A DNA stretch of 36,054 bases from Betaproteobacteria bacterium (lineage in GTDB: Bacteria > Pseudomonadota > Gammaproteobacteria > Burkholderiales > Burkholderiaceae_E), in the NCBI GenBank assembly GCA_018970865.1, contig JAGWVN010000029.1, positions 1-36,054 of the forward strand, given 5' to 3'. This document shows, in pieces, positions 1-36,054 of this stretch. A program made the position numbers and the translations under genes. Position 1 is the first letter of the stretch. Each line of letters opens with the position of its first letter. The notes beneath the pieces are model-generated. The model was not told the DNA's origin and ran no database searches. It worked only from the letters and a program-made list of their open reading frames with translations.

Positions 1-282
1 GACGCTCCTTTCCTTTCGGTGCATGTCGCGCGCCGAGATCACCCGGATCAGGGTGCCATCACCGCGCAGCGTGAAGGTGATGTGCAGCGCACGCCCATCG
101 AGCGTCTTGCCGAGGGCGTGGAAGCGCGCCTCCTGGTCGCGGTGCCGCAGGTCTTCCAGCATCAGCAGGGGCTGGTTGAAGAAGACCTCTTCGGCCTCGG
201 CCTGCGCCGAGCCGTGCTTCTCGTTCCTGCGGGCGTTACCGTCGTTCCAGTCGAAGCCGATGATGCGCGCGAGATCGATCAT
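1..282 (-). CDS. brnT: BrnT-family type II toxin, cut by the left edge of the window
   Basis: The minus strand is open from an ATG at 282 to base 1, giving 94 residues that continue beyond the window. It starts MIDLARIIGFDWNDGNARKN, continues with EKHGSAQAEAEEVF, and near the end has the IRVISARDMHRKER segment. The layout matches BrnT ribonuclease toxins: the early F-x-W-D/N-x-x-N/K-A stretch, KHG, a middle R-x-x-x-x-G region, and a C-terminal IRxISAR followed by Arg/Lys. BrnT is a RelE-fold mRNA-cleaving toxin that is neutralised by the DNA-binding antitoxin BrnA, normally encoded immediately downstream, so brnA should lie just left of this window. No Shine-Dalgarno sequence is visible before the ATG, and an imperfect palindrome sits 3 bp upstream of it. 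The family call rests on pattern recognition without alignment. Confidence 0.75.
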   Translation of the reverse strand, partial: MIDLARIIGFDWNDGNARRNEKHGSAQAEAEEVFFNQPLLMLEDLRHRDQEARFHALGKTLDGRALHITFTLRGDGTLIRVISARDMHRKERSV

Positions 283-284
283 TC

Positions 285-307
285 GTGTACATTATCATCA
301 TATACAC
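285..307. promoter_or_regulatory. Imperfect inverted repeat upstream of the brnT gene, probable autoregulatory operator
   Basis: The arms GTGTACAT (285-292) and ATATACAC (300-307) pair at 7 of 8 positions around a 7-bp centre. The site is AT-rich in very GC-rich surroundings, lies 3 bp from the brnT ATG and about 20 bp from the divergent gene at 326. BrnT/BrnA operons are autorepressed by the BrnTA complex, so an operator here is expected. On the minus strand the sequence GATAAT (296-291) could be a -10 box, which would place the transcript start at or next to the ATG. Binding by BrnA is inferred. Confidence 0.5.
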
Positions 308-325
308 GCATCGCTTGAGTTCGCT

Positions 326-1180
326 ATGACCACCGTCACGCCCGAGTCATGGCAGGTCGTTGCGCCGCTGATCGATAAAGCCCGGCGCATGCCCTGCGCC
401 GACGAAGCGGCCTACCTCGCGGCCTGGAAAGCGCACGCGCTGCCGCTTGCCGATGGCCCGCTGCCGCTGGCAGTGGCGGGAGGCATGATCGCCGACCGGC
501 TGGCCTGGGTGTTCCAGGCCGGCTACCAGGCGGCCTGCCGCGATGCGTTCCCGGAAATCCAATGCAGCGGCTGGATCGCCTACGCGGCCTCCGAAGACCG
601 CAAGGGCGATCCGCCCTTGCCGGGCGTGACGCTTGCTGATGGCCACCTGCACGGCAGCAAGACCTGGGTGGCCGCGGCACGCAGCCTGGATCAGATGGTC
701 ATCAAGCTTGGCAGCGGTCCGGGTGCCCGCTACCTCCGGGTGCCTCGCGACGCGCCGGGGCTCACCCTGGTGCCGGGGCACCGATCCGGCTTCCTGGGGG
801 ATCTGAGCCAGGGGCAGGCGCATTTCGAGCGCACGCCCCTGAGCGCCACCGCGCAACTCGATCCCGGCCGCATCCGCCGGTTTCCCGTGACCGAACCCTT
901 GTACCTCTATGCCGCCTTCTGCGGGTTTGTCATCGGCAGCACCCGCGAGGCCGAGCTGACCCGATGCGCACGAGACTGCCTGACCGCGGTCGCAGCCGCA
1001 CTCGGGCCGGCAGGGAGCGGGCTCGACCGAAGCCGACTCGCCCATGCCGACGCGCTGGCCCAGGACCTGCGCGCGCGGCTTGCCGGCAACCGGCTTCAGG
1101 CGGCCGGTGACTGGCCAGGCGATGAGCGACTGATCGCGATGTATTCACGCAGCCTGCAAGGGCAGGCACAAGGGCACTGA
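326..1180 (+). CDS. Short, divergent acyl-CoA dehydrogenase-like protein
   Basis: A 284-residue protein read from the ATG at 326; the frame is open further upstream, but that part overlaps brnT on the other strand and looks non-coding. The middle (about residues 85-175) resembles the central beta domain of acyl-CoA dehydrogenases: GWIAYAASEDRKGD stands where the flavin-contacting segment lies, followed by LHGSKTWVAAARSLDQMVI, similar to the G-S-K-x-W-I-x-x-A strand of the family, and LRVPRDAPGLTL. The usual family length is about 380 residues. Here the N-terminal helical domain is reduced and the C-terminal helical bundle is short, with no recognisable catalytic glutamate region. It may be a non-catalytic or very diverged member. 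The genuine acyl-CoA dehydrogenase at 1505-2665 converges on it, so a link to the same acyl-CoA pathway is possible but unproven. Confidence 0.55.
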   Translation: MTTVTPESWQVVAPLIDKARRMPCADEAAYLAAWKAHALPLADGPLPLAVAGGMIADRLAWVFQAGYQAACRDAFPEIQCSGWIAYAASEDRKGDPPLPGVTLADGHLHGSKTWVAAARSLDQMVIKLGSGPGARYLRVPRDAPGLTLVPGHRSGFLGDLSQGQAHFERTPLSATAQLDPGRIRRFPVTEPLYLYAAFCGFVIGSTREAELTRCARDCLTAVAAALGPAGSGLDRSRLAHADALAQDLRARLAGNRLQAAGDWPGDERLIAMYSRSLQGQAQGH

Positions 1181-1245
1181 CCCCGGCTCCACTCCGCGGA
1201 GAGCGCCGCCAGCCGGCAACCGAGGCCCGCGCGGCGCCGAGGGCT

Positions 1246-1416
1246 TCAGAAGAGCTTCGCCACCCCCGGCAGCAAGGCGGTCTGTGCGGTGAGCGCGCCA
1301 ATGGCCCACTTCACCCGATCGACCTTGCCGGCGGCAATCTCACGGGTGAGGCGGACACCGAGACTGGCGATCTCACGAGAAACCGAGGCTTCAGGCCCGG
1401 CGATCTCGCGAGACAC
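1246..1416 (-). pseudogene. Remnant of a CCDC90/DUF1640-type coiled-coil membrane protein (C-terminal end)
   Basis: In the 324-bp gap between the convergent genes, the minus strand encodes 56 residues ending at a TGA (1248-1246). Three copies of a V/L-S/T-R-E-I-A heptad-like unit are followed by KVDRVKWAIGALTAQTALLP and the ending GVAKLF. A charged amphipathic coiled coil, then K-W-x-I/V-G-A-x-x-x-Q-T-A and a hydrophobic tail is the C-terminal signature of the DUF1640/CCDC90 family. Upstream in the same frame (up to 1566) the translation is Arg/Pro/Ser-rich, without family features, and runs into the acyl-CoA dehydrogenase gene antisense to nothing recognisable. I read this as a decayed gene whose front is lost. 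No ribosome-binding site was found for an intact small protein. Confidence 0.45.
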
Positions 1417-1504
1417 CCTGGCCGACGAGCCCATCGGCCGATGACAGCAACCCGCCCCCATCGCGCCCATCGGCCGGATGACCATGGCCGGCGACGGCCG
1501 GGCA

Positions 1505-2665
<1,161 letters not shown>

Positions 2666-2667
2666 GC

Positions 2668-3642
2668 TCAGTTCTCCTGGATGCCCAGCTCGGTGACCAG
2701 CCGGGTCCATGAATTCAGGTCGTTGACCAGCGTGGCGGCGAACTCCTCGGCGCCCGCGCCGAGGGGGTCGAGGTTCAGTTCGCGCAGGCGCTGCTGCATG
2801 GCCGGCGACTTCACGATCCGGGTCATCTCGGCCGACATCAGCGCCACCCGATCGGCGGGCACGCCGGCCGGAAAGAGCGCGCCGATCCAGCCGTACTGCT
2901 CGAAGCCCTTGTAGCCCGACTCGAGGAAAGTGGGTATCGCGGGCAGCACCGAGGAGCGTCGGGTGCCGTTGATGACCAGCGCCTTGATGCGGCCGGCCTT
3001 GAGGTGGGGCATCGGCGTGCCGGTGTCGACGAAGGCGATGGGCACATGACCGGCGAGGAGGTCGGCCACCAGCGGCGCGGCGCCCTTGTAGGGCACATGG
3101 GCCATGTCGAGGCGCGCCTCGCGCTTGAGCAGTTCGCCGGCGATGTGCGCGCTGGTGGCGTTGCCGTAGGTGCCGTAGCTGTACTTGCCCGGACTGGCCC
3201 GCACCACCGCGATGAACTCCTCCAGCGTGCTGGCGGGAAAGGCGGGCGGCACCGCGATGATGGTGGGCGACAGCGCGATGTGGGCGATCGGCGCGAAGTC
3301 GCGGATCGGGTCGAAGGGCAGGTTGCGCCGCAGGGCCGGCGTCTGCACATGCGCGGTGTAGGTGAAGAGCACGGTCTGCCCGTCCTTGGGCGCCTTGGCG
3401 ACATGGCTGGCGGCGATGATGCCGCTGGCCCCCGCCCGCACCTCGACCACCACCGGCACCTTGAGGCTGCGGCTGAGCTCGGGGGCCATCAGCCGGGCCA
3501 CGGTGTCGACGATGCCGCCTGCCGCCGAGGACACCACCAGGGTGATCGGCTGGGTGGGCCAGGCCTGCGCGATGGCCGGGCCCGCGCCCAGCGCGAGCAG
3601 GACCGACAGCAGGCCGCGGGTGAGACGGGCTCGGATCGACAT
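2668..3642 (-). CDS. Bug/TctC-family periplasmic solute receptor
   Basis: A 324-residue tripartite-tricarboxylate-type receptor. It has a Sec signal peptide (MSIRARLTRGLLSVLLALG, cleavage near AIAQA), then WPTQPITLVVSSAAGGIVDTVAR, the conserved N-terminal strand and ligand loop of Bug proteins, and later GKYSYGTYGNATSAHIAGEL and MAHVPYKGAAPLVADLLAGH, the second and third family blocks. Bug proteins bind carboxylates, amides or aromatics in the periplasm. No TctA/TctB membrane genes are present, which is common in Burkholderiales, where most Bug genes are orphans. The downstream acyl-CoA dehydrogenase, coupled at 2 bp, hints that the ligand is a carboxylic acid catabolised through CoA thioesters. 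A GGAG site precedes the ATG at 3642. Confidence 0.9.
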   Translation of the reverse strand: MSIRARLTRGLLSVLLALGAGPAIAQAWPTQPITLVVSSAAGGIVDTVARLMAPELSRSLKVPVVVEVRAGASGIIAASHVAKAPKDGQTVLFTYTAHVQTPALRRNLPFDPIRDFAPIAHIALSPTIIAVPPAFPASTLEEFIAVVRASPGKYSYGTYGNATSAHIAGELLKREARLDMAHVPYKGAAPLVADLLAGHVPIAFVDTGTPMPHLKAGRIKALVINGTRRSSVLPAIPTFLESGYKGFEQYGWIGALFPAGVPADRVALMSAEMTRIVKSPAMQQRLRELNLDPLGAGAEEFAATLVNDLNSWTRLVTELGIQEN

Positions 3643-3755
3643 CGGGGCTCCGGGGCGAGAGATGACCCGGACCAGCCTATCACCGCAGGCGCGGCCTCAG
3701 CGGCGCCCGCCGGCAGCGGCGGTCCGGAAGCCGGGCCGCGCCCCGCGAAGCCGGT

Positions 3756-4946
3756 TCAGTCCAGCCAGAGATAGCACCCCGGCACCGGCCGGCGCTGCTC
3801 CTCGCGCAGCGGCGCTTGCCGGGCCTCGCGCACCCGGAACCCGGTGCGTTCGGCAAGCCGGCGCATGAAGGTCTCGGAGTGGGCGTAGCGCAGGCTGGGC
3901 AGCAGGCAGGTGTCGATGCCCGCGGGGGGCAGCTCCACCGAGCAGGCGAAACAGCCGCCCGGCGCGAGCACGCGGCGCACGGCAGTGAAGATGGCCTCGA
4001 GTTCGCCGACATAGATGAAGACATCGGCCGCAAGGACGAGGTCGAAGCCGGTCGCGGCGGTGTCGAGATAGGACGCGATGTCCTGGTGAACCAGGTCGCG
4101 ATAGACGCCAAGGCGTCCTGCCTGCGCGAGCATGGCGCGGGAGAGGTCCACGCCATCGATGGCATCGGCGAAGGGATGCACGATCGAACCGCACAGGCCG
4201 CTGCCGCAACCCAGGTCGAGCACCTGCCGGTAGCGCGGGGCGGCGCGGATCAGCGGCGCGAGCAGGGTCTGCGGCGCCTGGTAGCGCAGATGGCTCACGA
4301 GGTGATCGCCGAACTCGGCGGCGTACTCGTCGAACAGGCCCTCGACATACTGGCGCGGGGCGCTCGGCGGGGGCGCGCCGCCATCGACCGCCGCGAGGTA
4401 GTAGCCCAGTAGCTGCGGATCGGCGCCCAGCGCCTGCGCGCGCCGGAAGGCCTGCGCGGCCTCGGCGAGCCGTCCGGTCTCGCGCAGCAGCCCGCCGAGG
4501 GCGCTCCAGGCCGGCTCCAGCTCAGGGGACGCCTCGGTGGCGCGGGTGAATGCGGCCAGCGCGGCCTCGATCTCGCCCAGGCGCACCCGGCAGCGGCCCA
4601 GCGCCAGCCACACCGGGCCCTGGCCCGGCGCCAGCGCGAGCGAGCGCGCCAGCGCCTCGCAGGCCGGCAACCATCGGCCGAGGCTTGCGCGGGCATGACC
4701 CAGCCAGGCCCAGGCCGCAGCGTCGTGGGGCTCGGCCTCGGTGACGCCTCGCAGCAGGGGCTCGGCAGCGGCGAACTCGCCAAGATGGCCGCGCGTGATG
4801 CCCAGGTTGAGCATCACCGACACGCGGCCCGGCGCCAGCGCCAGCGCCTGCTCGAAGCACCGCCGTGCATCAGCCAGTCGGCTCGCCTTGAAGTGATCGA
4901 GCCCCTCCAGGAACAGCGTTCGGGCCTGAGCCAGTGGCTCCATCAT
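3756..4946 (-). CDS. TPR-repeat SAM-dependent methyltransferase (COG4976-like)
   Basis: A 396-residue cytoplasmic protein. The start chosen is the first of two adjacent ATG codons at 4946, preceded by a strong GGAGGGGAG site; the longer frame to 5045 adds only Arg/Pro-rich sequence. Residues 1-185 are about five tetratricopeptide repeats (for example RLADARRCFEQALALAPG at 23-40, and EAALAAFTRATEASPELEPA). A linker with QYVEGLFDEYAAEFGDHLVS then leads to a class I methyltransferase: motif I VLDLGCGSG at 242-250, the acidic end of beta2 in DGVDLS, and motif IV/post-I around LVLAADVFIYV. The combination and the FDEYA.FD segment match a family of predicted methyltransferases of unknown substrate. 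It is transcribed away from the binding protein/kinase operon, with 176 bp between the two starts. Confidence 0.8.
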   Translation of the reverse strand: MMEPLAQARTLFLEGLDHFKASRLADARRCFEQALALAPGRVSVMLNLGITRGHLGEFAAAEPLLRGVTEAEPHDAAAWAWLGHARASLGRWLPACEALARSLALAPGQGPVWLALGRCRVRLGEIEAALAAFTRATEASPELEPAWSALGGLLRETGRLAEAAQAFRRAQALGADPQLLGYYLAAVDGGAPPPSAPRQYVEGLFDEYAAEFGDHLVSHLRYQAPQTLLAPLIRAAPRYRQVLDLGCGSGLCGSIVHPFADAIDGVDLSRAMLAQAGRLGVYRDLVHQDIASYLDTAATGFDLVLAADVFIYVGELEAIFTAVRRVLAPGGCFACSVELPPAGIDTCLLPSLRYAHSETFMRRLAERTGFRVREARQAPLREEQRRPVPGCYLWLD

Positions 4947-5122
4947 GCACTCCCCTCCGGAGCCGCGAGCATACCCGGGGGCATGGCGGCGATGGCGCAT
5001 CGCGAGCCGCGGCCGGTCCGGAGCGGCTCGGCTGGAACGCCCCACCCCGGGTCACCGCTGACCTCACGGGTTAGACTCCGGTCCGAGGCCGGTCGGCGCG
5101 CGGCCCTCTTCAGGAGCACCCC

Positions 5123-6334
5123 TTGTTCGTCCTTCGTCTCGCCCTGCTCGTCCTGTGGCTCTGGAACCCGCAGGCCGCGCTGGCCGCCAATCCCGTCCTG
5201 ATCGGCCTGGACGCCGAATTCGGCCACAAGACCAGCACCTCGGCACGCGCGGTGCAGCAGGGCATCGAGATCGCCATCGAGGAGATCAACCAGGCCGGCG
5301 GGGTGCTGGGGGGTCGACCGCTCAAGCTGGTCACGCGCGACAACCGGTCCATCACCGCGGTGGGGCTGGACAACCTGCGCGAACTGGCCGCCCTGCCCGA
5401 TCTGGTGGGCGTGTTCGGCGGCAAGTTCAGCCCGGTGTATGTCGAGAGCCTGCCGGTGGTCCATGAACTCGGCATCCCTCTGCTCAACCCCTGGGGTTCG
5501 GCCGACCAGATCACCGACCACGACTACCGCCCCAGCTACACCTTCCGGCTGTCGCTGAAAGACGGCTGGGCCGGGCCGGCGTTCATCGCGTTTGCCCAGA
5601 AGCAGCACAAGGCGCAGCGCCTGGGCGTGCTGCTGCCGAACACCGCCTGGGGCCGCAGCAATCAGGCCGCGCTGCAGAGGGCGCTGCCTGGCACCGGCGT
5701 GAGCCTGGTCGGACAGCGCTGGTACAACTGGGGTGATACCTCGCTGATCGCGGCCTATCAGGAACTGCGCGCCGCCGGCGCGCAGGCCATCGTGCTGGTG
5801 GCCAACGAGACCGAGGGCGCCATCCTGGTCAAGGAAGTGGCGGCCCTGCCGGAGGCCCAGCGGCTGCCGATCATCAGCCATTGGGGTGTCACCGGCGGCG
5901 ACTTCGCCCGCATGTGCGGCGACGCCCTCGACAAGGTCGATTTCGCGGTGATCCAGACCTACAGCTTCGTCGGGCAGACCGGCCCGACAGCGCGTCGGGT
6001 GCTGGCCGCCCTCAAGCGCCGTTTCGGCATCGACTCGGCCGAAGCGGTGACCAGCCCGGTCGGGGTGGCCCATGCCTACGACCTCACCCACCTGCTGGCG
6101 ATGGCCATCCGCAAGGCGGGCAGCACCGACCGGCGCCGCATCCGCGACGCGCTCGAGCAGCTCGGCCCCTACGATGGGCTGCTGCAGCGCTATCCGGTGC
6201 CGTTCACGCCCACCCGCCACGACGCCCTCTCGGCGCGCAATGTCTTTTTCGCCCGCTACACCGCCGCCGATCACCTCATCCCGATCGGGCCACCGCGCCC
6301 GCCGTCCCCACCGGCCGGGTCGCCTGCAAAATGA
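5123..6334 (+). CDS. Periplasmic leucine-type binding protein, probable sensor partner of the following kinase
   Basis: A 403-residue type I periplasmic-binding-fold protein of the branched-chain amino acid/amide ABC receptor family. It begins with a TTG codon at 5123, chosen because AGGAG (5112-5116) is spaced 6 bp from it and the signal peptide starts there ([20 protein letters not shown], cleavage after the last Ala). The mature part opens [20 protein letters not shown], then [20 protein letters not shown], the classic LivJ-type opening, followed by a second lobe around [14 protein letters not shown]. There is no permease or ATPase nearby. Instead the stop codon overlaps the ATG of a membrane histidine kinase (ATGA). 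The likeliest role is ligand detection in the periplasm on behalf of that kinase, as TorT does for TorS, rather than transport. The ligand is unknown. Confidence 0.8.
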
Positions 6335-8937
6335 CGCCGGCCACCGCCGCCCAGCCGCTGGCCGACCGGATCCGGCGCGCCTCGTTCGCGCTGACCCTGG
6401 GCGTGATTGGTGCGGTGGTGGCGGTGATGATCGGCATCGCGCTGTTCGAGATCCCGGACGACCGCGAGGAGGCGCACCGGGCGGCCATCGGCGTGCTGGG
6501 CGGCACCCTGGCGGGTGACCTCGGCAACCAGCTCGACAACCTGCGCGAGCTCAGCCGCAGTCCGCTGGTCTGGACCAGCCTCTCGGACAGCGCCGGTCGG
6601 GACGCCTATCTCAAGCCCTTTCTGGCCGCACGCACCGACACGCCGGGCAGCCTGCCCGCCGCGCTGGTCGACTACCGTGGGCGCGCGGTGGCGGGCAACC
6701 TGCCCGAGCGCGTGCCGCAGGCAGCGGTCGACCGCACCGTGCAGGGCGCGTTGGGCGAGCGGCAGGCCCGCGCGCAGGTGCTCACCGAGCCTGGCCAGGT
6801 GATGCTGCTGGTCGCCTTCCCGGTCATCTATCCGTACACCAGTGATGCGATCGGCGCGCTGGTCTCGGTGATCGACCTCGGCGCGCTGCTGCAGCGCCGC
6901 GCCGCAGGCCTGGCCAGCGGGCTCGGCGTCGAGATTCGGCAGGCCGACCGGGTGCTGCTCGGGCTGCCGGGCACGGCAGCCGGCCGCTGGTTCCCGATCG
7001 ACCAGGCGCTCGCCTTCGAGCCGGCCCCGGAAGGCGGTGCGCTGGGGCTCAGACTCTACGGGCTGGACAATCCCTGGGTTGCGCCGATGCTGCTGCGGCT
7101 GGGCATCATGTCGGTTCTGGCGCTGGCGCTGGGCGCACTGAGCTGGCGCATGGCCGGCGTGCTCGGCCAGCGGCTGGCCGGACGGCTCAACACGCTCGCA
7201 CGAGACTGCGAGGCCATCTCTCGCGGTCAGCCGGTGCGCCTCACCGAAGACCGGATCGGCGACGAGATCGGCATGCTCTCGCGCACCCTGCGCCAGGCAC
7301 TCGACGCCTACGAGGAGATCAACGCCGAGCTCGACCAGCGCGTGGTCGAGCGCACGCGGCAGCTGGCCACCAGCGAGGAGCGGTTCCGCGCCGCGATCGA
7401 CGCGATCGAGGAAGCCTTCGCCATCTTCGATCCCGAAGATCGCCTGGTGTACTGCAACCGTCAGTACCGCGAGGCCTTCGCCACGACCGCCGAGCCCCTG
7501 GAGCCAGGCTGCCGCTTCGAGGCCATCGCGCTTGCCCGCTGGCGGCAGGATCACCCCACCAGCGACCCCGCACAGGCCGATGCCTGGCTGGCGATGCGGC
7601 TGGCGCAATACCGCCGCGGCAGCGACCAGGTGCTCGAACTCGGCCCAGGCCGCTGGGTGCGGGACATCGAGCGCCGTACGCCCACCGGCCATCTGGTGGC
7701 GCTCCGATTCGACATCTCGGAGCTGGTGCGCGCCAGGGAGCAGGCCGAGGCGGCCGACATCGCCAAGAGCCGCTTTCTGGCCACCATGAGCCACGAGTTG
7801 CGCACCCCCATGAACGGCGTGCTCGGCATGGCCCAGCTGCTCTCGCTGCCCGGCCTGCAGGAGGGCCGGCGGCTGGAGTACGCGCAGACCATCCTGCACT
7901 CCGGGCAGGCGCTGCTCACCCTGCTCGACGACATCCTCGACTACTCCAAGATCGAGGCCGGCCGGCTCGAGCTCGATCTGGTGCCCTGCCTGCCGCGGCA
8001 GCTGGTCAGCGACGCCGAGGCGCTGTTTCGCGAGGCGGCGCGGCAGAAGCAGTTGCGCATCGAGGCCCGCTGGCTGGGCACGCCCGGGCAGCGCTACCTC
8101 GCCGATGCCTATCGGCTGCGGCAGATGCTGCTCAACCTGGTCAACAACGCCATCAAGTTCACGGAGCGCGGCGAGATCCGCATCGAGGCCCGCGAGCTGC
8201 CCGCCGAGGGCGGGGTGGCCGATGGCCCGGTGTGGCTCGAGTTCTCGGTCACCGACACCGGGATCGGCATCACGCCCGAGCAGCTGCAGGGCCTGTTCGA
8301 GCCCTTCACCCAGGCCGACAGCTCGACCACCCGACGCTACGGCGGCACCGGGCTGGGTCTGTCGATCGTGAACAGCCTGGCAACACTGCAGGGCGGCCGG
8401 CTTGGCGCCGACAGCCAGCCGGGCGAAGGCTCGCGATTCTGGTTCCGGGTGCCGGTGCAGCGACTGCCCGATCAGCGACCGGTCCCCGGCGCCGCGTCTG
8501 CGCAGGGCTGGGACGCGGCCGGTGCCGGCAGCGCCGGGGCCATCGGCGGGCGGCTGCTCCATGGGCGGGTGCTGGTGGTCGAAGACCAGGCGGCCAGCCG
8601 CGACTTCCTGGGCGACGCGCTCGGCCGGCTCGGCCTGAACGTGACCCTCGTCGACGGCGGGCAGGCCGCGGTGGCGGCCTGCACCACGGGCGAGCCCTTC
8701 GACTGCGTGCTGATGGACATCCGCATGCCCGGTATGGACGGTCTGGAAGCCACCCGGCGCATCCGTCGCTGGGAAATCGACCAGGGCTGCACGCCCTGCC
8801 CGATCATCGCGGTGACCGCCAACGCCGCAGACGATGACCAGCGGGCCTTCCGCGACGCCGGGCTCGACGATCTGCTGGCCAAGCCGGTCCTGGTGTCCGA
8901 GCTCGTGGCGCTGATGCAGCGCTATCTCGGCGGCTGA
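6331..8937 (+). CDS. Hybrid sensor histidine kinase with periplasmic sensor, HAMP, PAS and receiver domains
   Basis: An 868-residue inner-membrane kinase starting at the ATG that overlaps the preceding stop. Order of parts: first membrane segment about residues 18-40; periplasmic sensor about 41-250; second membrane segment about 252-272; HAMP linker to about 330; coiled coil; PAS about 345-460 ([19 protein letters not shown]); HisKA with H488 in [20 protein letters not shown]; HATPase with N-box [17 protein letters not shown] and [10 protein letters not shown]; then a receiver with the phospho-acceptor D796 in [13 protein letters not shown]. There is no Hpt domain and no DNA-binding regulator beside it, so a separate phosphotransfer protein and output regulator must lie elsewhere. 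Coupling to a periplasmic binding protein suggests a ligand-bound-receptor sensor of the TorT/TorS kind. Confidence 0.9.
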
Positions 8938-9051
8938 ATCGCCCCGCGCGCAACAGGCGGGCGCCCATGCGGGCCGAGGAGGCTCACGAGGCGCGGCGCA
9001 TCGCGGTTCGCAATCCGGCCCGGGCGCGCGCGCGGGCTGGCGGGCCGCGTG

Positions 9052-9057
9052 TATAAC
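9052..9057 (+). promoter_or_regulatory. Possible -10 element for the second Bug receptor gene
   Basis: TATAAC (9052-9057) is the only AT-rich hexamer in the 158-bp GC-rich gap 8938-9095, 38 bp before the ATG. No convincing -35 hexamer is present 16-18 bp upstream. The rest of the gap shows no gene or terminator. Confidence 0.3.
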
Positions 9058-9095
9058 CCCGGGAATCCGATCTGCAGGCCACCAAGGACCGCCCC

Positions 9096-10055
9096 ATGAC
9101 CCGACTCATCCTGAGCCTGCTGCTCGCCCTGTTCAACACCGGCGGCGCGCAGGCCGCCTTCCCCGAGAAGCCCCTGCGCATCGTCAGCGGTTACGCCGCC
9201 GGCGGCGCCAGCGACCTGATCTCTCGCTACATCGCCGAGGCGGTCGCGCCGATCCTCGGCCAGCGGGTGGTGGTCGAGAACCGGACCGGCGTCAACGGGG
9301 TGATCGGCGCCGAGGCCGTGGCCCGCGGCGCACCCGATGGGCACACCGTGTTCCAGTGTCCGATGAGCACGCTGTCGATCACGCCCCAGCTCATCGGCGT
9401 GAACGTGCCGCTCGATCCAGGCGTGGAACTGGTGCCGATCGCCAACATGGCGCTGTCGTCCTATGGCCTGGTGGTGGCCAGCGTCAGCCCGTATCGCAAC
9501 CTCGCCGACATCCTTGCCGCGGCGCGCGCCAAGCCCGGTCAGGTCACCTTCGGCAGCCCCGGCCCCGGCTCGGCCCAGCACCTGTCAGGCGAGATGCTCA
9601 AGCGCCTGGGCAAGGTCGACATGCAGCATGTGCCCTACCGCGGCGCCTCGCTCGCCATCATCGACATCATCGGCGGGCGCATCGACTTCATGATCGGCAA
9701 CCTCGGCGATGTCGCCAAGCAGGTGCAGTCCGGCCAGCTGCGGCTGCTCGCCCAGGGCGATGGCAACCGCTCGGCGGCCTTCCCTGACCTGCCCCGCATC
9801 GCCGACACCGTGCCCGGCTTCGAGGTGATCGGCTGGTTCGGCCTGTGCGGCCCCAAGGGGATGCCAGCCGAGGCGCTCGCCCGCTGGGATGAGGCCGTGC
9901 GCAAGGCGCTGCAGGATCCGGCCATGCTCAAGCGTCTGACCGATAGCGGCTTCACCCCGCTCTACGAAGGACCGGCCGCGTTCGCGCGCCGGCTCGAGGC
10001 CGATCGCCGCCGCTGGAAGGAAGTGATCCAGGCCGGCAATGTCGGCGGGCAGTAG
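9096..10055 (+). CDS. Bug/TctC-family periplasmic solute receptor
   Basis: A 319-residue receptor with a short Sec signal peptide (MTRLILSLLLALFNTGGAQA) and the Bug family blocks FPEKPLRIVSGYAAGGASDL near the mature N-terminus, VTFGSPGPGSAQHLSGEMLK in the middle, and MQHVPYRGASLAIIDIIGG, which contacts ligand in known structures. An AAGGA site lies about 7 bp before the ATG. It stands alone: the hybrid kinase ends 158 bp upstream and ppk converges from downstream. It shares the family but little detailed sequence with the receptor at 2668-3642, so it is unlikely to be a recent duplicate. The ligand, a carboxylate or similar small molecule, cannot be told from the sequence. Confidence 0.88.
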   Translation: MTRLILSLLLALFNTGGAQAAFPEKPLRIVSGYAAGGASDLISRYIAEAVAPILGQRVVVENRTGVNGVIGAEAVARGAPDGHTVFQCPMSTLSITPQLIGVNVPLDPGVELVPIANMALSSYGLVVASVSPYRNLADILAAARAKPGQVTFGSPGPGSAQHLSGEMLKRLGKVDMQHVPYRGASLAIIDIIGGRIDFMIGNLGDVAKQVQSGQLRLLAQGDGNRSAAFPDLPRIADTVPGFEVIGWFGLCGPKGMPAEALARWDEAVRKALQDPAMLKRLTDSGFTPLYEGPAAFARRLEADRRRWKEVIQAGNVGGQ

Positions 10056-10144
10056 CGGCAGTACCGACCGCCGCGGCCGTCACGACCGGCGCACAGGGCG
10101 CGGCAGTCGCAATGCCCGGAGGCCCTGACCGCTCGCAATGGGCG

Positions 10145-12286
10145 TCAGGCCGGCTCGGTCGGCCCGGCCAGACGCTCGAGCAGGCGCTGCTGCGACACCC
10201 GGCGCAGCCCGCGTACCCGGCGGCGCTGATAGCCGCCCTCGCCGTCCATGACCCAGGCCGAGCCGTTGTCGCGCAGGTGCTCGAGCAGGCCTTCCTCGAT
10301 CACCCGCTTGCGCAGCCGGGGGTCGCGGACCGGGAAAGCCACTTCCACCCGGCGCAGCAGGTTGCGGTCCATCCAGTCGGCCGAGGCCAGCCAGACATCG
10401 CGCTCGCCATCGTTCCAGAAGTGGTACACCCGGCTGTGCTCGAGGAAGCGGCCGACGATCGAGCGCACCCGGATGTTCTCCGACAAACCCGGCACACCGG
10501 GACGCAGCGCGCAGACCCCGCGCACGACCAGGTCGATCTTCACGCCCGCCTGACTGGCCTTGTAGAGCGCCGCGATCACGGTGGGCTCGAGCAGCGCGTT
10601 GACCTTGGCGGCGATGTAGCCGCGGCGGCCGGCGCGGGCATGTCGCGCCTCGCGGCGGATGGAGGCGAGCACCATCGCATGCAGCGTGAACGGCGACTGC
10701 ACCAGCGCATTGAGCTCGCCGGCTCGGCCCAGCCCGGTGAGCCGGCGGAAGAGCTCGTGCACATCGGCGCAGATCTTCTCGTCGGCGGTGAGCAGACCGA
10801 AGTCCTCGTACAGGCGGGCAGTGCGCGGGTGGTAGTTGCCGGTGCCCAGATGCACATAGCGGCGCAGCCGTCCGTCCTCGCGGCGCACGATCATCGCCAT
10901 CTTGGCGTGGGTCTTGTGCCCGACCACGCCGTAGACCACATGCGCGCCAACCTGCTCGAGGCGAGCCGCCCAGTTGATGTTGGCCTCCTCATCGAAGCGG
11001 GCCATCAGCTCAAGCACCACCGTGACCTCCTTGCCGATGCGGGCCGCCTCGATCAGCGACTCCATCAGCGCCGAGTCGGTGCCGGTGCGGTAGATGGTCT
11101 GCTTGATCGCGACCACTTTCGGGTCGGTGGCGGCTGAGCTGAGGAAGCCCATCACCGGATTGAAGGACTCGTAGGGATGGTGCAGCAGGATGTCGCGCCG
11201 GCGAATGGCCGCGAACAGGTCGCGCTCGGCGAGCTCCGGCGGCACCCGGGCCTCGAAGACCGGGAACTTCAGGTCGGGCCGCTCCACCAGATCGATCACC
11301 TGGCCCAGGCGATGCAGGTTGACCGGGCCGGCCACCCGGTAGCAGTCGGATTCCTCGAGCCCGAACTCGTCGAGCAGCCGGTGCAGCACCGGGTCGGGAC
11401 AGGCCGCCGACACCTCCAGGCGCACCGCGTCGCCGTAATGGCGCTGCCGCAGTTCGCCCTGCAGCGCGCTGCGCAGGTCGGTGATCTCCTCGTCGTCGAC
11501 GAAGAGCTCGCTGTTGCGGGTGACCCGGAACTGGTGAACCGCGCGCACCACCAGACCCGGGAACAGCCGCTCGACGAAGCCCTGGACCACCGAGGTGAGC
11601 AGCATCACGCCATGCGCCACGCCGCAGACCGCCGGGGGCACGCTCAGCACCCGGGGCAGCGCCCGCGGCGCCTGGACCACCGCCAGACCGGCACGCCGGC
11701 CGAAGGCGTCCTGGCCCTCGAGCTCGACCATGAAATTCAGGCTCTTGTTGAGGATGCGCGGAAACGGATGCGCCGGGTCGAGCGCGATCGGCGTGAGCAG
11801 GGGCTCGATCTCGTCCAGGAAGACCTGCTCGGCCCACTGCCGGACCGCCGGGGTCCAGGACGCGATCATCTGGAAGACGATGCCCTCGGCGGCAAGCGCC
11901 GGCGTCAGCGCGTCATTGAGCAGCCCGTACTGGCGCTCGACCAGCAGGCGGGCGCGCGCGGCAACGGTGCGCAGGCTCTCGCGCGCAGCCACCGCATCGG
12001 CATGCCGGGAAGCCGCGATCTCGCGCAGTTCGGCCACCCGCACCTCGAAGAACTCGTCGAGGTTGCTGGAGACGATGGTCAGGTAGCGCAGCCGCTCGAG
12101 CAGCGGCACCAGCGAAGACTCCGCCTGCGCCAGCACGCGCTCGTTGAAGGCGAGCATGCCGAGCTCGCGGTTGAGCAGACGCGGCTCACCCTGCGTCGGC
12201 AGATCGCTGCCTTGATCGGAGGCTTCCATGGAGCCCAGTCTCTGGGCACGGGATGACGATTTGATGACACGGGTTTTATTTGCCAT
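10145..12286 (-). CDS. ppk: Polyphosphate kinase 1
   Basis: A 713-residue PPK1, which reversibly polymerises the gamma-phosphate of ATP into polyphosphate. The start is the ATG at 12286, with AGGAGG spaced 8 bp upstream; the frame runs on to 12859 but that part is antisense to ppx and non-coding. Recognisable pieces: RLLNRELGMLAFNERVLAQA and NLDEFFEVRVA (N-terminal domain), HPFPRILNKSLNFMV, HHPYESFNPVMGFLSSAATD, AIKQTIYRTGTDSALMESL, the first phospholipase-D-like histidine block HKTHAKMAMI with HLGTGNYHP, and the second, HSRVYHFWN. These include the autophosphorylated histidine regions. Length is usual for the family. It is divergent from ppx with 48 bp between start codons, the common arrangement in Burkholderiales, where one short region sets both synthesis and breakdown of polyphosphate. 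Confidence 0.97.
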   Translation of the reverse strand: MANKTRVIKSSSRAQRLGSMEASDQGSDLPTQGEPRLLNRELGMLAFNERVLAQAESSLVPLLERLRYLTIVSSNLDEFFEVRVAELREIAASRHADAVAARESLRTVAARARLLVERQYGLLNDALTPALAAEGIVFQMIASWTPAVRQWAEQVFLDEIEPLLTPIALDPAHPFPRILNKSLNFMVELEGQDAFGRRAGLAVVQAPRALPRVLSVPPAVCGVAHGVMLLTSVVQGFVERLFPGLVVRAVHQFRVTRNSELFVDDEEITDLRSALQGELRQRHYGDAVRLEVSAACPDPVLHRLLDEFGLEESDCYRVAGPVNLHRLGQVIDLVERPDLKFPVFEARVPPELAERDLFAAIRRRDILLHHPYESFNPVMGFLSSAATDPKVVAIKQTIYRTGTDSALMESLIEAARIGKEVTVVLELMARFDEEANINWAARLEQVGAHVVYGVVGHKTHAKMAMIVRREDGRLRRYVHLGTGNYHPRTARLYEDFGLLTADEKICADVHELFRRLTGLGRAGELNALVQSPFTLHAMVLASIRREARHARAGRRGYIAAKVNALLEPTVIAALYKASQAGVKIDLVVRGVCALRPGVPGLSENIRVRSIVGRFLEHSRVYHFWNDGERDVWLASADWMDRNLLRRVEVAFPVRDPRLRKRVIEEGLLEHLRDNGSAWVMDGEGGYQRRRVRGLRRVSQQRLLERLAGPTEPA

Positions 12287-12334
12287 TCTCCCGGCCTCCT
12301 CTGTCCATTGTGCCTTGTCCGCTCCTGACCCGGG

Positions 12335-13834
12335 ATGCCTGAACGCCACCTGCTTGCCGCCGTCGACCTCGGATCGAACAGCTTCCGCCTGCTGATCGGG
12401 CGCGTCGAGCAATCGGGCAGCGGGGTCCAGGTGCAGCCGCTCGATGCGCTGAAGGCGCCGGTGCGGCTGGCGGCTGGCCTCACGCCCGAAGGCATGATCG
12501 ACGCCCCGGCGCAGCAGCGCGCCCTCGAGGCGCTGGCCCGCTTCGGCGAGCGGCTGCGCTCCTTCAGCCCCGACGCGGTGCGGGCGGTGGCCACCAACAC
12601 CCTGCGGGTGGCGCGCAACGCCAGCCACTTCCGGGCCACCGCCGAAGCCGCGCTCGGCTTTCCGATCGACATCATCGCCGGGCATGAAGAGGCGCGGCTG
12701 ATCTACTGCGGCGCGGCGCACGCCCTGCCTGCCGACGGCCGCAATCGGCTGGTGGTCGACATCGGCGGTGGCTCCACGGAGTGCATCATCGGACAAGACT
12801 ACGAGACCCACCTGCTCGAGTCGGTGAGCGTGGGCTGCGTGTCGCTCACCCGCAAGCACTTCCCCGACGGCAACCTCAGCCGCTCGTCTTTCGAGAAGGC
12901 GGTGCTGCGCGCACGCGCCGCGCTGGCGCCGATCGGGCTCGCCTACCGGCGCGAGGGCTGGGACTACGCCGTGGGCACGTCAGGCACCGCCAAGTCGCTG
13001 AGCCAGATCGCGGCGGCGCAGTGGGGTCGCACCGAGCTCACCCGCCAGGGCCTGCGCGACATCGCCGACGCCCTGCTGGCCGCGGGCAGCGCCGAGCGGC
13101 TCAGGCTGGAAGGCCTGCGGGCCGATCGCCGGCCGGTGCTGGCCGGCGGCCTGGCGGCCATGATCGCGGTGTTCGAGGAACTGGAGCTGCCGGCCATGCG
13201 CTACTGCCCGGGCGCGCTGCGTCAGGGTCTGCTCTACGACCTGCTCGGGCGCGAGACCGAGGGCGACATGCGCGAGCTCACCGTGGCCCGCATGAGCGCG
13301 CGTTATGGTCTCGACCCGGCGCATGGCGCACGGGTGGCCGAGACCGCCCGCGCGATGCTCGGTCAGGCCGACCGCGGACCGGCCGAGCAGCGCTCCGCCG
13401 ATCGCGACCTGCTCGGCTGGACGGCGCAGCTCGCCGAAGTGGGCATGTCGATCTCGCACGAGGACCACCACCGGCACTCGGGATACATCCTCAGCCATGC
13501 CGACATGCCGGGCTTCAGCCAGAACGAGCAGGCGCGCATGGCCAGCCTCGCCCTCGGTCAGGGCGGCGGCCTGCGCAAGATGCGCGGCGCGATCACCGAC
13601 GAGCGCGACTGGCTGATGCTGCTCTGCCTGCGGGTGGCGATCATCCTGCACCGCCGCCGCGACGGCGAGGAGGTGCCGCTGCCGGCGCTGTTCGCGCGCG
13701 CCGGACGGGTTCGCATCGAGCTGCCGGCGGCCTGGGCGCAGCGCCATCCCCTGAGCGACGAGAGCCTGCGGGCCGAGGCCGCCACCTGGAACGAGGTTGG
13801 CCCGTTCCCGGAAGTGCTCTACCAGACCTTGTAG
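12335..13834 (+). CDS. ppx: Exopolyphosphatase (Ppx/GppA family)
   Basis: A 499-residue actin-fold phosphatase that removes terminal phosphate from polyphosphate or the 5'-phosphate of pppGpp. Motifs: phosphate-1 AAVDLGSNSFRLLIG, then RAVATNTLRVARN, the catalytic-glutamate stretch IIAGHEEARLIYCG, and phosphate-2 VVDIGGGSTECIIG, followed by the C-terminal HD-like helical domain with EVGMSISHEDHHRHSGYIL. The start at 12335 has only a weak ribosome-binding site. The stop is followed after 4 bp by the plsB start, so ppx and plsB are probably cotranscribed. Confidence 0.95.
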   Translation: MPERHLLAAVDLGSNSFRLLIGRVEQSGSGVQVQPLDALKAPVRLAAGLTPEGMIDAPAQQRALEALARFGERLRSFSPDAVRAVATNTLRVARNASHFRATAEAALGFPIDIIAGHEEARLIYCGAAHALPADGRNRLVVDIGGGSTECIIGQDYETHLLESVSVGCVSLTRKHFPDGNLSRSSFEKAVLRARAALAPIGLAYRREGWDYAVGTSGTAKSLSQIAAAQWGRTELTRQGLRDIADALLAAGSAERLRLEGLRADRRPVLAGGLAAMIAVFEELELPAMRYCPGALRQGLLYDLLGRETEGDMRELTVARMSARYGLDPAHGARVAETARAMLGQADRGPAEQRSADRDLLGWTAQLAEVGMSISHEDHHRHSGYILSHADMPGFSQNEQARMASLALGQGGGLRKMRGAITDERDWLMLLCLRVAIILHRRRDGEEVPLPALFARAGRVRIELPAAWAQRHPLSDESLRAEAATWNEVGPFPEVLYQTL

Positions 13835-13838
13835 TCGC

Positions 13839-16496
13839 ATGCGCAACCGCCTGGTGGACCTCGCCCGGCGGGCCCTCCTGACGCTGGTGCGATTCGAGGT
13901 GAGCGGCCAGGAGGCCGTGCGCGAGGCCGCCCCACGCCGGGTGTCGACCGCGACGGGCGAGGCGGGCACGGCCGGGCCGGACCATGCCCCGCCAGATCCC
14001 GCGCCGATCCTCTGCTACGTGCTGCCGGTGCGCCAGATCACCGCGCTGCTGGTGCTCGAGGAGGCCACCCGCCGATTCGGGCTGCCCGGCCCGCTGCAGC
14101 CGATCGATCGAGCCGGGCTGCGCGAGCGTCACGGCTACTTCTTTCTCAGCCGACGCGGCCAGCCCTCCCCGCTGGGCAGCACGCCCTACCGGTATCCGCC
14201 CCGGCTGGCACGCCTGGCCGCGGCCGCGCGCGAGGCCGACGCGCCGCCGCTGCGGGTGGTGCCGGTGAGCGTGTTCTTCGGTCGCGCGCCGCGCCAGCAG
14301 GAGTCGCTGCTCAAGGTGATGGTGGCCGATGCCTGGTCGGCGCCGGGCCTGTTCACCCAGCTGCTGCGGGTGCTGATCCATGGCCGCCAGACCCTGATCC
14401 GCTTCAGCCCGCCGATCGCGCTGGCCGACCTGCTCATCCAGACCCGCGCTGACGCGACCAACGCAGCCGACGCGACCGCCCCGGCCGAGCCGCCGGCGAC
14501 GGCCCCTGCGGCCGACCCCGCCAGCGACCAGCGCCGCGTGGCTCGCGCGCTGCGCGCGCAGTTCCGCCTCGAGCGCGAACTCGCCATCGGCCCCAACCTG
14601 TCGCACCGCCAGACGCTGATCGGCGCCCTGATCGCCAGCCCGCCGGTGCGCGCGCAGATCGCCGCGCAGGTGGTTCGCGCCGGCATCAGCCCGGCCCAGG
14701 CCGAGCTGCAGGCGCGGCGCATGGCGGTGGGCATCGCCTCGGACTATTCCTACCCGGTCATCCGCGCCTGGGATGTGGCGCTCACCGCGCTGTGGACCCG
14801 CATCTACCGCGGCGTGTCAGTGCACGGCTTCGAGACGCTCGCGCACACCGCCGCGGGCGCGCAGCTGGTCTGGCTGCCCTGCCACCGCAGCCATGTCGAC
14901 TATCTGCTGCTGTCGTGGATCATCCACCACCGCGGGCTGCAGATTCCGCACATCGCCGCCGGCGAGAACCTCGACATCCCGGTGGCCGGCACCCTGCTGC
15001 GACGCGCCGGCGCGTTCTTCATGCGCCGCAGCTTCCGCGACGATCCGCTGTACGGCGCGGTGTTCGCGCAGTACCTGCACGAGCTGCTGCGGCGCGGCTA
15101 TCCGATCGAGTACTTCGTGGAGGGCGGCCGCAGCCGCACCGGCCTGACCCTCCCGGCGCGCGCCGGGCTGCTGGGGATGACCGTCGACAGCTTCCTGCGC
15201 GAACCGGTTCGGCCGCAGGTGCTGCTGCCGGTGTACATCGGCTACGAGCAGGTGATCGAGTCCGCGAGCCACGCCGCCGAGCTCGCCGGCGGCCGCAAGT
15301 CACGCGAGACCCTGGCCGGCGCGCTGCGCGCGGTGGCCGCCCTGCGCAAGCGGGACTTCGGCCGGGTGCATGTGAACCTGGGCGAGCCGGTGATGCTCAC
15401 CGACCTGCTCGAGCGGCACTGGCCGCAATGGCGCGAAGCGCAGGCCCTGGCAGCGGGCGATCCCGGAGGTGATCCGGCAGGCGATCCGGCAGGCGATCCG
15501 GCACGTGATGCGTCAAACGATCCGCAGGCCGATGCCGGGCGCGCCGCACAACGCAGCGCCGTGATCCAGGCTCTGGCACAGGCGGTCAGCGAACGCATCA
15601 ACCAGGCCGTGGTGATCGGCCCGATCAACCTGCTGGCGATGGCGATGCCCGGCGCCGACAAGGCCGCGATCGACGAGGACGAGCTGCACGCGCGCATCCG
15701 CCTGCTCAAGGCGCTGGCCGCGGCCAACCCGATGTCCCCGCGCCAGGTTCTGACCGGCGACGAGCCCGCCGCGGTGATCGCGCTCGGCCTGTCGCAGGGC
15801 CTGATCCGCCGTCAGCCGCATCCGCTGGGCGATCTCGTCCTGGTGATCGAGGAGCGGCGCCACGCGGTGGACTACGCCCGCCACAATGTGCTGCACGCCT
15901 TCGCCGAAGCCGGGCTGATCGCCGGTCTGCTCGCCCAGGGCGAGGGCCGCGCAGAGGCGGCGCCGCCCGCGGCCGCGCTCGGCCTGCACCCCCTGCTGCG
16001 GACCGAGCTCTTCCTGGGCGACGACGGCCGCCCGCCCATGGCCCGGCTGCAGGCCTGTCTCGATGCGCTCGGGCGCGATGCGCCGTCCGGCCCGCCCTCC
16101 AGACACCGCTGGCTCGCCGCGCCGGTGGCACCGCTGCTGCTGCGCTGGGCGCTGGTCGCGAGCCTGCTCGATGGCCTGGCGTCGGACCCGCCTGAGGCCA
16201 GGCTGGTCGAGGACTGCGCGCTGATGGTCGCCGAGCGCATGGCCCTGCTCGACCCGGCCAGCGCCGCGCGACTGCCCCAGCGCGCCGCGTTGCGCCAGGC
16301 GCTCGGCACGCTGCAATCGCTCGGCCATGTGACGCAGATCGAGGGCAGGCTGAGCGCGCAGCCCTCGCTGGCCGGGCTCTCGGCCTTCGCGCTGAGGGCG
16401 CTGCCGCCGCGCACCGCCGAGGCGATCGCCCGTGCCGCCCGGCGACCACCCGCCGCGTTGCTGGCCGCGGCTCAGACCCCGAACCGGCGCCGGTAA
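13839..16496 (+). CDS. plsB: Glycerol-3-phosphate 1-O-acyltransferase
   Basis: An 885-residue inner-membrane-associated enzyme that makes lysophosphatidic acid from glycerol-3-phosphate and acyl-ACP or acyl-CoA. The ATG at 13839, 4 bp after the ppx stop, is used; the earlier ATG at 13797 lies within ppx. Acyltransferase blocks are all present: block I H349-RSHV-D354 (HX4D), block II FFMRRSFRDDPLYGAVFAQY, block III YFVEGGRSRTG, block IV VLLPVYIGYEQ. Two low-complexity insertions are unusual: an Ala/Pro/Thr linker (about residues 205-235) and a G-D-P-A/G repeat (about 540-556) encoded by 12-bp direct repeats. The last 25 bp overlap the end of the convergent OlsB-like gene. Confidence 0.95.
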   Translation: MRNRLVDLARRALLTLVRFEVSGQEAVREAAPRRVSTATGEAGTAGPDHAPPDPAPILCYVLPVRQITALLVLEEATRRFGLPGPLQPIDRAGLRERHGYFFLSRRGQPSPLGSTPYRYPPRLARLAAAAREADAPPLRVVPVSVFFGRAPRQQESLLKVMVADAWSAPGLFTQLLRVLIHGRQTLIRFSPPIALADLLIQTRADATNAADATAPAEPPATAPAADPASDQRRVARALRAQFRLERELAIGPNLSHRQTLIGALIASPPVRAQIAAQVVRAGISPAQAELQARRMAVGIASDYSYPVIRAWDVALTALWTRIYRGVSVHGFETLAHTAAGAQLVWLPCHRSHVDYLLLSWIIHHRGLQIPHIAAGENLDIPVAGTLLRRAGAFFMRRSFRDDPLYGAVFAQYLHELLRRGYPIEYFVEGGRSRTGLTLPARAGLLGMTVDSFLREPVRPQVLLPVYIGYEQVIESASHAAELAGGRKSRETLAGALRAVAALRKRDFGRVHVNLGEPVMLTDLLERHWPQWREAQALAAGDPGGDPAGDPAGDPARDASNDPQADAGRAAQRSAVIQALAQAVSERINQAVVIGPINLLAMAMPGADKAAIDEDELHARIRLLKALAAANPMSPRQVLTGDEPAAVIALGLSQGLIRRQPHPLGDLVLVIEERRHAVDYARHNVLHAFAEAGLIAGLLAQGEGRAEAAPPAAALGLHPLLRTELFLGDDGRPPMARLQACLDALGRDAPSGPPSRHRWLAAPVAPLLLRWALVASLLDGLASDPPEARLVEDCALMVAERMALLDPASAARLPQRAALRQALGTLQSLGHVTQIEGRLSAQPSLAGLSAFALRALPPRTAEAIARAARRPPAALLAAAQTPNRRR
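15457..15505 (+). repeat. 12-bp tandem repeats inside plsB encoding Gly-Asp-Pro-Ala units
   Basis: About four imperfect copies of a 12-bp unit (GGCGATCCGGCA type) encode GDPGGDPAGDPAGDPARD. The unit length is a multiple of three, so copy-number change would lengthen or shorten the linker without a frameshift. It lies after acyltransferase block IV, outside the catalytic blocks. Confidence 0.8.
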
Positions 16497-17212
16497 CGCG
16501 CGCTCAGCGCGTCGACATTGAGCAGCAACGGCAGGTCGGCGCACCCGAAGTCGGCGTCATGATGCGGCTCGCCCAGCAGGCGCGCGCCAGCGCGCAGATA
16601 GCCCTTGAGCAGCGGCGGCAGCGGCGCCGGGGACGGCAGCGGGGCCAGCGTCTCCAGCGGCAGACGCGCGCGCGGCCAGACCCGCAGGCTCTCGCCGGCG
16701 AGATGGGTGTCTGCCAGTCGCCGGTAGAGGTCGGCGGCGAGCCGCCCGCCGTCGGCCATCGGCACGCTGACGCAGCCGATCAGGTAGCGATGGCCGCTGT
16801 CGGCGAGCAGCGCGCTCAGCGCGCCCCAGAGCAGCATCAGCACCGGCCCGCCGCGATGGTCGGCCCGCACGCAGGCCCGGCCGAGTTCGACCAGGTCGTC
16901 ACGGATCGGCGCCAGGCGCCCGAGGTCGAACTCACCCTCGGCGTAGAGCCGGCCGATCGCGCGGGCGCCCTGCGGCATCAGCACCCGGTAGGTGCCCACC
17001 ACCGCGCCGCGCGGGCCCTCGCGCACGATCAGATGCCGGCAGTGGGCGTCGAAGGCATCGCATTCGAGCCCGGCCTCGGCCGTGCCCCGCGCGCCGAGCT
17101 CCTGCACGAAGACCTGATGACGCAGGCGCAGCGCCGCGGCCACCTCCTCGTCGGTGCGGGCGACGCACACCCGCAGTTCGGCAGCGACATCGGCTTCGGC
17201 AATCGCGGTCAT
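16472..17212 (-). CDS. olsB: OlsB-like N-acyltransferase (probable L-ornithine N-alpha-acyltransferase)
   Basis: A 246-residue GNAT-fold protein of the COG3176/OlsB group, whose best known members transfer a 3-hydroxyacyl chain from ACP to ornithine to start ornithine-lipid synthesis. The start is the ATG at 17212, with GGAG about 8 bp upstream; the open frame to 17320 runs over the leuA promoter region. Family features: ALRLRHQVFVQELGA, the conserved R-x-x-V/F-F-x-E-E/L-G segment; LECDAFDAHCRHLIV; VVGTYRVLMPQGA; then ELGRACVRADHRGG and LMLLWGALSALL. The family also contains hemolysin-like acyltransferases of other substrate, so ornithine is inferred. No olsA partner is in the window; the neighbouring plsB shows the local lipid theme. 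It ends 25 bp inside plsB on the other strand. Confidence 0.75.
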   Translation of the reverse strand: MTAIAEADVAAELRVCVARTDEEVAAALRLRHQVFVQELGARGTAEAGLECDAFDAHCRHLIVREGPRGAVVGTYRVLMPQGARAIGRLYAEGEFDLGRLAPIRDDLVELGRACVRADHRGGPVLMLLWGALSALLADSGHRYLIGCVSVPMADGGRLAADLYRRLADTHLAGESLRVWPRARLPLETLAPLPSPAPLPPLLKGYLRAGARLLGEPHHDADFGCADLPLLLNVDALSARYRRRFGV

Positions 17213-17265
17213 GATCGGGCTCCGGACAGGATGACGACACGATGGACCGCGAAGGTTGCAGCGCA

Positions 17266-17294
17266 TTGACGCGACGATGAAGTCGCGATGACAG
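17266..17294 (-). promoter_or_regulatory. Possible Pho box upstream of the OlsB-like gene
   Basis: On the minus strand three half-sites recur exactly every 11 bp: CTGTCAT (17294-17288), ACTTCAT (17283-17277) and GCGTCAA (17272-17266). The first equals the Pho box half-site consensus, the other two match at 4 of 7. The 7+4 spacing is the PhoB pattern. It points toward olsB, whose start is 54 bp further on. In Sinorhizobium meliloti olsB is induced by phosphate limitation through PhoB, so the setting fits, but two half-sites are weak. Confidence 0.35.
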
Positions 17295-17297
17295 CGG

Positions 17298-19252
<1,955 letters not shown>

Positions 19253-19253
19253 G

Positions 19254-19281
19254 CGGCTCAGGCGCAGGCCGGCTCAGGCGC
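19254..19281. repeat. Duplicated 12-mer around the stop codon of the aldo/keto reductase
   Basis: CGGCTCAGGCGC occurs at 19254-19265 and again at 19270-19281. The second copy contains the reductase stop (TGA at 19276-19274, minus strand) and the first contains a second TGA. The rest of the 21-bp space between the convergent genes shows no terminator. Confidence 0.7.
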
Positions 19282-20221
19282 TGGCCGCATCGAGCTCCGC
19301 GACGGCGGCCGCATCGAGCGGCAGCCGCAGGCCCGCCAGCAGCGCCTGCAGCTGCTCGACGCTGGTGGCGCTGGCGATCGGCGCGGCAATCGCCGGCCGG
19401 TCGCGCAACCAGGCGATCGCCACCGCGGTCTGGGTGGTGCCCAGCCGCGCGGCCACTGCATCGAGCGCGACCAGGATGCGCAGCCCGCGCTCGTTCAGGT
19501 AGCTGCCGGCGCGCGCCCCGCGGGCGCGGCCCTGCAGGTCTTCCGGCTTGCGGTACTTGCCGCTGAGAAAGCCCGCCGCCAGCGAGTAGTACGGGATGAC
19601 CGACAGGCCTTCCCTGACGCACAGCGGCTGCAGCTCGGCTTCGAAGCCGGCGCGATCGGCGAGGTTGTAGCCGGGCTGCAGGGTCTCGTAGCGCGGCAGG
19701 CCCAGCCGGGCAGACACCGCCAGGGCCTGCGCCAGACGCGGCGCGGTGTAGTTGGAGGCGCCGATGGCGCGCACCTTGCCAGCCTTGATCAGGTCGGCGA
19801 ACGCGCCCAGGGTGTCTTCCAGCGGCGTGTCGGCATCGTCCTGATGCGCCTGATAGAGATCGATGCAGTCGATGCCCAGGCGCTGCAGCGAGGCATCGAC
19901 CGCGCGGCGCAGATAGGCCGGCGACAGGCCCTTGTTGCCCTCGCCCATGTCCATGCCGGCCTTGGTCGCGATCAGCACCTGGTTGCGCCGGCCGCTGCGC
20001 GCCAGCCACTGGCCGATCAGGCTCTCGGACTCGCCGCCGCGATTGCCGGGCACCCAGCGTGAATAGACATCGGCGGTGTCGATCAGGTTGCAGCCGGCAT
20101 CGACGAAGGCATCGAGCAACTGGAAGGAACGGGCCGCATCGGCCGTCCAGCCGAAGACATTGCCGCCGAAGGCGAGCGGCACAACCTTCAGGCCGCTGCG
20201 ACCGAGTTCACGGGTTTGCAT
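19274..20221 (-). CDS. Aldo/keto reductase
   Basis: A 315-residue NADPH-dependent (beta/alpha)8 oxidoreductase. It starts MQTRELGRSGLKVVPLAFGG, with a GAGG site before the ATG at 20221. The catalytic tetrad of the superfamily is in place: D48 (NLIDTAD), Y53 (DVYSRW), K87 (LIATKAGM) and H126 (DLYQAHQDD). The C-terminal half holds the NADP-binding segments (VIPYYSLAAGFLSGKYRKPE and SATSVEQLQALL). This branch resembles E. coli YghZ/Tas-type reductases that act on aldehydes such as methylglyoxal; the physiological substrate is not deducible. It follows sixA at 54 bp on the same strand and may be cotranscribed. It converges on leuA. Confidence 0.9.
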   Translation of the reverse strand: MQTRELGRSGLKVVPLAFGGNVFGWTADAARSFQLLDAFVDAGCNLIDTADVYSRWVPGNRGGESESLIGQWLARSGRRNQVLIATKAGMDMGEGNKGLSPAYLRRAVDASLQRLGIDCIDLYQAHQDDADTPLEDTLGAFADLIKAGKVRAIGASNYTAPRLAQALAVSARLGLPRYETLQPGYNLADRAGFEAELQPLCVREGLSVIPYYSLAAGFLSGKYRKPEDLQGRARGARAGSYLNERGLRILVALDAVAARLGTTQTAVAIAWLRDRPAIAAPIASATSVEQLQALLAGLRLPLDAAAVAELDAASA

Positions 20222-20275
20222 GGATTGACCTCGCGGGAGAGTCCCGCAGGCCGGCGCGGCCGCGCGGGGGACCGT

Positions 20276-20740
20276 TCAGAGCTGCTCGGGGTTGGTCACC
20301 GAGCGTAGCACGACCTGCTCGCGGCCTTCGCGCTCGCGGGTGCTCAGCCACCAGACCGCGCCCTTGCGCACGCTCCAGTCCATCTCCTGACCGGCCATCA
20401 GCAGGCTGGCCAGGCGTCCGAGCATCGGCTGGTGGCCGACCAGCACCGCGGTACCGCCGCAGCCCTCGGGGCCCTGCGGCCAGTTCGCCGCCGCCAGGTA
20501 GTGGGCGACATCGACATCCGGGGCGAGATGACGCTCGATGCGGTAGTCGATGCCCAGCGCGTCGGCGGTCTGGCGGGTGCGCTGCGCGGGGCTCGCCAGG
20601 ATCAGGCAGCGCTCGGGCAGGCGCGGCCGCAGCCACTGCGCCATGGCCTGCGCCTGTCGCCGGCCCCGCGCGGTGAGTTCACGGGCAAGATCGGGCTCGG
20701 CATCCTGCGCCTCGGCATGGCGCCACAGAATCAGGTTCAT
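20276..20740 (-). CDS. sixA: Phosphohistidine phosphatase SixA
   Basis: A 154-residue histidine-phosphatase-fold protein. The start at 20740 is supported by GGAG 6 bp upstream and by the family N-terminus MNLILWRHAEA; 13 extra residues from an earlier ATG at 20779 are not conserved-looking. The catalytic RHA motif (residues 7-9), ILASPAQRTRQTA and VLVGHQPMLGRLASLLM, with the second catalytic histidine, are those of SixA, which removes phosphate from the histidine of Hpt domains in phosphorelays or of NPr in the nitrogen PTS. It lies between fdx and the aldo/keto reductase, all on the minus strand. Confidence 0.9.
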   Translation of the reverse strand: MNLILWRHAEAQDAEPDLARELTARGRRQAQAMAQWLRPRLPERCLILASPAQRTRQTADALGIDYRIERHLAPDVDVAHYLAAANWPQGPEGCGGTAVLVGHQPMLGRLASLLMAGQEMDWSVRKGAVWWLSTREREGREQVVLRSVTNPEQL

Positions 20741-20861
20741 CGGATCTCCGGGAAACGCGCCCGAGGATGATCGCCGCACATGGCAGCGAGATGTCGATGG
20801 CGGTCGATGGAACCGGACGGTTCGGGGGCGGATCGGGGCGGGGCCGGTTCGGAGCGCGTCG

Positions 20862-20886
20862 GTCCGGGCGCGTCAGTCCGGGCGCG

Positions 20887-20889
<3 letters not shown>
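20862..20889. repeat. 14-bp tandem repeat over the fdx stop codon
   Basis: GTCCGGGCGCGTCA is repeated exactly at 20862-20875 and 20876-20889, with a weaker third copy to the left (20848-20861). The last copy carries the fdx stop (TGA at 20889-20887 on the minus strand), and each copy reproduces Asp-stop codons. The remaining 120 bp to the sixA start are GC-rich with no other recognisable feature. Confidence 0.75.
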
Positions 20890-21168
<279 letters not shown>

Positions 21169-21669
21169 TCAGGCCGGGCGGGCCCGCTCGGCGATCTTGG
21201 CCTGCAGGTGGCGGAACACCACCGGCGAGACGAACTGGGCCACATCGCCGCCCAGGGTGGCGATCTCGCGCACCAGCGTGGCCGACACATGCCGATACTC
21301 GTCGGTGGGGGTCATGAAGACCGTCTCGATCTCGGGCATGAGCCGGCTGTTCATGCCGGCGAGCTGGAACTCGTAGTCGAAGTCGGTCACCCCACGCAGG
21401 CCGCGCACCACCACCCGCGCGCCCTGCGCGCGCAGCAGGTTGACCAGCAGGCCCGAGAAGCGCACCACCCGCACATTCGGGTAGATGGCCAGCGCCTCGC
21501 GGGCGATCGCCTCGCGCTCGGCCGGCTCGAACAGTGGGCTCTTGCCGCGGCTGTCGGCCACCGCCAGCACCACCTCGGAGAACAGGCTGGCGGCGCGGCG
21601 CACCAGTTCCTCGTGCCCGCGGGTGATCGGGTCGAAGGTGCCGGCATAGACGGCGACGACGGGGGTCAT
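21169..21669 (-). CDS. coaD: Phosphopantetheine adenylyltransferase
   Basis: A 166-residue hexameric enzyme that adenylates 4'-phosphopantetheine to dephospho-CoA in coenzyme A synthesis. The nucleotidyltransferase signature [20 protein letters not shown] (T/HxGH with H19) is at the N-terminus; [20 protein letters not shown] and the second ATP-binding motif [11 protein letters not shown] follow. A slight departure is Arg in place of the usual Asn in TRGH. The start codon overlaps the rsmD stop (ATGA), so the two are coupled. Confidence 0.97.
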
Positions 21670-22307
21670 GGATTCTCCTGGGACGAGGGCTGGATGGCGA
21701 GCAGATGGTAATGCACCTGCCCGGCAGCGGCCCGGCGCGCGATGCGGGCATCCGGACCGAGCCAGTCGCGCACCTGCGCCTCGTCGAGCGGGGCCTCCGA
21801 CTCGACATAGACCCAGGCGCCAGCGGGATTCAGCAGCGGCGCCAGCGCCGGCAGCACGCCGGCGAGCAGGCCCTGGCGGAAGGGCGGATCGATGAAGACC
21901 AGGTCGAGGCGCACGCCACCGGCGCGCAGCCGCTGCAGCAGGCCGAGCGCGTCGCCGGCATGCAGGCGCACCTGATCGGCCGCGCTCAGTCGATCGATCG
22001 CCTGCTGCAGCGCGCGGCGCGCGGTCGGCGCGGTCTCGGCCAGGTGCACCGCCACCGCGCCCCGCGAGGCAGCCTCGAAACCGAGCGCGCCGGTGCCGGC
22101 GAAGAGATCGGCGCAGACCAGGCCGGTGAGGTCCTGGCCGAGCCAGTTGAACAGGGTCTCGCGCACGCGGTCAGGCGTGGGTCGCAGGCCGGGGGCGTCG
22201 ACCACCGGCAGCAGGCTGCGCCGCCAGCGGCCGCCGATCAGGCGCACGCGCTGGGGCGCGCCGCGCGGGGCGCCGCGCGGCGCAGGACGGGCTGGGTCGG
22301 CAGGCAT
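21666..22307 (-). CDS. rsmD: 16S rRNA (guanine-966-N2)-methyltransferase
   Basis: A 213-residue SAM-dependent enzyme that methylates G966 of 16S rRNA during 30S assembly. The start taken is the ATG at 22307, before an Arg/Pro/Ala-rich lead ([15 protein letters not shown]) and the family opening [20 protein letters not shown], then [15 protein letters not shown]. Motif I is [19 protein letters not shown] and the catalytic motif IV is DLVFIDPPF. The much longer open frame reaching 23567 is antisense to ftsY and is not coding. No clear ribosome-binding site precedes 22307. It is divergent from ftsY with 54 bp between starts. Confidence 0.93.
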
Positions 22308-22361
22308 GGTGGGGTCGGTCCAGGGGGCAGGGACGGCGGGGGTAGAATTGTCGCGGAAATC

Positions 22362-23438
22362 ATGTTCGGATTCCTCAGACGCAAGCCTGCGCCGGCCCCC
22401 CAGCCTGCGCCCCCTCCGGTCGACAGCCCCGCCGCGCCCGCCATGGGTTCGGACGCTGCGCCGGCTCCGGCGCCGGCACCGGCACCGGCTCCGGTCTCGG
22501 CCCCAGCCGCAGGTCCGGCTCCCGCTCCGGCCCGCACCGGCTGGCTGGCCAAGCTGCGGCAGGGCCTGTCGCGCACCAGCGGCAACCTCGCCGGCCTGTT
22601 CGGCGGCACCCGCATCGACGAGTCGCTCTTCGAGGAGCTCGAGACGGCGCTGCTTGTCAGCGATGCCGGCGTCGAAACCACGCGCTTCCTGCTCGAGGGC
22701 CTGCGTCGGCGCGTGAAGGAACAGCGCCTCACCGACGGCGCCCAGGTGCGCGAGGCACTGCGCGGGCTGCTCACCGAAATGCTGCTGCCGCTGGAGCGGC
22801 CCATGGACATCGACCGGGGCACGCCCCTGGTGATGATGATCACCGGGGTCAACGGCGCCGGGAAGACCACCTCCATCGGCAAGCTCGCCCATCACCTGCA
22901 GGGCGAGGGAAAGACCATCCTGCTGGCCGCCGGCGACACCTTCCGGGCCGCGGCGCGCGAGCAGCTCACGCAATGGGGCGAGCGCAACGGCGTGCAGGTG
23001 GTCTCGCAGCAGGGCGGCGACCCGGCCGCGGTGGCCTTCGACTCGGTGAGCGCCGGCCGCGCCCGCCAGACCGGGGTAGTCATGATCGACACCGCCGGGC
23101 GGCTGCCCACGCAGACCCACCTCATGGACGAGCTGCGCAAGATCCATCGCGTGCTCGGCAAGGCCATGGAGGGCGCGCCGCATGAAAGCCTGCTGGTGCT
23201 CGACGGCAACACCGGCCAGAACATGCTGGCCCAGGTGAAGGCCTTCGACGAGGCGGTGGGTCTCACCGGGCTGGTGGTCACCAAGCTCGACGGCACGGCC
23301 AAGGGGGGCGCGCTCGCGGCCCTCGCCCACACCCGACGGGAGCGGCCGATCCCGGTGTACTTCATCGGCGTGGGCGAAGGTCTGGATGACCTGCAGGCCT
23401 TCTCGGCCGCCGAGTTCGCCAGCGCCCTGCTCGACTGA
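22362..23438 (+). CDS. ftsY: Signal recognition particle receptor
   Basis: A 358-residue SRP GTPase that docks ribosome-SRP complexes at the membrane. The start is the ATG at 22362 (MFGFLRRK, a membrane-contacting basic N-terminus). Residues 9-57 are almost only Ala and Pro, replacing the acidic A domain of E. coli FtsY. The N domain follows (WLAKLRQGLSRTSGNLAGLF), then the G domain: G1 GVNGAGKTT (162-170), the insertion-box region AAGDTFRAAAREQL, G3 DTAGRLPT, G4 TKLDGTAKGG and the closing GVGEGLDDLQAFSAAEFA. A TAGAAT hexamer at 22343-22348 could be the -10. The stop codon lies in a 37-bp tandem duplication. Confidence 0.97.
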   Translation: MFGFLRRKPAPAPQPAPPPVDSPAAPAMGSDAAPAPAPAPAPAPVSAPAAGPAPAPARTGWLAKLRQGLSRTSGNLAGLFGGTRIDESLFEELETALLVSDAGVETTRFLLEGLRRRVKEQRLTDGAQVREALRGLLTEMLLPLERPMDIDRGTPLVMMITGVNGAGKTTSIGKLAHHLQGEGKTILLAAGDTFRAAAREQLTQWGERNGVQVVSQQGGDPAAVAFDSVSAGRARQTGVVMIDTAGRLPTQTHLMDELRKIHRVLGKAMEGAPHESLLVLDGNTGQNMLAQVKAFDEAVGLTGLVVTKLDGTAKGGALAALAHTRRERPIPVYFIGVGEGLDDLQAFSAAEFASALLD

Positions 23439-23483
23439 GCCCGCGGCCGAGTTCGCCAGCGCCCCGCTCGACTGAGCCCGCGG
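23410..23483 (+). repeat. 37-bp near-perfect tandem duplication covering the ftsY stop codon
   Basis: The segments 23410-23446 and 23447-23483 are identical except for one base (CCCTG against CCCCG). Each begins CCGAGTTCGCCAGCG and includes CTCGACTGAGCCCGCGG, so the sequence for the last FtsY residues and its TGA is present twice in a row. Only the first copy is translated as part of FtsY. Confidence 0.95.
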
Positions 23484-23560
23484 CCGGGCCGCGCCACGGC
23501 CCTGCGGGATTGAGCCGGCGCAACGCCCACGCAGGCCTGGGCGCCGATCGTCAGGAACCA

Positions 23561-23587
23561 TTGGCACTCTCGACCCATGAGTGCTAA
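23561..23587. promoter_or_regulatory. CIRCE element (HrcA operator) overlapping the rpoH promoter
   Basis: TTGGCACTC (23561-23569), 9 bp, GAGTGCTAA (23579-23587). This is the CIRCE consensus TTAGCACTC-N9-GAGTGCTAA with one changed base in the left arm and the exact spacer. CIRCE is bound by the repressor HrcA, whose activity depends on GroEL. The position 45 bp before rpoH suggests that the heat-shock sigma factor is itself under HrcA control here. Confidence 0.88.
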
Positions 23588-23590
23588 TAT
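23561..23590 (+). promoter_or_regulatory. Sigma-70 promoter of rpoH inside the CIRCE element
   Basis: TTGGCA (23561-23566, 5 of 6 to the -35 consensus) and TAATAT (23585-23590) are 18 bp apart. Both hexamers lie in or against the arms of the CIRCE palindrome, so bound HrcA would block polymerase. The predicted transcript start is near 23597, giving a leader of about 36 nt with AAAGGA before the ATG. Confidence 0.6.
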
Positions 23591-23632
23591 TTTTGTGTGC
23601 TGCAACAAAGGCACGCCCACGAAAGGAACCCC

Positions 23633-24529
23633 ATGGCCACCCTGACTCCGACCGCTCTCGTCCCCGCCGGCGCGCACAGCGTCGCGATGGCCTTGCCGCC
23701 CGTCGGGAATCTGGATGCCTACATCTCGGCGGTGAACCGCCTGCCCATGCTCTCGCCCGAGCGCGAGACCGAACTCGGCCGTCGCCTGCGCGACCATGCC
23801 GACCTGACCGCCGCCCGCGAGCTGGTGATGTCGCACCTGCGGCTGGTGGTCTCGGTGTCGCGCCAGTACCTCGGCTACGGCCTGCCTCACGCCGACCTGA
23901 TCCAGGAAGGCAACATCGGCCTGATGAAGGCGGTCAAGCGTTTCGACCCGGAGCGCGGCGTGCGGCTGGTGTCCTTCGCGCTGCACTGGATCAAGGCCGA
24001 GATCCATGAATACATCCTGAAGAACTGGCGGCTGGTGAAGGTGGCCACCACCAAGGCCCAGCGCAAGCTGTTCTTCAACCTGCGCTCGCAGCGCACCGAC
24101 GCCCACACCCTGTCGGCCGGCGAGATCGATGCCATCGCGGCCCGGCTCAATGTGAAGCCGGCCGAGGTGGCCGAGATGGAAACCCGGCTCACCGGGCAGG
24201 ACATGGCCCTGGAGCCCACCGGCGAGGGCGACGAGGACGGCTTCGCGCCGATCGCCTATCTGGCCGCCCCGCAGGCCGAGCCGAGCGAGGTGCTCGAGCG
24301 CCGCGAGCGCGACCGCCTGCACGGCGAAGGTCTGTCGCAGGCGCTCGCCGCCCTCGATCCGCGCAGCCGCCGGATCATCGAGGCTCGCTGGCTGCGCGAC
24401 GAGAGCGAGGGCGGCTCGCTCACGCTGCACGACCTGGCCGACGAGTTCGGCGTGTCGGCCGAGCGCATCCGGCAGATCGAGGTCAAGGCCATGCAGAAAA
24501 TGAAAGCCGCGCTCGCCGAGGCCGTCTGA
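23633..24529 (+). CDS. rpoH: RNA polymerase heat-shock sigma factor RpoH (sigma-32)
   Basis: A 298-residue sigma-70-family factor directing RNA polymerase to heat-shock promoters. The ATG at 23633 has AAGGA upstream; 12 extra residues from 23597 are not family-like. Region 1.2/2.1 is LDAYISAVNRLPMLSPERE; region 2.2-2.4 contains HLRLVVSVSRQYLGYGLPHA, then DLIQEGNIGLMKAVKRFDPE and SFALHWIKAEIHEYILKNWR, followed by the RpoH box (TTKAQRKLFFNLRS), which separates RpoH from RpoD. Region 4.2 is the helix-turn-helix SLTLHDLADEFGVSAERIRQ. It is slightly longer than the 284-residue E. coli protein. Location behind ftsY without ftsE/ftsX differs from the E. coli ftsYEX-rpoH order. Confidence 0.97.
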   Translation: MATLTPTALVPAGAHSVAMALPPVGNLDAYISAVNRLPMLSPERETELGRRLRDHADLTAARELVMSHLRLVVSVSRQYLGYGLPHADLIQEGNIGLMKAVKRFDPERGVRLVSFALHWIKAEIHEYILKNWRLVKVATTKAQRKLFFNLRSQRTDAHTLSAGEIDAIAARLNVKPAEVAEMETRLTGQDMALEPTGEGDEDGFAPIAYLAAPQAEPSEVLERRERDRLHGEGLSQALAALDPRSRRIIEARWLRDESEGGSLTLHDLADEFGVSAERIRQIEVKAMQKMKAALAEAV

Positions 24530-24692
24530 GGCATTGAAAGGTCGGCCTCAACGGCCCGACCGACACGCAAGCCTGCGGGCTCGGGACCCCCGGCGGCGCG
24601 ATGCGCGCCCCGGCCCCGGGTCGGCGGGCACCCGCCCGGGACGCGTGCCCGGGCCGGCTCCCTGACATCGGCATTCCCGGCTTCCCCCCTTG

Positions 24693-24730
24693 GGCCGTCC
24701 CTGGCGCACGCCTTGGACGGCCTTGTTTTT
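24693..24730 (+). terminator. Rho-independent terminator downstream of rpoH
   Basis: GGCCGTCC (24693-24700) and GGACGGCC (24715-24722) form an 8-bp stem with an inner GGCG/CGCC stem, followed by TTGTTTTT (24723-24730). It lies 163 bp after the rpoH stop. The space between (24530-24692) holds GC-rich palindromes, for example two CCCGGG sites around 24640-24655, and a GGTCGG/CCGACC hairpin with no U-tract at about 24540; I see no gene there. Confidence 0.85.
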
Positions 24731-24756
24731 GCCGCAACGGCGGGCCGCGCGCCGAC

Positions 24757-26385
24757 TCAGCCGAGGCGCAGCCCGTGGGTGCGGTCGCGGGCGAGCTGTG
24801 CCACCAGCCCGAGCTCCCAGTCGAGGTACTCGCGGAAGGCGGCGTCGCGGCGCGCGGTGTCGCGGTGCGCGTACGGGCTGAACCAGTGATCGTCGTCGCC
24901 GGTGAGCACGCCCTGATCGCCATGGCCGACGGGCAGGCCGGCCGCCACCCAGGCCTGGGTGCCGCCGGCGATCGCCCGCGCATCGCGCCCGGTGCGGGCC
25001 GCGAGCTCGGCCGCCACCAGGTCGGCCAGCAGGCCGTCGGCCGAGGCGATCAGGATCGTCGCGCGCGCCGGCGCCTCGGCGAGGAACTCGGTGAGACGAT
25101 CGGGCACGCAGAACCGCGCGCCCGCCACATGCCGACGCTCGTAGGGCGCGCGGCGATCGACATCGAAGGCGAGCGCCGAACCCTCGGCGAGCCAGGCGGC
25201 GGCCTGCGCGGGCGACACTGACGGCGCCTCGGGATGCCGGCGCAGCACCCGCAGGGGCTCCGGGCCGGTGGCGCGGGGCGCCCCGGCCGCAGGCCGGTGC
25301 AGCCAGACCTCGCCGATGCCGAGTTGCGCCAGCCAGGCGGCCGCGCTCAGGGCGCGCACGCCATCATGGTCAGCCAGCACGATGCGCGCGCCCCGGGTGC
25401 CGATGAATTCATCGGTGGCCTGCACGAGCTGGCCGCCGGGCGCCCAGCGCCAGCCGGCGAGATGACCGGCCTGGTACTCCTCGCGGGTGCGCACATCGAA
25501 TCGGTAGAGGGTGCGGTCGGCTGACTGCTGCCAGCGGGCGAGCGTCGCCTCATCCACCCAGCCGACGCCGGCGCGATCGGCCATCGCCTGCGCGCGGGCG
25601 CGGGCATCGGCAAGGGCCTCGGCGCCCGGCTCGGGCAGCGCCGCGCGCCGCCCACGGGCGAGTTCGCGTCCGGCGAGCAGCCAGGCCATGGTGCCGTCGC
25701 GCAGCGAGACCACCGGGTTGGGGATGCCGGCGTCGATCAGGGTCTGGGCGCCGACGATGCTGCGGGTGCGGCCGGCGCAATTGACCACCACCAGGGTGGC
25801 AGGGTCAGGGGCGAGCTCGCCAATGCGGTAGACGAGTTCGCCGCCGGGCAGGCTGTGCGCGAAGGGCAGGCTGAACTGCGCGAACTCCTCGGGGGTGCGG
25901 CTGTCGACCACCACCAGGTTCTCGCCCGCGGCCAGACGCCGGACGAGGTCGTCGGCGTCGATGGACGGGGTGTGGCGCTGATGCTCGATCAGCTCGCCGA
26001 AGGCCTTGCTCGGCACATTGGTGCCGCTGAAGAGCTCGCCGCCCCAGTCGGCCCAGGCCTTCGTGCCACCGTCGAGCGCCGACACCGCGGTCCAGCCCAG
26101 CGCCCGCAGCGTGGCGGCGGCCTCGTCAGCCCGCGACCCATCGCCATCGACCAGCACCACCCGGGTGTCACGGCGCGGCACGAGACGGTCGATCAGCAGG
26201 CCCAGGCGCCAGGCCGGCGCCGATGCCGCGAGCAGCAGATGGCCGTGGGCGTACACGCCGGTCTCGCGGACATCGAGCAGCGCGATCTCGCCGCCATCGG
26301 TGAGCCAGGTCTGGAGCTGGGCGGGGCTGAGGCGCGCGGGGGGCGCGGATGCGGACCGGGGCGCGGAAGCAGGGTTGGCAGTCAT
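24757..26385 (-). CDS. Four-domain rhodanese-like protein with a single catalytic cysteine
   Basis: A 542-residue cytoplasmic protein built from four tandem rhodanese domains, at about residues 17-120, 140-245, 275-365 and 388-490, with a C-terminal tail of 50 residues (DDDHWFSPYAHRD, then REYLDWELGLVAQL). Only domain 2 has the active-site loop, C203 in VVNCAGRTRSI. The matching loops of domain 1 (LVDGDGSRADE), domain 3 (LADHDGVRALS) and domain 4 (IASADGLLADL) have Asp or Ala/Ser in place of cysteine. Rhodaneses carry persulfide sulfur on that cysteine. The start at 26385 is chosen because the 12 residues before it are not rhodanese-like; the ribosome-binding site is weak. The CysB-like regulator begins upstream on the same strand (117 bp gap), which supports a sulfur-metabolism role. 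Confidence 0.88.
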   Translation of the reverse strand: MTANPASAPRSASAPPARLSPAQLQTWLTDGGEIALLDVRETGVYAHGHLLLAASAPAWRLGLLIDRLVPRRDTRVVLVDGDGSRADEAAATLRALGWTAVSALDGGTKAWADWGGELFSGTNVPSKAFGELIEHQRHTPSIDADDLVRRLAAGENLVVVDSRTPEEFAQFSLPFAHSLPGGELVYRIGELAPDPATLVVVNCAGRTRSIVGAQTLIDAGIPNPVVSLRDGTMAWLLAGRELARGRRAALPEPGAEALADARARAQAMADRAGVGWVDEATLARWQQSADRTLYRFDVRTREEYQAGHLAGWRWAPGGQLVQATDEFIGTRGARIVLADHDGVRALSAAAWLAQLGIGEVWLHRPAAGAPRATGPEPLRVLRRHPEAPSVSPAQAAAWLAEGSALAFDVDRRAPYERRHVAGARFCVPDRLTEFLAEAPARATILIASADGLLADLVAAELAARTGRDARAIAGGTQAWVAAGLPVGHGDQGVLTGDDDHWFSPYAHRDTARRDAAFREYLDWELGLVAQLARDRTHGLRLG

Positions 26386-26501
26386 GCCGGCCACGCTACG
26401 CCGGGCAGCGCCGGGCGGCAAGCCGGCGGGGTCCGCGGCCGGGGCGGAAAGCGCGCTGCGGCCGGGCGGCGCCGCGGCGAGCGGTCACGCGCCGCGGACG
26501 A

Positions 26502-27449
26502 TCAGCCCGCCGGGGGCGGCTCGGTCATGGCCGCCTCGACCACCGCCCGTCCCAGCGTGGGCGCGAACTGCGCGATGAAGGCATAGACATAGTCGCGCAG
26601 GTAGCTGCCGCGGCGCACCGCCAGCCGGGTGAGGTTCACCGCGAAGAGGTGTCGGGCATCGATGGCCGACAGCGCGGTGTCGCGCGCCTCGTCGTGCGCG
26701 ATCGCGGCGATGATGCCCACGCCCATGCCGAGCTCGACATAGGTCTTGATCACATCGGCATCCATGGCCGAGAGCACGATGTTCAGGGGCAGACCGGCGC
26801 GGCGGAAGGCATCGTCGATATGCCGGCGCCCGGTGAAACCGGTCTCGTAGGTGACGATCGGGAAATCCGCCAGGCGGGCCAGCGTGAGCGCCTCGCCACG
26901 GGCCTGCGCCAGCGCCAGCGGATGACCGCGCGGCACGATCACCGAGTGCGTCCAGCGGTAGCAGGGCAGCGCGGCGAGCTCGGGGAACTCGGCCAGCGCC
27001 TCGGTGGCGATGCCGATGTCGGCGTCACCGTCGATCAGCCACTGCGCGATCTGACGCGGCGAGCCCTGATGGATGTGCAGCGCCACCTCGGGATGGGCTT
27101 GGCTGAAGTCGCGCACCGCCTGGGGCAGCGCGTAACGGGCCTGCGAGTGGGTGGCGGCGATGGTCAGCGTGCCCCGGCCCTGCGCGGCGAAATCCTCGCT
27201 GGCGCGACGCAGGTTCTCGGCCTGCTGCAGCAGCGACTCGATGATCGGCAGCACCGCCTCGCCCGGGCCGGTGAGCCCGGTGAGGCGCTTGCCGGCCCGG
27301 TGGAAGAGCGCCATGCCGAGCTCATCCTCGAGCTCGCGGATCTGGCGGCTGACGCCGGGCTGGGAGGTGTGCAGGACCTGCGCGACCTGGGTGAGGTTGA
27401 AGCCGCGGCGCACGGTCTCGCGCACGGATCGCAACTGCTGGAAATTCAC
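26502..27449 (-). CDS. cysB: CysB-family LysR-type transcriptional regulator
   Basis: A 315-residue regulator. The N-terminal winged helix (MNFQQLRSVRETVRRGFNLT, then VAQVLHTSQPGVSRQIRELE) and the effector domain features (ATHSQARYALPQAV, IVTYETGFTGRRHIDDAF, MDADVIKTYVELGMGVGIIA) are those of the CysB/Cbl branch, which senses N-acetylserine or sulfate-related ligands and activates cysteine and sulfonate-sulfur genes. The likely target beside it is the four-rhodanese gene downstream. It is on the same strand as the ureide operon, 129 bp after its last gene, and is probably not its regulator. The start at 27449 has GTGAATG context without a clear Shine-Dalgarno sequence. Confidence 0.85.
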   Translation of the reverse strand: MNFQQLRSVRETVRRGFNLTQVAQVLHTSQPGVSRQIRELEDELGMALFHRAGKRLTGLTGPGEAVLPIIESLLQQAENLRRASEDFAAQGRGTLTIAATHSQARYALPQAVRDFSQAHPEVALHIHQGSPRQIAQWLIDGDADIGIATEALAEFPELAALPCYRWTHSVIVPRGHPLALAQARGEALTLARLADFPIVTYETGFTGRRHIDDAFRRAGLPLNIVLSAMDADVIKTYVELGMGVGIIAAIAHDEARDTALSAIDARHLFAVNLTRLAVRRGSYLRDYVYAFIAQFAPTLGRAVVEAAMTEPPPAG

Positions 27450-27518
27450 GGTGGGCGCCGCGGGATGACGAAGCCGCGGATTGTGCGGCGCGCCGGGCGC
27501 CCGGCCAACGACCGATTG

Positions 27519-27534
27519 GCACTATGCATGGTGC
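27519..27534. promoter_or_regulatory. Palindrome upstream of the CysB-like gene, possible autoregulatory site
   Basis: GCACTATGCATGGTGC is a 16-bp palindrome with one mismatched pair (14 of 16 bases symmetric), centred about 77 bp before the cysB ATG. It is followed on the right by the larger GCGGCCGC inverted repeat. LysR regulators commonly bind such sites near their own promoters; binding here is inferred. Confidence 0.35.
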
Positions 27535-27554
27535 GGCCGCGCATAAGCGGCCGC
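27533..27554. repeat. GCGGCCGC inverted repeat after the last gene of the ureide operon
   Basis: GCGGCCGC at 27533-27540 and 27547-27554 flank GCATAA, so RNA from the minus strand can form an 8-bp all-GC hairpin 25 nt after the stop of the cysteine hydrolase gene. It lacks a U-tract, so it may pause polymerase or protect the 3' end rather than terminate on its own. Confidence 0.5.
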
Positions 27555-27578
27555 GCGCCGGCGGCGGATGCCCTCGGC

Positions 27579-28256
27579 TCAGCCGGCCGCCTGCAGTGCC
27601 GCGAAAGGCGCCGCCCAGCCCACGATGCCACCCTGCGCGACGATCATCTCGATCGCGCTGTCGCGGAAATGCGGGAAGTAGCTCGCCGTGGCGTCCGACA
27701 CCAGCAGGCTGTCATAGCCGCGGTCATTGGCCTCGCGCATGGTGGTCTGCACGCAGACCTCGGTGGTGACGCCGGCGAAGATCAGCCGCTCCACCCCCCA
27801 GTCGGTCAGGAGCCGGCCGAGCTCGGTGCCGTAGAACGCGCCCTTGCCCGGCTTGGCCAGCACGCACTCGCCAGGAAGAGGCGAGAGCTCGGGGATGAAA
27901 TCGCTGCCCGGCTCGCCGTCGATCAGGATGCGGCCCATCGGGCCCGGGTCGCCGATGCGCTGGCTGGGCAGACCGCGCTCGCGCTTGGCCGGCGGGCAGT
28001 CCGACAGATCGGGCCGGTGGCACTCCTTGGTGTGCACGATGCGCAGGCCCTGCGCGCGCGCCCAGTCGAGCAGCGCCCGCGCGGGCGCGACCGCGGCGCG
28101 CAGATGCGAGACATCGTTGCCGAGGGACTCGCCGAAGCCGCCGGGCTCGAGAAAGTCGCGCTGCATGTCGATCATCATCAGCGCGGTGCGCGCCGGACGG
28201 AACCGGAAGGGCGAGGGACGGGCGGGCACTTCCCGCCAGGCGTTCGGATCAGGCAT
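27579..28256 (-). CDS. Isochorismatase-like cysteine hydrolase, second ureide hydrolase of the operon
   Basis: A 225-residue amidohydrolase of the isochorismatase-like fold. Catalytic triad by position: D30 (MMIDMQRDF), K135 (CVLAKPGKGAFYGTEL) and C168 ([18 protein letters not shown]). It is a clear paralogue of the biuret hydrolase three genes earlier, with the same HRPDLSD, RIGDPGPMGRIL and KPGKG blocks, but the region after the nucleophile differs (SDATASYFPHFRDSAIEM) and the N-terminal extension is shorter. Known relatives hydrolyse biuret, triuret, ureidoacrylate or N-carbamoyl compounds, so the likely substrate is another carbamoyl amide; triuret is one candidate. The start at 28256 overlaps the end of the ATPase gene by 8 bp, with a GGTGG site; it is the last gene of the operon. 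Confidence 0.8.
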   Translation of the reverse strand: MPDPNAWREVPARPSPFRFRPARTALMMIDMQRDFLEPGGFGESLGNDVSHLRAAVAPARALLDWARAQGLRIVHTKECHRPDLSDCPPAKRERGLPSQRIGDPGPMGRILIDGEPGSDFIPELSPLPGECVLAKPGKGAFYGTELGRLLTDWGVERLIFAGVTTEVCVQTTMREANDRGYDSLLVSDATASYFPHFRDSAIEMIVAQGGIVGWAAPFAALQAAG

Positions 28257-29886
28257 GTCCACCCATGGCCTTGCCGATGCGATCCCGATCGGCTTCGGGT
28301 TGCAGGGATTCGAGCACGATGCGACCGCCATTGATCACCAGCACGCGGTCGGAGAGCTCGAGCAGCTCGTCGAGGTCCTCGCTCACCAGCAGCACCGCGC
28401 AGCCCGAGTCGCGCGCGTCGCGCAGTCGCTGATGGATCTCGGCCGAGGCCTGGAAGTCGAGACCGAACACCGGGTTCATCACGATCAGGAGACGGGCCTC
28501 GCGGGAGAGTTCGCGCGAGAGCACCGCGCGCTGGATGTTGCCGCCGGAGAGCCGCTCGATCGGCTCGTCGGGACCGCGGGTCTTGATGCGGAAGGCCTCG
28601 ATCGCCTGCTCGGCGGCGCTGCGAAACGCCGCCGGCCGCAGCCAGCCGCCCACGGACCAGGGCGCGCGGTCGAAGTCACGCAGGGCGAGGTTGCCGGCCA
28701 CCGACAGGCCCGGCACGCAGGCGTTGTGCAGCGGCTCCTCGGGCAGCGCCGCCACGCGGTGACGCAGGTAGTCGGCCCGGCTGGCACGAAACGGCTCGCC
28801 GAAGACCCGCACCTCGCCAGCCGCCCGGGCGCGCTGGCCGGTGAGCGCCTGCACCAGCTCGCGCTGGCCGTTGCCCGACACGCCGGCCACACCCACGATG
28901 CTGCCGGCGGCCACCGCCAGATCGAGACCGCGCACAGCCGGCAGGCCGAGGTCGTTGTCGACCACCAGGCCGCGCACCGCCAGCGGCAGGGGCGCTGCCG
29001 ATGCGCCCGCGGTAGTCACGCCGGCCGCCCCCGCGGCGCTTGGGCTCTCGGGCGCGCCGGTCGCCGCCGGCGAGGACACCGGTCGCGGCCGCCGGGCGGT
29101 GGCACCGGCCAGCGACTGGCCGACCATCAGCGTGGCCAGGCGGTCGGCATCCATTTCGGCGACCCGGCCGGCGCCGGCGAGCTGACCGCGGCGCAGCACG
29201 GTGACCTCGTCGGCGAAGCGCTCGACCTCGCGGAACTTGTGGGTGATGAGCAGCGCGGTCATGCGCCCGCCGTGCGCGAGGTCGCGCACCGAGCTGAGCA
29301 GCTCGTCGGCCTCCTCGGGCGTGAGCACCGAGGTGGGTTCGTCGAGGATGAGGAAGCGGTTGCGGGCATAGAGCTGCTTGAGCAGCTCGGTCTTCTGCTT
29401 TTCGCCCGCCGACAGGTCGGCCACCCGGGCATCGGGATCGACCCGGAAAGGCACGCTGCCCAGAAAGTCGTCGAGCTCCGCGCGCTGGCGGCGCCAGTCG
29501 ATGCGCGCCGGCAGACCGCCGCGCGCCAGGGCGAGGTTCTCGCCCACGGTCATGGAGGGCACCAGGGTGAAGTGCTGGTACACCATGCCGATCCCGAGCT
29601 CGCGGGCGCGCTGCGGCGACGCGATCTCGGTCTCGCGGCCCTCGATGAGGATGCTGCCGCCATCGGGCCGGTGGAAACCCACCAGGCATTTCACCAGCGT
29701 GCTCTTGCCCGCGCCGTTCTCGCCGAGCAGGGCATGCACCGTGCCGGGCTGCACGGTGATCGAGACCCGGTCCAGCGCGACGAAGTCCCCGAAGCGCTTG
29801 GTCAGCTCGTAGGTGGCCAGCGCCAGCGCGCCGGTGGGCGCGCGCGCCGGCGCCACCACCGCGCCGTCGACCCGCAGGACTTCCAT
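28249..29886 (-). CDS. ABC transporter ATPase, BMP/nucleoside (YufO-NupO) type
   Basis: A 545-residue double ATPase of the ribose/nucleoside class, energising uptake with the two permeases and the BMP-type receptor of the same operon. First half: Walker A GENGAGKST, Q-loop MVYQHFTLVPSMTVGENLAL, signature LSAGEKQKTELLKQLYARNR, Walker B FLILDEPTSVLTPEE. The second half has the degenerate phosphate loop GVSGNGQRELVQAL and LSGGNIQRAVLSREL, with MNPVFGLDFQ in place of a full Walker B; such a weak second site is normal in this class. An Ala/Gly/Pro-rich insertion separates the halves. The start is the ATG at 29886, with GAGG upstream, 11 bp after the biuret hydrolase stop. Lying between two hydrolase genes, away from the permeases, is unusual. 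Confidence 0.92.
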   Translation of the reverse strand: MEVLRVDGAVVAPARAPTGALALATYELTKRFGDFVALDRVSITVQPGTVHALLGENGAGKSTLVKCLVGFHRPDGGSILIEGRETEIASPQRARELGIGMVYQHFTLVPSMTVGENLALARGGLPARIDWRRQRAELDDFLGSVPFRVDPDARVADLSAGEKQKTELLKQLYARNRFLILDEPTSVLTPEEADELLSSVRDLAHGGRMTALLITHKFREVERFADEVTVLRRGQLAGAGRVAEMDADRLATLMVGQSLAGATARRPRPVSSPAATGAPESPSAAGAAGVTTAGASAAPLPLAVRGLVVDNDLGLPAVRGLDLAVAAGSIVGVAGVSGNGQRELVQALTGQRARAAGEVRVFGEPFRASRADYLRHRVAALPEEPLHNACVPGLSVAGNLALRDFDRAPWSVGGWLRPAAFRSAAEQAIEAFRIKTRGPDEPIERLSGGNIQRAVLSRELSREARLLIVMNPVFGLDFQASAEIHQRLRDARDSGCAVLLVSEDLDELLELSDRVLVINGGRIVLESLQPEADRDRIGKAMGGHA

Positions 29887-29897
29887 GACCGGCGACC

Positions 29898-30599
29898 TCA
29901 GCCCAGCGCGGCCAGCACCGCGGCCGAATCGGCCACCGCGCCGAACACGCCGCCCTGCATCTTGATCATCTTGATGGCCGCGAGGTGGTTGCCGAGATCG
30001 GTGGCGCCGGTGCAGTCCTCGAGCATCAGGCACTCGAAGCCGCGATCATTGGCCTCGCGCATGGTGGTGTGCACGCAGACATCGGTGGTGATGCCGGTGA
30101 GGATCAGATTGCGGATGCCACGGGTGCGCAGCACCAGCTCCAGGTCGGTGGCGCAGAACGAGCCCTTGCCGGGCTTGTCGATGATCACCTCGCCGGGCGC
30201 CGGCGCGAGCTCGGGGATGATCTCCCAGCCCGGCTCGCCCCGCACCAGGATGCGGCCGCAGGGCCCGGCATCGCCGATGCCCGCGCCGATGCGCTGCGAG
30301 CGCCAGCGCTTGTTGGCCGGCAGATCCGACAGGTCGGGCCGATGGCCCTCGCGGGTGTGGATGATCGTGAAGCCGAGGGCGCGCATGCGGGCCATCACGC
30401 GGCGGATCGGCTCGATCGGCGCGCGGGTGAGGCTCAGGTCATAGCCCATCTTGTCGACATAGCCGCCCACGCCGCAGAAGTCGGTCTGCATGTCGATCAC
30501 CACCAGGGCGGTGTTGGCCGGGCGCAGGTCGGCATCGAAGGGCCAGGGATAGGGGTCGGCGGCAACGCAGGGCAGCGCGGCGGAAGCGGAAGTGCTCAT
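29898..30599 (-). CDS. biuH: Biuret hydrolase (isochorismatase-like cysteine hydrolase)
   Basis: A 233-residue enzyme predicted to split biuret into allophanate and ammonia. The start at 30599 gives [20 protein letters not shown]; the frame further upstream runs over the formamidase gene end. The residues of the known triad of Rhizobium leguminosarum BiuH (Asp36, Lys142, Cys175) fall at exactly these numbers: D36 in [12 protein letters not shown]142 in [18 protein letters not shown]175 in [11 protein letters not shown]. Other blocks match what I remember of that enzyme: [46 protein letters not shown] and [13 protein letters not shown]. The allophanate produced would be the substrate of the divergent gene at 35132. 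No database comparison was made. Confidence 0.85.
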
Positions 30600-30627
30600 G
30601 ACGGAGTCCGGAAAAGGAGAGGCGCGC

Positions 30628-31635
30628 TCAGGGCAGCCGGTTGCCGGGATCGTGATCGCGCTGCGGCGGCGCGAAGCCGCAGGAGCGGCCATCGACATGC
30701 TCGACCTCGTCCTCCCAGGGCAGCCGGTAGCGGCCGTTCACCATGTCCTGCATGAAGGTGTAGGGGCAGTCCTGCGCGCCGCCGCGCACCGCCACATAGC
30801 CGCGGTGCCAGAGCTGATAGATGTTGTTCTCGACGCCCCAGTGACGGCGGGCCTCGCGCACCAGGTCGGGCCGGACCTCGCAGGTGATGATCTCGTCGGG
30901 ACGATGGCTGCCCATGACCAGCGGCTCGCCGTCGAAGTTGACGAACATGCCCTCGCCCATCGAGTCGAAGGTGCCGTCGCTGCCGCACATGCACACGCTG
31001 GCGGTGACCATGAGATTCTGGAAGGCATTGGCCTGGTTGGTGATGCGCCAGGAATGCCGGATGGGCGCGGTGTAGCCCGCGGTGCGGATCATGAGTTCGG
31101 CGCCCTTGTAGGCGCACTCGCGGGCCATCTCGGGGAACATCCCGTCATGGCAGATGATCAGCGCGAGCTTCACGCCGCGCGGGCCGTCGATCACCGGGAT
31201 GCCGAGGTTGCCCGGCTCCCAGGGCTCCACCGGCACCCAGGGATGCAGCTTGCGGTAGTAGAGCGCGATGCGGCCGGTGTCATCGATGATCAGGCCGCTG
31301 TTGTACGGATTGCCGTTGGGGTTGAGCTCCATGATCGAGAAGCAGCCCCAGATGCGATGCTCGACGCAGGCCGCCTTGAAGGCGGCGACCTCGGGCCCGT
31401 CGAGCGAGCACATCAGCGCGGGGTCGGTGTTCATCGACAGGCCGTGCAGCGAGTACTCGGGGAACACCACCAGATCCATCGAGGGCATGTTGCGCCGGGC
31501 CTTGCCGACCATCTCGACGATGCGCGCGGTCTGCGCGGCAAGTTGCGCCGGGGTGTCGACCACCGGCAGCTGCGACTGCACCAGGCCGACCACCACCCCG
31601 TTGGGTGACTTGTTCAGGCCGCCGAGTCCGGACAT
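30628..31635 (-). CDS. amiF: Formamidase (AmiF type, nitrilase superfamily)
   Basis: A 335-residue hydrolase predicted to convert formamide into formate and ammonia. The catalytic triad is E60 ([11 protein letters not shown]), K129 ([10 protein letters not shown]) and C162 ([11 protein letters not shown]); in Helicobacter pylori AmiF the triad is E60, K133, C166, so spacing is conserved. Diagnostic AmiF stretches are [51 protein letters not shown] and the ending [15 protein letters not shown]. Aliphatic amidase AmiE is the nearest alternative, and formamidase is favoured by these segments. GGAG lies upstream of the ATG at 31635. It sits between the second permease (39 bp) and biuret hydrolase (28 bp) in the same operon, so it probably acts on a product or co-substrate of the same nitrogen source. 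Confidence 0.85.
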
Positions 31636-31674
31636 GAGCGATCTCCAGGAAATGCGAGGGAAAGGGAAAAGCGG

Positions 31675-32601
31675 TCAGCGGGTGAGGCTGAGTTCGCCCG
31701 GCGCGCCGGCCAGCGAGCGCCGCGCCGAGGAGGTGGCCACCATCACCGCCAGCGTGAGCACATAGGGCGCGGCGTTCCAGAGGTGGTAGCCCTGAACGAT
31801 GCCGATCGCCTGCAGGGCCGGTCCGATCGCGCCGGCGCCGCCAAAGAGCAGGGCCGCCCACACGCAGCCCACCGGGCTCCATCGGGCGAAGATCACCAGC
31901 GCCACCGCCATCACGCCCTGGCCGCTGGAAAGCGCCTCGTTCCAGCTGCCCGGGTAGTAGAGCGAGAGGAAAGACCCACCCACCCCGGCCATGAAGCCGC
32001 CGGCCGCCGTGCTCCAGGCGCGCACGGCGTTGACCGGGAAGCCGAGGGCGCGCGCCGCGTTCGCGCTGTCGCCCACGGTGCGGATCACCAGGCCCCAGCG
32101 GGTGCTGCGCAAGGCCCAGGCCATGAGCAGCGCGCACACGATGCCCACCAGCAGCAGCGCGTTGACCTGCAGGGCCGCCTGCAGCGCCGGCGAATCGCTC
32201 CAGCCCCCGAGCGCGATGGCCGGCAGCCGCGGCGCGGTGGGTTGGACATAGTCCTTGCCGAAGAAGAAGGCGAGACCCAGGCCGAGGGTCATCAGGGCGA
32301 TGCCCAGGGCCACATCATTGACGCGCGGCAGGCTGCAGAGCAGCCCGTGCACCAGGCCGAACACCACCCCGAACAGGCCGGCGGCGAGCACGCCCAGCCA
32401 GGCCGAGCCGCTGTGGTAGGCGATGGCATAGCCGCTCATGGCGCCGAAGACCATCGTGCCTTCCAGGCCGAGGTTGATGCGGCCGGCGCGCTCGGTGAGC
32501 GCCTCGCCGAGGCTGACGAACAGAAAGGGGGTCGAGACCCGCAGCGCGCCGCCGAGGATGGCCGCCAGCACGGTGAGCCAGGCGCTTTCATCACCGCTCA
32601 T
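31675..32601 (-). CDS. ABC transporter permease, BMP/nucleoside type (second permease)
   Basis: A 308-residue integral membrane protein with about eight hydrophobic segments, of the branched-chain/ribose-type permease family (BPD_transp_2). The N-terminus TVLAAILGGALRVSTPFLFV, then GEALTERAGRINLGLEGTMV, is the marker block of YufQ/NupQ-like permeases that work with BMP receptors; the cytoplasmic coupling-helix region is RTVGDSANAARALGFPVNAV. The start at 32601 overlaps the stop of the first permease (ATGA) and uses a GGAGG site inside it; the longer frame to 32943 is a shadow. It should form the channel as a heterodimer with the gene before it. Confidence 0.9.
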   Translation of the reverse strand: MSGDESAWLTVLAAILGGALRVSTPFLFVSLGEALTERAGRINLGLEGTMVFGAMSGYAIAYHSGSAWLGVLAAGLFGVVFGLVHGLLCSLPRVNDVALGIALMTLGLGLAFFFGKDYVQPTAPRLPAIALGGWSDSPALQAALQVNALLLVGIVCALLMAWALRSTRWGLVIRTVGDSANAARALGFPVNAVRAWSTAAGGFMAGVGGSFLSLYYPGSWNEALSSGQGVMAVALVIFARWSPVGCVWAALLFGGAGAIGPALQAIGIVQGYHLWNAAPYVLTLAVMVATSSARRSLAGAPGELSLTR

Positions 32602-33689
32602 CGCGGCACCTCCGGGGTGGGCGCAGCCTGCGGACCGCGCAGGGCGATCGGACGCAGCCGCCAGTTGATGCGGCCGTGCATCGCCTCGCAGGCGAGGATC
32701 GACACGAAGAGCAGGCCCTGCAGCACCTGGGTGGTGGCATCGGGCAGGTCGAGGCGACGCTGCAGCAGGCTGCCGGCCGCCGCGATGCCGCCGAGCAGCA
32801 CCGCCACCGGCACCGTGGCCAGGGGCTGCTGGCGCGCGATGAAGGCCACCAGGATGCCGGTATAGCCGAAGCCGCCGAGCAGCGAGGCGTTGGCCGACCC
32901 GTGCACCGCCAGCACCTCGATCGCGCCGGCCAGGCCCGCGCACATCCCGCCAAGCGCGCAGGCCGCGACCAGCAGCGCCGACACCGGCAGCCCGACCAGG
33001 CGGGCGGCGCGCAGATTGCCGCCGGCCACCCGCATCGCGAAGCCGGCGGTGGTGCGCGAGACCAGCAGCTGCGCGAGCACCGCGGCCACCACGCCGATGG
33101 CCAGCCCCCAGTGCAGGTCGGTGCCGGGCATGTTGCCGAGCATGGTCGCCTCGGGCAGGGGATGGGTGGAGGGTTTGTTCAGACTGGCCGGATCGCGCAT
33201 GGGACCGTCGACCAGGTGGTTGAAGAGCGCGATGGCGATGTACGAGATCAGCAGGCTGGCGATGGTCTCGTTCATGCCACGCCAGGCGCGCAGCGCGCCG
33301 GCGGCCGCGTTGGAGAGCGCGCCCGCGGCCATGCCGGCGGCGCAGGCGATGGTGATGGCCGTCAGCGGGCCGGCCCCGGCCTGCGAGGCCGCGAGTCCGG
33401 CCGCGGCGGCCGCCAGCCCGCCCAGGGCGAGCGCGCCTTCGCCGCCGATCATCACCAGTCCCACCTGGGCCGGAATGGCCACCGCCAGCCCGGTCAGGAT
33501 GAGCGGCGCGGAACGCAGCAGGGTGTTCTGCCAGGCGAACGAGCTGGCGAAAGCGCCCTCGAAGATGGTCACGACCACCTCGAGGGGATTGCGGCCGATG
33601 GCCAGCACGAACAGCGCGAAGAGGATCAGCCCCCCGACCACGCCCGCGAGCGCGATCAGGGTGGACTGCAGGCCGCGAGAAGACGCCAT
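32598..33689 (-). CDS. ABC transporter permease, BMP/nucleoside type (first permease)
   Basis: A 363-residue membrane protein with nine or ten hydrophobic segments, of the YufP/NupP-like permease class. Features are GRNPLEVVVTIFEGAFASSF, then LLRSAPLILTGLAVAIPAQV with LVMIGGEGALALGGLAAAAA, the typical G-E-G-x-L-x-x-G block, and later RVAGGNLRAARLVGLPVSAL as coupling region and LLGGFGYTGILVAFIARQQP. The order receptor, long permease, short permease is standard for this transporter class, with the ATPase normally adjoining; here the ATPase is moved behind two hydrolase genes. It starts 34 bp after the receptor gene. Confidence 0.9.
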   Translation of the reverse strand: MASSRGLQSTLIALAGVVGGLILFALFVLAIGRNPLEVVVTIFEGAFASSFAWQNTLLRSAPLILTGLAVAIPAQVGLVMIGGEGALALGGLAAAAAGLAASQAGAGPLTAITIACAAGMAAGALSNAAAGALRAWRGMNETIASLLISYIAIALFNHLVDGPMRDPASLNKPSTHPLPEATMLGNMPGTDLHWGLAIGVVAAVLAQLLVSRTTAGFAMRVAGGNLRAARLVGLPVSALLVAACALGGMCAGLAGAIEVLAVHGSANASLLGGFGYTGILVAFIARQQPLATVPVAVLLGGIAAAGSLLQRRLDLPDATTQVLQGLLFVSILACEAMHGRINWRLRPIALRGPQAAPTPEVPR

Positions 33690-33723
33690 GACCGCGCCGC
33701 CGTGCCGGGAGCCGCTGCGCCGA

Positions 33724-34839
33724 TCAGCCGGGGATCGCGCCGATCACGCCCTCGACCAGGTAGTTCATCTTCTCGAGCTCGACATTGGTCATCTCGAGCG
33801 AAGTGCCGGCGGCGATCACGGTGTTGCCCTTGTTGTCCTTCAGCGGGCCCTTGAAGATCGCGAAATCGCCGGTCGTGAGCGCGGCCTTCGCCTTGTCGCC
33901 GGCCTCCTTGGCCTTGGCCGACACCGAGGCGCCGTAGGGCGACATCTTCACGAAGCCTTCCTTCATGCCACCGCGCACGAAGTTGGGCATGGGCTTGCCC
34001 TCGGCAGCGGCCGCGATCAGCAGCTTGTACGGCGTGGTCCAGTCCCACTCGGCGCCGGTGAGATAGCCCTTGGGCGCGAGCTTGGCCTGGCTGGCGTGAT
34101 AGCCGCAGCTCATGATGCCGCGCTTCTCGGCGGTCTCGATGACCACCTTCGGACCGTCCACATGGCAGGTGACCACATCGACGCCCTGGTCGACCAGGCT
34201 GTTGGTGGCCTCGGCCTCCTTGACCGGCAGCGACCAGTCACCGGTGAAGATCACCTGGGTGGTGATCGAGGGATCGACCGAGCGCGCGCCCATGGTGAAG
34301 GCGTTGATGTTGCGCAGCACCTGCGGGATCGGCTTGGCGGCAATGAAGCCGAGCTTCTTCTTCTTGCTCATGTGTCCGGCGACCACGCCCGAGACATACT
34401 GGGCGCCATCGATGTAGCCGAAGAACGAGCCGGTGTTCTTGGGGTGCTTGCCCTCGGTCCACAGGCCGCCGCAGTGCGCGAAGCGCACATTCGGATACTT
34501 CTCGGCCATCTTGAGCATGTGCGGGTCGAAGTAGCCGAAGGAGGTGGCGAAGATCAGCGAGGCCTTGTCCTGGTTGATCATGGCCTCCATGGACTTCTGC
34601 ACCGCCACGGTCTCGGGCACCTTCTCCTCCTCCACCACCTTCACGCCCGGCATCTTCTTGATCATGGCCGCGGCCTGGGCCTGGGCCTGGTTGTAGCCGA
34701 AGTCGTCGCGCGGGCCGACATAGATCACGCCGACCGTGATCGGCTTGGCCTGGGCGAAGGCCGACAGCGGCAGGCCGGCCGCCGAGACGAGGCCGGCCGC
34801 GCCGGCGGAGGTGACGATGAGACGACGGGATGCATCCAT
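33724..34839 (-). CDS. BMP-family ABC transporter substrate-binding protein
   Basis: A 371-residue periplasmic receptor, first gene of the leftward operon. The start at 34839 follows AGGAG with 7-bp spacing. The signal peptide MDASRRLIVTSAGAAGLVSA ending near AFAQA has twin arginines and a long, weakly hydrophobic core, suggesting Tat export. The mature protein begins KPITVGVIYVGPRDDFGYNQ, the BMP (PF02608) opening, continues with ASLIFATSFGYFDPHMLKMA, and YIDGAQYVSGVVAGHMSKKK, and ends VELEKMNYLVEGVIGAIPG. The classic BMP proteins bind nucleosides; relatives in nitrogen operons bind other heterocycles or ureides. With biuret hydrolase, formamidase and allophanate hydrolase around it, a biuret-like ligand is the working guess. 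Confidence 0.92.
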   Translation of the reverse strand: MDASRRLIVTSAGAAGLVSAAGLPLSAFAQAKPITVGVIYVGPRDDFGYNQAQAQAAAMIKKMPGVKVVEEEKVPETVAVQKSMEAMINQDKASLIFATSFGYFDPHMLKMAEKYPNVRFAHCGGLWTEGKHPKNTGSFFGYIDGAQYVSGVVAGHMSKKKKLGFIAAKPIPQVLRNINAFTMGARSVDPSITTQVIFTGDWSLPVKEAEATNSLVDQGVDVVTCHVDGPKVVIETAEKRGIMSCGYHASQAKLAPKGYLTGAEWDWTTPYKLLIAAAAEGKPMPNFVRGGMKEGFVKMSPYGASVSAKAKEAGDKAKAALTTGDFAIFKGPLKDNKGNTVIAAGTSLEMTNVELEKMNYLVEGVIGAIPG

Positions 34840-34877
34840 GCTGAGGCTCCTGTATCGGTGAGGGGGAGAGTCGGTCG

Positions 34878-34892
34878 GCCGGACAGTCCGGC
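34878..34892. promoter_or_regulatory. GCCGGAC-A-GTCCGGC hairpin in the leader of the leftward operon
   Basis: A perfect 7-bp inverted repeat around one base, between the predicted transcription start (about 34899) and the receptor ATG (34839). A one-base loop is unlikely to form fully in RNA, so it may rather be a DNA site. Function unknown. Confidence 0.4.
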
Positions 34893-34903
34893 TTGTGTAC
34901 AAG
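34892..34903. promoter_or_regulatory. CTTGTGTACAAG palindrome at the leftward transcription start, possible GntR-type operator
   Basis: A 12-bp palindrome with arms CTTGT/ACAAG around GT. It resembles the TTGTnnACAA-like sites of FadR-subfamily GntR repressors and covers the predicted start of the leftward sigma-54 transcript. A sister sequence, identical at 10 of 12 positions, covers the rightward start (35097-35108). Confidence 0.5.
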
Positions 34904-34909
34904 GCCGAT

Positions 34910-34925
34910 TGCAAGTTCCTTGCCA
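34910..34925 (-). promoter_or_regulatory. Sigma-54 (-24/-12) promoter of the leftward ureide operon
   Basis: On the minus strand TGGCAAGGAACTTGCA (34925 to 34910) matches the sigma-54 consensus TGGCACG-N4-TTGCW, with GG and GC exactly 10 bp apart. Transcription would start near 34899, leaving a leader of about 60 nt before the receptor ATG at 34839. Confidence 0.75.
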
Positions 34926-34976
34926 GCTGGCCGCCACCCACCCGCCACCCTGGGCGCGGCAAGAAGCCTCCGGAAA

Positions 34977-34995
34977 GCGCACGCTGCTGGTGCGC
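34977..34995. promoter_or_regulatory. NtrC-like enhancer site 1
   Basis: GCGCAC-N7-GTGCGC, a perfect 6-bp inverted repeat. Its core GCAC-N7-GTGC has the spacing of NtrC sites (TGCACC-N5-GGTGCA). The centre is about 87 bp before the leftward and 114 bp before the rightward predicted transcription start, within the usual enhancer range. Confidence 0.6.
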
Positions 34996-35010
34996 CCGCA
35001 CCGCCGAGAG

Positions 35011-35025
35011 GCCCGATCCTGGTGC
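35011..35025. promoter_or_regulatory. NtrC-like enhancer site 2
   Basis: GCCC-N7-GTGC, one base off the NtrC core. Its right part is inside CTGGTGCGCCCGC, which occurs at 34987-34999 and again at 35019-35031, 32 bp apart. Three helical turns is the spacing of the paired NtrC enhancers at E. coli glnAp2. Confidence 0.5.
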
Positions 35026-35074
35026 GCCCGCCCGGTTTCCGGGCGAAACCGGCCGTCCGCCTGCGCCATCCTGC

Positions 35075-35090
35075 TGGCACAGGGATTGCA
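35075..35090 (+). promoter_or_regulatory. Sigma-54 (-24/-12) promoter of the allophanate hydrolase gene
   Basis: TGGCACAGGGATTGCA matches the sigma-54 consensus at every strongly conserved position, with GG and GC 10 bp apart. The predicted start near 35100 gives a leader of about 30 nt with AGGA before the ATG at 35132. Confidence 0.82.
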
Positions 35091-35096
35091 AGCCTT

Positions 35097-35108
35097 CTTG
35101 TATCCAAG
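35097..35108. promoter_or_regulatory. CTTGTATCCAAG palindrome at the rightward transcription start, possible GntR-type operator
   Basis: One base away from a perfect CTTGTATACAAG palindrome, and 10 of 12 bases the same as the site at 34892-34903. It covers the predicted start of the rightward sigma-54 transcript, so a repressor bound here would block the promoter. Confidence 0.5.
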
Positions 35109-35131
35109 AACACGCTGCCAGGACATTGCCG

Positions 35132-36054
35132 ATGGATCCGACCTGGATCACCCGATTCACCCAACCCAGAGCGGGGACCGACAACGGCCCGCTGGCCGGC
35201 CGGCGTTTCGCCGTCAAGGACAACATCGATGTGGCCGGCGAAGCCACCACGGCGGCCTGCCCGGCGTACAGCCGCCCGGCGTCCCGCTCGGCGACGGTGG
35301 TCGAGCGGCTGATGAGCGCAGGCGCGAGCCTGGTCGGCAAGACCAACCTCGACCAGTTCGCCTGTGGCCTGAACGGCAGCCGCTCGCCCTATGGCACGCC
35401 GCCCAACGCCTTCGATCCGGCGATCGTGCCCGGTGGCTCGAGCTCGGGCTCGGCGGTGGCCGTGGCCCGCGGCGAGGTCGACTTCGCCCTGGGCACCGAC
35501 ACCGCGGGCTCCGGCCGCGTGCCGGCGGCGCTGAACAACCTGGTGGGCCTCAAACCCAGCCGCGGCCTGATCAGCAATCGCGGTGTGGTGCCGGCCTGCC
35601 GCTCGATCGACTGCGTGTCGATCTTCACCACCACCGTGGCCGATGCCGTCGATGTGCTGCGCGTGGCCGCCGGCCACGACCCGGAAGACCCGTACTCCCG
35701 GGCCCGTCCGCTGGACCCCGCGTTCTTTCCCGAACGCTTCCGCTTCGGCGTGCCGCACGAGGACCAGCTCGAGTTCTTCGGCGATGCGCTCTCCAGGCTC
35801 GCCTTCGAGCAGGCCTGCGCGCGGCTGCGCCGGCTCGGCGGAGAACCGGTGCGCATCGACTACCAGCCCTTTGCCGAAGCCGCGGCGATGCTCTACGAGG
35901 ATGCCTTCGTGGCCGAGCGCTACGCCGGCATCCGTGAGTTCTACGATGCCCAGGCCGAGAGCAACCCCGAAGCCTTCGACCCGACGGTGCGCGCGATCAT
36001 CGGCTCGGGCCGCCGCTACAGCGCCGCCGACTGGTGTCAGGCCAGCGACATGCT
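35132..36054 (+). CDS. atzF: Allophanate hydrolase (AtzF type), cut by the right edge of the window
   Basis: The frame is open from the ATG at 35132 (AGGA 8 bp upstream) to the window end, 307 codons of a protein that is about 600 residues in the family. It is an amidase-signature hydrolase that breaks allophanate into ammonia and CO2. The Ser-cisSer-Lys triad is visible: K29 (RFAVKDNIDVAG), S103 (VPGGSSSGSAVA) and S127 (LGTDTAGSGRVPAAL). The separations of 74 and 24 residues equal those in Pseudomonas AtzF (Lys91, Ser165, Ser189). NNLVGLKPSRGLISNRGVVP and LEFFGDALSRLAFEQA are typical of allophanate hydrolases. Oddly, it begins about 60 residues later than usual, without the N-terminal helices. 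It is divergent from the biuret operon and shares its control region. No urea carboxylase gene is in the window. Confidence 0.9.
   Translation, partial: MDPTWITRFTQPRAGTDNGPLAGRRFAVKDNIDVAGEATTAACPAYSRPASRSATVVERLMSAGASLVGKTNLDQFACGLNGSRSPYGTPPNAFDPAIVPGGSSSGSAVAVARGEVDFALGTDTAGSGRVPAALNNLVGLKPSRGLISNRGVVPACRSIDCVSIFTTTVADAVDVLRVAAGHDPEDPYSRARPLDPAFFPERFRFGVPHEDQLEFFGDALSRLAFEQACARLRRLGGEPVRIDYQPFAEAAAMLYEDAFVAERYAGIREFYDAQAESNPEAFDPTVRAIIGSGRRYSAADWCQASDM

Follow-up and report, generated by a model that had tools for sequence, protein, structure and literature searches.

A divergent biuret/triuret control region with opposed sigma-54 promoters, NtrC-type sites and candidate GntR/FCD operators over both predicted starts

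Introduction

How is transcription controlled in a 292-bp gap (34840-35131) from which genes for the use of biuret and triuret depart in opposite directions? The gap is bounded exactly by the ATG at 34839 of a minus-strand gene and the ATG at 35132 of the allophanate hydrolase gene atzF. It lies in the window, by which we mean the whole stretch of 36,054 nucleotides analysed here, contig C50 of a 3.91-Mb source genome (G000). The original prediction for this gap was a single NtrC platform that fires two opposed sigma-54 promoters when nitrogen is short, one for a ureide operon and one for allophanate hydrolase.

A related arrangement has been described in Pseudomonas sp. ADP, where atzDGEHF diverges from a second operon that encodes the AtzT transporter and AtzR; sigma-54 promoters and induction by nitrogen starvation are reported for both (PMC6834077). 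In kind, therefore, such a two-way layout is already known. Our literature searches, which covered few subscription papers, gave among the matches listed no description of the control region reported here, and no study of a GntR/FCD regulator conserved with the operon in many Beta- and Gammaproteobacteria loci.

Results

Genes on either side of the gap

The putative operon on the minus strand, the gene that follows it and the first gene of the plus-strand cluster are as follows.

33724..34839, minus strand: BMP/PnrA-like substrate-binding protein, first gene of the operon (Pfam Bmp; best solved relative AtzT, 6pi5, E 6e-61)
32598..33689, minus strand: ABC permease (Pfam BPD_transp_2)
31675..32601, minus strand: ABC permease (Pfam BPD_transp_2)
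30628..31635, minus strand: formamidase-type amidohydrolase (NCBIfam PRK13287, 566 bits vs a cut-off of 406)
29898..30698, minus strand: biuret hydrolase BiuH (NCBIfam NF050097, 428 bits vs a cut-off of 370; PDB 6azo, 416 bits)
28249..29886, minus strand: ABC transporter ATPase with two ABC domains (Pfam ABC_tran, two stretches)
27579..28331, minus strand: TrtA-like isochorismatase-family hydrolase, probable triuret hydrolase (PDB 6xix, TrtA, 282 bits vs 203 for 6xjm, a biuret hydrolase)
26502-27449, minus strand, just downstream of the TrtA-like gene: CysB-family LysR regulator (PRK12684, 441 bits)
35132..36052, plus strand: atzF, allophanate hydrolase, first gene of its cluster (TIGR02713, 419 bits, under the cut-off of 511; 307 aa are present and the contig end cuts the gene)

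These assignments uphold atzF but not the label 'ureide': with its AtzT-like transporter, BiuH and TrtA-like hydrolase, the operon is one for biuret and triuret. The TrtA-like hydrolase scores below the BiuH cut-off (243 vs 370 bits) and retains in the alignment the catalytic Asp/Lys/Cys triad, the residue names being those of PMC7948467, which also identifies structure 6xix as TrtA. It is closer to TrtA than to biuret hydrolase, and it probably hydrolyses triuret.

For comparison we gathered 80 orthologous loci via the binding protein, many of them close relatives. One of these, L003, matches the window at ~93% identity over 5.6 kb and another contig of the source genome, C21, at 94.6% over 3.2 kb, and ~5.5 kb of L003 separates the two matches. 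Three genes stand in a row on C21: a fragment of an oligopeptide-type ABC ATPase, an amidase and a GntR/FCD regulator. Because L003 matches both contigs and C21 carries this gene row, the atzF cluster probably continues on C21. For a second relative, L004, the portion of the atzF cluster that was retrieved includes an ABC ATPase, an amidase and an AtzH-like gene.

Opposed sigma-54 promoters

Six elements could be placed in the gap; the NtrC-type sites and palindromes are given without strand.

34892..34903: palindrome CTTGTGTACAAG, a candidate GntR/FCD operator covering the predicted start (+1/+2) of the operon promoter (12/12 bases kept in L003 and L004)
34910..34925, minus strand: sigma-54 (-24/-12) promoter TGGCAAGGAACTTGCA of the transporter/biuret operon (16/16 bases kept in L003, 13/16 in L004)
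34979-34993, centre 34986: perfect NtrC-type site GCAC-N7-GTGC (perfect at the same place in L003, with 12/15 bases kept; perfect in L004, shifted by ~10 bp)
35011-35025, centre 35018: one-mismatch NtrC-type site GCCC-N7-GTGC (at the same place one-mismatch in L003, with 12/15 bases kept, and perfect in L004)
35075..35090, plus strand: sigma-54 (-24/-12) promoter TGGCACAGGGATTGCA of atzF (16/16 bases kept in L003, 12/16 in L004)
35095..35110: palindrome TTCTTGTATCCAAGAA, a candidate GntR/FCD operator covering the predicted start of the atzF promoter (15/16 bases kept in L003, 14/16 in L004)

The sigma-54 consensus used for scoring is TGGCACR-N4-TTGCW. Against it, TGGCAAGGAACTTGCA scores 11/12 and TGGCACAGGGATTGCA 12/12, as computed on the identical 16-mers of L003, and the GG-to-GC spacing is 10 bp in both. 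The sequence thus agrees with the two opposed -24/-12 promoters of the original prediction, including their 10-bp spacing, and adds that they are near-consensus and rare. The pattern TGGCANNNNNNTTGCW has nine matches in the 3.91-Mb genome, compared with one for a backwards-pattern control, and two of the nine are the promoters described here. From the genome density, we estimate the chance of two such promoters within one given 292-bp gap at ~2e-7. A chance origin of the promoters was set aside in view of this rarity and their conservation. RpoN is encoded in the genome (one match, 220 bits, contig C47).

Three of the other seven matches to TGGCANNNNNNTTGCW were placed: the first precedes a nitrate-type ABC transporter (C141), the second precedes a GntR paralogue (C177) and the third falls within the histidine-kinase gene adjoining ntrC (C5). 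The C141 site (L111 4752-4767, minus strand) scores 12/12 and precedes a transporter cluster that is likely another nitrogen-regulated unit; upstream of it, just a one-mismatch NtrC-type site was seen. The C177 site (L107 7116-7131, minus strand) also scores 12/12 and stands ~60 bp ahead of the GntR/FCD paralogue (52% to the L003 regulator). An inverted repeat, TTGGGATCCCAA, was found by eye between this site and the paralogue, and the genes beyond match the amidohydrolase and TctC families.

NtrC-type sites and a candidate activator

An NtrC enhancer is defined by paired GCAC-N7-GTGC sites upstream of a promoter. By this definition the gap contains such a pair, made up of one perfect and one single-mismatch site; the spacing of 32 bp between centres agrees with the original prediction, and the second site is imperfect. 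The centre of the pair (35002) nearly coincides with the midpoint between the promoters (35000). With starts placed by the usual -12 numbering, near 34899 on the minus strand and 35101 on the plus strand, the sites lie ~83-119 bp from the predicted starts, which bears out the 80-120 bp expected beforehand. Perfect GCAC-N7-GTGC has 139 matches in the genome, compared with 29 for a backwards control, and the chance of one perfect site in the gap is ~0.5-1%. The weight of these sites therefore rests on their position and conservation.

At glnA of the same genome, a 10/12 sigma-54 site is preceded by two perfect GCAC-N7-GTGC sites spaced 28 bp apart, and downstream of glnA come a histidine kinase gene and ntrC. 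The NtrC encoded there scores 681 bits against a curated cut-off of 559. PF00158 has nine matches in the genome; among the four strong ones, only that adjoining glnA passes the NtrC cut-off.

Conservation across orthologous loci

L003 and L004 are the only loci among the 80 with an adjacent, oppositely oriented AtzF match of at least 75% identity. The two-way arrangement therefore looks local to this genus, and a general conservation of the divergent layout was set aside. The binding protein itself is found at E 1e-80 or better in 12 of 74 genomes of the family, including three of 10 of the genus. Both L003 and L004 keep two opposed sigma-54 sites with two NtrC-type sites between them, at a spacing of 32 bp in L003 (one site with a mismatch) and 22 bp in L004 (both perfect). 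The L003 binding protein is 99% identical, and the spacer stretches between the promoters keep 29/53, 9/17 and 32/49 bases (~53-65%). In the leaders of L003, 45/52 bases are kept on the operon side and 15/21 on the atzF side. Conservation in L003 thus extends beyond the motifs to the operon leader, and the NtrC-type sites keep no more than 12/15 bases each. Comparison with orthologous intergenic regions, which the original prediction had named as a check, therefore came out in its favour: both promoters and two NtrC-type sites are retained in L003 and L004 despite a diverged spacer.

A weaker, possible second divergent case is seen in a Moraxellaceae MAG (L012, 9440-10000), where one perfect NtrC-type site lies between two promoters. 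A 12/12 promoter with a palindrome points toward the binding protein, and a 10/12 promoter with a palindrome points toward a divergent amidase (40% match). In another locus, L079, the operon is on a contig titled Klebsiella pneumoniae, perhaps through a mistake in binning or labelling.

Palindromes over both predicted starts

A palindrome of the CTTGTATACAAG type lies over the predicted start of each promoter, a feature absent from the original prediction. The centre of each lies 27.5 bp from the 5' T of its -24 box, as it does at both promoters of L003 and L004. The exact sequence CTTGTNNACAAG occurs once in the genome, as the operon palindrome described here. The atzF palindrome, in its one-mismatch form, is not rare by itself (38 places with at most one mismatch vs 53 for the control).

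We counted pairs across the loci as a sigma-54-like site of at least 10/12 with a palindrome of at least 11/16 located 10-60 bp downstream, and all 78 pairs were retained. The palindrome template was picked after viewing these loci, and the controls used the same template. The 78 pairs come from 330 sigma-54-like sites, occur in 69 of the 80 loci and represent 62 distinct promoter-palindrome combinations. In contrast, the count averaged 0.65 pairs over 20 shuffled sets and never exceeded 3, and looking upstream of these sites instead of downstream yielded one. Among the 78 pairs, the distance from the 5' T of the -24 box to the palindrome centre clusters at 19.5 bp (4), 27.5 bp (23) and 35.5 bp (20). 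These clusters (L003-L082) step by 8 bp and not by helical turns. By inspection, and with no count made, the pair commonly precedes the lead gene of a cluster, either the binding protein or atzF.

A candidate GntR/FCD regulator

A GntR/FCD gene is present in 67 of the 80 loci, downstream of atzF in the nearest relatives, and both the GntR and the FCD domain were confirmed in four relatives. The source genome has its own copy on C21 (2773-3483), with both domains present. The L003 gene is cut by the locus end, and the match in L010 has just 35% identity. No GntR gene was found in the fetched stretch of 13 of the 80 loci. A whole-genome search of 11 of those 13 genomes (L028 and L069 being left aside) found a GntR relative at 54-84% identity in nine, at 31% in one and none in one; provided that C20 of L004 is the same contig, the match in that genome has coordinates overlapping the end of the retrieved stretch.

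Residues E40, S50, R51, T52 and R55 do not vary in an alignment of 28 regulators (our own and 27 relatives). Their order and spacing are those of E34, S44, R45, T46 and R49 of Atu1419, residues described at the DNA interface of a protein that binds ATGTATACAT (PMC7797058). This Atu1419 site differs from the core TTGTATACAA of our palindromes in its two end bases alone. The motif, which is common to both target promoters, also fits the consensus given for FadR-subfamily GntR proteins (PMC4494728). The proposed link between the palindromes and the GntR/FCD protein rests on this motif type, the contact residues and co-occurrence, and we call the palindromes candidate operators. D141, H145, H189 and H211 also show no variation, and they are similar to the metal site of Atu1419 (N137, H141, H192 and H214; PMC7797058). 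From this likeness of the FCD metal site we infer a carboxylate effector; allophanate and carboxybiuret are guesses.

NtrC-type sites in the wider set

Of the 78 pairs, one on the minus strand of L010 was likely chance and was removed, and 10 of the remaining 77 were redundant, which left 67 promoters. We scanned 260 bp upstream of each, with 200 shuffles as the control. A perfect NtrC-type site was found at 16 of the 67 promoters (shuffle mean 0.985, maximum 6), and a site with at most one mismatch at 37 of the 67 (mean 17.7, maximum 29). No perfect site was found within 260 bp upstream at the other 51 promoters, and the activator there could therefore use degenerate NtrC sites or be another protein. 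NtrC-type sites are thus enriched in the wider set, but NtrC control is not demonstrable from sequence at every promoter. An ntrC mutant of Burkholderia cenocepacia was reported to grow better on biuret, not worse (PMC5491218). If that strain uses this operon, the result speaks against a simple NtrC requirement there.

Discussion

We propose that the divergent region of this biuret/triuret locus is activated by NtrC and sigma-54 under nitrogen limitation and is gated by a GntR-type repressor at both starts, a reading to which we give a probability of roughly 0.8. The idea of one NtrC platform between two sigma-54 promoters has gained from the comparison with L003 and L004, the presence of RpoN and NtrC and the sites at glnA; as an account of the region it was incomplete, as it had neither the palindromes nor the GntR/FCD regulator. 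According to our model, NtrC-P would bind the two central sites (34979-35025) when nitrogen is limiting, and bound NtrC would loop to either sigma-54 promoter. The leftward output would be the operon for the AtzT-type transporter, formamidase, BiuH and TrtA, and the rightward output would be the atzF gene cluster, the extents of both units being predicted. We infer that the GntR/FCD protein acts as a repressor rather than an activator: it would bind the palindrome over each start and keep both promoters closed. A compound of the pathway, possibly an intermediate with a carboxyl group (allophanate or carboxybiuret, for example), may release the repressor.

By themselves, the promoters and NtrC-type sites would suffice for a nitrogen-response circuit of the kind present at glnA in this genome, with the palindromes being non-regulatory or serving another protein. 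We consider this unlikely, since 69 of the 80 loci, against fewer than one expected, have a palindrome at a restricted distance behind sigma-54 sites, and the exact palindrome core occurs once in the genome. We are equally reluctant to assign the promoters to a different sigma-54 activator, with the GCAC-N7-GTGC sites as chance or accessory features. The genome does encode three other strong activators (C5:13219, C113 and C116), of which that on C113 also has ntrC as its best family, and most promoters of the wider set (51/67) lack a perfect site. However, none of the three passes the NtrC cut-off (405 vs 559 bits for C113) and two are closest to a PEP-CTERM-linked family; moreover, the window, L003 and L004 all have perfect or one-mismatch sites between their promoters, and ammonia is a product of the pathway.

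It is quite improbable that the palindromes are bound by the CysB-family LysR regulator instead of the GntR protein. Its gene comes after the operon on the same strand, but no ORF at that position is among those conserved across the loci and L004 has none there, whereas the GntR gene is in 67 of the 80. The fit of the motif to the FadR-subfamily GntR consensus (PMC4494728) and the near-identity of the Atu1419 site to the core also point away from a LysR protein. We find it hardly credible that all of the motifs are chance matches and that a housekeeping sigma factor transcribes both units. Single motifs of this kind can arise by chance, and one of the nine genome matches is inside the histidine-kinase gene next to ntrC, but joint occurrence, symmetry and conservation all argue against such an origin here.

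Our preferred reading, NtrC/sigma-54 activation gated by a GntR-type repressor, can be set beside several known systems. In Pseudomonas ADP the regulator AtzR is a LysR-type protein that responds to cyanuric acid, whereas here it is a candidate GntR/FCD protein with palindromes over both starts. The likeness to atzDGEHF and atzRSTUVW is otherwise close: in both cases an atzF operon faces an ABC transporter operon, and the binding protein of the window is closest in the PDB to AtzT. The ADP divergon is marked by the cyanuric acid hydrolase AtzD and by AtzR control of both operons. The enzymes here are BiuH and a TrtA-like hydrolase, and neither AtzD nor AtzR was seen among the genes examined, which come from two contigs that lack ~5.5 kb of the atzF cluster. 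What would be new relative to ADP is the specific regulator, a GntR/FCD candidate with start-site palindromes in the place of AtzR. The core enzyme set of the window is shared with the triuret/biuret pathway TrtA-BiuH-AtzF (PMC7948467); the main text of that paper makes no mention of GntR, and its one word that begins with 'regulat' stands in the title of a reference. A gntR-family regulator is among the genes of biuH contigs of ammonia oxidisers in the legend of a synteny figure, in which sites are not described (PMC12625717).

The hut operon of Pseudomonas, with HutC, NtrC and CbrB at hutU, is a precedent for combining NtrC activation with a repressor of the GntR superfamily (PMC8871633). 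HutC, however, is placed in a different GntR subfamily (PMC4494728) from the regulator here, and in the hut account just hutU is described as NtrC-activated (PMC8871633), whereas here sigma-54 promoters point in both directions. The contact residues of Atu1419, a GntR/FCD protein of the VanR group from Agrobacterium that binds the 10-bp palindrome ATGTATACAT, have invariant counterparts in our regulators. Atu1419 is described as acting in hydroxycinnamate degradation at promoters with predicted -10/-35 boxes (PMC7797058), and the promoters here are of the sigma-54 type.

Atu1419 also bridges palindromes 190 bp apart by DNA looping (PMC7797058), and the two palindromes of the window are 205 bp apart. 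A tetrameric GntR/FCD repressor might, by analogy, bridge them, loop out the NtrC enhancer so as to block its reach and shut both promoters at once, until a pathway carboxylate opens both. We regard this extension of the model as doubtful. Helical phasing was considered as support for the loop and rejected: the spacing is 205 bp in the window and L003 and 259 bp in L004, without a consistent phase, and therefore lends the loop no support. If the extension were true, a repression loop would be built round a shared sigma-54 enhancer.

The arrangement that we propose places a candidate substrate operator directly over the sigma-54 starts on each side of a single shared enhancer. The proposed control circuit for the use of biuret and triuret, the latter a contaminant of urea fertiliser (PMC7948467), is concrete and testable.
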